Shown here piece after piece: positions 1-64,000 of a stretch of DNA of 64,000 nt. The stretch is from Pigoraptor vietnamica (lineage: Eukaryota > Opisthokonta > Filasterea), in the NCBI GenBank assembly GCA_943704525.1, contig CALSCQ010000747.1:33220-97219 (forward strand), read 5' to 3'. The notes under the pieces were generated by a model. That model did not search any database and had not been told where the DNA came from. It saw only the letters and a program-made list of their open reading frames with translations. Both the position numbers and the translations under genes were made by a program. Position 1 is the first letter of the stretch; every line of letters starts with the position of its first letter.

Positions 1-256
1 CAGATTGAAATTTGGGACGACAGCAATGCCGACATTTGGCAAAAGGGGTACTGGGCCCTCTTCGTCATACAGAAAATGAGTGAGTGCCTTCGTTTGACCG
101 CATGGTATTTTAGATTGCCGCCTAACTTGCCGACGTTCAGTGTGCGCCCCATACTACTACCTGTACAAGCGCACCGCTCTCAAGATGGGCGATCCGCGGC
201 TGTACCGTGACTCGGAGTGGCTGCGGGAGCAGTTCGCAAAGCAACTCAACTCTTAA
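1..256 (+). CDS. C-terminal end of an unrecognised protein (5' truncated by the window)
   Basis: The window opens inside an exon (1-79). A GTGAGT donor at 80 and a TTCAG acceptor ending at 140 give a 61-nt intron, and the final exon 141-256 ends in TAA. The visible tail is about 64 residues. It contains QIEIWDDSNADIWQKGYW, a short hydrophobic run (WALFVIQKM), then a Tyr/Arg/Lys-rich end (YYYLYKRTALKMGD). The splice keeps one frame throughout, so it is a real coding end. I do not recognise the family. The hydrophobic stretch next to aromatic residues could be the end of a membrane protein, but that is a guess. It converges on WDR48 with only 37 bp between the stops. Confidence 0.6.
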
Positions 257-293
257 GCCGGACGATGCGCTCGACACACGTTTGAGTTTTGTA

Positions 294-3200
294 TTATGGC
301 GCTTGCACGGGCGCATTCTCCGGGGGCAGCGCCATCCGTCGCCGGTATGAGAGGGCAAAGTCGTCGCTGGCGCCCTTCCACAGAAACTGCCGGATGGTCG
401 CAATGTTGATGTCCAGCGGCATCACCTGCGACAACGCCCGTGAGCAGGGGCTCTGCGATTGCACGGCCAAGCGCACCGACCTTCTCCCCGCACAGAATGT
501 CCACGACATCCTCGGGCCCGCCGCCCTCCGGCACCGGCAGCTTGAGCTTCTCCGCAATATACTTGCACACCCGCTTCACTTTTAGCACGCGGTGGGCGCT
601 CAATTTGCTTTGCACACTGGAAATTGTCGGCAGTGAGCGTTGGCACTGAACAATGGGGAAAGGGGAGCGAGGGACGCAAGCACACCGCACGCAGCACAAC
701 GGTCACTGACCCTTCTGGCAAGGGGGGAAGCGCAGCCTCCCCGGCATTGGCGTGTGGTACGAGCAGAAATTGCATTTTTTGGTCCTTTGCGCGAAACACG
801 CCCTGAAAGCGACACAGTCAGCGCACGTGCCAATAACGCAACGCAGTTCAGCGCCCAGGGCCGCACAAAGAGACAAGCGCACCTTGAGCACACAGTCGGT
901 CAGCCACTGCGGCGCCGCCGCGAGTTCGCGAACACTGTCCTCCGTTCCAATCTCGGCGACCGTTCGGCGAAAAAGTGGAACGCTGTTACCTCCCGTCTCC
1001 TCGCTCAAGACGACGGTCACATGCCCCGGCATCGTAAAATACCGCTGGTCCTGGTCGGCAGGCGCGCATGGCGTGATTGAGCCACTCGGGCACCGCATCG
1101 CATGAGGCAATGGAAGACAGACGGCAATGCGCGGGTGACGAGGCTCCGCTCCTAACTCGCCACACCCAGACCCACTTCTTCTAAGGGCGGCGCCGTCGAG
1201 GATGACAGGGCGCCGGCATCGTCCCCCACGGCTTTCGCGACCGTCGCTCCCCCCTTGACCGCGTCCGGCGACGCATCGCGCCAGCCTCTAAAAAGCGCTT
1301 GCAACACAGCACCGCCCAGATTGACTGCGATGCGCAGGCATGAATACCAATACCGCACAACGCAAGCATGGCGGACCACCCACCCTTCGCATCCTCCGAC
1401 GGCGCCTGGTCGCAGATATCCAGCGCATAAACCTCGGCGGCAAAGCATTGCGAGGCGTCGAGGTTCACGGCGAGTGCCTGTGGGACACGGCAAGGGCAAG
1501 GGTCGTATGGGGAGGGCGAGTGAGTGGGATAGTGAATGAGGTGGCAGGGCAATCGGCACCAAGGGCAATGAATGGCAGGGAGGAGTGTGTAGATACCAAT
1601 AGAGGGTAGGAAGGGGTCAGCGAGTGGGAGGACAGTGGGGGACGACGCACCCCCGTCTTGCATTCCAGTGAAAACCACGACGGCACGCTCGTCATTTCGG
1701 AAAGCTCCTCCACTGCGCGCTGCCAGTCCATCACGCCCATCTCTCGAACGCAGCGGGCCTGCGGTCGGCGGTGAGCAGAGATAGGCAACCCCTTCCTTGC
1801 CAACAAAAAGACGCACCTGAGTCACATCCCACACACTGAGTGCCCCAGACGAGTCGCGGACAAGGACGTGACGGCGGTCATTGAGCACGTGGTGTTGCAC
1901 AGCGCCCGGAAAGCCTGCGCCAGACACACTTAGTATTCGGTGTGTGGCCGTCAAAGGGCACACGCACGCACCCTCAATGCGGCAAATAGGCGCGGGTCGA
2001 TGTGCCATGGCGGCGCCGTTCGCAGGTGCTGAAATCGCTCCCGCGGCGCCTTGCTCGCGGTCAGATGCGCCGAGTGCCTGTTTGGTCATCGGTGAGCCAC
2101 TTGCTAGGGACAACAGCATGCACCGGCGCAACACCCACCCAGCACTCAACGTGCGGGTCGCTTGTGGTCACCCACACGGAACTGAACGACGGCGTCGGGC
2201 ACACCTGCAAAGCACACAGCGCATGTCAACTTTGGCCGTCAGACGGCTCCGACACGGTGACCCACCGATAGGACAGGTGCGCCAGTCGTGCACACCAGGC
2301 GTGAGTCGCCCGTGCGAATATCCGTCAGGCAGACGGAGCGATCGCGGCCGCCCGAAACGATGCGCGCAAAGCCGTCGTCCGCGGCAAGTGCCCACACGCT
2401 GTCCACGTGCGACTCGGACGTGAGCACACACCGCTGCTGGCCCAAGTCCCACACGCGCACTGTGTGGTCCGAACTCCCCGACACGCACTGCACAAACGAC
2501 AAGCACGCCGATGAGCAGCGCGAAAAGGCGTGGCGTTGGCGCGCAACCAATGACACACAACAGACCATTGTCCCGCCGGCATTCAGCAGCACTGCGCGGA
2601 TGTTCCCGATGTGCCCGCGGAGTTTGGCGATGCGTCTGTTGGCGCGCATGTCCCACACTCGCACCACCTGTGGGTGGCCGCTCAGCAACGGCAGAACACA
2701 CATACGCAAACTGCATACCCATACTCACACACACCAACACATGCACGCATATGCGCACGTATGCACACGCGCACACACGCACACGCACACACACACACAT
2801 GCACACAGGCACACACACACACATACACACACACATACACACACACACACGCGCACACACACACACCTGCTGTGGACATCCCGCAGCCACAATGTGCCCC
2901 GCCGCGTCGACGGCCACGCAGTACACTGAGTCCTTTGCATCATCAACCGAAGCCGACGGCGCTGAAGCATCCCCAGCAGCACCCGACAGCACCTCCAAGT
3001 CCCACATGTAAATGCGCTTGTCAAGACCCCCAGACACCAACGCGCGCCGAAGAGGGGCGTATGCAAGCGCGCGCACGTAATCAGTGTGTCGCCGTACGGT
3101 GAAGACGGGATCGCCCGAGGCGGCCCATAGGCGCACTGTCGTGTCGGACGACGCGGACGCGACCACCGGTGTGCGCATGCCCTCCATGTGACCGTCGCCG

Positions 3201-3641
3201 TTGTTCGCCGTCCCCACCGTCCCCGACCCGAGACACACGACCGCATTCACCCAGTCGGAATGCCCCGAGCACGTGTGCCGCGGCAAGGCCTGCGACCGCT
3301 TCATTGTCTCAGAAAGGGCAGCCGCTCACCCCACGTGTGCCACCGACCTTACGCACAGATAACCACACAGCCACGGACAATAATCTGGCTGAAACCGCCC
3401 CCATCACCTTGTCGCCGTCGTTCACAGACCACGCGCGCACGGTGGCGTCGCGTCCGCCGGTCCATAGCGTCCAATTGGCATCGCCGCCCTGCACGGCCGC
3501 CGCATTCACGCCGAGCCGGTGTCCGCCGACGCCCCGAGCGTCCTCCAGAAAATAGGACACTCGCACGCGAGCGCCCGCCCGCCCGGACGACCACATGGCC
3601 ACGCCTCGTGCAGTGAGCGCGACACGGTCGGCTGTCTTCAC
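294..3641 (-). CDS. WDR48: WDR48/UAF1-type WD40 protein (cofactor of USP1-family deubiquitinases)
   Basis: WD40 beta-propeller with a C-terminal DUF3337/SUMO-like region. In animals and fungi this family binds and activates USP1/USP12/USP46-type deubiquitinases in DNA repair. The order of motifs follows the family: TGGRDATVRAW, HSDWVNAVV, SASSDTTVRLW, HTDYVRALAYAPL, SGGLDKRIYMWDLE, DSVYCVAVDA, VVRVWDMRANRR, SGSSDHTVRVWDLGQQRC, VSGGRDRSVCLTDIR, HHVLNDRRHVLVRDS, PSWFSLECKTG, AVNLDASQCFAAE, then DINIATIRQFLWKG near the end. Clear exons: 3641-3408, 3307-2867, 2667-2566, 2487-2266. At least five more follow, including a tiny 35-nt intron near 2115-2150. The intron at 2866-2668 is almost entirely a TG/CA repeat. 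ATG 3641 begins MKTADRVALTARG. It diverges from EBAG9. Confidence 0.9.
2690..2866. repeat. CA/TG microsatellite filling a WDR48 intron
   Basis: About 175 bp of alternating CA with scattered GC and CAT interruptions. In the sense of the WDR48 transcript (minus strand) it reads (TG)n and begins at the donor itself, so the GT of the splice site is the first repeat unit. Alternating purine-pyrimidine DNA of this kind can adopt Z-form. Confidence 0.9.
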
Positions 3642-3845
3642 GACTGTTTCACAGGATTCCGAGTAACACGCGCATCACGTGCTGTGTCCGCGGCGGTTTT
3701 GGCGTTTTGGGGTTCATGGATGGAGCATGGAGTGCTTCGTGCGCTGCGTGCGAGTGCATTGGGGCCGCTCAGTTTTTGCCTGTGACCGTCGCGCGGACCC
3801 CACCGGCCAGGCGTCGCTCAAGGGCGACAGCGCCCTTTGCCCGCC
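3642..3845. promoter_or_regulatory. Shared divergent 5' region WDR48 / EBAG9, with CACGTG
   Basis: 204 bp between two head-to-head start codons. It holds CACGTG at 3676-3681. No TATA box is evident. Confidence 0.5.
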
Positions 3846-5076
3846 ATGGTCGCGGTGCGCGTGTCGTGGCTTCTGCGCCTCGTGCCGTTCAGTGGATGGA
3901 TGGCACAGTGCTGCAGGCGCATCCGGCGCCGTTTGTGGCCGACACAGGCATTGCCCACGACTGCGCCCTCGCACACGCACCTCTCGCCGCTGATGGCAGA
4001 GAAGGCACGTCTTTGTCTGCGCGGAGTTGTGCGTGCGTGTGTGCGTGTGTATGCGTGTGTACGCGTGCGTGCGTGCGTGCATGTCTGCGTGTGGGTACGT
4101 CCGCACAAGGTGTTGTGCTCCGTAAGCAAGCACTCTGCTGCAAATGACAGCTATGGCACGTTCTTACTGTTTGTGGCCCAGGACGGAGACGCTTCGGACG
4201 ATTGGGACGAGTGGGCCGACATGGAGGGCGGGCGTCCGACAGTCATCGCCATGTCCCCGCCGGTCGCAGCGAGCGCCGCCGTTGCGCCCATGGACAGCAT
4301 CGTGCACCGCGCGCAGCCGCAGTCGCACGCACTGCCGCAGCCCCCGCCGCAGTCGGCGTCGTCGGTGCCACCGGCAGCGGCGCGGAACTCCGCAGTGGAT
4401 GGCCCGTTCTCGCATGTCGCGCAGGCCGCCTCCGCAGCGCCCCCCGCCGACGAGGACTTTTTTCAGGACATGGCGCCGGTGTACCGACGGCCGAAGCTGG
4501 TGCGTCGGCCACTGGCGCGTTTGTCGCGTGCAGAAGGCCCTGTCGTTCAGTTGCAAGCCACCTTTCACTCCCATCTCTCGCCTTTCTTGCTTGCTCCGCG
4601 TTGGAAGTTCCGAGGAGTCGTCGTTGGTCTCGTTCAACCATTACTATCATTACTATCCTGTGGTGGTGACACGTTCTTTCGTTGGCAGGTCGTCGTTGGT
4701 AAAGATCCCGAGCCTTCGCACGGTGCAAGTTCGCGCCTCGCCGTGAGCGCCACACAAACTGAGGTGAGCACATGGCAACGCATTGGGGGCAAAGATTTGA
4801 ACCCAAGGATCGCGCAATACCTCCGGAAACCGTGCACATACGAATGTCATCGCAGCAGCTGATAGTGGGCTGTTGCAGGCGGAGCTTGGCGCATGGGATG
4901 ACGACGAGGGCACGTGGGAGGCGGAACTGGACGGGGCGACGGCGAGCGAGCGCGCGGAAGCAGAGCGAAGGCGCGCCGAGCGGCGACAACGGAGGGCGGA
5001 GAGAGAGGCTGCCGTGCAGAGGCAACAGCGCGACCGAGATGCCACGGGAAGGTTGGGTGCGCGCAAGCTCACATAA
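3846..5076 (+). CDS. EBAG9: EBAG9/RCAS1-like Golgi membrane protein
   Basis: Four exons, all joined in phase 0: 3846-4028, 4182-4541, 4689-4763, 4879-5076; 271 residues (human EBAG9 is 213). Family features in order: a short hydrophobic N-terminus followed by CC (SWLLRLVPFSGWMAQCC), acidic/Trp segment DDWDEWADME, the EBAG9 block DEDFFQDMAPVYRR, SSRLAVSATQTE, then AWDDDEGTWEAEL and a charged coiled coil ending in RKLT. The human protein acts in Golgi glycosylation and secretory-granule control; the same location is inferred. ATG 3846 has a good context (CCCGCCATGG). The second donor (GTCGTT) is non-consensus and is the weakest splice call. Intron 1 is rich in GTGC/GTGT repeats. The middle is Pro/Ala/Gln-rich and longer than in animals. 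Confidence 0.82.
4025..4105. repeat. GTGCGTGT-type repeat starting at the EBAG9 intron 1 donor
   Basis: A GT/GC alternating tract begins exactly at the exon 1 donor (4029) and runs about 75 bp, giving many possible GT donors in a row. Confidence 0.75.
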
Positions 5077-5219
5077 AGAGCCCAGTGTAGGGCGTTGATT
5101 GTCTGTACGCGACAGTGGCGCATACACTGCACCACGGGTTGCGCAGACAGCCGAAGACAGACGCACGAATGACAAAAGCACGCACGCGCACGCACGCACG
5201 CCGCGCTCAGAAGGGCGGC

Positions 5220-5926
5220 TCAGTCAGCGCCGGCGATGCGGGGGCTCACGGCTACCGCAGCCACTGCAGCCACCGGCGCTCCGGCAGGCTGCTCGTCGGC
5301 GCTGTCGTCGCCGTCCCCAAGCGCGAGCACGAGACCGGTCAGGCGTCGCCCCGGCCGATCCGCCAACACGCCCAGCCTCTGACGCTGCACTCGGAGCGCC
5401 CGCATGCGCCGCCCAAACTCCACCGCTGCCGCCGGTGGGTCGTCATGGCGCCCTTCGCCCTCACCGTCGTCCCGTGCGCCCTCCGGAGGCTCGTGCACGT
5501 TCCGCACTGGCCGAGGCCCGTCGCGCCCATCATCAAGCCGCCGTTCTCTCCGTCGCCTCACAAGCGCATCCTTTAAGCGACAACAGAAGCCCACAGTGAG
5601 ACACATTCCCACTCATTTCACGACAATGCCACGCCACTAACCCGAATCAGAAACTCAAAGAGGCGGCGAGTGAAGCGGTCGCTCGCGTCGAACGACTCGA
5701 CGAAGCTCTCAAAGGTGAAATCATCGCCAGCCTGCATGGGCGCGCGCCAGACCTGCCGTCAGGACGAAGGGGTTCTGCGCACCAGGGAGCGCCAAGAGGG
5801 AATGCGCAAGAGGGTGCGCACAGGGGAACGCACCTCGGCCGCCGTGCGCTCCTTGACGGACGCAAACAGCGCGCGTATTTTGGCAACGAGCTCCTCGTCG
5901 TAGGCGCGCTCCGTCCACTTGCCCAT
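5220..5926 (-). CDS. Unknown conserved-looking 177-residue protein
   Basis: Three phase-0 exons on the minus strand: 5926-5834 (31 aa), 5731-5642 (30 aa), 5570-5220 (116 aa plus stop). ATG 5926 has context GCCATGGG. The N-terminal 60 residues are amphipathic and acidic (KWTERAYDEELVAKIRALF, then DFTFESFVESFDASDRFTRR). The rest is Arg/Asp/Pro-rich with a basic run (DALVRRRRERRLDDG) and an Ala/Val-rich end. I do not recognise it. The first two exons look like a small helical domain and the tail looks disordered. Clean splice consensus on both introns supports a real gene. It is tail-to-tail with EBAG9 (143 bp apart). Confidence 0.6.
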
Positions 5927-6235
5927 GGCAGCGCACGTGGCCGTCGGTCGCTGCGACGTCGCGTCCTGCCGTTCCTTTTCGCCACTCTCTGCCGATTTGA
6001 ACGAGCCGCGGTGAGTGGCGAGATCTCGCCAAGTCGTTGGCCTCTGTGTCAGTCGACCGAAGTGTAAACACGGCTGACGCGAGCACAAAGGTCGAAGTCA
6101 CCTGTGCCTGCACACTGTCCCCGTCTGCGCCTCTGTGTGTGCGTCTGACTGCGAGTGCGACTGCGGTTGCGATTGCGCCCCTGCTGAACTGCGAGGGACT
6201 GTCGTGCGCCGCGCGGCCGTGCGTGGCCCCGGCGA
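5927..6235. promoter_or_regulatory. Divergent 5' region unknown protein / SEC3, with CACGTG
   Basis: 309 bp with no coding signal. CACGTG lies at 5934-5939, just upstream of the minus-strand ATG. Confidence 0.45.
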
Positions 6236-9200
6236 ATGGAGCGGCTGCGGCGGCTGCAGGCCGAGGTGTTTGGGGCGGAGGACCGCGTGGTCGCCGTGCT
6301 CCCCTGCACCGCGGCCTCCAAGAAGAAGCTCGGTGGGAAAAAGAGCAGCAAGGCGAACCTGCTCTGCGTGACGGTGCGCGATCGCACGACGCCGCACGTG
6401 CACCGCGTCAAGGGTGCGGGGGGCGGCTTCAAGCGCAAAGAGACATGGCCCCTCGCAGACCTCAAGGTTATCGACGGGCGCTCCGAGAGCGACGAAAATG
6501 CGGACTTTGTGCTTGTGTTTGGCGACCGCCCAACAAAGTGGCGCGCTGCGAGCGTGACGGAGCGCAACGCCTTCCTCGGCGTGCTCTACAAGCTGTGCGG
6601 CGTGCTCACCGGCGCACGGCCAACGCTCAAGAGCATCGCGGTGGACCGGCTGCAGGGGTTTGCGGAGAGTAGCAAGGCGATTGCGGCCGGCGCCGATGCC
6701 GGCGTGGCTGCTGACGGCGACACGGGCGTCGCTTTTGCCGAGGACTATCGCGAGCTCACGGCACAGGAGGAAGCGGACGTTGTGGCGCTTCTGTCGTCGT
6801 GCGACTGGGCGATCCACGACGCAGAGGCCTTTGCGGAGCACCTGACCGGGGAGCTGCACGCGCTCGACGGCGCAAACATCCACGCCATTCTCGAGTCGGA
6901 GCCGCAAGTGGAGCGGCTGATGCACTACTTGGACAAGGCAAGCGGGGAGCTTGCGCGCGTCGAGACGGTGCTCGCGGGATACGAGCGGCTGCTCACGCGG
7001 ACGCGGCGCGAAGTGGAGCAGATGGAGCGTGCGCACGAGCAGAGCCAGATCCAGGTGCGTGCACGAACCGTAACATGGACCGCAGCATTGTGTAGCTTGC
7101 ATGATTTGCGCATGGGGTGGCTCCCCTCTGAGTGATAGACGCGTGCCCTCTGTTGCAGCGCGAAAATCACGGGCGGCTGCTGACCGAGCTGACCGGCCTC
7201 CTCACCGCCCTCGACCTGCCGCCGTGGGTGACGACGGTGCTCGGCGACGGCGACCTCACTAACCCGGGGAGCCTCTCGAAGTGCATTGCGGCGTCGCAGC
7301 TGCTGCGCACCGCGCTCGACACGAAGATGCGACCCGACCTTGCCCAACTGGACGCAGTGCGCGCGCGGCGCGAGCAGTTTGAGCAGCTGCGAAGCGTTTT
7401 CCTCACGCGCGTTGTGGCGCACTTTACACAACTCTTCTCCCGCCGTGGAGAGGGATCGGGAGAATCGCTTGCGGCACATGCTCACCGGCATCGCCAGCTG
7501 TCGGCGTATGTGCAGCTGGCCGAGTGGCTTCGGTACACGGACGCCGCACAATTCGACTCCCTTCGCGCCGAGTACGCGCGCTCCTTTAACCGCGCCTACC
7601 GGCAGGACGTGCGCGAGCTCATTGACCGCATGAAGGGGTTTTCGAAGTCGGGCGGGGGCTGGTCGTTCGGGGACGGCGAGGCGCAGTCGCAGTCGCTGCC
7701 GGAAGCGCACTCGGCCGCAGACCTCTCCAGCGGATCGTCCCTCAGCGAAAAGGACAAGGAGTACGCCAAGATCAAATTCGACCAGGTGCGCCTCCCCGCG
7801 TGTATGTGAGCGGTGTGCTCTGCGATGCAATGCCATCACCCGCGAGTGCCAACGGGCATCGCACGACCATTCTGCGCGTGGCTTATCCACTCTCCCTACT
7901 GCAGGCCTTTGAGCAGCTCATGTCACAGCTGGTGCCCGCAATGCTGGCCGAGCAGGACTTCTGCGCCGAGTTTTTCGGACTCGACGTCACAGAGACTGCG
8001 TCACAGCCCGCGTCGTTTGCGTCCGTGTCTGCCCTCGTCTCGTCAGCCCTGCAGGCTTCGTCGACCCATTCGCCGCCGTCCTCCCCGAAACGGCTGTCGG
8101 GAATTCGCTCGCCGTGGTCGGCTGTCAAGACAAAGCTCTCTGACATTGCGCAGAAGGACAGGTGCGTGGCCGAGCCGGTTTTCAGCCAGTTTGCCCTGCT
8201 AACATGTCTGCTCTGCAGCACTGCGCCGTCGGACAAGCCCAAGTCGGACGCGGACGCGCGGTGGGTGTCGCCTAAAGTGAAGCGGCTGAGCTTGATGTGT
8301 GTGGACGGGAGGATGGCGTACTGACTGTCTCTTCTAACGCCCCTGTTCTGCGTCCCTGCGCGCCTGCAGCAAGATGATGGCTGCTGTTTTCAGCGGGATT
8401 GAAGGCGACCTCATTGGCGTCATTGAGCTGGGCGACAAGGCGGATCACTTGTGGGTAACCCATTCTCGCGCGGATATTTGAGTGACAAGAGAGGGAGGAA
8501 GAGGGGGAAGGGGGAGGGGGGAGAGCGTAGGCTAAGAAGAGCCATGGCATCGTGCTCAGTCATTTTTTGCACTTACGTGACGCCCTTCTAATGCAACCCC
8601 CGATGTACAACACTGCGCTCCCCTCGCGCTCGCAGCAATTCGCTGTGCATGATGGTGAAGATCGACCACTACTTGGGCGTCGCCAAGCACCGCAGCGGCT
8701 TCCTCAGCGCCATGCTTGGCAAATTCCAGATTATCGTCAAGCGGAACTTTGACCAGTTCATCGTGGGTTTGCGCCGTGCGCTGCTGCCGCGACACTAACA
8801 GGTTTTTAGTGCCTTCCCTAACCCCAAACCCACCTTCCTTCCTGCAGGCCGACCAGCAGCAGCTCGTCCAAGAGGCCAAGCCCTCGAAGAAGAAGTACCC
8901 CGGCATCCTCTCCTTCGTCAGGAAATTTCCGGTGGGCTGGCATTTCACACCCTGTTGAGCACTTGCGCGATGAGACTGATGCGTGTGGTGCGCAGCCGTT
9001 TGTCGCGCACGCCGAGGCGATCGTCAGCGGATGGGATCGGCGCGCGCTGGTCGAGCAGGCGTACATCGACATGAGCGCGACTGTCGCGAAGGGCATCGAG
9101 CAGCAGGCGCACGAGGCGAAGCATGGGGACGTCCTCCGCTTCGGTGCGTGGCACATGCCTTTCTGTGGATTTGTCACGTTGATGTGCCATGTTGTCCGCT

Positions 9201-9939
9201 GCCCTTGCGCACTTGCTTTTTTGTCAACACCGCGTGTGATGTCGTCGAAGAGTGTGCACGTGCCTTGCTTGCTATCGCCGAGCGCTTACGGCCGATGGGC
9301 TGCGCTCTGCAGAGAATTTCCACCACCTCTACACGCAGCTCTCTTTCCTCAAGGTGGCGTGCCTCGACGGGTTTCGCAAGGAGACGCAACGGCTGTACCG
9401 CGAGCACCTGCAGGCTTACGTGCGAGGCATTCTCGGGAGTCCGCTGGAAAAGCTCAGCGTGAGTGTTTCGCCCTCTTCTCCCCTCAATGTCCCCAGACGC
9501 CCAGCTAATCCTGCAGAATCGGTGCAGAAATTCTTCGACGGCGTGCAGCGGCTGGTTGAGTCTGGCGTGAAGGAGGACGAGGTCGGCTACCAGCTGGCCT
9601 TCAGCAAGCAGGAGCTCAAAAGGGTTATCCGCGAGTATCCAGCCAAAGAGGTGCGTCTCAGGTCTCGCATGAGCTCTGATTGCAACGACGTGACGCGCTC
9701 GGCCGCAGGTGCGCAAGGGCCTTGCCGCGATGCACAGGAAGCTCGAGCGGCACCTGTCGGAGGAGGAGAGCCTCCACCAGGTCGTGTGGCGGTCGGTGCA
9801 GGAGGAGTTTCTCGGGCAGTGCAAGACGTTCGAGGCGCTTATCGATCGCTGCTACCCCGGCGCGGCCATCCGGCTCGAGTTCACTGTGGACGATCTGCTG
9901 GGCTACTTCACTGAGATTGGGTCAAAGTCGTCCCACTAA
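6236..9939 (+). CDS. EXOC1: Exocyst subunit SEC3/EXOC1
   Basis: Exocyst tethering subunit that binds PI(4,5)P2 and Rho-type GTPases at the plasma membrane through an N-terminal PH-like domain. That domain is visible in exon 1 (6236-7054): KKKLGGKKSSKANLLCVTV, FKRKETWPLADLKVID, TERNAFLGVLYKL. A coiled coil follows (VETVLAGYERLLTRTRREVE). Later exons give the helical rods; for example 7159-7785, 7905-8161, 8219-8260, 8370-8450, 8636-8762 and 8848-8931 all join in frame. The C-terminus is diagnostic: RHLSEEESLHQVVWRSVQEE, then FEALIDRCYPGAAIRLEFTV, as in animal EXOC1. At least eleven exons. ATG 6236 begins MERLRRLQAEVFG. An intron near 8487-8525 contains a pure purine tract. Confidence 0.93.
8487..8525. 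repeat. 39-bp pure purine (GA/G) tract in a SEC3 intron
   Basis: Uninterrupted A/G run bounded by C at 8486 and 8526. Such tracts can form triplex (H-) DNA. It lies on the sense strand of SEC3. Confidence 0.85.
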
Positions 9940-10051
9940 GTAAATGCGATATGACCCGCCTTACAATTCGCGACGCACGCACGCGCACGCACCCCAAGCA
10001 GCACACGCCGCCGCACGCCACACACGCAATGCAAAATGCCTTCGCCTCGCC

Positions 10052-11071
10052 TCACCGGCGAAGTCCCTTTCCGTTCACGCGTCCTGCAGTACCGGCCACT
10101 GCGCGCTGTGCCGGTCGCCTTGCCGGATGTGCGGCGCTTTCCGAAGGGGAGGTCCGCCGCCGCTTGGCAAGAGGGGACTCGTGCGCCGCCGGATCAGGCA
10201 GCGGGCGCTGACGCGGCATGGCGGGTGAGACGTGTTCACGCGAGCGACACTTGTTCCACGGCCGACTCACCTGTGTCCGCTTGGTTGGTGGCGGCGCGGC
10301 GCAGAACGCGCCCTGCACCGCACGAGTCTTCAGGTGTCCGTTTTCGTCGCATAGCGCGGAACTTTCGAGAACGCGTCGATTGTGCGCCGCAAGTAGGGCC
10401 ATAATGTCGTCGCCGCCATCATTTGCGCATGGCTCACGCCCTCGCACGCCGCCGGGGCGAGGCCCAGCGGGGGCACCCGGACGAGCACAAGCAAGGGGTG
10501 CCGCGCACGTGACTGCGGCGCGTGCGTGACGAGACAGTCCGCCATTTCCGTCTACCTCACCAAGTGGCCGCCGCTGTTCTGTGGGCGCACAGCCGTGTGT
10601 CGCAGCAGTGGGCGTTTTCGCGTGCATTTCAGCCACGCGCATGTTGTGCTCTCGCAACAATCGCGCCAGCTCTTCATCCACCGGGGACGACGGCGCCAAC
10701 TCGGCAGATTCGACCGACAGCATGTCGCTGTCTGCCACGGTCGCATTGCCGGGCGCATCGTGTGTCTCCATGCGGCTGCAGCGTGCGAGACTAGCAGGCG
10801 ACAGGAGGGGCACAGGGTCGCGCGGCGGCCCGTCGTGTGCGCCATGTGTTGCCGCAAACCAGTCGTCCGCATGCGCGTCGCTGCGATGGGACTCTCTCAG
10901 GTGGGCTGCACAGCAACGAGGCAAACACACGCGCGCACACCTGAGGGCATCGTCCGCTGTCGTGCCAAAGTCTGTCCACTTGGGCGCCTCGAATTCATAC
11001 GCGGGGTCGACGTATGGCCCTGCGCCGGCGACGTCAAACGCCTCGCACGCCGGCCGGAAGCCCCCGCTCAT
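10052..11071 (-). CDS. TPX2-like spindle protein, N-terminal region only
   Basis: 339 residues read as one open frame from ATG 11071. Near the N-terminus YVDPAYEFEAPKWTDF followed by ADDWF resembles the plant/animal TPX2 N-terminus (YEF.AP.F.DF then a WF motif), which binds Aurora A in known members. Two copies of a similar short helix follow, EELARLLREHNMRV and DDIMALLAAHNRRV, then a basic tail with SPLAKRRRT that looks like a nuclear localisation signal. No TPX2 microtubule-binding repeats are visible, so this is either a short relative or the call is wrong. A 33-nt in-frame intron (GTGCGCGC...GTGCAG near 10920-10955) is possible but not required. An upstream in-frame ATG at 11185 exists. 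Confidence 0.45.
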   Translation of the reverse strand: MSGGFRPACEAFDVAGAGPYVDPAYEFEAPKWTDFGTTADDALRCARVCLPRCCAAHLRESHRSDAHADDWFAATHGAHDGPPRDPVPLLSPASLARCSRMETHDAPGNATVADSDMLSVESAELAPSSPVDEELARLLREHNMRVAEMHAKTPTAATHGCAPTEQRRPLGEVDGNGGLSRHARAAVTCAAPLACARPGAPAGPRPGGVRGREPCANDGGDDIMALLAAHNRRVLESSALCDENGHLKTRAVQGAFCAAPPPTKRTQVSRPWNKCRSREHVSPAMPRQRPLPDPAAHESPLAKRRRTSPSESAAHPARRPAQRAVAGTAGRVNGKGLRR

Positions 11072-11387
11072 CCTGGCGAAATAGAGGGCATGAGCCTGGC
11101 TGCGATCGGTCTGTGCGCTCCCTGAGCCGTGGAGTGGGCGGTCAGGCGTTGCCGAGTGCGTGCCTGTTGATATTATCCCTCGCAATTCTGTGTTTGTGCC
11201 AATTGCGACGGAAGTGTCAGTTTGAATTTGAACGGGGCCAGCGCCAACGCACTTGCATCCGGGGTGTGCCTGGACATTGACGTCATCGATTTTTTGGTTG
11301 AGTGAACGCGTCTTGCGTGCGTTTGTGTGCCTTATAAACTGCGCTGGACCGCAGAGTGCGCAGGGAACAGCAGCGAAGGGCCTGAAG
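11072..11387. promoter_or_regulatory. Divergent 5' region TPX2-like / TBC, with TGACGTCA
   Basis: 316 bp without genes. A perfect TGACGTCA palindrome (CRE/bZIP-type) lies at 11278-11285. Confidence 0.55.
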
Positions 11388-14300
11388 ATGGAGGTGAGGC
11401 GTCGTCGATCTTGCCGTTCTGTTTGGCCTCGCTCTCACTACGGCCCACTAACAGCAGCATCAGCGCTCGCGCGAAATCTTTGCGGTGCACGATGTCTTCG
11501 TGCATCCGTCTCCCACGGAGGAGGGGCAGATTGGCGGGCGCGTCGCGTTGGTCCAGGAGGTATGTGCCATGTATGTGTTGAGCACACGGCGCGTGTGCGT
11601 TGCCTGACAGCACTGCCTCCGTAGGACAACGGCGTGCATCTGCAGTGGACCCCCTACGCGTGCGACGGGCCCGACTTTACGCTCATTTCGGGCGTTGAAT
11701 CCCCCACCGAGTTTGCTCTGACGCGGCGAGACTTTGTTGAGGAAAGCGTTGGAGGGGATCCGTCGCAATACGCTGTGAACATTCCTCTTTCGGAGCTGCA
11801 CTCTGTGCGGCGTCGCGTGCCCACAATGGGGTGGTCGCACCTTGTGTTTGTTCTTCGCGACGGTGTGACCGTACCACCGCTGTACTTCCATGGTGGAACT
11901 GCCGGAGCTCGTGATCTCCTGAAACACATCGCGCAGTGTGTCCCTTTGGTCAAGTGAGTGGTTGCTACCATCTATTCATTATGGGTCGTGCTCTGAGTGC
12001 GCTTGTGTCGTGGTGTGGGCTGTGGTGGGTCGCGTATAAATGCTGATGGCGTTGCCGTATTAGGTCTCCGGAGGACTCGAGCCTGCATCTCGTCGCGAGC
12101 GGTTCCGAGGATCAACTACAGAAGTCGCTCAATGAGCTGGACCTCATCCCCATCATTTCCGTGAGTGTCGCAAGGGCGAGTGCATTTGCTGCTGAGGATG
12201 TCTTAGTCTTCGCCATGCTTGCGTGCACGTTGTCTGACCGGGTGCTTGGGTCTCAGGCGTTCAAGGATGGCTCGTGGAATCTCCTGGAGAGCTTTTCAAA
12301 GGTCACGCGACTCGCGCGAGAGTCACAGGGTGCGTTGGATGCGCTCGACTGCCGATCATGTCTGCCTGCTGTGCGCTGCAATGCACGTGACACACTCCAC
12401 CCGCAACGCAGCCGCTTTCATGCACTACTTGGATTCCTCGCGTCCGACGCCGTCGAGCGTACCTCGCCCTGTTGCCGGCGAGAGCTCGGCGGCGACGTTG
12501 CGGCCGGCTGCTTCGTACATCAGTCCGCGCGACAAGGCAATAGATTGCCGGCAGCAGACGCACACGGATTTGGGGACATTTGAGATACTCAGTGTAAGTG
12601 TGCCACACACATCACCACCATCTGAGGGGGACCGATCTAACCACCCGTGCAAGCAGGAGAACAGCGCGGCGGTCCCGCTTGAGGACGTGTGGCGGGGACC
12701 CGCGCTATCTCGCGCCGCCTTTGACGCGATGTTCGACGTTGACGGGCGCATGAAGGACGAGGGTGCTTTCCGTCGGGCCGTGTTCCGCGGGGTGGGTGGC
12801 TGATCCACGAGTTCATTGTCCAGTGTTTGGAGGCCTGTGTGTTGTGCGTGTGACGGATCTGCTGATGTCTGTCGGACAGGGAATTGAACCCGCGGCGCGG
12901 CGGGAGGCCTGGAAGTTCCTGCTGGGGTACTATCGCACCGGCGACAACAAGGAACAGCGGATCAAGCACCGCATGCAGAAAGAGTGAGGGGACTGCAGAT
13001 GCGCGGCTGTGCTCTGCTGTGCTCATGCGGCTGTGCTCTGCTGTGCTCACGCGCTCCCGTGGCCCTGTTGCGCGCCCCAGGGCTGAGTACTACAAGCTCA
13101 AGACGCAGTGGCAGTCGATCAGCCCCGCGCAGGAGCAGCGCTTTGCCAAGTTCAGGGACCGGCGGCACCGGATTGGTAGGGGAGGGTGGTGTGCCTTTGT
13201 GGCTGGCTGGGAAGGCCGCTGGTGGCCGGGACATACGTGCCAGAGGCGCTGGCTCATGGAAATCTGTCCGCGTTGCATCTGCAGAGAAGGACGTGGTGCG
13301 GACGGATCGCTCGCACCCGTTTTTTGACGGGAATGACAATCCCAACCTCCGCCGCTTGTTCGAAATTCTTCTGACCTACTCGTTCTACGATTTTGACCTC
13401 GGTGAGCTGCGGCTCCGGACCGAGTGCATTTTGTATGGTGCTCGTCGTAGTGGGCTTGGCACTTGGCCAGCCACGGAGGCTGTGTGGCTGCGACTGGGTG
13501 CCTGCCTCTGGGTGGGCCTTGTCTGACGCCACCCTCTGCTGTGATGGTCGCAGGATACGTCCAGGGCATGAGCGATCTGCTCGCGCCCATTCTCGTTGTG
13601 ATGGAAGACGACGTCGATGCCTTCTGGTGCTTCGCGAGCCTCATGGACGTCATGGTGGGAATCTGTCTAGGCAGTTCACTGCATAGCATCGGCTTCCTCA
13701 TCCATACGCCCCGAGCCGCCGGCACGCATGCACACTTACCACGCGCACGTTGAGTCGTGTCGCGAATGCTTGTTTTGCGCTGCACGGCGCGCGATGGCTT
13801 GGTCACGTCCAGGCAAAGCCACGTCCAGGCAAATGTATGTTGTCGCTTTTCATATTCGTACGGCTGACGTGGCTTATTTCTCCGTCGGTGCAGCACAATA
13901 ACTTCGAGCGCGACCAGAATGGCATGCACATGCAACTCCGACGGCTGTCGGACCTCTTGAAAGTCGCGTCACCGCGTTTGTTCCGCTATTTCGGTGGGTT
14001 GGCGTGGTGTGTGCTTCGGTTCTTGTATGACATGTGCAGACACGGCTCACCTGCGCTCCCACCCCACGGCAGAGGAGCACGATGCATCAAACCTCTACTT
14101 TTGTTTCCGCTGGCTGCTCATCCTCTTCAAGCGCGAGTTTGCATTCGGCGAGGTTATGCGGCTGTGGGAGGTGCGTTTTGAGCCGTCGCTTCATTGCGTT
14201 GGCGTCGTAAACCGTGGCTGTTTTGTTTCCTTGCCCATGCTGTCAAAGTGACAGACGAGCCTTCCAGGTGTGCTGGTCGCACCATCTCACGCGCCACTTC

Positions 14301-14588
14301 CACCTGTTTGTGTCGATGGCGATACTCGAGGACCACGCCGACGCCATCATCGGCGCCGAAATGGGCTTCGACGACATTCTCAAGGTGAGCAGTCGCGCCC
14401 TGTGAAGTCCCCACTCGCGCGCTCGTGTAACAGGTGTGGTCGCGCAGTACGTCAACGATCTGGCGTACACGCTTGACGTCGAACGCGTCATGCGGCGTGC
14501 CGAGGCCTATTATCACCGGATTGCGCGCCTCAAGCCCGTTCCCGAGGAAGTCGCGGACCTGCTGGCGCCCTTTCGTACGCCGGCATAG
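11388..14588 (+). CDS. TBC1D15: TBC1D15/Gyp7-type Rab GTPase-activating protein
   Basis: RabGAP with an N-terminal Rab-binding (DUF3548) region and a C-terminal TBC domain, inferred to act on Rab7/Ypt7-type GTPases of late endosomes. Exon 1 codes only Met-Glu (11388-11393). The N-terminal region shows EIFAVHDVFVHPSP, DFTLISGVESP and GWSHLVFVLRDGVTVPPLYF. The catalytic TBC motifs are intact: the arginine-finger motif IEKDVVR, which spans an exon junction (IxxDxxR), and the glutamine-finger motif GYVQGMSDLL (YxQ). Then DAFWCFASLMDVM, FCFRWLLILFKREF and HFHLFVSMAIL. About a dozen short exons, ending at TAG 14588. The gap to the SMUG1 stop on the other strand is only 7 bp. Confidence 0.9.
13005..13065 (+). 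repeat. 26-bp tandem duplication in a TBC intron
   Basis: GCGGCTGTGCTCTGCTGTGC appears twice in succession within the intron between the exons ending near 12985 and starting near 13082. A second small duplication (CACGTCCAGGCAAA twice) lies in another intron near 13803-13832. Confidence 0.75.
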
Positions 14589-14595
14589 TCGATCG

Positions 14596-15700
14596 TCAAC
14601 GCGGGACGGCTGCGGGCAGTACGACGCCGATTTCCGCGAGCTGGCGCACGACGGTGCCCTCCCAGTCGCGGTTGGCGAGCGGGCTTGCCGGCGACGGGTG
14701 CAGGATGCCGGCGCACTCCGGGGCGTGCGGGGCGTGTTTGGCCACCGCCTCGGCACGCGCGCGCGCAAACGCGCCAATGCCAACAATCTTTCGGGGCTGC
14801 AACAGATTCACTATGGAGAGGAGGGCCCTGTCACACGCGGTGAAGAGCGCCTCGCGTGTGGCAGCGGGAAGCTGGTCGGGTGTCACGTTCTGCGCGCGTG
14901 CGGCTCAGTACATGCTGTCCCTCCGTGGCTCCGTCCATTCTGCCCGACTCACCTTGCCAGACCGCTCCATGAAGACCAGCGGACAATAGTTGTGCACAAA
15001 GTGGTCGCGGAAGAAGTCGCGCGCCGACGGCCACCGGGACCGAAACAGGCCCCACAGGCGGGTCCCGCTCACTTCGGTGCGCGGGCATGCAAAGCCGAGC
15101 ACCGGGCGGCTTGGGTGCTCTCCGCGCGGGGGGCGACCGACAGGACCCTCGATGCCGAGCCACTCCCGCACAATGGACGGATCGCCAAAGGGTACCTGGA
15201 TAGCAGGGGTGTTGAGCAGTCGTCCAGCGTGCATAGCCGCGCAGTGCAGCACTCACCCCTGTCTGGACCATGCCTGCGCCGGCACGCACGTGTGTCAGAC
15301 AGGCAGTTCACAGCGACCGCAAGCAGAAATGCTCACCGAATGGGCCCGGATTCATGCCAAGGAAGAGCGCGCGGACGCCATGGGCACAGTAACGCTCCAC
15401 ATAGCGGCGGTGTGTCGGGAGTGCATACTCGAGCGGATTGTACACGTGTGTCACGTGCGGAGGAAGTTTGAGGGCGGCAAGGTCACGGGACAGCGCGAGT
15501 TCGACCTCAAGAAAGGCGTCGGCGAGCGACGTGGGCGGCACGCTTGGACTCGCGGTAAGCAGTACAGTGGGGCGTGCGGTGGGCTGTGCAGCAGCAGTTG
15601 CGTCGTCTCTTCCTGCTTCCACCGCCAGTCGCGCACTCCGCCGCCGAGGCGCACCAAGCTCCGCGTCGCCCGCGGCATCGTGCGGTCGCTTGCGTCCCAT
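14596..15700 (-). CDS. SMUG1: SMUG1 uracil-DNA glycosylase
   Basis: Single-strand-selective uracil-DNA glycosylase of base-excision repair. Both active-site motifs of the family are present: GMNPGPF then GMVQTG and VPFGDPSIVREWLGIEGPVG (first motif with catalytic Asn), and LHPSPASPLANRDWE (the His motif). The exon set joins in frame: a first exon from ATG 15700 to GMNPGPF, a very small exon coding GMVQTG, a large middle exon (to FVHNYCPLVFMERSGK), and a last exon beginning at TPDQLPAATREALF. An Ala/Arg-rich N-terminal extension (MGRKRPHDAAGD...) may be a nuclear signal. Nothing needed for catalysis appears missing. Confidence 0.92.
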
Positions 15701-15964
15701 TCTTCGCAAAATACCCCCGTCACGCGTCAACACTCGGTCCGTCAGTGCGAAACACATGAACACTGTTGTGGTTGTTGGGTTGTGGGCGCTCCACTTGCTC
15801 CTTGTCGTCACAGGGGCGTCATCACAAATTGCACGTGATGGCAGCTGCTCCATGTGCGCTCTCCAAGGCGCATTTCTCGTGCCGTATTGGCAATCAACCA
15901 CACTCTCGCAGCCGTTCTCTCGCAGCCGTCGTTGTTTCAGCTGCCGCAAGGCCGGCCGCATAAA
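15701..15964. promoter_or_regulatory. Divergent 5' region SMUG1 / RPB8, with CACGTG
   Basis: 264 bp. CACGTGATG begins at 15832. No other element recognised. Confidence 0.45.
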
Positions 15965-16636
15965 ATGGCGAAGCTGTTTGAGGACGCCTTCGCCGTGAAG
16001 GACATTGATCCCGACGGCAAGAAGTTTGACCGCGGTGAGTGCACTCGCCCTGTCCACGAGTGACACCCGCGCTCAAAGTTGCGCCGCGTATTGAATTTGC
16101 TGCCTGTATGTGTTTGCAGTCTCACGAATCCATTGTTTGGGCGAGAACCACGAAATGGAGTTGGTGCTGGACGTGCACACACAACTGTATCCCATGGAGC
16201 TGAACGACCGATTCACGCTCGTGCTCGCGACGACCCTGAACGAGGACGGCACCCTCGACGACGGCACGTTTGACGCGTCGCCCAATCGCCGCAGCCTCGC
16301 AGATCACTTTGAGTATGTGATGTACGGGCGTGTGTACCGCTGCGACGAAGAGGAGCGCGACAAGGACAAACTGTATCCGCCCCTGCATGCGTGCTGTGGT
16401 TCCCTGTTGCATGCGTGCTGTGGTTCCCTGTTGTGCATGCGTGCTGTGGTTCCCTGCGCGTGGTGCGTGCTGTGAGTCCCCGCCGTTCTTGCCATTGTCT
16501 TTCCCTAACAAGTCACGCGTCCAGTTCGGTGTACGTTTCATTCGGTGGCCTGCTGATGCGCCTCAAGGGCGACGCGCGCAGCCTCCAGTCGGTCGAGCTC
16601 GACAGTGCCCTCTACCTCCTCATGCGCAAGCTGTGA
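15965..16636 (+). CDS. POLR2H: RNA polymerase I/II/III shared subunit RPB8
   Basis: Common small subunit of the three nuclear RNA polymerases (OB-like fold). Three exons: 15965-16034, 16120-16372, 16525-16636; 144 residues (human 150). Motifs: [58 protein letters not shown], then across intron 2 [19 protein letters not shown] and YLLMRKL at the end. The intron 2 donor is GTATCC, within DKL/SVYV. The last codons overlap the antisense end of the SANT/Myb gene by about 25 bp. Confidence 0.95.
16386..16465 (+). repeat. Three tandem copies of a ~24-bp unit in RPB8 intron 2
   Basis: The unit TGCATGCGTGCTGTGGTTCC plus CTGT occurs three times in a row just after the donor, with a partial fourth (GTGCGTGCTGTGAGTCCC). 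It is a recent minisatellite-like expansion inside an otherwise short intron. Confidence 0.85.
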
Positions 16637-17586
16637 ATACACGCGGCCGTGGAGGCCGACGTGACCACACCGCCCCGTCTGCTTGCCTGTCGTTTTGTCG
16701 CAATGCGGTACATCGCTGACAGCCGCCTTGTGGAACGCGCTACTCGGTCCTCGCGCGCTTGGCCCCGCGCGTCTCCTGCACAGCCGAGCACTAGTGGTTC
16801 AGTCATTGCGTTAGCTGCAACAAGGGCGACGGGCACAACAGCCACCTCGTCTGTCGGCGGTGGATGGTCCTTGAGCAGCTCCCTCTCGACCGCGCCCGCG
16901 TCGTCGTACACAAGGACACCCCCCTTCCAGCAGCCCAGGCGCAGGCCAATCTCCTTGTTACGCTCATACTCTGCCGCGACCGTGTCCGCATCGCCCTTCC
17001 AGCCCTTGTAGAGAGCCAAGTTCTGCCGTCCAATCAGCCTGATGGTCTTGAGGCGCAGCTCGTTCGGCGTCTGCGGAGCACGTCGCACATGAGCGACAAG
17101 AGGGTGCGGTGCAGGATACACACGCACGCATACCCAGTCGGCGAGCGCGCCGGTGGCAATGTCGTTGAAATGGCCAATGCCGTGCTCCTCAATGCCGCGA
17201 AGAAGCAGCTGGCGCTCGTGCTCGGTCCACTTGCGCTCCTTCTGGTGCGCTATGCGCGTCTTAAAATACGTGCGCGCAGTCAAGGAATTGGAGAGGATAG
17301 GGCACTTTGAACACCTCGGCAGTACGCAGCCCCGACCAGACGACAACCCCAGTAACAACACATCCACGAGCACACACCCACGCCACGACAGACGAAGCAA
17401 GACAACACCACGCACAGCGACGAAAGGATATTCGGCGTTGAGCGTGCCGTCCGCGTGGACCATGGCAGCCGTTTCCGGAAACTCAGGCTGGTGGCAGAAC
17501 TGCAGGCGCATCTTCCGCACCCACGCGTCGCGGTCGCCCTCACCCGCGGACGCCGGGAAGCCCTCACCCTCAGCCGTCGGCGCCAT
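16612..17586 (-). CDS. SANT/Myb-domain protein of a conserved but uncharacterised family
   Basis: Three exons on the minus strand from ATG 17586 ([15 protein letters not shown]); both introns join in phase 0. A SANT/Myb helix set is visible in [18 protein letters not shown] then HFNDIA. After the second intron comes [18 protein letters not shown], then [19 protein letters not shown] and [21 protein letters not shown] have seen this combination in unnamed eukaryotic Myb-like proteins, but no function is established that I can cite. Nuclear DNA or chromatin binding is inferred from the SANT fold. The C-terminus is Ala/Arg-rich and low in conservation. Its stop falls inside the RPB8 coding end on the opposite strand. 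Confidence 0.72.
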
Positions 17587-17836
17587 GCTCGCGTGGATGC
17601 CGTGCCCTGCTCTGGTATTCACGGCACCTCACACGTTTTGTGCGGTCGGTTGGCAGTTCGGTCGATGCTGGTTCGCGCCACCAACTACCAAAATGCGCGC
17701 CAAAAATCGCCATGACGTCACACTGAAAAATTTGATTTTCCACCCCATCGAAAAAATGTTATTGGGCGGCCGGTCACTGCAACACTTCTTTTGCGTACAT
17801 CATTGCAACACTTCTCTGCGTGCTTCAGGCGGGGGC
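17587..17836. promoter_or_regulatory. Divergent 5' region SANT/Myb / CCDC112, with TGACGTCA
   Basis: 250 bp with a perfect TGACGTCA at 17713-17720 and a locally AT-rich stretch just downstream (GAAAAATTTGATTTTC). A direct repeat (TGCAACACTTCT, then TTGCAACACTTCT) lies at about 17777-17816. Confidence 0.55.
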
Positions 17837-20210
17837 ATGGAGCCTGGGTCGGGCATGGAGGCTGCGGCGGCAGACATTGTGGGTGCCGTGGTGGGCGCGG
17901 CTCGTGAGGGTGCGCAGCGCGCGGACAGGGTCAAGGTGGGAGTGACGCGGGCATTGGCTTGCAACGCAGCCAACGGACACTCCACCTGTTTGTAACACAC
18001 GCAACCTACGCATGCGCCCTTCTCGGTCAGGGTGATGGCGGCCTTGTACGCCTCGTCGAGTCCGTGCTCGGCAACACCGAAGACGCCTCGAGCATTGTGT
18101 TTGCTGGGCGTACCGAAACCACGCGGAAGAAGGATGCCGCGGAGAAGCTTGACCTGCTTCGCTCTCGGTCCGTTCAGATCGAGAAGGACGTGGACGCGCT
18201 CATATATCGCAACCGCGCGCCGCACGCCGTGGCTTATGAGGACCTCTCGAGTGCGCATGTGCTGTGCGACGCAGAGTGGTCGGCTGAGCGTGGGTGGCAT
18301 GTTCGTCATTTCGACCTCCCTGATCCTCGTGGAGCTGACGCTGTGGCGGCGCAGGAAATGCCTTGAGAGTCAGCCTTAAGAAAATTCGCCATTCTGTCGA
18401 CGTTTTTGCGCGCACTATTGGGCAGGCCGCCGCGCGACCCGACGGTGGGTTGGGCTTTGTTTGGGTGCGCGCACACATGCTACTCACACCCCGCCAACTG
18501 CACGGCTCAGGCATTGAGCGGCTGAAGGAGACCATGGAAGGCATCGAAGCCGCCGTCTCGCAGTTCAAGAGCGAACAGCGTCAAAAGTGGGTCTGCACTC
18601 GCAGCGCTTTTGTTTGCCCTTCCCTCACTCTGCGCAGGTTTGAGGGCCTTCTCGTGCAGGAGCGCCTTCTTGCGCGCGATATCAGTGCACTCGCTGACAG
18701 GATCGAGGCCCTCGAAACGGAGGACGTGGGCGCGACTTCTCCGCGTCAGAAGGCGACTGCACCGCGGGCGCCGGCGCGCCTCGCCAGTGATTCCGCGCCT
18801 GCCGAAGTCGCGGAGTTTGAGGTGTGCACGAGGCGACACGGCATTTATGCCTGGGTGACTGTTGTTAAGTTCGCGTGGTGTGCAGGACTTTGTGTCACGG
18901 ACGGGCGGGCCGACGGGCGGGTGGGACGAGTACGACCACCAGGTGTTCCTCAAGTGGAGGCGAAAGTGCCCTGTGGGTGGCGTGCGCTGGCATGTGCAGC
19001 TCGCTGTGTGCAGCGCCTAACGCCACTTCGCTGGCGCAGTCAAAAGCTCAGTTTCTGGAACAAGCGCTGGCGCACCTGCCGGGGAAGTCGCGGCAAGACT
19101 TGGAAAGCCACGAGGAGTGGATGGAGCAGTATGATGCCCGTCTGAACAAGAAAAAGGAGGCGATCCGTGCTTGGCGTGAGGAGAGAGAGGTGAGTGCTCA
19201 ATTGAATGTGACTGTTGTGCCATGAGCGTGTTATTTACTGGTTCCATTCGCTTCGCAACAGACGGAGAAGGCTGCTGCAATTGCAAAGGAAGAAGAGGAA
19301 GTGTCCTCGAAGGTTCCCGCTACCCCTCGTGCTGCTTGGAGTGAGCAGGAGAAGGAAGAGAAATCGCGGCGGCTCGCGGAGTGGAAGGTGCGCGTTTTGC
19401 GACTCGTTCTGAAAAGAGGGAGGAAACGGCTGACACTCTTCTCGTAACAGGAGTTGAAGGAGGCGGAGCAAAAGAAGGCCGAGCAAATCCGTCTTCAACA
19501 GGAGGAAGAGAAGCGAAGAGCAGCTGAACGGGAAAAGGAACGGAGGGTGCGTCATCATGAGTGGTGCATGCTGGGTGGTGCATTGTTGTAAGAATATGTA
19601 ACTTCCGCGAAGGCTGCCGAGAGAGCAAGGCTTCAGGTGTTTAAACAAACACGTGAGGAGGAGAAGAAGCCTCCCGCATCTCCAAGGGTTGCACGGCAGG
19701 TTACAAGGGATGACCTTGCACTCCTGCAAGAGAGGGTGAGCTGGCGTTTTCCTGCGTGCGCTTTTTGAGATCTCGGTGAATTTTTCTGATATACCCCAAA
19801 AAAAGGATGCTCGGAAGCTTGAAGAGCGGAGGGCGAAGAGAATGGCGAAGGAGATTGAAGAGCAGGAAAAACAGAAGCGTCTCGACAAGCTGAAGGCTAC
19901 GGTATGTTTGAATTTGCAATTGCCCACCTCCCTCCCCCCGCCCCCCCGGAATTCTCTCACCTAACCTTCCTCCACGGAACGTTGTGCAGGTGGAAGTGAG
20001 AGCAGAGCGGGATCCGTCACGTCTCCTCCAAGCGACAGAAGGAATGCGGCTTCGTCGCGAGGGAAGCAGCGAAGAGCTTAAGCGTGCGGTGTCGCTAAAC
20101 TCAATTCCTCATAGGTACGTCAGCATGCCTCATGAATCCTGCGAATGACACTGAACTAACAATAATATCGCATGATCAGGGCGGTCCCGGATTGGCGGCG
20201 TGGTATCTAG
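17837..20210 (+). CDS. CCDC112: CCDC112/CCDC148-like coiled-coil protein (centriolar satellite type)
   Basis: The signature of this family is VSRTGGPTGGWDEYDHQVFL, followed by LPGKSRQDLESHEEWMEQYD and RLNKKKEAIRAWREER, then long Lys/Glu/Arg coiled coils (EQKKAEQIRLQQEEEKRRAA, KLEERRAKRMAKEIEEQEKQ) and the characteristic end HRAVPDWRRGI. CCDC112 in animals localises to centriolar satellites and the basal body, so the organism probably has a centriole; this is inference. Exon 1 runs from ATG 17837 (MEPGSGMEAAAADIV; a second in-frame Met follows). About ten exons; the stop is TAG 20208-20210, with AATAAA at 20225. The 3' exons are clearly lower in GC than the 5' exons. Confidence 0.82.
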
Positions 20211-20564
20211 CGCACGCATGACGCTAATAAATTATTGTAGAAAGAAAAAGGGACACTTGAACGTTTTAAAGGACTTGAGACTGAACTATATAGTGACGGT
20301 GGTCAAGGCGTACCAGATGTATTATCTAGCGAGCACACGCACGGCGCTTATAATATTATAATAGAAACACTTGTAGTACGATCATTTTCAGTCTCTCGGC
20401 GATGTCTACCGTGAGATAGATAAATATATCAATTTAAGTTGGCAACAATGTAGATACGAACATAGATAATACGAACATAATAGAAAGACGAAGCAGAGAG
20501 CCAATATCTCCAACAGAGAAAAAAGACGTACATTGTACGAGATTTTTCAATTTCACTGTTAAAT
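20211..20564. other. AT-rich gene-free island with an imperfect direct repeat
   Basis: 354 bp of strikingly AT-rich DNA in a GC-rich window, between the convergent ends of CCDC112 and DDX10. Segments 20203-20245 and 20321-20366 are related: both hold TATCTAGCG, then GCACGCA or CACGCACG, then an A/T run ending GTAGAAA or ATAGAAA. The first copy includes the CCDC112 stop codon. AATAAA at 20225 could be the CCDC112 poly(A) signal. I see no gene here. Confidence 0.6.
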
Positions 20565-23139
20565 TTAAGTGGACAGCAATCTCAACGCAAGCTGCTCGTC
20601 TTCCTCCAGAGTGGCTGACTTTGATCGCTTCGTCGCCGGGGCCTGAAGAGAGAAGGCTGGCTTCCGTTTTTTGGAAGGAGGCGGCGACGAAGACGGGTCC
20701 TCCTCCATAGCGTTGTCAGACACGCCTTCGTCGTCTTCGCTCTCATCTCCTCCACCCAAAGTTACAAGTGTCTGGGCGCCGTGTGATTATTAATATCTTT
20801 AAGCAGAGGAATGCCACAATTTTGAGGGCACTCGCAGTCATCTTTACCACTCACCGACTCTCCCATTTGTCTCTTTCGGTCTTCCCGCTCCTTTAGACGG
20901 CGTTCCTTGTGACGTTGTTTGATTCTGTCGCGCTCGGTTTGGCGGTCTTTCTTGTCTTCTTCAAGCATCCTCGCCCTCGCCTCTTGTAAATTAATCCCGC
21001 CTGTTTCTTCAGTTTCGACATCCACCGAAGGTGACCCCACGATAGCCTGCACATAATTACTGTTAGCGTAGGGCTCCGCAACAAGGAGAGTAACACAGAC
21101 GTTCGTGCTTACCGCTCCGTCATCATCAAAAGTAATCTTTGTGTTCATCGCGAGATTCTTCTTTTGAAGCTTCTTCGCGATGTGCGGCCGAGTGACGACG
21201 GAAGGTTTCTTGGAAGACTTGGGCAGGTCGTCCTCCGAGAGGGACAGCTCGTGATCACGCCGGGAGACCACCAGAAGATCGTCATTTACGTCGCTATCGT
21301 CGTCACCGGTGGACTCTTCCTCGTCCGACGCGGCCCGCAGCTTCGCCCAAGCATCGGAGAGCACGTCTCTGTTCTTTCGCGCCCTGATCTTGTCGACCTT
21401 CGAACGACCGAGTGACTTGGTCTGCACGGCAATGTGTTAAACAATGCGGAGATCTGAGGATCTATTATAGACAACCAGACACACCTCCGACTGCGAAGCA
21501 TCTTCCGCCGAGTCGCTTGCACTGCCCGCAGGGCCGTGCCGCTTCTCAGCCTTCTTGACAAACCGAATGCGCGGCATGCCGGGAAGTCCCAGCGAACGCG
21601 CGAACTCTTCGGTCGGCAGAGCGTGGACGTCAAAAATGTCCTTCCGCTTCTGCAGAAAGACCGACCGAACGTACGATACGAAGCACTGCAAGAGATTCGT
21701 ACCCGTAAGCACAATAGCAGAGACTGGGCGGCGGCGATTAACATAAACTCGCGGCCTAACACCAAAGCGCCCAAATAGATTCGAAACGGCTGACGGACCT
21801 TCTGCGCAAGGTACTTGTACTCAGGATCTTGCGTGCAGAACGCCGCCAGTTTGGCCTGGATCGAAACGGCCTTCGCGGGGTTTACCGCGATTTTCCGCAG
21901 CGGGATGCGCTTTGCCTCGAGACCGGCAACGAGCGCCTTCTCTTCCGACGGCAGCAAGAGCAGCAGGGCGTTGCCGTCGCTCTCGTAGCGGGCGGTACGT
22001 CCGACGCGGTGAATGTACGTGTCCTCGTCTTCGGGGCAGTCCGCCTGGACCACCCAGTGAACGGCGGGGAAGTCGAGGCCGCGCGCAGCAATGTCCGTCG
22101 CGAACAGCACGGCGCTCGGCTTGCGCGCAAAGTCGGCGTAGATGGCCATGCGCTTCATCTGCTTCTGCTTGCCGTAAAGCGCCATAAGCGGCACGCCCGG
22201 GCGCAGCCGCCGCAGCGACTCGAAGACAAAGCGGACCTGCTTGCAGCTCGAGAGAAAAACGATCGTCTTTTGGCTCGTGTGCGAGCGGATGAAAGAATAG
22301 AGCACGTCGAGCTTCTCGTGCAGCTCGCAGACCACGTAGCTCTGGGTGAGCCGACTGGGCGTGCTGAAGCGCGCGTTTTCGTGCACGGCAACGTACTCGG
22401 GATTCTGCAGGCTCAAGCGCGCGAGATCTTTCACCGATTTCGTCTGCGTCGCTGAGAACAGCATTGTCTGCCGCTCCGACGGAAGGTTCGCGACGATCGC
22501 CTCGAGTGCGGGCGCAAAGCCGAGGTCGAGGATTCGGTCGGCCTCGTCAAGCACAAGCACCTGCAGCGACCCGCAGTCAAAGCCCACGGTTTCGTCCATA
22601 TGCTGCAGGAGGCGACCGGGGGTGCAGATGAGCACGTTCATCCGGGGAATGCGCTCCTTCTCAGCGTCCACGTCCTTCCCGCCAATCACGAGCCCCGCGG
22701 AGAGATCGTGCTCGCCGCCAACACGCCGGAGGACCTCAAACGTCTGAAACGCGAGTTCGCGCGTGGGAGATATGATGATAGCACCCACACCGTCCGCGGC
22801 GGACCACCGCTTCCGCCAAAGCAACTCGAGCACCGGCACGAGAAACGCAAGCGTCTTGCCAGACCCCGTCTTCGCCGCACCGAGCACGTCGCGGCCGGCA
22901 AGCGCATGAGGGAGTGCGGCCCGTTGTATGTCCGTCATATTGACGAAGCCCGCGCGCTGAAGGCCACGCTGCGTGCGCTGGGACAGGGGCAAGTCGCTGA
23001 AACGACCGCTCGGCAGCTCCGCAGAAGGGTCGAGCGAGGCAATCGACGCGGACACGGCGTCTATTTCGGCGGCCTCGCGGTGACGGAGGCCCCCTTGCTT
23101 CCCACGGGCGTGCGACGCCCCGCCCTTGCGCTTCGACAT
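20565..23139 (-). CDS. DDX10: DEAD-box RNA helicase DDX10/Dbp4
   Basis: Nucleolar ATP-dependent RNA helicase needed for early 18S rRNA processing (U14/U3 release in yeast Dbp4). The first exon (ATG 23139) holds the whole core: Q motif (FVNMTDIQRAALPHAL), AKTGSGKT, SPTRELAFQTF, TPGRLLQHM, DEAD (VLDEADRILDLGF), SAT (MLFSATQTKSV), FATDIAARGLDFP and HRVGRTAR. Small 3' exons code the family's charged C-terminus: FLQKRKDIFDVHALPTEEFA and SLGLPGMPRIRFVKK are typical of DDX10, followed by acidic and basic runs and a last exon ending QLALRLLST. The 3' exons are lower in GC than the first exon, matching the shift seen in CCDC112. Confidence 0.93.
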
Positions 23140-23372
23140 GGCGGCGCAGGGAGAGTGACATGCTCCCCTTCGTTTCATCCGTTTAAAACAAGCGCCAGCA
23201 CGTGCAAGGATCACGTGACATAAATCAATCAGCGCAGCCCCGGATGCGCGTTCGGCAACTTGCAGAGCCACTGGCGACGACCAGCGGCCACAAGGAGATC
23301 GCCCCTTGCGGCGACAGCATCCCCCTCTTTCTCCACATCCTTTGTCTCGCGGACGCGGAGCGGACCTTTAAA
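23140..23372. promoter_or_regulatory. Divergent 5' region DDX10 / RPL37A, with two CACGTG boxes
   Basis: 233 bp. CACGTG at 23199-23204 and the palindrome TCACGTGA at 23211-23218. Both genes serve ribosome production, so co-regulation from one shared promoter is plausible. Confidence 0.55.
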
Positions 23373-24206
23373 ATGGTGGGCTTGTGTTCGCCGCGCGAGG
23401 ATGTCTTTCGGATGGATGGATGGGTTGGCATGGGATGGATGCTGGCTCGTGGCCGTCGGCACCGCTGAGACGTGATGTGGAGAAAATGCGTCTGTACTCT
23501 CTTTGCGACACGTGTGGGCGCTGTTTGCTGTCTGGGTTGTTTTGTGCGACTCCTTTTGGAGCAAGGGATGTGTCTGTTTTGGTACGTCTAATGCGCAGTG
23601 CATTGCATGACAGGCCAAGCGCACGAAGAAGGTCGGAGTCGTCGGAAAGTACGGCACGCGCTACGGTGCGTCGCTCAGGAAGATGGTCAAGAAGATGGAG
23701 ATCACGCAGCACGCCAAGTACACGTGCATGTTCTGCGGCAAGGTGCGTGCAAGCTTGGCTGGGCCATTCGCGAGTGCTTGGCGTGTGCTTGGCCTGTGTT
23801 CTTATCGCTGTTGTGTCACGGGAGTCCGCGTTGCGCTTTGCGTTGCGCCGGGCATGTTTTGTCTGGTCAACTGTGGCTGTCGCATGTAAGCCGTTGTTTG
23901 TGGAAATGGAGTGCTTATGTTGGTGTGGATGCAGGACTCTGTTCGGCGCACGGCGGTCGGCATCTGGAACTGCCGCGGCTGCCACAAGACGGTTGCTGGC
24001 GGCGCCTGGACGGTCAGGTGCGTCGGATGGGCTGTGCCTGTGCGTGTGGGCATAGAGGACGTGCAGTGGTCGAAGAAGATTTGTTGCTATCGCTTTAGTA
24101 CATGTTTTCGTGCCTGTCTCACGAGTGAGGCTCTATGTGCAGCACCACGGCCGCCGTGACTGTCCGGAGCTCCATCCGCCGTCTCCGCGAGATGAAGGAG
24201 CAGTAG
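23373..24206 (+). CDS. RPL37A: 60S ribosomal protein eL43 (RPL37A)
   Basis: Zinc-ribbon protein of the large subunit, 92 residues, the same length as human. Coding exon 1 is only the ATG (23373-23375). Then come exons 23614-23742, 23935-24017 and 24143-24206. Motifs: [40 protein letters not shown], zinc ligands CMFC and CRGC, and [19 protein letters not shown]. The 238-nt first intron immediately after the start codon is typical of highly expressed ribosomal protein genes and may carry enhancer activity (inference). No residue seems missing. Confidence 0.96.
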
Positions 24207-24649
24207 ACGACCGCGTTGTCTGGCTGCGATAAAGCAGCTGTTGCCTTGCGAGGGCATTGTCGAATTGTGTGCCATGGGGAGGGTGGGGAGGGGGGGAGGG
24301 GGGGAGGGAGCCTTGTGTTCTGCTTCCGGGCACTTGGGTGCCTTGGGTTTTCACTGCGGCAATGATATGACAAGTGGGAAGTGCGCGTGAAATGGGATTG
24401 GCGTGGCAAGCTGCTCAACGGGTATGCTAGGCAAGCCGTGTAACGTTCGGTCAGCGCCATGGATGGCAGCGGCAAGGAACGCACAGGGCACACCAGGAAC
24501 GCTTGGCTAGACACAGCGAAAGTGATGTTCAGGTCGGGGGGTCGTCACAGCAAGGTTTAGTATTTGCATCAGACTGGGCACGTGAGTGGATCCACCACCG
24601 AAACGGCAATCGGCCAATGCAGTGTCCACGCAAAACACATTGACGTTGC
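24207..24649. other. Gene-free stretch with a G-rich run and CACGTG
   Basis: 443 bp between RPL37A and ARP8 on the same strand. At 24275-24310 it carries a run of six or more G-tracts (GGGGAGGGTGGGGAGGGGGG...) that could form a G-quadruplex near the end of RPL37A. CACGTG at 24579-24584 lies about 65 bp before the ARP8 ATG. Confidence 0.55.
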
Positions 24650-27269
24650 ATGCAGCATGTCCCAATCAGGGCACAGACCATGAGCACACCAGCCATTGAG
24701 GAAGGCGACACGCCTGTTGACATTGAAGTCGCTGCGGACGCGCGCGATACCTCGGCGTTCGCGGGGCGCGAGGGCGAGGGGGCCAGTCGAGGGGGCGTGC
24801 TGGCGGTGGTCGTGCATCCAGGCGCGCTCCATCTTCGCGTCGGCCTGGCAGGCGATGCACTCCCAAAAACAGTGCCACACGTCATTGCGTGGCGTACGCG
24901 AGCGGCAGCCGCAGCCGCAGCGACGAATGCCGCGGAAGTGGAGGTGGGTGGGACGACTGTGTAACAACATGTCTGGCCCGTCTGAGAGTGATGCGTGGCA
25001 CACAGGTGTCGGAGGCCGATCTTGACCTGTTGGCCACTGCGCGGGACCGAGACCCGAAGCGTCGCCGCGTTGATGGCAAGAAGAAGGCCGCATTTCTCTC
25101 ACAGGTGCGTAGAAGTAAGTTTTGGCCGTGTGTTGTGTATTTGACTCAACCCGCGTTCTCAGATCGCGTCGTTCAATGATGGCGCGCGGCCAGAGCGTGT
25201 TCCCGCGCACAACGACCCCATGAGTGTGGAGGCCACGGACGTGTCGGGCCAGCCGTCATTCCGCGTGGGCGAGGAGGCGCTCTGCATTCACGAGAATGAG
25301 CCGTATGAACTATTCTGGCCCTTCAGCTGCGGCGCGCTCAACACAGCCCGCGGTCGGTCGCACGCTGCTCTAAGGGGCGACCTTGCGGCCATCTGGGGCA
25401 CTGTCATATGCGACAAGCTTGGGATTTCCTCGAAGAACTTTGAAGTGGGGCTCTGCGTGGCATTGCGGCATCTGGCGCAGTTCCGGCTCAATCTCATAAC
25501 GCACTTGCAGCGCTACACCGCAGTGCTCGTGGTGCCGGACATTGCCGACCGCACAACGCTGCGCACGATGGTCGACGTGTTGCTCACCGACCTCGGTTTC
25601 GGGGGCATTGCTGTGTCTCAGGTGCGAAGGCGCGTTGCTCTCTCACCTTTGCGGCAATGCCTCACTGTGGCCGCTTTAGGAGTCCGTGTGCGCCACCTTC
25701 GGCGCCGGCATGTCGACGGCCTGCGTGGTTGACGTCGGCCACGAGAAGACAAGCGTCGCCTGCGTTGACGACGGGGTTTCTCTGCCGCAGTCGAGGTGTG
25801 TGGCCTTGGTCGCGTCGCACGTGCCGCACCGGTCCTCGCTCACAGGGTCCGCATTGCAGGATCACGCTGTGCCACGGCGGGAAGTCGGTCGAGCGCCTCA
25901 TGTGCCTACTGCTCCAGCGCGCGCACTTTCCGTTCCGGGAGTGCAATCCATTGGCGAAGCCGCGTGACGCACATGTGATTCGGGAACTAAAGGAGACGCT
26001 GTGCGGCTTTGAGCAGGTGCGACGCGCATCTGCCGCGATGTATGCGCGCCCGCCACGCGCCTTTTTTGCTCACTACGACGCTGCAGGAGGATGCGGGTCA
26101 GGCGCTGCGAGTCACCGAGGTGCGGATCCGCCGCCCAGGCTGCGACACGGTCGTTTACAGAACAAGAATCCCCGTGGAGGCAACGCGCGCGCCAATGGTG
26201 CGTGTGGCTTTTCAGTTGCGAATATTGTTTATATTGCGTAGCGCTCCCTCTAAAACGCAGCCCTCTCAGCTTTTGTTCGAGCCTGCGCTGATGTCGTACG
26301 CCGAAGACACGGTGCCTGGCCCCTCCGTGCGCACGGCCGCCCCTCCGTGCGACGACCCTGCAGACGTTTTTGAAGATCTTTTTACTTCCGAGGTGTGTTG
26401 GGCTGTTGTGTCACTCGCTGCACCTTTTGCTGACTGCCCTTTTCATGCAGGACCTGGCACCAAGCCGAGGCAGCAATGTACGATACAATCTTGGCGTGGG
26501 AACCGGTGGCACGTGGCAGTGCCAGTGGACGGAGTGCAGTGCACTGATCGAGGGCTTTGACGCCGTCATCGACCATCTTCTGGAGAGCCACATCGACGCG
26601 TCGCTGGCAGAATATGAGTGCCGGTGGCGCGGCTGTACGCGCGCCGGGAAGGCCTTGACCACCAAGGCCGCGCTTGTGACCCACCTCAAGAAGCACGTTG
26701 CAGACTTGATTCCAGTGAAAGGTAAGTTGTTAAATGGTCTGCTGAGAGGGTACCACCTTATTTGCGTCTCTCCCCCCAGGTGATCGAGCAGAGCCTGCGG
26801 GCAGTTCGCAAGATGCAGCGCACAAAGCAAACGAGGGGGACATGCCGTTTGGTTTGGACGAGTGCATCGTTCGAAGCATTGGTGCGGTGACTTCGGACGA
26901 CCTGCAGCGGCGCCTGTACCGCTCGATATTGCTTGTTGGAGGCGGTCACCAATTTGACGGCTTCGTGCCTTTCTTGGAGTCACGGTGAGAGATGCGCCAG
27001 CGTTTAGAGCGCGACGTGTGTAATCACGTCGTAATTCTGTCACAAATGGGACTGAAGCGTTCTCCTACAGGCTGGGAGGCTTTCGGCGGCAACTGGATCA
27101 TGTGCGCGTCATGTCTGCGACGAAGAACCTCGACCCCCAAATCGTTGTATGGAAGGGAGCGGCTGTGCTGGCGCGGCTTCCGAGCGCACCCGAGATAACG
27201 GTGGACCGCGTCGAGTGGCACGCACGGGGCATGCGGGCGCTGCGCGAGCGTTGCGCCTTTGCAGTGTGA
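24650..27269 (+). CDS. ACTR8: Actin-related protein 8 (INO80 complex) with inserted tandem C2H2 zinc fingers
   Basis: Nuclear actin-related protein of the INO80 remodeller. Family motifs in order: VVVHPGALHLRVG, LPKTVPHVIA, EPYELFWPFSCGALN, LVVPDIADRTTLRTMVDVLL, SVCATFGAGMSTACVVDVGH, EKTSVACVDDGVSLP, HFPFRECNPLA, ILLVGGGHQFDGF, ATKNLDPQIVVWKGAAVLA, and the end MRALRERCAFAV. Between the acidic insert and the GLDECIVRSIG block, one exon (about 26451-26721) codes two C2H2-type fingers: CQWTEC...HLLESH and CRWRGC...HLKKH. Flanking exons join in frame (phase 0 upstream, phase 1 at GTAAGT downstream). Start at ATG 24650 or the in-frame ATG 24680. Canonical ARP8 has no such fingers to my knowledge. 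Confidence 0.92.
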
Positions 27270-29809
<2,540 letters not shown>

Positions 29810-29998
29810 GGGCCCTGCTGCGTGCGTCGCGTTGCGCCGCCTTCTGCCGCGTTTATTTTTCGTCTTTCGTGCGATCTGTTTTTTGGGCGTCTGCCCGCGT
29901 CTGCGTTGCGAGCGTCGTCGCGTGCGGCGCGTCAATGAACACGAGCCAGTCGGCTCTGATCGAACTGTCGAGTGGCGTTGTGCTTGTGACAGTCGCAG

Positions 29999-31029
29999 CT
30001 AGCGCCTTCCCGCCAGCGCGGCCAGTAGCTCGGGCATGGTCCACCGCTCGCGTGGCAGGGCGTCTGCGAGAGAGAACCGGCCCTGGCGCGTCCTTTCCAG
30101 GTCGGTGACATGCGCAACAGAGCCAACTCGTTCGCCCAAATCACGCACGATGCTGCGGACGTAGGTGCCGGCCCCGCACGTGATTGCTGCAACGGGCTTT
30201 GCGTCAAGAGCGCCTCTCGCCGTCGTACAATTCCACGCACTCACCCAGGCGAAAGATGGGAGGCTCAAAATACGTGCACACGGCACTGTGTATGACGACT
30301 GTGCGCGCGGCGCTCTCGATGTCCACCGCATCGCCACGCCGCGCCGCATCCGACAGGCGAACTCCGCCGCGCTTAATCGCCGAAAACCTGCGCGCACCGA
30401 CATTAGACGACGGCACAAGGGCAAGACGAGTGCGGACACTCACACGGGGGGTGCCTGTCGAATGGGGCCCTTGAAGCGCGCAAGCTCCCCCAGGAGCAGC
30501 TCCTTTGTCACGTGGCCTGCAATCTGGGCGTGAGCTGCCAGCAACAGTGGCAGACACAACCATGGCACACATCGCGCACTCACCAAACGGACGCTCCGCG
30601 ACTCGCTCCCCGCTTACGTCGTCGGTGGTTGTTGCGACTCCAAGGCAACCCTCGACAGCGTACTCTTTGTCGCAAGCCAGAAACATGCCCAGGTCGCGAC
30701 AGCCCTCGCCGACGCCAATCACTGCGACAGGGCACTGCTGAGAACGACAGAACAGTGCGGGCAAGACTTTAAACTGAAATCTACAACCCACCGAGTACTC
30801 CTCGAGCCTCACGATCGAGGGTACCGCCATGGCCCACCTTCAATCGCTTTCCTGCGCGATGGATGAGCGTCACCGCTTCACCTCACGGCAACTGCTTTGC
30901 AGAACAACACACACACGCGTGCGCACCTTCTCTGAAGGCCGCTTTCACAGCGTTCACGACGGCGGCAGACCCCTCGCCCCGCGGTTTGTACACCGCCAGG
31001 AGCCCCGCGGGTACAGCGCGCGCCGCCAT
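29999..31029 (-). CDS. TRUB1: TruB-family tRNA pseudouridine-55 synthase (Pus4/TRUB1)
   Basis: Makes pseudouridine 55 in tRNA T-loops. Start ATG 31029: [20 protein letters not shown]. The catalytic motif is [16 protein letters not shown] with the Asp intact. Then [59 protein letters not shown] across an intron, and [20 protein letters not shown]. The last exon ends LLAALAGRR at 29999. At least five introns; the acceptor at CTGTCGCAG|TG is chosen because it alone restores the VIGVGEG frame. Eukaryotic members act in nucleus and mitochondria; no clear targeting peptide is visible. Tail-to-tail with the MARK gene, 189 bp apart. Confidence 0.9.
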
Positions 31030-31260
31030 GGACGAGTGCCGAGTTGATGGACTGAAGAGGCAGCCCGTAAAAATGGTGCGGTGAAAAATCAATGTGGCGA
31101 GTAACATGACGTCACGTGTCAATTGGCGCGCTTTGCCCGTGTTGACGAACATGAGACCGCACAGCAGACAAGCGCACGAAGACCACAGTCCCCATCCTCA
31201 CGCCGACTGCTTTCATAGGGCGGTGCTGTGCTGCATCCTGTACGGCCACTGCTCGAGAAA
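31030..31260. promoter_or_regulatory. Divergent 5' region TruB / Ku80, with fused TGACGTCA-CACGTG
   Basis: 231 bp. TGACGTCA at 31107-31114 runs into CACGTG at 31113-31118, so both palindromes share bases (TGACGTCACGTG). Confidence 0.6.
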
Positions 31261-34200
31261 ATGGCGGGCAAGGTAATGCGTGTTACTGGCATGTTTGTCG
31301 CACGCAATGTGTGTGTTGTTGTGCTGAAGTGCGCGCGACGCGCCCTCCCAGATCGCCGAAGCCATTGTCCTTGTGGTGGATGTTGGCCCCGCCATGGCTC
31401 GCGCGCGCCAAGGGGGCTCGTCGCGACTGGAAGACACCATCCGCATCGCCTCGCAGCTGGTCTCGAAGAAGGTGCGTGGTGGGATGGCACGCCGGCTCAC
31501 ACATGGGCTCACACATGGGCTCACGCTGGTCCCACAGATGTTTCAGTCTCCCAAGGACGAGATCGGCCTTGTTCTCTTTGGGACGAAGGGCAAGTGATGC
31601 TGTGTGCGCGACGTGTCCCCACCCTGCCTCCCTCGGTCTCTCCAGCTGACCAACCCTGCGCTGCAGGCACACACAACGAGCTCTTCCAGGAGGGCCCCTT
31701 TTACAGCAACGTCACAGTCATGCATGGCGTGGCGCGCGCGAGCACGACGCTGTTGCGCTCCATCACCGAAATCGCCCCGGGTCCTCGCGCCACGGACTGT
31801 ATCCGCCCTGCTGGGTTGCACTTGTCCGCGTTACTCGTCAAATTCTGGCTTCCTTCACTCCCGCTGCTGCAGTTGTGGACGCCCTCGTGGTTGCCGTCGA
31901 CCTTCTTGTGCGAGCCACGGCCGACAGGAAGGTTGAGACGCGGCGCATCGTGCTGTTCACCGACGGTGCGTCGCCGTTCAACGCGGACAACATTGAAATT
32001 GTCGCCGACACCATCAAGAGAGAGGAGCTGCTTCTCCAAGTCGCGTGGGTGTTCCGTGCGGTGCTCGTGGTGTCTCTTTCGTGGCTCTAACGCGAATGCC
32101 CCTCCTTTCCATTCCGAACGGCTTGCAGCGGCGTCGATGCCGACGGCGGACATGCGGTGAGCACGCTGTGTTGCCGTTGTAGTCATTGTGCAGCCAGCTG
32201 ATTCGCCGCTGTTGGGGAACGCAGGCCAAAAATTCGGCTGCGGACGTTCTGCGCAACATCGTTGCCAACGTTGGCGGCGAGTGCTTCAGCTTTGAGGCGG
32301 CGATGCAGAACGTGAGCGACTTCAAGACAAAGACGTTCAAGCAGACGACCACTTTCCGCGGCAACCTCGAAATCGGGACGACCGTGAAGATCCCCGTGCG
32401 TTTCACGTACCTGTACACCCTGCCTGCTGTCCTGCGGCTGATCGTCTTGTGTCTCCAAACAGGTGTATTCCTACACATACGTGTCGATGCTCAACGCGCC
32501 GACCCTCAAGAAGATATCGCCGGTGGCGCCGCAGTCCCACGCTGAAGACGCCATGCAGGTGAAGGGCGTGTCGACGTACTTTGCGGCAGACGACACGGAA
32601 CTGCGGCGGGAGGATCTCGCGAAGGGATTCCGGTACGGCAACTCGCTTGTTCCGTTCCTTGATGCGGACGCGCCCAAGCTGAAGATGACGACCGAACGGC
32701 GCCTCGCCGTCATCGGATTTACCCAGTTGGAGTCGGTGGGTGGCGCACACGCATTAGTGGTTGCACGTGCTCTCGGTGGCTGCACCCGCACTCTGGCACT
32801 GCTATGGGACTGAAGCTGTGGTGCTGCGCTCCTACTGGATCCGTTCCTCACGTGCCGGCCCGCCCGTGCACTTCAGATCCCACGCCACCATTATGTGGAC
32901 GGTGTGCTTGCGATGGTCGCCGACCCCACGGATGAGAACGCCAGCAAGGCCTTTGGGGCGCTTTTCCGCGCCATGTACGAGACTGGCACCGCCGCCATCG
33001 TGCGCTACGTCTTCCGCGCTAACGCCGAGCCGCGGCTGGGCTTTCTCTCGGCCGGACTTGTCTCTGGGCACGAGTGCATGCTGTACAGCCGGCTGCCCTT
33101 TGCGGAGGACGTGCGGCAGTACGAGTTTGCCTCACTCGACCGAAAGGGCGCCGACCTGTCTGCCGAACAGCTTGCCGCCGCCGAGGCTCTTGTGCGCGGC
33201 CTGGACCTCGTCATTCCGTCGGCCAGCGGGTGAGATTTGTGCGTCATTACTTGTGTTTTGCGTTGGCTATGGTGCTCACAGACATCTCGTGCAGTGGCAA
33301 GCCGACAGAGCTTCTCAAGCCGAAGAAGACGTTCAATCCCGCAATTCAGCGCTTCTACCAGTGCGTGCAGCACCGCGCGCTGCACCCGAGCGACCCCATC
33401 CCTCCCCTCGAGGAGGCCATTCGCTCTTACATTGAGCCGAACGAAGCGCTGTTTGGCGCCGTCAAGGGCTCGCTTGAGCGCATGTCGGCGCTCTTTCCAT
33501 TGAAGCGCGTCGGTAAGTAGCCGTGCCGCAGTAGTTTTTCGTAGATGTGTCGCTGACGACCGCGTCGCAGAGCGGCGCCAGGAGAAGGGCGCGGCGGCCA
33601 AGGTCTGGGCAGCCACGGAGGCCGCCGATCTTGCCTCGGCATCCGACGAGCGCCCCGCCAAGCGTGCGCGCACAGATGCCGGCGACGGGATGGAGGTGCG
33701 TTGTTTTCTGAAGCTATGGTGTGCCTATGCGTGTGGGTGATGAGCTCACTGCATCGCACGGCGCCCCAGATTCTCTCCGGGGGGCCTGCGGTGGCCGTGG
33801 GCTCTGTGAACCCCGTGGAGGACTTCCAGGCCATGCTCGCCCGCCGCGATGCCGATATGACGGCGCCTGGTAGGCCTTGTTTCGACTCCCCTTGTGGGTT
33901 GCTTCATGGGGCTGACGCACATCTTCTCCTGCAGCCGTCGCACAGATGCAGACGCGCATTCGCGAGTTCATCACGACGTCCATCGACGGCGACAACTATT
34001 CCAAGGCTCTCCGGTGCCTACGCGCCCTGCGACCCGCGTGTGTGAAGGTACGTGCTCGATCGACTTTATCCCGGACATGGTCACGGCGGCTGACACGGGC
34101 ACGGCGCAGGCCGAGGAGTCCCCCGCGTTCAACTCGTTTCTCCGCGACCTCAAGGACCTGACGCGCGGACGATATTCGGATCTCTGGGACGCCGTGGTGG

Positions 34201-34487
34201 CCGAGGGCATCACGCTCATATCGGCCGACGAAGCCCCCGACAGCACCGTGACGCCCGAGGAAGCAGCCAAGGCACGTGGTCCGCGTGTGCGCGGGATTGT
34301 CTCATGCGACCATCCCCCACCCAAACTCATCCCTTGCGTCCGCAGTTCCTCGCAAAGGACGCGCAGCCCGAGGCGCCTCCGCCTGCGCCCGCCGAGGAAG
34401 AGGAGGACTGGGTGGGTCGTGCTGTCGGTGTCGTTTTCTGTAGCTGCCGTCTCACGCTTGGCATTGCAGGAGGCCATGATGAAGTGA
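31261..34487 (+). CDS. XRCC5: Ku80 (XRCC5), DNA end-binding subunit of non-homologous end joining
   Basis: ATG 31261; exon 1 codes only MAGK. vWA domain: IAEAIVLVVDVGPAMARAR, DEIGLVLFGTKG, VETRRIVLFTDGASPF. Ku core: FKQTTTFRGNLEIG, YSYTYVSMLNAPTLKKISP, VKGVSTYFAADDTELRREDL, KGFRYGNSLVPF, GTAAIVRYVFRANAEPRLGF, FAEDVRQYEFASLDRKG, FNPAIQRFYQCVQHRALHP. C-terminal: AVGSVNPVEDFQAML, FNSFLRDLKDLTRGRYSDLW and EGITLISADEAPDSTVTPEE, which is the Ku80 PK-binding helical domain. The tail EEEEDWEAMMK resembles the acidic/hydrophobic DNA-PKcs-binding tip. One intron (31590-31666) uses a GC donor. The stop is 2 bp from the TAF1B stop on the other strand. Confidence 0.94.
31495..31530 (+). repeat. Three 12-bp tandem units in a Ku80 intron
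   Basis: GGCTCACACATG occurs twice followed by GGCTCACGCTGG, directly before the acceptor that opens the MFQSPKDE exon. Confidence 0.75.
31590..31666 (+). other. GC-AG intron in Ku80
   Basis: Exon ends TTTGGGACGAAGG, then GCAAGT, the classic strong GC donor; acceptor CTGCAG at 31666. Only this junction joins FGTKG to THNELFQEG in frame; the nearby GTGATG gives the wrong frame. Confidence 0.75.
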
Positions 34488-34489
34488 GC

Positions 34490-36551
34490 TTACGACGAAA
34501 CGCCCCGCTGTCGTTGCTGCGCCTGCGCCTTCAAGAGGGCTCTGTCCATCTCTGCGCTCGCGCGATAAAGAGCATCTCGTTCCACGCCTGCCATTCGCGC
34601 GCACACTCCGAGCAAATGTGCGAGGGGCGCGTGGGGAGTGAGACCCCGCGAGTCGCGCAGACTGTAGACGGGATATGACTTGCTGCGGCCGCCCACGACA
34701 CCCTCCGCCGTCACTGGATTTGTAGCCGGTGCCTCGCGCGCGCCTCCCGCCGTGTGTTTGCCACCAAATGCGCCAAATAGTGCCGCAAGCTCACCGGTGC
34801 CTGCAGCGGAGTGGCGAATTAGGTCGTGTCCGCATTTCACACATTCGGTAACCAATGTGATAGGCGCCCGCGCACCTTCATCGACTCGCTGTTCGTCCAG
34901 AATGTGGGCGCGGCAGAAAGCAACGTACGCAGCCTCGTCGATGCCCTCCAGTTGCCTGCAGAGGGAAGCAATTGAGCCGAAAGCACTTCAACCTCACCCG
35001 CCAACCCACGGCTGGACCACAGCACACAATTGAGCACGCACTCGAGAGACCAGGGGAGCGGCGCGTTCTCGTCGGCAGCGCGCTGGTGCGTCACTGCCGT
35101 CAACCATGCATGCTCAACATCGGCTGGAACCCTGTGGGCGGCAGCAAGGTGTCGAGGGTCAGTTCCCGCAAAATGTGTCTGGAACGGAGACCTGACCCAA
35201 AAGCAGAACACATGACGCCGCTCGCAAGCAGAACACAGGACGCACCGCTCGTCAAAGTCAAGGCCCCAACACGCCTTTGCGACGGCTACCAGTGCGGCCA
35301 TCAGCACAGCCGGTGCGGGCGGCGACGGCGTCACGGGAAACGAAGCGAGCAGTTGAGGTGCCGCTAGTGCCAACACCGCCAGCGCTGTGCGGTCGCTGCC
35401 CCCTGCGCGTCGTTGACCGAGGCATAAAGAACCGACTATACGGCCGTGCCAGGGGAGCAAATGCACTTGCGCATGCACTGCCGCGGCAACACTCACGTGG
35501 CAGCCCAACACGGCTTGCGAAACGCGCGAGAATCGGCGCCACGTTGAGCGGCGGCAGCGAAACGCCGAGGTGCTGCGCGAGCTCGATCGCAAGGCGGTAG
35601 ACGCCGTCGGCAGTTGGAAGTGTCTGCGACCGAAGCGGCTGAGCCAGACATTCGCGGCAGTGCCCCCCAGACTGCGCTTCTCCGCACATCTCGCAAGCAC
35701 TGCAGTGGCGCAACGCACCCGCGGTCGAATATTCTGCCACGCGGCGGCGCCGAGTCGAACGTTGCGCGGCAGCAGAGCGTGCGCGGAGAGATAGGGCAGG
35801 GCGCCGTTGCATGCCCACCTGCAGGGGATAGGATGGTTGCATTGAGCGCCCGCACAACCGACGGCCTCGCAGCGGAACTCACGTGACAAGATCCACCGGC
35901 AGCACGGGCTCTCGCAGGCGCACGAGCGCAAGAAACGCAAACGCAAGCGAGTGTGGCAGCCGCAAGTCCCCGCATGCACCGAGCGCAGTCCGTCCCGCGC
36001 CGTCCGACCACGTGAGATAGGCAAACCAGAGCGCCGCTATCTCCTCCTGCAGCCAGTCAGGGGAGTGAGCCCACGCACCAGCAACGAACGCAAGCGAGCG
36101 GGTCACGCATGGCACGCACGCACCGCACCTTCACGGCGCCAGGGAACCGGAACGCGCCACTGAGACAGCTGGCCTGCGCGGCGAGCACGCGCTGGAAGGC
36201 CTCGTGGTACGCGAGCGTCTCGTCCCAAACGTCCACGTCCGCATCTGCAGCAGCGGTGCGTTAGTTGCCACGTGCGCACCCTCGCGCCCAGCCCACGTGC
36301 CTGTGCGCGAAGGCCGCGCGCGTGTGCGCTGCTTCTTGAACGTTCCCTCCGCCGCCGCGTCTTGCTCGCCCTCCTCTTCGCGGTAGTCCTGCAGTTGGCG
36401 GGCCACGCGTGAGCACAGACCCATCGTCCGCTCCCGCCATCCGTTGCACACTGCCCACCTGCGACTGTGTGCCGCAGTGCGCGCACACGTAGAAGCCGCC
36501 CTCGTTCTGCGAGAACGACGCCCCTTCGCAGACAGCGCACGTGAGCGGCAT
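34490..36551 (-). CDS. TAF1B: TAF1B/Rrn7-type RNA polymerase I initiation factor (zinc-ribbon, TFIIB-like)
   Basis: Starts at ATG 36551. The N-terminal zinc ribbon is CAVC...CAHC within MPLTCAVCEGASFSQNEGG and FYVCAHCGTQSQ, as in Rrn7/TAF1B. Next come DETLAYHEAFQRVLAAQASC and VTRSLAFVAGAWAHSPDWLQ, then LWFAYLTW and LPHSLAFAFLALVRLREPVL, which fit the cyclin-fold region. The rest is spread over many short exons that I did not all define. The last exon runs from QLEGIDEAAYVAFCRAHILD to the stop at 34490 and includes another Cys pair (CVKC). The product should recognise rDNA promoters with the other SL1/core-factor subunits. Assignment rests on the N-terminal ribbon and helices. Confidence 0.75.
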
Positions 36552-36684
36552 CGTCCCTGCGGCCACCGGTGCAACTGCCGGTTTCACACATAAGCAGGCG
36601 CTTGGTCACGTGACGATGTTTCGACTCGGCGCCTTTTTCCGCCTTCACTGTGGCAATGCATCGACAGCGCAGACTGCCGTGGAA
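36552..36684. promoter_or_regulatory. Divergent 5' region TAF1B / F-box-Arf, with GTCACGTGAC
   Basis: The shortest divergent gap, 133 bp. It holds a perfect 10-bp palindrome GTCACGTGAC at 36605-36614, the form bound by bHLH-Zip factors in animals. Confidence 0.6.
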
Positions 36685-38491
36685 ATGGACGCGAGTGGGG
36701 GTGCCATGGAAATCGACGGGGACAACGGCGACGCGCCGTGCCACCTGGCCGCGCTCACCGATGAGCTGACTTGCGCGGTGTGTTGTAACTTGATGTTGTC
36801 TGTGTGTGTGCCTGTGTTTGCATGTGTGTGTGTGTGTATGCGTGTGTGTGCATGTACTGTGTGCGCGAGTGGGACGGGGGTCGTCAGTGGTGTGAGAGGA
36901 GCAGGCGCGATGTGCTTCTGATGCGCCGGCACCACAGATTTTGTCCTATCTCGGCCCAAAAGACCTGCTCAATGTGTGCTCTGTCTGCCGGTGGATGAAC
37001 CGACTCGCGTGCGACGAGCTCCTCTGGAAAGGTCAGCCCCGCTGTGTCGGCATGTCGTGCGCATGCTTGCTGCTGTGTGTTGTCGGCACGTCGTGCGCAT
37101 GCTTGCTGCTGTGTGTCATCGCCCCGTGTTGCGGGGTTGCGTGTGCTGTCTGTGGCCTAATGCGCGAGGCACCGGCGCTGCAGACCTCTACATGCGCCAC
37201 CTGTGCCTGCTCCGCGCCGTCGGTTCGGACAGTCTCCACCCACGGCGCGACTCGACGTGGAAGGCGCTGTTTCGCGAGACGCACTTCCCCGCGGCCGGCC
37301 GCCCGGCAGACTCGACTGCGAGTCCTGGGGACGGACCGCCGCGTCGCCCGCGATCTCTCCGCAAGGCGCGCTACTCGGTGCTGTACATTGGACGCCGAGG
37401 GGGTGGGTGGCCTGTTACGTTGAGTGGTTAGGTCTGTGGTGTCGCGCGTTCACTGTTGGGCCCTTGGGTCTTTGGGTTTCATTGGTCTGTGTTACATTGC
37501 GTGGTTACTTTCTGTCGTTACTTTTCTGCCCCATTGCTGTGGGTTTCTGTGCGTTGACGAGGAACTCTGGAAGTGATGGTGTCTCACGGGCGGTCACGTG
37601 CGCAGCGGGCAAAGCGACCATCTTCTACCACCTCAAGTTCGGACCGGGGCACAGCAGCACTTACTATCTCAGCCGTTTTGGTGAGACGCTTGCGCTCGAA
37701 GTGCCCGACATCAACACTGTGTTTCGCTTCGAAGTGTGGGACCTTCCGGACGGATCGGTGGGTGTGTTCGTGTGCTCTGCGTGTGCATGAACTGCCGTGT
37801 GCTAATCGAGGGACCGCAGGCCGAGTCCGACATCCGCCCGTTCCAGCCCATTGATGGCATCATTGCGGTCGACGACGGCCGCGGACCGCCCCCCGGCTGC
37901 CCACCGCTCACCGCGCTCATTGAACGCATTGCACGCGCGTCCCCGATCCTCCCCGCTGCGCCGCCACCGCTGCTCGTGCTTGCCAACAAGGGGGACCTGC
38001 GCGCGCACCTGGGCCCCGCGGCGTCGGGCGCTGCCGAGTTTGCGCGGCGCCTCGGCCTCATGGAGGGGCGGGGCGTGGGCGTGGGGTGGCTGAGTCGCAG
38101 CTCGAGCACGAGCAGCACGAGCAGCCTCGGGAGCATCGGCAGCGGGGGACACGGGCACCACGCGGGCGCGCACCCGCAGGGGCACGGCGGCCCTTCGCAT
38201 GCGTGGGCCATGCCACCGCCGTCGGCACCGCACCCGTTTGTGGGCGCCGCTCTGCCGCAGGGCATTGGGCGGTGGCGCGTGCAGGTGTGCTGCGGGCTGA
38301 CACTCGAGGGGGTGCTGGAAGGCCTCGCGTGGCTCTCCGCCGAACTGGGCAGCACGGAAGGGCGGCGCTCGCGGGCACTGTCGTCATCGGTTGGGTCGCG
38401 CGAGTCCCCGCGCCACTCCATTTCTTCGACGGGGTCGATCAGTCCGACCGCGGGCATGTGGGCGCCGCGGGGCAACGGCAGCGAATCGTGA
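36685..38491 (+). CDS. F-box protein fused to a degenerate Arf-like GTPase domain
   Basis: N-terminal F-box across exons 1 and 2: LTDELTCA|ILSYLGPKDLLNVC, then WMNRLACDELLWK, continued in exon 3 by DLYMRHL and STWKALFRETHF. The same exon 3 (37184-37402) then starts an Arf-like domain with RYSVLYIGRRG, completed in exon 4 by AGKATIFYHLKFG, a P-loop with Ala where Arf has Thr. The switch II equivalent is FRFEVWDLPDG then IRPFQPIDGIIAVDD. The G4 motif is LLVLANKGDL, and the end WRVQVCCGLTLEGVLEGLAW fits the Arf G5/C-terminal helix. Exon boundaries 36685-36777, 36938-37031, 37184-37402 join in frame. A Gly/His/Ser-rich insert (about 38090-38220) and a Ser-rich tail follow. Expected role: SCF substrate receptor with a possibly nucleotide-free Arf module. 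Confidence 0.85.
36790..36865 (+). repeat. TG microsatellite in intron 1 of the F-box-Arf gene
   Basis: About 70 bp of GT-rich repeat just downstream of the donor at 36778. Confidence 0.8.
37034..37115 (+). repeat. ~36-bp tandem duplication in intron 2 of the F-box-Arf gene
   Basis: GTCGTGCGCATGCTTGCTGC followed by TGTGTGTTGTCGGCA is repeated once with few changes, next to the donor at 37032. Confidence 0.8.
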
Positions 38492-38562
38492 GGTGCAGAG
38501 CGATGAAATGCAATTGGGGCAACTCGTCCGACGCACATGGCAGCGTGACAGGGCATGTATTG

Positions 38563-40266
38563 CTATGAGAGGTCGAGTTCGCCGATGTAGACACGCTTGT
38601 CGCTCGAGCACGACGCCACTGCGCAACAATGTCACGTGAGACTGCATTCCGCGCACGGCAAGCAGGGGGCGCACTGCACGCACCAATCGGCTCCTTGGGG
38701 TGGAAGACGACCTCGTTGACGCTACCCGCGTGCCCTGGAAGCTTGTACAGGATGCGCCGCGTGGACGTGTCCCACACATACACAAAGCGGTCGGCGCTAC
38801 CCGCGGTGACCTACGGATCGCAGGCATGAGCACGGGACATGCTACCACACACGCACGCAGAGACGCACCTTTTCGCCGTCGGGCGACCACGCGCACCGCA
38901 GAAGATTCTTCTCAAAGTTGTGTTGCGCCCCCTCGAAGACCTTGACGCACCGCTGCTCTGGCGCATACGGCCGCACGTCCCAGATGCGCACTAGATGGAC
39001 ACACGCACACGACACATCAGTTACTTGCACACACTGCCCCACAGCAGCCAGCGGCACGCACCCGTGTTGTCCATCGAGTTCGAGAGGACGTACGATCCGT
39101 CGGGACTTAGGGCGAGGCCCGTCACCGTGTCGCCGTGGCCAGGCATCGTGTACGACACCTCCATCTTGCGCAAGTCCCACACCTGCGGAGGTCACGTGAG
39201 CAAGGGCGGACCTTGGTCAGGGGGCGCGCACTCGACGCCGCACCTTAATGTCGTTGTCGATGCCGCCCGTGATGACCTCGTCGCCCCCGTCTCCGAAGCA
39301 CGCCGCGGTGACGGGGTAGCGGCTCGCCATCGAGTGCACCTCGCCGCGCCGGCGTGCGTCCCACAGCTGCGCACAGGCACACGCCGTCAGACGACGCGTC
39401 GCTGTCGCCACTCGCAGAAGAAGCCGTCGCTCACAGGAACCACTCAGCACGTTTTCAGCGATTCAGTTTGTGACACACGCAGCACATAATGCACCAAAGC
39501 ACTCAGTGCGCACGCGCCGTCCTTATTCCCGCACACGCATGAGTGCACACACAGCTACGCACGCAGCAACCTCGTTCCCACCTTCACGGTGCCGTCATCG
39601 GATCCGCTCACGATCAACGGGGCACCGCGACGAGACGGACAGCATGTGTTTACGATCCCTGTGTGCCCTCGAAGCTTGCGAACGCGCTGGTATGTTGTCG
39701 CGTCCCACACGGCAAGCGTCTTGTCCACCGACGCGGTAAAAATATTACTGCGAGGGGGGAGGGGGGAGAGAGAGAGAGAGAGGGATTGAGCATTGTGCAA
39801 ATGCAGCCACGCGGGAACATTCGCCCACGGCCACAAACGCCACATCAAGGCCCCCCCACCCGCCGTCCGCGGACCAATGCAGCTCCACCACGGCCATCGA
39901 GTGCCCCTTGAGCACGGCGTAGTTCTCGCACTCGCCGTACGTGCGCCACAGAAATACGTCGCGGTCGAAAGAGCCGGACGCCAGCGCAGTGCCCGAGGGA
40001 TTGAACTTGCACGAGAAGACCTCGCCCTCGTGCCCCGTGAGCAGCATGATGGGCGCCAGCAGCCCCGACGTCCGCTTGGGCCCCTGCGCAGCCGCGTCGG
40101 TGGGTCAGGCCATCGAGAAGGCGCGCACCACGCGCAAAGCACCCACCGCGACAATCAGCTGGCCCGCACGCGGTCCCGCGGGCACGAGCGCATCCTCCAC
40201 TCGCTGCCGCTTGACGAGCGCGCCACCGCCGGCGTCGTCATCGAGGCGACGCTTGCCCTCCGACAT
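38563..40266 (-). CDS. SNRNP40: U5 snRNP 40-kDa WD40 protein (SNRNP40)
   Basis: Seven-bladed WD40 subunit of the U5 snRNP, part of the spliceosome. ATG 40266 starts MSEGKRRLDDDAGGGALVKR, including the VKRQR element of the family. Blades: LLTGHEGEVFSCKFNPSGTA, SFDRDVFLWRTYGECENYAV, ASVDKTLAVWDATTYQRVRK, SGSDDGTVK, GGIDNDIK then VWDLRK, SYTMPGHGDTVTGLALSPDG, VRIWDVRPYAPEQRCVKVFE, NFEKNLLRCAWSPDGEK, DRFVYVWDTSTRRILYKLPG. The last exon is VASCSSDKRVYIGELDLS with its stop at 38563. Each blade is split by a short intron. One intron has a 34-bp pyrimidine tract (sense) just before its acceptor at about 39752-39785. Confidence 0.94.
39752..39785 (-). repeat. Long polypyrimidine tract directly before an SNRNP40 acceptor
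   Basis: Pure purine on the plus strand; (CT)n then C-runs in the transcript sense, ending at CGCAG. An over-long polypyrimidine tract that overlaps the 3' splice signal. Confidence 0.8.
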
Positions 40267-40802
40267 TGCGAGATGGGTCAACCGACACACACACGCACGC
40301 GAGATGTCGCTCAACCGACACACACACGCCCGTGCGCCGCCCGATCAGCCCCAAAGCACGCCTCGCACTGCCTGTGGTCGTACAGCACTCGGGCCTCTGC
40401 AGCAGCTGCCGTGCGAAACACAGGCGCAAAGTGATTTTACTAGGCGCAATGAGCATGTGTGTGAGCGGGTGACTGTGTTTCCGAGATCTCGCTTCCCTTC
40501 TGTTTGGCAATTGGTGGCGAATTGAAGCCGCAACCTCTCCAAGGGTGTTCTCCGTCCCTTGCGCTGAGTACGCAGTGCGTGTGTGGACGCGTAGGGTGTG
40601 AGTGTGCACGTGTGGGGACGCAAGTGTGTGACGTATGTGCACGGGGGCCGTCTGCATTGAGTGTGTGAAGGCTGTGCTTGACTTCGGTGCCTGGGATTTC
40701 GCCCCACACGCCAAGGCTGAAACGCGGCACTGCATTGTGCGTGCCGTGAGCACCCGCCCGGCCCCCGCGCCCCCTAAACCGGCGCCGTGGGGCTGACCGG
40801 GA
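40267..40802. promoter_or_regulatory. Divergent 5' region SNRNP40 / MTMR9, with CACGTG and a tandem repeat
   Basis: 536 bp without a supported gene. A tandem duplication around 40275-40335 repeats CAACCGACACACACACGC. CACGTG lies at 40607-40612. Small open frames here lack support. Confidence 0.45.
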
Positions 40803-40995
40803 ATGGAGGCGCGCGATCTCAACGACGCCCTCAAGACGCCGCGCGTGGGCAAGGCCGTGTGGGTGCGCGGCAACCGAAAGACGCCGGGGTCGCTGCAGCT
40901 GACCCTCCACCACATTGTCTTCACGGGATCGAACGGCGAGGACCTCCGGGTGCGTCTGCGTGCGACGACAATGTCCGGTGCTTCTACATACACAT

Positions 40996-41037
<42 letters not shown>

Positions 41038-43479
41038 GCGCGCGTTTTGACAGCATGCCAAGCGCGTCCTGTAGGTGCTGTACACGAGCATCGATGTTGT
41101 GGAGAAGCGCGTACTGCACGACTTGCCGACGGTCGTGCTGCGCTGCAAGGACTTTCGCGTCGTGATCCTGCAGATCCCGAACGATGCCGAGTGCGCCAAC
41201 GTCAACTCTTCGTTGCACCGGCTCTCCTTTCCCGGTGGGTGTGCAGTGGGATGGGGCATGCATGGTACACGTGCACGCACGCACGTACGTGTTGTATTCA
41301 CACGGCGAATTCACTCGCGTCCCCGCGGTCTGCAGAGTCTGCCGACGTTCTCTATCCGTTTACATTCAAGGCCGATCCGCCGGAGACGAGCGGGTGGTCG
41401 CTGTTTTCACTCGAGGCTGAGTTTGGGCGGATGGGCGTGCCGTCGTCCGCATGGCGCCTCTCGCATGCAAACGACCAGTACAAGGTGTGCCGCTGCGTTG
41501 TTGTGTCCTATCGGCTGTTGCTGTGTAGCTCACGGGCGGCGTGCGCAGCTTATCGAGACAGGGCCGTCGCTCATATTTGTGCCGGCGTGCGTGGACGATG
41601 CCGTGCTCGCGGACGCATCCCTAGCGCGAGAGGGCCGCTATGTGCCCACGCTTTGTTACCTCAACGCGCGTAACCAGGTGGGCGCTGGCCCGTGGATGCG
41701 TGAAGTGGGGTTGCCGGCAGCAACTGACGTTCTATTGCGCAGGGTTCGCTGGTGCTCTGCGGGCAGCACGTCTTCCAGCAGTACCCGAAGCGGCGACCGG
41801 CGGACGAGGCCGTGCTGCACGCGCTGCTTGTCGCGACGCCGTCGGGCAAGGGCTACATTCTGGACTCGCGGTCGCAGTCGGCGCTGGCGAGCGTCAAGAA
41901 GAAGGGCATGGACCTCGAGACCGAGGAGAACTACCCCGGATTCAAAAAGTATGCGCTCGGGATCGAGGGGCGCATGGCCGTCCGCGACAGCCTCATCAAG
42001 GTCGTTGACGGTGAGTGGCGCGCGTGGCCGGGAGGGCCTCGGCAACCGCTGCGTGCGGCGCCCGCTCACACGATGCTCCGCGTTCCCAGTCGCACACAAC
42101 GACCACAAGATGTCGACAAATACGTGGCTCAGCAAGCTGGACTCCTCCGGCTGGCTGAACCACGTGCACGCGGTCCTCCTCTCCGCGTGCGTCGCCGCAA
42201 AGCTGATCGAGGGCGAGGGCGCGTGCGTCGTGCTGCACTCCCCGGAGCCGACCGACACGGTGCTGCCGGTGGCCACCGTGGCGCAGGTGCTCCTGGACCC
42301 GTACTACAGGACGGCGAAGGGGTGCGTGTCGCTGTCCGACGTGCCTTCCCGTTGCGTGCTCTCCTGCTTGCTCCAGCCTCCGTAGCATGCCTGTGCATCC
42401 CTTCCCTTACTCAATCGCCCCACTTGTCAGGTTCTTGGCACTCATAGAGAAAGACTGGCTGCGGTTTGGCCATCGCTTTTCCGACCGACACGCGCACTTT
42501 GGGGCGTCGGGCACGAAATTTCGCAACTCCGGCGCCATGTTCACGCTGTTCCTGGACTGCGTGTGGCAGGTGCTGCGGCAGTACCCGTGCTCGTTTGAGT
42601 TTGGGGAGCCCTTTCTCTTCGCCCTCTTTGACAATTCCTACGCAAGCAACTATGGTGGGTGCCGCGCGTTACGCATGCCGTGGTGTTGCGCGCGTGGCTG
42701 ATCATCGCTGACCATCGCGCGCCGCAGGGACATTCCTGTTCAACTGCGAGCGGGAGCGGAAGGCCAGCAATGTCGACCGGCGCACCGAGTCCTTATGGTC
42801 GCATCTCACCAACCCGCACGTGATTGCGCCGATGCTGAACCCACTGTACGCGTACAACCCGCGCATGCTGCAGCCGTCCTGCGTGCGCCAGGCCGTCTTC
42901 TTCTGGTCGGCACTTTACGACCGCTACGAGTTTGACTGGGACTCGCACCACCGTGCGCGCGGGTCGCTGCGGGCGTTCAAGGCGCGCTCGGATGACTTGC
43001 GACGGAAGGTGGAGGGCGCTCGGCGTGTCCTCAAGACGCGATCGGCACCCCTCGCACTTGCCGCGTGGGAGGCGCAGATGGCGGATGAAAGCGAGTCGCC
43101 CACGCCCCCGGAAGACGGTGATGAGCGCGTGAGCGTCTACGCCCTTGCACGCGAGCTGGACGACAACGCCGAGGATGCCAAGGGCGAGGGATCGGCAGAC
43201 GGAGGGGAAGCCCGCGTTGCTCGGCCGGGGAGTGCGCTGTCTGCAGCAAGTGGCACGTGGACCGAGGCCTCCGAGCCGCTTCCCGAGGACGACGCCTCGT
43301 GCGATGAGCTGGACGAAAGCCGCGCGGCGGGCGCTGGGGGCGGCCTGTCCCGGTCCGAGTCTGCAGGGTCGCTGGGCTCGCTGGGGTCGATCGGGCGGTC
43401 GTCGTCTGGGGATCCCCTTGCCGAGCTGGGAGGGGCGCCGTCTGCTGTGGGCCTCTCGCCAGGTCCACGAAGGGCCTAG
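40803..43479 (+). CDS. MTMR9: MTMR9-type catalytically inactive myotubularin
   Basis: PH-GRAM domain then an inactive myotubularin phosphatase domain. Exon 1 is 40803-40949. PH-GRAM: SLQLTLHHIVFTGSNGEDLR and VEKRVLHDLPTVVLRCKDFR. Phosphatase fold: ARNQ, WLNHVHAVLLSACVAAKLI, LDPYYRTAKG then FLALIEKDWLRFGHRFSDR, FLDCVWQVLRQYPCSFEFGE, FALFDNSYASNYG. The position of the catalytic Cys-x5-Arg is LHSPEPTDTVLP: no Cys and no Arg, as in the MTMR9 subgroup (HGTEGTDS). MTMR9 binds and activates MTMR6/7/8 in animals, so a catalytic partner elsewhere in the genome is expected. The end is a Ser/Asp/Glu-rich tail after a short coiled coil. Intron 1 contains a CA repeat. Confidence 0.9.
40990..41042 (+). repeat. 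(CA)n microsatellite in MTMR9 intron 1
   Basis: More than 20 CA units followed by (CG)n, inside the intron 40950 to about 41073. Confidence 0.9.
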
Positions 43480-43560
43480 CAGTCTCGGCTATGCTGTCAA
43501 AATACAAAAAACAAATTCAACAAGGCCATGCTATTGTTTGCTTCTCACATTTGTTTATAT

Positions 43561-44154
43561 TCATCGACGTGGCGGAAATCCCCCCTGGCCATACCCATGC
43601 GGCGGCGGGGCGCCCGGTGGTCCCCACATGCCACCCGGCGCGCCGGCGGGCGGATACCCGGCGTAGTGTGGCGGCGGCGGCTGCCCGTGGCCTTGGGGGG
43701 GCGCGTTAAGCGGCTGCGCGGAGTATGGGACACCAAAGGGCGGTTGCACGTGACCGTACGGTGCACCCTGCGGTTGAGAAAACGGCGTCCCTTGTGGCGG
43801 CGGAAAAGGCGCCGCGTGCGGTTGCGGCGCTGGCGCCTGCGCGAACTGGAGCTGCCCCGCGGCCATGCCCTGGTGGCTCTGCAGAATGCGTTGAAAGGCC
43901 AGCGCGGCGCTGTACGCTGCGGCCGCGTCCGTCGACTGGGCGGCTTGCACGGCTGAATACAGTGCCGAGGCGTCCGGGGCGGGCGCTGTTGGTGCCGCAA
44001 TCTGCGGCGACGCGCGCACGGCAGGGCTTGCACCGATCGCGGGCGAGTGCTCAAAGGGAGAAGCTCCCGTGAGCTGTGGCGTGGCTTGCGGCGAATCCTG
44101 CGCTTGGCGCTTGGCGGCGCGCTCGTCGCCCTCGGGGTGCGGGTGCGACGCCAT
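43561..44154 (-). CDS. Pro/Gln/Ala-rich low-complexity protein
   Basis: Intronless frame of 197 residues from ATG 44154 (MASHPHPEGDERAAKRQAQD); an in-frame ATG at 44265 would add 37 residues. The middle has one helical, Ala/Gln segment (YSAALAFQRILQSHQGMAAG). The C-terminal half is proline and glutamine rich with PPQG, GYPP and GAPGGMWGPPG repeats and ends QGGFPPRR. This composition is typical of disordered RNA-binding or transcription cofactors, but I cannot assign a family. Codon use matches neighbours and the frame is free of stops. It lies 81 bp from the MTMR9 stop and in the same direction as the PHD-SPOC gene. Confidence 0.5.
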   Translation of the reverse strand: MASHPHPEGDERAAKRQAQDSPQATPQLTGASPFEHSPAIGASPAVRASPQIAAPTAPAPDASALYSAVQAAQSTDAAAAYSAALAFQRILQSHQGMAAGQLQFAQAPAPQPHAAPFPPPQGTPFSQPQGAPYGHVQPPFGVPYSAQPLNAPPQGHGQPPPPHYAGYPPAGAPGGMWGPPGAPPPHGYGQGGFPPRR

Positions 44155-44308
44155 AATCGACGCCTTCCTGTCCGCCCGCAAGCGCACGATAACCAGCAGA
44201 AGCTTCCCCTGCTCGGCCAAGATAGCGTCGTCAGCCACAACCGCAGGAGAGCGGGCATAACGCACGGCATGATGCTAGAGCGCGGCATTCACCAAGCGCA
44301 ATGAATGA

Positions 44309-46311
44309 TTAGACGGCATGGCTCACCAGGCACGAGTCGGGGCTGCCCGCACCCCGGATGTAGCGGGGCAGCGGGCCGTGCGCGGACACGGGCACCAGGT
44401 AGCAGTCAACCAGCCGGGGCAGGAACGGACCCACGACGGCGCAGCGGCCGCGCGTGTCAAAGTACGAGTGCATCGCAGCGCAGTGCGTGGCGTCGGCGTC
44501 GCTCTCGGGGTCCAGCCGCGCCACAAACAGCTCCTTGGATTGGGAGTACGCCAGCCGCCCGAGATACTCCTCAATGGCCGTGTGCGTGATGCGGCCGTTG
44601 ACGGTGATCTTGGCCGGTAGCAGCTCCGACAGGCCCTCGCCCGACCCGACCACGGGGTGCGCCGACACCGTAAACTCGGCCAAATTCGTCATCACCACGG
44701 CGCCGCGCCAAACGCGTGTCAGAATATCGGGCAACGCGCCCTCCATCCCCCCCTCTGCGCCCTCCGCAGCCGCCGTCGGCGACGCCAGGCGTGCGCGGTC
44801 CGACCCCGACCGCGGCCGCGTCTGGCTCACGCGCCGGCTGGTCACGCTGTTGAGCGACTTTGCGGCCTTCTCGGACCTCTCGTGGCTCACAGGCTGCATG
44901 GCCGCCGCCGCCATTGCGCTGGCGCCATCGGAAAGCGAAAGAACGTCCCTGTCACGCGCAGAAGACTCGAGAGACTCGCGACGCTCGAGGGGCGGGCCGT
45001 CGCGCGGCGCCATGGGTACCGTCCCGGGCGACACGTGACCGTGCGATGCCGTGTGCGGGACACTCGCCCCCGCGTCTGCCGAGGGCACGGCAATGGACGA
45101 GAACGGGCGCGCCTCGTCCGACGCCGGCACCACGGGGTCGATGACGTGCGACTCTGCGATGGCCTCGTACTGCACGGAGTTGCCGGCGTCCACCACCATA
45201 TCCCCTTTGTGCGTCTTGAGCAGGATCTTCGCGGGCGCGTCCTCCACGACCTCCGCCGACCGCTGCTTCTCCCGCTCGCGCCACTTGGCCAGCTCCACGG
45301 GTGCCATCTCCTCCGAGCTCATGTGCGCGAGACGTTCCGCCGATATCTCGCCAGACACTATGGCGCGGTAGAGCGGATTTCGGTGGTCTTTTACGTTAAA
45401 CAGAATGCTGCGAAATTTGGCCTTGTAGCGGTCGCCGCTTGTTCGCCCACACGCCTCAAACACGCACCGCTCAATTTCCGCGACCACGCTCTCGACATCC
45501 TCGTGACCCTGCGCTTCATCGTCGTGCTGCAGGCGCGCGTTGAGGGCGTCGAGCAGGTTGCGGTACACGGTCGACCGCACCGAGCTGCCCATCACCCCCG
45601 CGTCCACCGAGGCGCGCCGCTCGTGTTTTTCTTCGCTTGCATCGCGCGACGGGCCGCCGTTCTCCGGCGGCGGCGCAGCGTCGTGTGCGGCGGCGAGCAT
45701 TCCTCCTCCCAGCAGCGCCTGCGTGGCCAGTGCCATTACACAGTCCTCGCAGCGGTCGATACCGGGCGGCGTCGGCTTGCCGCAGCCGGGCGTCGCGCAC
45801 ACGTTTCCGACAGGTACGACCGTGGCAGGCGCGGCAACAGAACCCGCAGTCTCTGCTTTCGGCTGCGGACAGGGCGATCAGCGTGTCAAGACGTAGCCCA
45901 CATGCATCCCGCCGAGGGCACCACACCCACCGGCGCAGCGCGCTTGCGTTCTTTTTCGGGAGTCTCAGCTGCGGTTGACGACGCGCGCCGTGCGGGCGAC
46001 TTCGTGGGCGGTTTGGGTGCTGGTTCACTGGCAGGCGAGGGCTCGGCTGCTGCACGTGATTTAGTCGACCCTTTCCGCGCGCTGGGCTCCCGTGTGTCAG
46101 GCGCGCTTTCGTCCTTGTCGCAGTTTGGGCACGTGTATGTTTTGAGCGCCTTTGCTTCTGCCTTCGAGAGATCAACGCACTTTGCGTGGTACCATCCGTT
46201 GCAGTGGTCGCACGAAATCATGAACGAGCCGTCGTCGGGGCCGCGGCAGATGCAGTAAACGGCCTCGTCCGCACTCGAACTGCCCTCGTCCTCGCTCCCA
46301 TCGCTCGACAT
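44309..46311 (-). CDS. PHD finger-TFIIS central domain-SPOC protein (Bye1/DIDO/PHF3 family)
   Basis: Two exons. Exon 1 from ATG 46311 (MSSDGSEDEGSSSADEAVYC) holds a PHD finger: CICRGPDDGSFMISCDHCNG, WYHAKCVDLSKAEAKALKTY, TCPNC. The intron has donor GTGGGTGTGG and acceptor CCGCAG. Exon 2 holds a Cys cluster (CATPGCGKPTPPGIDRCEDC), a TFIIS-like central domain (VYRNLLDALNARLQHDD, CGRTSGDRYKAKFRSILFNV, DHRNPLYRAIVSGEISAERL) and a SPOC domain (ILTRVWRGAVVMTNLAEFTV, HTAIEEYLGRLAYSQSKELF, GRCAVVGPFLPRLVDCYLVP). Bye1 binds H3K4me3 and elongating RNA polymerase II; SPOC domains read phosphorylated CTD. The same role is inferred. Same order as yeast Bye1. Confidence 0.9.
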
Positions 46312-46774
46312 TTGCGTGGACTGCGCCGGCCAAGCCCTTGAGACGGGAAGGGCCGAAAATGAAGGCGAACACGCGGGGAATGCGCACGCAAGCGCGCCGG
46401 TGACGTCAGGTGTTGTCTTGGTACAAGGATACGGCGCGCCAGAGACAGAAGTCACTGGGAGGGAGCACAGCACCGTACAGCACGCATGCACACGCACGCA
46501 CACGCACACGCACACGCACACGCACACGCAGCCAACCGCTTAATGAAAGGGCGGCGATTGCTCTTGCGACAACCTGCGCTTTCGATCGCACATGCTCAGC
46601 ACATGCGAGATCTCGGCAGATAATTTGCCGCCAAACGGCATTCAAAGCGATCTGTGGCGGTGTTTTCTTCAGCCGCAGAGAGTTCGTTAACAGCGCCGGC
46701 GCGTGCCATTCCGTGTTTGCGCATCCCGCACGCGCATGGGGTGACGCGGGGCTTGGCCTGCAGCCGCGACGGAG
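46312..46774. promoter_or_regulatory. Divergent 5' region PHD-SPOC / coiled-coil gene, with TGACGTCA and an ACGC repeat
   Basis: 463 bp. TGACGTCA at 46401-46408. A CACACG/CACGCA microsatellite occupies about 46482-46532. No gene seen. Confidence 0.55.
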
Positions 46775-49700
46775 ATGCCCTACGGCTCCAAATACTGCTT
46801 TGCGTGCCGCACGTGGGAGGAGTGGGACCGTATACGGGACGAGCGGCGTCGCGCCGCGGGGACGAAGGCGCCGTCGAACGCACCCGCCCACGGCTTTGTC
46901 TTTGCGGAAAATGAGAATGCCGATGCAGCCGCCGAGCGCGAGGCACAAGTGCGTGCGCAGAGGGAGCGCGACGCACAGCCGCCCGTGCGTGGAACGCCAC
47001 GCGATTACCTCGAGCTCAAGCAGCACATCGAGTCCCTGCAGCACAGCCACGCCGCGGTGGAGTCGACCCTGCGCGCCATCCAGAAGCGACAGCGGGCGGA
47101 GGATGTGAATGGCGCGGACGTGGAGCGGCTCGCCGGCGTTCTCCTCGAGCAGGCGGATGCGCTGGACGCCGTGCGCGTGCAGCTGGCGGGGCTCGAAGAG
47201 CTGCGCCGCGATCTGGCGAGAGTCGGCATTCGCACCTTCGACAGAAAAGACCCCACTGATTCGTCGCAGCAGACACACCCGTCGACGAGGCCCGCGGACG
47301 TTCCCGGTGATGGCGAGATGCGGCGTGCGCTGGAGCGCCTGCGAGAGGACGCGAAGCAGTCGCGGACGATGTGCCGCGGCCTGCAGCTGGAGATGGACCG
47401 ACTGTCGGCAGACCTGTCCGCCGCGGTGAAGGCGCGCACGCAGCTGGAAGCGCGGCTGGTGGATGCCCAGGCTGCCATCGACGCACAGCGCGAGAAGAGG
47501 GCGCGCCTGGAGCGGCGCCTGGAGGCTGCGCGCGGTGAAATTGTAGCCGAGCGCACGACGGCGGAGGAGTCGGCGCGGTGCGTCGATGTGCTCGAGCACC
47601 GCATGCGTGCGCTTGAGAGCGACCTTGCCGATGCGAAGGCGGCCGTGTCGCGCGCCGAGACAGAGCGCGACAGGGCGCGGGAGGAACGCGAGCGCGCGGT
47701 CGCAGAGTGCCAACGCGCCGTCGACGAGCGCGACCGCATGAAGTCGGAGCGCGCGGCCGTGGACGCGTCGCGCGGTGCGGCGGAGGCGGAGCGCGCTAGG
47801 ATGGACAGTCTGCTTGCGCGCGCGCGCGAAGAAGCCGACCGCGCGATGTCCGAGGAGCACGAGGCGGTGCTGCGGGCCGATCGCCTCGCTGCAGAGCTGA
47901 AGGAAGCCCGCGCGGAGGCGAGCGACTTGAAAGAGCAGCTTTCGCACGCGCGCGCGGAGGCGGAACGCGCCCTTGCGGACCGCGCGGCGGCCATGCAGGG
48001 GAAGGCGTCGCTGCTGGACGAAATGGACGCCGCGATGGGCGAAATGACGTCGATGCGCGAGGCCGTCGAGCAGCAGAACACGCAGCTCAGGGGCGACCTG
48101 GAGAGGACCCGCGCGCGCCTTGCAGCGGTCGAGGACGAGCTGGCGGCTGAGCGAGAACGCACAACTCGGGCGGAGGGAGCGGCGGGCGCGGCGGACGAGC
48201 GGCTAGCCACACTGGAGCGCAGCGCGGCCGCGAGCGAAGGGTCGACCAACGCCAAGCTGCAGGAGGCGCGCACGGAAAATGCGCTGCTGCGACGACGAAT
48301 GGAGGCGCTCGAGCGCCGCGTGGGGGACCTGGAGCCCTTTGAGGCGCGGTGTGCCGAGTTGCGCGCCGAGTGCGCGTCGCTGCGCGTGCATGCGGAGGCG
48401 GCCGCCCAGTACAAGGAGGAGCTGCGCCAGCGCCACACCGAGCTGCAGGAGCTGGCGGCGCGCCACGAGAAGGCCGAGAGCAGCCTCCGGGCGGCTGTAT
48501 CGAACGTCGCGCGCGCGTCTGAAGAGATCAGCGCCCTAAAGGCGATGAAAACCGAGTTGTCGCGGGAACGCAACTCACTCCGCACAAGGCTGCGATCACT
48601 GCAGGAGTCGTCCGACGGGCTCTCGCAGCACCGTGCGCAGCTGGAGGCCGCCGCGGAACAGCTGCGCCGCGAACTGACCGACAGAGACGCGCGCCTGGCG
48701 GACGCGGAGAGGGCGCGCGCTCGACTCGAGGACCAGCGGGGTCTTTTTGAGCGGGAAATTGCGGACCACGTGCGGCGAACTGAGTCGCTGCAGCTGGCCC
48801 TGGACGCCGCCGCCAAGCAGCGCGCGGGGCTGGAGGAGACGATCAGCGCGATGCGGGAGGCCCTGTCGAAGCTCAAGGACTCGCACAACGCGGCCGCGCG
48901 GTACGAGGCGCTGCAGGAGGAGATGGCGGCGAGCAGGGGTCGCATGGAGGAAGAGATGGCGCGGCTGCGGCGCAAGTCCGAGGAAGGCGCCCAGGCCGCG
49001 CGCGAGGCCGACAAGCTCCGGGAGTGCCTGGATGCCGCGCGTGCCAAGAAGAAGGCGCTGAAGGGCGCGCTCGAGCAGTGTCGGGAGGACGCGTCCGCGG
49101 CGAAGGCAGCGGCTCTGCGGGCCGAGGCCGCCCATCGCCAAGTGGAGGGCGAGCTTGCAGATGCGCGCGCACGGCTGTCGGCGAGCGCCCATTTCCCGGC
49201 GGAAGTGAGCCGACTCGAATCGCAGCTGCGGCATGCAGAGGAGGGGCGACGCGCGGCGGACGAGGGCCGGCGGGCCGCGGACGAGGCGCTGGGCCGCAGT
49301 GAACGAATGGCGGCGGCGCTGCGAGAGGAGCTGGAGGGTGCGCGGACGGCGCGCGATGGGGCGCTGGCGACTGCGCGGCGAACCGAGGCAGAGCTCAGCC
49401 AGCTCAAGGTGGAGCTGTCCTCGGCGCTCTCGGAACTGCGCCGCCACCAAGCGACGGTCGGGGAGACAGAGGGCCGGCTGAAGATTGCGGAGGCAGAGCG
49501 CACTGCCCTGCGTAATCAGCTGAGCGACGCGCAGGCGCAGAGTGCGACGGCTTCGATGGCCTCTGTTGCCAGGGAAGCATCCACTGCCATTGCTCGCGCC
49601 GCGGAAGAGAGCACACGCCAGGCGCGGGCAGCGGCGGTGGCTGCAGCAGCGGCGCGTAGGAAGGGCGAGCGCGCTGCACTTCGCCGCGAGGAGTCTGCGG

Positions 49701-52096
49701 TTGAGGACGTGCTTGCCATGGGAACGCAAAACCCGTCGCCCGATGATTCTGGAAGCGGCGAATCCGTTGGTGACGGCGCGCACTCCCGGCGTCTGTTGCG
49801 CAAGCTGAAGCGGCGGCTGGCGGAGGCGCAAGAGGCCATCCGCGTCCTCACCGCGGAGAACGAGCGGCTGCGGGCACTGGCATCGGAAATGCGCGCTGCC
49901 ATTTCGGACGCCGACCGGGAGCGCGAGGACCGCAGCGTCCTTCAGGCGCTTCGAGCGCGAATCGGAGAGCTCGACCGCGAGCTGGCAACGGCAAGCGAGG
50001 AGCGCGCGCGACTGGCCGGGCAGCTGCGTGGGGAGAAGGACCGCCGCCGCGATCTCCAGCGAGAACTTGCGTCCGCCATCGACGCCGCCGAGCGACACCG
50101 CGCCGCGGCGGCACAGTTTGAAGGACAGATGGGCGTCCTGGCTGCGGACCACACCGAGGTGCAGCGCGCCCTGGTCGCGTGCGAGGCGGAAGTGGCGCGC
50201 CTTCACGACGAGTGCGCGCGGGAGCGCACCCGTGCTGTCGAGTCGGAGCGTCACCTTGCAGAATGTCGCCGCGAGGTCGAATCGTCGCACACCGCGCGTG
50301 CTGCGGCCGAGGCTGACGCGCAGGCGCAGGCGGCGAAGGCGGGGCGCAAGATGGAGCGGCTGCGGGACGCGCTCGCCCAGAAGGAGCGCGAGGCGTCGTC
50401 GCTGCAGGCCGACGTGGCCGCCTGCCGGGCGCGCGAGGGCCAACTGGCGGACGAGCTTGCGGCGGAGCGGCGGGCGGCCGCAGCGCGCCAGTCCGAGGGC
50501 GACGAACGCGAGCGGCAATTGCGCGCCACTGCGGACGACATTGTGCGCGCTGCTGAGCGCGTGCGCGGGGACGTTGAGGCCGAGCTCCGCCGGGCGCAGA
50601 CGGACTGGGAGCGGGAACGCGCTGTCCTGCAGGCGCGCATCGCCGACGGCGAGCGTGCGCGCGCGCGTTTGAAAGAGGAGCTCGATGCCGCCGAGGTACG
50701 GTGCGCCGCCGGGCTGCAGCGCGCCGCAGAGCTCGAGCGGGAGGCGGCGGCGGCCAAAGCGTCCTCGGCGGAGCGCGAGGCCATGCGCGCCGAGATGGAA
50801 GCGCGGCTGCGGCGGGCAGACGAGGTGCGCGTGGAGGTGTCTTCGCGCGTGGGAGACGCCGAATCGCAGCGGTTCCAGGCGGAGGCGCGCGCCGCCGAGG
50901 CAAAGGTGCGCCTTGCGGAGCTCGAGACTGTGGTTGCCGCGCAGCAGAGGGCCGAGTCCGCCCTCCATGCGGAGGTGGCGGACTTGCGCGCAAAGCTGCG
51001 TGCTGCGGAGGACGCGGCGGCGAACCTCGAGAGCTGCCTGCGAGACGCCGAGGCGCACGCGCTGTCGCAATCGGAGGCACTCCGCGCCGAGAATGCGTCG
51101 CTTCGCTCGGCGGTGGAGCAGAGCGCCGAGTCTGTTCGCCGAACGCACGCCTCGTTCGAGGAGGCGCGCGTCCGCTCCGAGGCCGAATGGGCATCCGAGA
51201 AGGCGCGCTGGAGTGCACTTCTCGACGACGCGCGTCGACGGGGCGCGGAGGCGGTCGATAGCGCGCGCGCGGATGCCGAGGCCGCGCGTGCGTCGTTGCA
51301 GGCGACCGTGTCGCGGCTTGAACGCGCGCTGCACGTCGAGCGCACGGTGGCGCAGCAGCACGTGGAGAAGGCCAAGCTGCTCGAGGCGACCTACGCGGAG
51401 AAATTTGCTCAGCTGTCGCGCGAAGTGGCCATCGTGAAGGCGGAGCGGGCGGAGGCCGTGCGTCGCCTCCGCGTCGAAGTGGGTGGCACGCCCTCCGCCG
51501 ACGTGCGCCTCGACGCGAGCGTGCGGCACGACTCGCTGGTAGCCCACCGCGTGCGTGAATCGGATGCCCTTTCGCGTCGCATTGCGGCGGCTCTCGGCGA
51601 ATCGGAGGACCCGCTTGACGCGAAAGAGAACGTGCTGCCGGCGTCCGCCATGGACGACACGGGCGCTGGCAACGGCGGTGGGGAGGACTACCTGAACAGG
51701 GTCAAGGCCTCGCTTGCAGGAGCTCTTGGCGTGCCCGGCCGCGCACCCGCCGCCGCTGACGAGAGCATGCCGCATCCCCACCCGCGGCCGGAGCCGGCTC
51801 GACCTTTGGCCCGTCCGCTCGGAACGCTCCAACGACAGGCGTCGTTGGCTGCGGGCTCCGACGGCAGCGCAACGGCGCTCGATCGCCTGGTGGCCGAGTG
51901 TGCACGCGAGTTGTCGGCTGCGCGGGGACTTGCCGTTGAGCCACGGCGGGTGGGAGATGGACTCTACGCTGTCCAGACGGGCGGGGGCGTGCGTCGGTTC
52001 CGCGCCGTGACTGCAGGCGGGCGACTTCTTGCGAAGGTCGGCGCAGGGTATGAGCCGCTGCGCGACCACCTCGCCAAGCTGGCGACGGCGCGATAG
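46775..52096 (+). CDS. Giant intronless coiled-coil protein (1773 residues) with a possible C-terminal GAR-like domain
   Basis: One uninterrupted frame from ATG 46775 to TAG 52096. The N-terminal segment has a small Cys pair (YCFACRTWEEWDRIRDERRR). From roughly residue 60 to 1560 the sequence is Ala/Arg/Glu-rich heptad coiled coil with no globular break except a Ser/Gly/Asp hinge near residue 980 (NPSPDDSGSGESVGDGAHSR). Then a disordered Pro/Ser/His region (HPHPRPEPARPLARPLGTLQ) and a compact end: VGDGLYAVQTGG, RRFRAVTAGGRLLAKVGAGY, EPLRDHLAKL. This end resembles the GAS2-related (GAR) microtubule-binding fold (V..G.Y... R.. V.VGGGW..L..FL). It has no motor or actin domain. A cytoskeletal scaffold or rootlet-like role is inferred only. 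Confidence 0.85.
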   Translation: MPYGSKYCFACRTWEEWDRIRDERRRAAGTKAPSNAPAHGFVFAENENADAAAEREAQVRAQRERDAQPPVRGTPRDYLELKQHIESLQHSHAAVESTLRAIQKRQRAEDVNGADVERLAGVLLEQADALDAVRVQLAGLEELRRDLARVGIRTFDRKDPTDSSQQTHPSTRPADVPGDGEMRRALERLREDAKQSRTMCRGLQLEMDRLSADLSAAVKARTQLEARLVDAQAAIDAQREKRARLERRLEAARGEIVAERTTAEESARCVDVLEHRMRALESDLADAKAAVSRAETERDRAREERERAVAECQRAVDERDRMKSERAAVDASRGAAEAERARMDSLLARAREEADRAMSEEHEAVLRADRLAAELKEARAEASDLKEQLSHARAEAERALADRAAAMQGKASLLDEMDAAMGEMTSMREAVEQQNTQLRGDLERTRARLAAVEDELAAERERTTRAEGAAGAADERLATLERSAAASEGSTNAKLQEARTENALLRRRMEALERRVGDLEPFEARCAELRAECASLRVHAEAAAQYKEELRQRHTELQELAARHEKAESSLRAAVSNVARASEEISALKAMKTELSRERNSLRTRLRSLQESSDGLSQHRAQLEAAAEQLRRELTDRDARLADAERARARLEDQRGLFEREIADHVRRTESLQLALDAAAKQRAGLEETISAMREALSKLKDSHNAAARYEALQEEMAASRGRMEEEMARLRRKSEEGAQAAREADKLRECLDAARAKKKALKGALEQCREDASAAKAAALRAEAAHRQVEGELADARARLSASAHFPAEVSRLESQLRHAEEGRRAADEGRRAADEALGRSERMAAALREELEGARTARDGALATARRTEAELSQLKVELSSALSELRRHQATVGETEGRLKIAEAERTALRNQLSDAQAQSATASMASVAREASTAIARAAEESTRQARAAAVAAAAARRKGERAALRREESAVEDVLAMGTQNPSPDDSGSGESVGDGAHSRRLLRKLKRRLAEAQEAIRVLTAENERLRALASEMRAAISDADREREDRSVLQALRARIGELDRELATASEERARLAGQLRGEKDRRRDLQRELASAIDAAERHRAAAAQFEGQMGVLAADHTEVQRALVACEAEVARLHDECARERTRAVESERHLAECRREVESSHTARAAAEADAQAQAAKAGRKMERLRDALAQKEREASSLQADVAACRAREGQLADELAAERRAAAARQSEGDERERQLRATADDIVRAAERVRGDVEAELRRAQTDWERERAVLQARIADGERARARLKEELDAAEVRCAAGLQRAAELEREAAAAKASSAEREAMRAEMEARLRRADEVRVEVSSRVGDAESQRFQAEARAAEAKVRLAELETVVAAQQRAESALHAEVADLRAKLRAAEDAAANLESCLRDAEAHALSQSEALRAENASLRSAVEQSAESVRRTHASFEEARVRSEAEWASEKARWSALLDDARRRGAEAVDSARADAEAARASLQATVSRLERALHVERTVAQQHVEKAKLLEATYAEKFAQLSREVAIVKAERAEAVRRLRVEVGGTPSADVRLDASVRHDSLVAHRVRESDALSRRIAAALGESEDPLDAKENVLPASAMDDTGAGNGGGEDYLNRVKASLAGALGVPGRAPAAADESMPHPHPRPEPARPLARPLGTLQRQASLAAGSDGSATALDRLVAECARELSAARGLAVEPRRVGDGLYAVQTGGGVRRFRAVTAGGRLLAKVGAGYEPLRDHLAKLATAR

Positions 52097-53149
52097 CTTC
52101 GCGTGAACCGGCGGAGTGAGGAGGGTGTCCTATCGCTCACTTCAGTGACTACATCGGCAATCGAGCCGTGCGAATTGCCGTGGAGGAAGCATCACATCGC
52201 AGGACGCTGCGCCGACATCGACTTGTCGTTGCTCAAAGTGCGACAGTGTCAGAGCCCGCTACTATTTATCGGAAGGCGCGATGACCCTCACGATGGCATC
52301 ACCCGTCGCTCTAAGGTTGCAATGTATAAATATGTATGGGTCACGCTCGCGTCACTCTTGTGCCTCCTTCTGTGAGCATTCTGAACCGACATCGACCATT
52401 CAGCCTGCGCCAATTTCATTGGACAACTTTGACAGCCTCTGTTTGCATTAGGCCAAGGAAGACGCGGCAGTTCGCACACAAAAAGACGGGAAGACGCAGC
52501 ACAACACGACAAGCTGCAGCACTTTTATGGCACTCTCACACTGTCGAAGACACGCAGTTTGGGTGTGCGCGTGGCAAACGAGGTGCGCATTTATTTCCCC
52601 GCCTGCCATTTCGTACCCCTTTCCGCGAACGAGACAGCTTACCATTAAACGGCGACGCGCACAACCATCATGAGACATGGGCCGAGTGCGATGTGCTCAT
52701 ACGCTGCGAAATGGATTATCAGAAACAGTGAGCGGCAGAACGGGAGCGATGTGCGCGGGCTATTGGCGCGAGCGACAGTAAAAATGCGCGTCACTCGCGC
52801 AAGCAAACCCGACAAACAGTGCTCTAGCACGCTGCGTAAGCCACGACGCCACTGCGCACACACCCGCGCCCGTGTCGGCAGGCGAGGGGTGTGCGGGCGG
52901 CGCGGCTGAATCAGCATGCACGCAAGGAGGCAACGAGAGAGAGCGTGTGAAGACGCACGTGAAACTGACCTGCAGAAGGGCTGTGGGAGAAATAGCGCCA
53001 GATAGATTTCAGAAAGAGGGGTGAGAGGAAAACGCACGTGGCTGCACCGCGACTGATGACGTCACGCGCGTCGCCTGTTTCAAAACTGAGAGCCGCACAG
53101 TCCACTTGCTCGCCCACAACAGCAGCCCTTGGAGAGGGCTCTGCGCAGA
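52097..53149. other. Longest gene-free stretch (about 1.05 kb), with the LARP7 promoter at its end
   Basis: No supported coding region. It is less GC-rich than its flanks, with a TATA-like GTATAAATATG at 52322. Near the LARP7 start it holds CACGTG at 52956-52961 and 53035-53040 and a perfect TGACGTCA at 53057-53064. No tRNA A/B box or other RNA gene was recognised, but a non-coding RNA cannot be excluded. Confidence 0.5.
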
Positions 53150-55152
53150 ATGGACTCTACGGCAAGCACGGCCGAGCGCATTCGCAACCAGGTGTGGGAG
53201 GGTTCTGCTGTCTTATTCTCCAACGCGCCTGTGTTTGGCCAAGTCCGCTTCTGCCGGTCCCTTGACGCCAAGTGGCGCGCAGGTCGAGTTCTACTTCAGC
53301 GACTCGAACCTCCTCAAGGACCGCTTCATGCGACAGAGGCTTGAGGCAGACCCGGACGGCTGTACGTGATGCGTCTGCGATGGCCCCTGCGTCGGCCACA
53401 CTGCTGAGCACTGCCTCTCGTGACGCAGACATTGACGTGGCCGTGTTGTTGTCATTCAACCGCCTCGCCGCGCTGAGCTCCGATGCGGCCGCCGTCGCAT
53501 CTGCCCTCAGCACGTCCGCTGCGCTTGAGGTGCGCCAATGCCACTGCGGGCGCGTGTGGTTGTTATGAAGTGCTCGGAAGTGGTTGTTGGGTCACTTGAA
53601 CGGCGTCTGTTTCTCACACGACTTGCAGCTAACGGGCGATGGCACGCGTGTGCGTCGGCGCGCGCCCTTGCCGGAGCACGTCAACGTGGACGACCGCACG
53701 ATATACATTGTGAGTCTCAGGCGAGGGAGATGCCGCCCGTGCAACTTTTAACAGCGATGCGCTGCGCAGGAGTCGCTCCCCACGGACGCCGACCACGACA
53801 GCCTCCGCCGCCACTTTGAGCGCTTTGGCCGCGTCGAGTACGTCAGCATTCCGCGCTTCAAGCACAACCGACAGCCCAAGGGTAGGTGTGTGACAGTGCA
53901 TCTGTGTTCTGACGCTCTGATGTGGACTTGGTCCCTTTCGCAGGCTTTGCCTTCGTGGAGTTTGGCACGCCAGAGGAGTCTCAGCGCGCGCTAGCGGACC
54001 TCTCAACTCCATCGCCAGACGCTACCACATCGATGCGCGGGATGTCAAAGTACGTGTGTGCGCAGCGGCGTACACGGCGCTTGCGTGTTGTGTGTGTCGT
54101 CCTGCATTTCCTAGTGCAGTGGCTCAGTGCTCGTATTTGCGCATCGCCGCAGGATCGAGTGGTTGCGGCTGAAGGCGGAGTACAAGCAGCTCCAGCGCGA
54201 GTCGGCCGCACGTGCCAAAGACGCCGCCGCCCACCGCGAAAAGGGACCCCCCGTCCCCTCGGAGCGCATCGATGGCGTCATCGCAGAGTTCCGCCACGTG
54301 CGCGGGGATGCGTCCAAGGCTGAACTGAAGGTACGCCGTTTCGCTGTCGGGGCATACACTCCTGCAGCTGCCGGCATGTGCCCTTGTCGCCATAGTCTCA
54401 CGACCCTGTGATCCAGGCTCTCTTCGAACGGCATGCGCCCGTCGCCTTCGTCGACCACCGGCCTGGCCAGACCATGGTGCGTGGGGGCGGCTGTGACTGT
54501 TCTCTGAGCTCAGCCTCTGAGCTCACGCGCACGCGTTTGCTTCGCAGGGCTTTGTGCGGTTTGTGACGCCCGCGGGTGCGTCGCTCGCGTGCGCCCAGTT
54601 TGACGGGTGTGCTGAGCCCGGCGCTCAAGAGTCGCCCGACAAGGGCATCACCCTCACGCTTCTCGAAGGTTGGCTCGCTGCGTGCGTGGAGCATCGCCAT
54701 CGCGTTCGAGTCCTGGCTGTGTCGCTGTGCAAATGTCGCTTGAGAGGGTTCTGAATATCGTCTCCCATGCTGCAGGTGAGCTCGAGAGGCAGTATTGGGA
54801 GCGCGTGGCCGACTACAAGGCAGCCCGCAAGGAGAAGACGCGGCGACAGAGGGACAAGCGCGCGGGTGGGGCAACTGCGCACCCGCCCGCGCGTGTGCCC
54901 GAGTGTGCCGAGAACGCTCCTCTGAAAGGCGCTGCGGATCAGCGGCCCAAGCAGCAAAAGAAAAAGGAGTCGCGCGCGAATGCTCCGCGAAAGGAGTCCA
55001 CAACTGCCGCGCAGTCCCACGTGCGCACGCACATGCGCTTCGACGACAGCGAGGACGACAATACACCCGCCCTCAACGAAAGCAAGCGTCCGCGAGAGGA
55101 TGAGGCGGATCCCGCGGACCGCGCAAAGCGACAAAGGGTGGACGAACAATGA
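53150..55152 (+). CDS. LARP7: LARP7-type La-related protein (La motif, RRM1, C-terminal xRRM)
   Basis: Binds the 3' uridine end of U6/7SK-type RNA polymerase III transcripts. La motif: VEFYFSDSNLLKDRFMRQ, DIDVAVLLSFNRLAALSS, then LTGDGTRVRRRAPLPEH. RRM1: TIYI then ESLPTDADHDSLRRHFERFG and GFAFVEFGTPEESQRAL. The stretch KIEWLRLKAEYKQLQRES matches the LARP7 linker (animal SEWMDLKKEYLALQKAS). xRRM: ALFERHAPVAFVDHRPGQTM, GFVRFVTPAGASLACAQFDG, ELERQYWERVADYKAARKEK. Near the end HMRFDDSED resembles HIRFSE of animals. Exon 1 53150-53191. At least nine exons; stop TGA 55152. Genuine La and other LARPs lack this linker and the xRRM C-terminus in this form. Confidence 0.9.
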
Positions 55153-55402
55153 AACGGCGGTGTCGTGACGCAGCGTGAAAATGTGGCCACATAGGCAGAG
55201 CGGTCACGTGCTATGCCACCCATAGAGCCCACCCAAACTGCAACAAGGAACAATTCCGCAGACAAATTCATTCGACCATTCAGTTTCCGCTCGCTCCGAC
55301 CTCAGATGCTGCGCAAGGGGCACGTCAGCCGCTGCGCACACGGCTCAAACACACACCGCCCGAAGAAAAGCGGCCACTTCGGACACAACGACTGCCCAGA
55401 CA

Positions 55403-57907
55403 TCACAAAAACAACCACTGCTCTGCTCTCGCAATCAGCCATTCGCCACACACTGCCCCACGCGCAGGCCACGCCCACCGTTTCACAATCTGCACGACGT
55501 CTTCGTCCTCGAGCACGTGATCCTTGCCGACCTTCTGCGGGTTGTGCTTTACGGACGTGCCCCACACAATGGCGCTGCGGAGTGCATAGAGAACAAATCA
55601 GCACACGGACGAGTGGGCGGCACCAGGCAGAAGGAGTACGCATGCGCAAGACCATTGGAGATGGAAGAAAGTGTCACCCGCACTGGCGAGCAGATGCACA
55701 CCAAGACACTCAGTACACCGAGAGAGAGGGGGGGGGGGGGGGGGGGGGGGAATGGACACAGCGCAGGAAGCAGACACAGAGTATGAAGCAGGCACAGCAG
55801 ACACAGTGCATACAGCACAGGGGTCATCGGGAGTACACCGCAGAGCGGGACCACAGACACTCAGGAGCACTACACTGAGAGCGGGGGAGCGTAACTGAAT
55901 AGAGCAGAGATGTCGGATCAAATCATAGACGTGTCCATCGACTCGGCTGAATAGAGCAGAGAGAGGGACACAGACACCCACTACTTGAACTCCTTGATGA
56001 GGCTCTTGTGGAGGCGGTTGCAAAACTCCTCGACCGTGCTGTTGCCCGCGCGCAGCACCACCGGCGCCTCGTAGTCGGGCAGCTGGCCCTTCGGCTTCGT
56101 GTAGCTGCGCGGCAGAGTGCGCGTCAGTGCAACAGTACAACTGACGAGCCCCCCTTCCCCCCCCCCCTCTCTCTCTCTGCGGACGTCAAGCGCGCACGCG
56201 GCCACCCACATGCGGACGAGTGCGAGGTACTGCCATGACTTGTCCAGGAGGTCGTCGAAGTTCCACTTGTGGTGTGCGCTGATGGGGACGCAGTGGGGAA
56301 TTTTGTAGATGATGTCGAGCTCCTCGATGGTGATCTGGTCGATTTTGTTCAGCACATACACCGCGGGAATGTACACGCTGCGAGGGGAGAGACGTCAGTG
56401 GGCACAACGGAAGACGACGACGACCTCAAACAACGACACATACGGACGACAGACGACAGCTCAACCACGCACATGCGGGCGGAAGGCGCCCAGCACCACA
56501 CACGCATGCACGCGCGCCCGCACATATAAGGGCGCACAGCACCTCACATTGCACGTACAAGTACACGGGCCCCACAAGCACAGCACCACACACGCACGCA
56601 CGCGCGCACGCACACGCGCGCCAGAAGGGCCCACCGGTTTCCCTCGATGACGTCGATGAATTCGTCGACGGTGGCGTCGCAGCGCATCGTGATGTCGGCG
56701 TTGTGGATCTTGTATTCCGAGAGAATCGACTTGGCCATCTCCGCGTCCATGTGCGTCAGCGCCACCTGCAGCAAAATTTGAAACAGAGGGTGAGTGACAG
56801 CACTCCCGCTCACAACCACACACCACTCCCGCTCACACCACACACTCCCGTTCACACTTTGGCGCGCGTACACGATATGCTCACCAACCAAGCACGCACA
56901 CACAAAACTTACAATAGCGCGTGACGGCGCCCACGCTTCCACCACTCGCGCACGCGCGCACACCCACCGTGCTGTTGAAGTTGATCCCGCCCTTGTCCTT
57001 CTTCTTGAACCCGATGTTCGGCGGGCGCTTGTTGAGCCGAATGCCGAACCCCTCGACCTCGCGCTCGATGATCTGCTTGTGCCCGAGCGGCTTGAGCACG
57101 TCGAGCACAATGTAGATCAGCGAGCACGTCCGCGCGACTGCAATGACCTGCCGACCGCGACCCTTCCCGTCCTTCGCGCCCTCGATGATGCCGGGGAGGT
57201 CCAGCATCTGAATCTTGGCGCCCTTGTAGAAGATGACACCGGGCACCGTCGTGAGCGTCGTGAACTCGTAGTCGGCAATTTCAGAGTGAACGCCGGCGAG
57301 CGTCGTCAGCAGCGTCGACTGCGCGTGCGAAGCCACATTAGAACAGAACGCGACGGGGGGGGGAGCGGCAGGCGTGGGAGCGCACATGCAACATGCACAA
57401 AGAATAGGCGAATGTCGCCAGACTCGCGCGAAAGAAAGGGCTCCGGCGTGCAAATTTCAAGCAAAATCGCAGGACCGGGGGTCACACGGCTCTCTCGCGC
57501 ACTCAGACAGCAACTCCCCCTGCACACGAACTAAGCCCACCTTGCCGACGGACGGAAACCCCACAAAACCGATGCGCGCGTCGCCTGTCTTTGCGACGTC
57601 GAAGCCCTCTCCCGCCTTGCCACCACCGCTCCCCTTGGGCGTAATGAGCTCGCGCCGCAGCTGTGCGAGACGCGCCTACGCGCACGCAACAGAGGCCAGT
57701 TCAACCCAAACCGTACAGCGCCGCCCACATGTGCAAACGTGCCAACGCTCACATGCATACACACGCGCATGGGCACAAAGCACGTGCGCCACACCGCACG
57801 CAGACAGCACATTACCTTCAGAAGACCCAAATGGTACGAGGTGGCCTTGTTGCGCTGCGTGCGCGCCATCTCATTTTCAATCTCGGCGATGCGCTCGAGG
57901 ACGCCCA
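55403..57907 (-). CDS. DRG1: Developmentally regulated GTP-binding protein DRG1 (Rbg1-type)
   Basis: Ribosome-associated OBG-family GTPase. Start ATG 57907: [20 protein letters not shown], then [12 protein letters not shown]1 is split by an intron ([19 protein letters not shown]). Then [12 protein letters not shown]3 [56 protein letters not shown]4 [26 protein letters not shown], and the TGS domain [16 protein letters not shown] then [15 protein letters not shown] and [13 protein letters not shown]. Other DRG1s end right after this Lys. Here the frame continues 23 residues (WAWPARG...) to a stop at 55403 unless a further intron removes it. One intron holds a run of 23 G (plus strand). Otherwise near-identical to animal DRG1. 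Confidence 0.93.
55720..55752. repeat. Poly-G (23 nt) with flanking GA repeat in a DRG1 intron
   Basis: GAGAGAGA followed by 23 consecutive G on the plus strand (poly-C in the transcript). Another R-Y tract, plus-strand CCCCTTCCCC...(CT)n, lies at 56149-56178 in the next intron. Confidence 0.85.
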
Positions 57908-58213
57908 TTTTCACTGTGTGCGCCCACCGCGCGCGGCTCCCTCCCTATGCCTCTGTGTTATACAAGACCCGCGTACCCACGGACTTCTGGTGCGCAGTCG
58001 CTGAGGTGTAAAGGGAGGAAAGAGCGCTTTGAAACATTGCACACATGCACGATGCACGTGCCCTCACGTGTGCTGTGGCCAGTGTGTTATATTTAGAATT
58101 GGGGGCAGTGCTGCGGGGGCAACAGCTGCGCCGAGTCCGTTGCGGCGAAGTACGAGAGGCCGAGGGACGTCGACACACGCACTGTAACACCCCGCGTGGC
58201 AGACGCGCCCTCC
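57908..58213. promoter_or_regulatory. Divergent 5' region DRG1 / PPR-like gene, with two CACGTG boxes
   Basis: 306 bp. CACGTG at 58055-58060 and 58065-58070, five bases apart. Confidence 0.5.
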
Positions 58214-61200
58214 ATGGCGCGCCGCCTTGCGCTTGCGGTTGCGTTCCTTGCGTCGCCTTCGCCGGGCAGGGCCTCGCGCGGTCTTCGCTCGGTCGTGCCG
58301 CACTTCACCTCGCGTGTGAGCGCGCACAATGGCTCGTCACCCCTCCCTTTCGCGCGAGTGCACGTGCGACGCAGCTCATCGGCTGTCCCCTCGAGTCGCC
58401 GGTCGCCCCATTCGGACATACCGGCGGGTGACGTGTCGGCGATTGCGCGGTGGCTGTCCACGCAGCCCGTGCCCCTCAGCGACGCCGCGTGCGCCGAGCT
58501 GGAGCGGCGACATGGGGCGAATGCCCTTGTTGCAGCCTGTGGGCAAGCGCTCGCAGATTCGCCTCCGGCAACGGCCCCGCTGGCAGATTCACCCCCGGCA
58601 ACGGCCCGTGCGAAAGCGGCGGTTGCATCGCTTCTCGATTGGCGGGCGCGACAGGGTGCGGAGGGCATTGACTGGAGGTCCGTCGTTGCCGCGGCGCCGC
58701 AGTTGGCCAGCGCCGGCGTGCCGCTTCCGCGCCCGTTGCTGTCGGCTGCTCTGAGCGGCGCCCTTGCTCGGCATGCCGAGGAGGACGGCGCGTTTTCCCG
58801 CGAGGTCAACGAGGCCGTTGCGTCGCTGTGTGTGGGTGGCTTGGACGCTTCCGCCGCCGACCTGTCGCCGCTGTCGTGGGCGCGGCTGTCGGAAGTGCTT
58901 CTCAGGCAGAACAGGCGCAGTGACGCCCTTGCTGCGGCGCGCGCGGCGGCGAATGGCGTCAAGGAGAGGCGCGCGGGTAACGGCGACCCAGCGTTTCGAT
59001 CCGGCGCTGGAGATGTCGACGGGGACACTGCGGCTGCCTGGCACATGGCGGGCCGCACGTTGTCGGCATTGCATGCGCTGGTGCGCGAGCGGCGCGACGC
59101 TTCCTCCGCACTCGGCATTCTGCTGGAGATGCACCGCCTGGGATATGCCGTCGCTCCGCGCGCGTTCCTGCGCGTCATCCTCGCGTGCGGAGGAAGCCCC
59201 TCGGCGGCGCGCCCCCGTGTCACGTCCGCCGTGTCGTCCACGGTGGCGGCGATGGCAGCGGCACGCATCCCAATGGACGAGGCCTCGTTCATGGTCTGCC
59301 TACGCCAGCTCCGGGGTCGCGGAGCTGCCGCATTGGCGCTGCGCGCACACGAGTGCGCGGCGCTGTCACCCGATCCCCTGTCGAGCAGGGCGTACGACCT
59401 CCTCTTGCGAGTGCTTTCGCGCGACCCAACGTTCGCCGGTCAGCCGGCGGCGACTGTTCATGCCCTAATGCGCGACCGGGGGATGTCGCCGTCGCACGCG
59501 GTGCTGAGCGCGCTGTCACGTGAGGCGCCGGTGGCTGGCGAGCGGCCTGCGGCGGCCGAACAGGCGCCTCCGGGGCACACGGAAAGGGCCGCACTCCGCC
59601 TCCTAAGGGGCGCCATGCGTGCCGGCGTGGGGGCGGCCGAGCGCACGTCCGTCACGCGCGATGTGCTGTCGCAGCACGTGCCGAGCGATCGCCTGTTCCG
59701 CGCTGTCGTCAGTGTCCAGCGGACGCCGACGGAGCTGCTCGCCGCATGCGACGCAGTCGGTGTGATAATGGCGGCGCAGTTGGTGAAGGGCGCGAAACTG
59801 AGTCGTTCGCGCGCGTCGGCGCTGGACAAGCGCGTCCGGCTGTTTGCGCGCGTCGCCGGAGATGCACTGGCTGCGCTCGATGGCGGCCCTGCGGCTGCAG
59901 TCGATTACCTGTCCGCGCGCGGCCAAAACGAAGCACGAGATGCGGGCTCGGGGCGGCTGTCGCTGTCCGTTTGCCTGCGCGCGCTGGCGACGCACGCCTC
60001 GCTTGTGGGTGGTGCGGATGCTCTGAATTTACTGCGGCCGGCGATCGGCCGCTTGACGGCGTCGAACATCGCGCTCAGCGCTGCCGATTACGGTGAAGTG
60101 GGCGCGGTGTACGGCGCCGGTGCCGAGATACGTGGCGTCCGGGACGTGCTTGAACAGCTTTTTGCACGACTGCGGGAAAGCGCGCGCGGTGGGGGCGCGG
60201 CGCTCCCCTCGGACCGTATGCATGGCGAGGCAACTGTGGCGGCTGCGTGTGTGAAGTGCTTTGTAACGCGTTACGTGGCCACATGCCCTGACGTTTCTGC
60301 GAGCTTGTCTCTCCTGCAACGGGCCGTGGTGTTGCGTGCGGGACCGAATGTGTCGCCACCGTACGAGCGCGTGCTCGCGTTGCTTGCGTCGACGGCCGCG
60401 CAGCCGGAGGCAGTGGGCGGCGTGTTTGCGATGGAGGAGGCCGCCAAGTCGGTCTTCATGGCGATGATGCACTTCGCGTCGCCAACGCCCGCGGCGTGCG
60501 CGTCGCTGCTGTCCGTGCTCGCGTCCGGACAGACGGCGGACCGTGTGGTCCATCAACTGCTCACCGCGCCCGACATGCAAGCATTTGGCGCGGATGCGAT
60601 GCGCAACCTCAGGGCGGCGCTGGCCGGCGCGTGTGGCATTATCGGGAACAGCCAGGGGCTGCAGCAGCTGTTCGTCGCCGTCGATATGCGCGAGATGTGG
60701 CAGTTGGCGGCGGTCGCGCTGGCGGCGTCTGCGACGAGCGGGATGCGGGCTGTGCTTGCGTGGTTCGAGATGTGCGAACAGAAGTGGCTGTTCGACGCCC
60801 TCTTCACTCCCCCGGCGATGGTGGAGGCCCTGTGCGCGGCCGCTGTCGGCGGTGCGAACACGTGGCTGGTTGTCGGACCAGGACGCCAACTCGCGCTGCG
60901 CTGGCACGGAGTCGTTGCGACGGAAATGTCTCGCGATCGCCACGCTGTGGGACGCGCGAGCAGAGCCCTCGCCCAGATTGGTGCCGCCTCGGGTGACGCG
61001 GAATTCCTCGGCAGCACCGTCGACGCGATTGTTCGAGCACACGGCCAGCGGAACAAGGGAGACGTGCCGGACGAGGCGCGCAGGGTTGTTCTTGTGGCGG
61101 CCGCAAAGCACACGCTTTCCGCATCGCGCAGCGAGGAAGCGAGTGCGTTTGGGCGCACCGTGTCCCTTGTCGGTGCCGTCGCTGCGGACTGGGTGGCCCT

Positions 61201-63250
61201 TGCGGCGCATTGGTCAGGCGCAAGTTTGAACTCCGTGTGGTTGTTGTGTCAGGCGGCGCTGTGTGCGTCGCCGCCGGTGCCGTTGCCGCGGTTCCTGCTT
61301 GAGGACGTCGTGCGCCGCGGTCTGTCGGAGCGGTGGCCGCTGCTGCACAAGGGGCTGCTGGCGCTTGCGGACACAACGCTCGAGATTGGCACGCCGGCCT
61401 TCAATGCCGCGCTGAATGCCGCAGTAACAGCGGGCGATGCAAGTGCCATCGAACGCATTGCGGCCAAGATGGCGCAGAGCGACGCCGTCGGCGACGACGT
61501 CACGCGAAACATTCTCGTGAAGCACTACGGGCGCGCGGGGGACAGGGCGTCGCTGGAAACGGTGCTCGCGTCGTATCCGCAGCTCACGGAGGTGGCCGCA
61601 ACGGAGGCCGTCGCCGCCTTCGCCGCGCGCCGCGAGTGGACGAACGCGCGCCACTTTTTGAACTTGGTGCGTGCGAGGATGTCCCCGCGGCCGATCGCGC
61701 CGTATTTGGCGCTGGCCCTGCCGCTGATGGCTGCCGCCGCCCGCGAAATTGCCTCGGCGGATGCGTGCAGAGAAAGCGACATTTCGGCGTCGGCCTCTTC
61801 GAGCGTCGCCGTGCGAGAAGTTGCGCGAAGAATGAGGGAGCACCTGGCGGAGGGCGCGGCAATCCCGCGAGACGCACAGCGCTTCCTCAGCCTGGCGCAT
61901 GATGCTCTCACGATGGCTGCGAGCGATGGAGCTCCCCGCTCGGCCGCCTATTTGGGCGCCCTGGCGCGGTATTTTGCGCTGAACGGAGCGGGAGACAAAG
62001 TGCTGGCCACACTGCGGCAGCTGGCTTCGACGTTGCGTCCCCCACCCTCTTCGGCCGGCGCGGAAGGCACTTTCGTGACTATACCTACCCTGCGCGTGCG
62101 TGTGGCTGCGAGCCCGTGGAGAGATGCGACGGCGGACGCGCTGCTCTCGGACGTTGTGGCCGTGTATGGCCCGCGACGTGACTCGCGCGGGCTCAAGAAG
62201 CTTGTCCGAGGACTGTTTGGCCCCGACGTAATTTACCTTGTGGACGCGGCGCCGTTCACGGGGCCTGCGACGATGTCTGCGATGGTTGTCGCGCTCGCGC
62301 GAGCAGGGGACGTCTCTGGCGCGCAGAGTGCGTTCAAGGGCATGATGTTGGCCGGGAATGTGCCCGACGTGAAGGCTGTTACTGTCATCTGCACCGTCCT
62401 TCCTGTGGACGAGGCCCGCGTGCTCCTTGAACGAGCGCAAGCGGCCGGCGCCAAACTGGACGGGCGCGCGTGCGACCCCCTCGTGCGTCGCCTCGCGGAG
62501 GCCGGGAGGGGGAAGGAGGCGATGGATTCGCTACGCTGGATGACGTCCTGCGACGTGGTCCCCATGCTCGAGACGGTTGTCGCGGTGGCCAACGCCGCTG
62601 GATGGCAGGGCGACATGACTGTGGCCCTGAAGGCCGCGCGTTTGGCTGTGGGGAAACTCCCGCGGCGACCGGTGGACCCCGCCGTCGAGCGCTCGCTGCT
62701 GCAGCAGGCGTGGGCGTCGGCGGTGCGCGCGTTTTGCGAGCGCGGAGAAACTGCGAAGGCGCGCGAGGCCATGCATGAGGCAGAGACCGCGGGCGTGGCC
62801 GTGTCGTGGGCGGCACGGACCTTCCTCATGCACGCGCTCGGGCGCGCGGGGCGCATGGCCGAGGCAATTGCGCTCCTCGACGCTGCGCCAGACCCCGACC
62901 TTCTCGCGTTCAACGCGGCGCTGCAAGCGGCGGCGCAGGCGGAGGACGTGGCGGCCGCCGAGGGCGTCGTGTCGCGCATGAAATCCGCAGGCGTGAGGCC
63001 GAACTCGGCTTCGTATGCCACGCTTGCGCGGGTGCGCTCGATTGCCGGCGACGCTTTGGGCGTGCTGGATGTGCTGAGGGATGCGATCGCGGACGGCGTT
63101 CCGCCCGACCGACGCCTGGTCTCGCAGGTCGAGCTGGGCCTCACCTTCGGAAAGCGCATCGATCTGCTGCCCGAAATGCACCGGATGGTGTCGGCGGCCG
63201 CGGCGCAGCGAAGGAAGGACGAGGAGGAACGGAAGGCCTCCGTGCAGTAA
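58214..63250 (+). CDS. Large PPR-type organelle protein, intronless (1678 residues)
   Basis: Uninterrupted frame from ATG 58214. The N-terminus (MARRLALAVAFLASPSPGRA then SRGLRSVV) is Arg/Ala/Ser-rich without acids, typical of a mitochondrial targeting peptide. The body is alpha-helical, Ala-rich, and built of helical-hairpin repeats. The clearest PPR-like units are near the C-terminus: FNAALQAAAQAEDVAAAEGV followed by VSRMKSAGVRPNSASYATLA, and MVVALARAGDVSGAQSAFKG then MMLAGNVPDVKAV. Upstream repeats are more diverged. A role in mitochondrial RNA processing, stability or translation is inferred. A tandem 8-residue duplication (ADSPPATA) sits near residues 116-131. Genuine PPR boundaries would need a profile search. 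Confidence 0.75.
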   Translation: MARRLALAVAFLASPSPGRASRGLRSVVPHFTSRVSAHNGSSPLPFARVHVRRSSSAVPSSRRSPHSDIPAGDVSAIARWLSTQPVPLSDAACAELERRHGANALVAACGQALADSPPATAPLADSPPATARAKAAVASLLDWRARQGAEGIDWRSVVAAAPQLASAGVPLPRPLLSAALSGALARHAEEDGAFSREVNEAVASLCVGGLDASAADLSPLSWARLSEVLLRQNRRSDALAAARAAANGVKERRAGNGDPAFRSGAGDVDGDTAAAWHMAGRTLSALHALVRERRDASSALGILLEMHRLGYAVAPRAFLRVILACGGSPSAARPRVTSAVSSTVAAMAAARIPMDEASFMVCLRQLRGRGAAALALRAHECAALSPDPLSSRAYDLLLRVLSRDPTFAGQPAATVHALMRDRGMSPSHAVLSALSREAPVAGERPAAAEQAPPGHTERAALRLLRGAMRAGVGAAERTSVTRDVLSQHVPSDRLFRAVVSVQRTPTELLAACDAVGVIMAAQLVKGAKLSRSRASALDKRVRLFARVAGDALAALDGGPAAAVDYLSARGQNEARDAGSGRLSLSVCLRALATHASLVGGADALNLLRPAIGRLTASNIALSAADYGEVGAVYGAGAEIRGVRDVLEQLFARLRESARGGGAALPSDRMHGEATVAAACVKCFVTRYVATCPDVSASLSLLQRAVVLRAGPNVSPPYERVLALLASTAAQPEAVGGVFAMEEAAKSVFMAMMHFASPTPAACASLLSVLASGQTADRVVHQLLTAPDMQAFGADAMRNLRAALAGACGIIGNSQGLQQLFVAVDMREMWQLAAVALAASATSGMRAVLAWFEMCEQKWLFDALFTPPAMVEALCAAAVGGANTWLVVGPGRQLALRWHGVVATEMSRDRHAVGRASRALAQIGAASGDAEFLGSTVDAIVRAHGQRNKGDVPDEARRVVLVAAAKHTLSASRSEEASAFGRTVSLVGAVAADWVALAAHWSGASLNSVWLLCQAALCASPPVPLPRFLLEDVVRRGLSERWPLLHKGLLALADTTLEIGTPAFNAALNAAVTAGDASAIERIAAKMAQSDAVGDDVTRNILVKHYGRAGDRASLETVLASYPQLTEVAATEAVAAFAARREWTNARHFLNLVRARMSPRPIAPYLALALPLMAAAAREIASADACRESDISASASSSVAVREVARRMREHLAEGAAIPRDAQRFLSLAHDALTMAASDGAPRSAAYLGALARYFALNGAGDKVLATLRQLASTLRPPPSSAGAEGTFVTIPTLRVRVAASPWRDATADALLSDVVAVYGPRRDSRGLKKLVRGLFGPDVIYLVDAAPFTGPATMSAMVVALARAGDVSGAQSAFKGMMLAGNVPDVKAVTVICTVLPVDEARVLLERAQAAGAKLDGRACDPLVRRLAEAGRGKEAMDSLRWMTSCDVVPMLETVVAVANAAGWQGDMTVALKAARLAVGKLPRRPVDPAVERSLLQQAWASAVRAFCERGETAKAREAMHEAETAGVAVSWAARTFLMHALGRAGRMAEAIALLDAAPDPDLLAFNAALQAAAQAEDVAAAEGVVSRMKSAGVRPNSASYATLARVRSIAGDALGVLDVLRDAIADGVPPDRRLVSQVELGLTFGKRIDLLPEMHRMVSAAAAQRRKDEEERKASVQ
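58549..58608 (+). repeat. 27-bp tandem duplication in the PPR gene coding sequence
   Basis: GCAGATTCGCCTCCGGCAAC and GCAGATTCACCCCCGGCAAC follow one another, each plus GGCC; they code the two ADSPPATA copies in frame. Confidence 0.85.
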
Positions 63251-63443
63251 ACGATTCTCTCGTAACACATACGGCTGCTTGAATTGCGCTGCGTTGTTGT
63301 TGCACGTGCGTCAGACGGCGATATCGCGAGACGCCGCTGTTTGGTGCTTGAGTCAGTTGGGAACAACTAGGGAAAAGCGATTGCACAGCCAGTAGTTACG
63401 ATCACTCGGCCGCATCCTCGTGCAGACACACAAAACCGTTGTT

Positions 63444-64000
63444 TTATCGCCGGTCCCTCCGCCGGTCTCTCGAACGTGACCGTGACCTCGAGCGCGATCT
63501 GTCGCTCCTTCGCCGGTCACGCTCCCTCGTGTGTCTATCCCTGTCCCTGTCACGCTCTCGGTCCCGCTCGCGGTCTCTCTCCCTCTCCCTTTCTCGGTCC
63601 CGACTGCGGTCGCGGCTGCGGTCGCGGCGGTCCCGTCGATCTCGTTCGCGGTAGCGCTCCCTCGAGCGCTCACGATCCTTCTCTCGTGCATCCCGCCGAT
63701 CTCTCTCCCTCTCCCTCTCTTTCTCCCTCTCCGTGCCCTTCTCGTTCTCCCGGCCCTTCTCCTGCGTCAGCGCGGCCCCCGAGCCACCCTCACTCGCCCC
63801 ATTCAACGCCACTCGATTGCCAGATGGCGTCCCCGCCGCACTCCCCTCTGCCACCGGCGTGCTTCCCTCGCCCTCCACACGCACACCGCTAGACACCTGC
63901 GGCGACCGCACCGGCGTCCCAGCACTCGCCGTCGCAAGCACGGGCGTCCCAGGTGTTTCCACTGCCATCCACGACACCATCGCCGGCGGAAGGCCCTTGC
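63444..64000 (-). CDS. C-terminal part of an RD/RS-rich (splicing-type) protein, 5' end outside the window
   Basis: Minus-strand frame open to the right edge, ending at 63444. The visible part begins KGLPPAMVSWMAVETPG, a Thr/Pro/Ser/Gly-rich linker follows, then Lys/Glu/Arg (KGTEREKERERERDRRDARE), long RD/RE dipeptide runs and a final RS run (RSRSRSRSRDRRRDRR). RD/RS tails like this are common in spliceosomal and SR-related factors such as PRP38-type and U1-70K-type proteins. The defining domain lies beyond the window, so no family name is given. The (GA/GC)-rich coding repeat makes this stretch low complexity at DNA level. Confidence 0.65.
   Translation of the reverse strand, partial: KGLPPAMVSWMAVETPGTPVLATASAGTPVRSPQVSSGVRVEGEGSTPVAEGSAAGTPSGNRVALNGASEGGSGAALTQEKGRENEKGTEREKERERERDRRDAREKDRERSRERYRERDRRDRRDRSRDRSRDRERERERDRERDRERDRDRDRHTRERDRRRSDRSRSRSRSRSRDRRRDRR

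Follow-up and report, generated by a model that had tools for sequence, protein, structure and literature searches.

A single gene of Pigoraptor vietnamica joins an F-box to a diverged Arf-type domain, a candidate pseudoGTPase module of an SCF-type protein

The locus described here raises the question of whether a single gene of the filasterean Pigoraptor vietnamica joins an F-box to an Arf-type GTPase domain and, if so, what part an Arf domain with altered nucleotide-binding residues could play in an F-box protein. The window, i.e. the whole stretch of 64,000 nucleotides that was analysed, belongs to a genome of 32.5 Mb in 1395 contigs. On its plus strand, at 36685-38491, lies a five-exon gene in which an open frame of 409 aa, with GT..AG at all its introns, encodes an F-box and a diverged Arf domain (Table 1). 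An intron-aware alignment of the Pigoraptor chileana protein P0001 to the window DNA returned four identical introns; it starts at 36730, ends exon 5 at 38477 and adds one false piece beyond the stop, so that the start and the stop of the gene model are those of the open frame alone. Because one open exon (exon 3) runs from the end of the F-box into the start of the Arf domain, the join does not depend on any guessed intron. The first-pass annotation, made from the letters of the sequence, had proposed one gene for the F-box and the altered Arf domain, and the open five-exon frame, the Pfam matches and the P. chileana counterpart bear this out. It had also placed both halves in exon 3, which holds for the F-box end, the linker and the first Arf strand, whereas STWKALFRETHF, given there as the F-box end, falls after the Pfam F-box, which spans residues 26-67.

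That the join is an artefact of the gene model, or that two adjacent genes were run together, is extremely improbable. Merged gene models probably do occur in databases, P0171 from Corchorus, an Arf domain with its Gln followed by an F-box, being one that looks merged, but here both halves lie in one open exon, and a second species has the identical join in a single predicted protein. An origin from the prey, Parabodo caudatus, is also unlikely, since the gene is intron-rich and introns are rare in bodonid genes. For both Pigoraptor species, the sequenced cultures contained this prey as well, according to an excerpt of PMC9492541.

Table 1. Exons, domains and altered motifs of the F-box-Arf gene, in positions of the window
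Feature	Position	Strand	Content and basis
Exon 1	36685..36777	+	Assumed start codon, N-terminal tail, first F-box residues; from 36730 also intron-aware alignment of P0001
Exon 2	36938..37031	+	F-box core; frame and intron-aware alignment of P0001
Exon 3	37184..37402	+	F-box end, linker, first Arf strand, start of P-loop; frame and P0001 alignment
Exon 4	37606..37757	+	Remainder of P-loop, helix 1, switch I region, strands, WDLPDG; frame and P0001 alignment
Exon 5	37820..38491	+	Remainder of Arf domain, Ser-rich insert, C-terminal tail, stop; P0001 alignment also supports the acceptor and the greater part of the exon
F-box domain	36754..37197	+	About residues 24-67, two introns inside; PF12937, E 3.3e-12
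Arf-like domain	37363..38353	+	About residues 123-364, with introns and Ser-rich insert; PF00025, E 2.2e-5; Arf matches in PDB
P-loop GRRGAGKAT	37390..37619	+	Split by intron 3; Ala codon 37614-37616 replaces the Mg-binding Thr
WDLPDGS (replaces WDVGGQ)	37737..37757	+	Sequence and alignment
NKGD guanine-specificity motif, kept	37985..37996	+	Sequence and alignment
Ser/Gly/His-rich insert	38069..38269	+	About residues 270-336, between helix 4 and strand 6; no counterpart in Arf1
G5 position CCG (Arf1: CAT)	38288..38296	+	Alignment

A profile search with the Pfam F-box and Arf models had been suggested as a check, and both domains were found above their cut-offs: the F-box by PF12937 (F-box-like; 46.4 bits, cut-off 24.3) and PF00646 (22.5 bits, cut-off 20.5, E 1e-4), the Arf domain by PF00025 (24.4 bits, cut-off 22.3, for the window protein and 31.1 bits for that of P. 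chileana). Pfam matches up to E 10 were F-box-like, Arf and F-box only, with no RING, B-boxes or coiled coil of the TRIM23 layout. The Arf half matched PDB sequences with a best E of 2.5e-6, the best 60 of 83 matches being Arf/Arl chains or Arf fusions, and a profile of the two Pigoraptor proteins matched Arf chains as well as, in separate hits, the F-box of KDM2B and those of FBXW7 and SKP2. In an exon-wise search of the genome with an Arf profile, the window gene was absent from the matches at E 0.001.

The P. chileana protein (475 aa, source Opistho-2), which we take to be a transcriptome-derived sequence, has the same build and is 71% identical over 94% of the query (E 2.9e-178); it was the only relative found at E up to 1 in a protein search with 7993 scored candidates. 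According to an excerpt of PMC7147346, Opistho-2 is a clone of P. chileana and Opistho-1 a clone of P. vietnamica. The Arl5 of the genome that contains the window, spliced from locus L018, agrees with an Opistho-1 protein (P0003) at 147 of 148 positions, the single mismatch falling at the end of the spliced model; by itself this agreement does not distinguish the two species, but with P0001 only 71% identical, P. chileana is an unlikely source of the window. A structure model, also suggested at the outset, points to an Arf fold for this relative when it is built with an alignment; folded without relatives, P0001 gave a mean pLDDT of 33.8 and the model was unusable. The first 10 VIA rows for the aligned model are structures of Arf6, Arf1 and Arf3, several in a GTP or effector form, a fold match that is partly built in, as all 29 of the other sequences of the model's alignment carry an Arf domain.

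Compared with Arf1 of the same genome in two MAFFT alignments (A2 and A3), the Arf domain is altered in the P-loop, switch II and G5, and the alterations are common to both Pigoraptor species. The first-pass reading of the P-loop was correct: where G1 (GxxxxGK[ST]) is expected, both species have GRRGAGKAT, with the Lys kept and Ala for the Mg-binding Thr/Ser. So was that of G4, where NKxD is kept (NKGD in one species, NKMD in the other). WDLPDG had been read as a substitution for WDVGGQ; the residues are right, but the change goes further, for the G3 motif DxxGQ is absent, three extra residues precede IRP, and the five residues that follow it in Arf1 (LWRHY) are missing from switch II. In the P0001 model, residues 239 to 254 are without a helix, at modest confidence. 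Opposite the switch I Thr (Thr48 of Arf1) stands Thr in A2 and Tyr in A3, so that the alignments disagree, and the Ser-rich insert, which adds about 67 residues after helix 4 and before strand 6, is modelled with low confidence in P0001. The domain shows sequence traits expected of a pseudoGTPase, with G1 partly altered, G3 and G5 altered, and an Arf fold in the alignment-biased model of the relative. The missing Gln is in line with the earlier suggestion that the protein would probably not hydrolyse GTP; it is no proof by itself, since Sar GTPases have His at the catalytic Gln position (PMC3012027, in excerpt).

The comparison of the two species, although limited to one sequence pair with segments drawn by eye, hints at what has been retained. 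Identity was complete in the beta1-P-loop-alpha1 segment (30/30) and high in beta5-NKxD-alpha4 (34/38), beta6-G5-alpha5 (24/28) and beta3-switch II (20/24), followed by the switch I region (18/24), the F-box (32/51), the Ser-rich insert (37/64) and the beta4-alpha3 region (21 of 38). With two sequences, this is suggestive of an altered pocket that is held fixed rather than decaying. As the segments round the nucleotide pocket are the best conserved, we lean towards a ligand that still sits in it, against a mere relic.

We consider it somewhat more probable than otherwise that the gene encodes an SCF-type F-box protein in which a non-cycling, Arf-derived pseudoGTPase serves as docking module. 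This reading starts from the gene structure, the domains, the altered residues and the two-species conservation, which are established. The F-box would bind Skp1, and the C-terminal Arf-derived domain would be the substrate-binding or regulatory module. Although the P-loop Lys and NKxD are retained, this module should not cycle, since it lacks the Mg-binding Thr, DxxGQ and the first part of the switch II helix. A guanine nucleotide or another ligand probably still sits in its pocket, with a structural or sensing role, and its remodelled surface probably docks one particular partner for ubiquitination. Exons for a Skp1 domain occur on two contigs of the same genome and cullin exons likewise on two, and a six-frame scan in which 150 of 182 candidates were scored gave 64 F-box-like matches, some of them weak. 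Against the SCF part it counts that some F-box proteins act outside SCF complexes, and against the pseudoGTPase part that some family members without the Gln, namely Sar, are working GTPases (PMC3012027, in excerpt).

The same order of F-box and Arf domain, which the first-pass annotation had proposed to look for in relatives, was found in P. chileana, in archamoebae and in metagenomes. A chimeric query that joined generic versions of an F-box and an Arf P-loop gave 1317 matches at E up to 1 among 1995 candidates, and among the best 120, which were examined, at least six proteins carry both families: P0170 and P0182 from Pelomyxa schiedti, P0172 (id m51a1), presumably from Mastigamoeba, P0177 and P0178 from metagenomes, and P0171 from Corchorus. 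Pfam rescans took in 16 of the 120 listed proteins, so that weak F-boxes may escape this count. RCC1 repeats precede the F-box in P0170, P0172, P0178 and P0182 by Pfam; the source names of these RCC1-F-box-Arf proteins include one 'uvr8-like' and two 'ADP-ribosylation factor 1'. P0177, of 290 aa and from an ENA metagenome, is a plain F-box-Arf protein, and in P0180 the F-box, at 19.7 bits, falls just below the cut-off of 20.5. P0171, with its reversed order, was discounted as a likely product of merged gene models.

Among these 120 matches, the catalytic Gln is replaced in all six F-box-then-Arf proteins with a readable switch II, by Glu (P0170, P0172, P0182), Pro (P0178, P0180) or Ser (P0177). 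The other 114 include 104 in which a WD motif lies close enough to the P-loop to be read; 97 of these keep the Gln and 7 lack it, one of the 7 being P0187, a protein with RCC1, a weak F-box, a broken-off Arf domain and WDGKHE as switch II. The difference has a Fisher p of 8e-7 with relatedness ignored, and a common origin of the four RCC1 proteins is possible. In a profile search with alignment A2, the Gln was present in 114 of 119 among the matches listed; the best 120 of its 196 matches were mostly Arl5 and held no further F-box-Arf protein.

As to what the Arf half does, the first-pass annotation had suggested that it could recruit Arf effectors for ubiquitination. Arf effectors bind switch I and switch II, and since both are remodelled here, ordinary effector recruitment is weakened. 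In this reading, the Arf half would be a constitutively 'on' Arf bait, which keeps GTP unhydrolysed and brings ordinary Arf effectors to the SCF complex through a face like that of Arf-GTP. Such a bait would fit the other F-box-Arf proteins, with their near-canonical P-loop and switch I and Glu, Ser or Pro for Gln, and the GTP and effector forms among the Arf structures that head the VIA rows speak for it as well, except that the modelled state is steered by the alignment. In Pigoraptor, an Arf-GTP face is unlikely without the Mg-binding Thr, DxxGQ and the first turn of the switch II helix, and switch I is not cleanly alignable, and we regard the bait as unlikely for this protein. The amoebal proteins, with a switch I and a P-loop close to the canonical form, are more likely to recruit ordinary Arf effectors directly than the Pigoraptor protein is.

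The loss of the Mg-binding Thr with the Lys kept in the P-loop (Thr to Ala) resembles the dominant-negative Arf T31N, and it could be envisioned that a nucleotide-free Arf half acts as a decoy that captures a Sec7-type exchange factor (ArfGEF) and delivers it to the SCF complex. Sec7 domains, however, read switch I and II, the very regions that are remodelled, which leaves the decoy quite improbable. We would give as little credence to a working but unusual GTPase in which some other residue catalyses, compare His in Sar and Lys in TRIM23: NKxD, the P-loop Lys and the highly conserved pocket segments would suit it, but the P-loop Thr and the entire DxxGQ are absent together, which goes beyond the change in Sar. 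A non-cycling docking module remains the reading that we prefer.

The archamoebal proteins P0170, P0182 and P0172 resemble the Pigoraptor protein in that the F-box comes before an Arf domain that lacks the catalytic Gln. Unlike the Pigoraptor protein, these have RCC1 repeats in front, a near-canonical Arf half (Arf Pfam E of 6.7e-61, 3.1e-31 and 1.5e-25) and the P-loop Thr; P0170 has Arg for the P-loop Lys, and the database entries of P0172 and P0182 give only part of the Arf domain. P0177 shares with Pigoraptor the plain F-box and the Gln-less Arf domain (Ser), and differs in being otherwise near-canonical. In a tree of 31 Arf domains, the Pigoraptor pair stands by itself at the end of a branch with 3.1 changes per column, and the other F-box-Arf proteins lie near Arf1 without a well-supported grouping, so that the tree proves neither a single origin nor several. 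The Arf half has introns at about Arf1 residues 27 (phase 1) and 69 (phase 0). They are uninformative on the parent gene, since six Arf-family genes from this genome (our own models, several partial) offered no match in both position and phase, Arl3 having an intron at about residue 69 in another phase. It can tentatively be proposed, at less than even probability, that F-box-Arf proteins arose repeatedly, in the archamoebal RCC1 form, in P0177 and in Pigoraptor, with the GTPase switch disabled each time, through the catalytic Gln in all of them and, in Pigoraptor as the extreme, through the Mg site and switch II as well. If true, a dead-switch Arf as SCF docking module would be a recurrent evolutionary solution.

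The architecture is not new as a kind. TRIM23 (ARD1), like the Pigoraptor protein, is a ubiquitin-ligase protein with a C-terminal Arf domain; it has RING, B-box and coiled coil instead of an F-box, and Lys in place of the catalytic Gln. Among the papers listed in a literature search for the Gln replacement of TRIM23, none had K458I. The TRIM23 GTPase domain, unlike that of Pigoraptor, is highly similar to true Arfs (PMC8358228, in excerpt). Vargova et al. 2021 (PMC8358228, section 13) report multidomain ARF-family proteins that carry BTB or F-box domains and propose a recurrent recruitment of the family into ubiquitin-dependent circuits. Their F-box case, as in Pigoraptor, combines the F-box and the GTPase domain in one protein with a proposed link to ubiquitination, but section 13 names no species for it, and the words Pigoraptor, Filasterea, Mastigamoeba, RCC1, catalytic and glutamine are absent from the main text of PMC8358228. 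Together with the F-box-Arf proteins of Pelomyxa, Mastigamoeba (as we assume from the id) and metagenomes, these reports overturn the earlier view of TRIM23 as the only ligase-Arf fusion.

PseudoGTPases are a recognised group (PMC5593906, PMC12722892, in excerpts), and several ARLs, among them ARL10, ARL13A/B, ARL15 and ARL16, lack the Gln. The pseudoGTPases p190RhoGAP pG1/pG2, CENP-M and Rnd, as described in an excerpt of PMC5593906, include no F-box protein with an Arf-derived domain, and nucleotide binding of pG1 was tested experimentally (same source), whereas the Pigoraptor domain is known from sequence. No publication on an F-box protein with a pseudo-Arf domain was found among the literature matches listed. 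What is possibly new is the apparent loss of the Gln in all F-box-then-Arf proteins found among the 120 listed matches. If this pattern holds, the joining of Arf to F-box would go hand in hand with a GTPase cycle switched off, and the Arf surface would be explained as a fixed reader of a substrate or partner; nucleotide binding, Skp1 binding and partner choice could then be compared between paired cases, near-canonical in amoebae and remodelled in a relative of animals.

Upstream of the F-box-Arf gene, in the opposite direction, lies a gene with an RRN7-type zinc ribbon at its start (36264-36605, minus strand, E 1.4e-8). As the likely start of this neighbour is only about 130 bases from the F-box-Arf start codon and the two starts diverge, they may share a promoter. 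Downstream lies a WD40 gene on the minus strand; the other seven frames that were scanned gave WD40 in two and nothing at 0.01 in five. Neither neighbour suggests a functional link to the F-box-Arf gene. Elsewhere in the genome, an open frame of more than 1000 codons (L022:3-3161, minus strand; G000 C519) encodes a further GTPase fusion, in which a Ras-family GTPase domain (8.1e-25) with DCGGGGA as switch II precedes a PH domain (3.8e-13), followed by a long tail, leucine-rich by eye and with no Pfam match. A second switch-altered Arf is a single-frame Arf-family protein (L002:1483-2340, plus strand; G000 C400) with GLDASGRTS as P-loop (Lys to Arg), WDVGGC without the catalytic Gln and a C-terminal extension of about 100 residues, in which protein no F-box was found. 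A further single-frame Arf gene (L001:1402-2046, plus strand) stands head-to-head with a frame (L001:93-1091, minus strand) that has a Sel1 repeat just below the cut-off and an N-terminus that is F-box-like by eye, with no Pfam F-box at 0.001.
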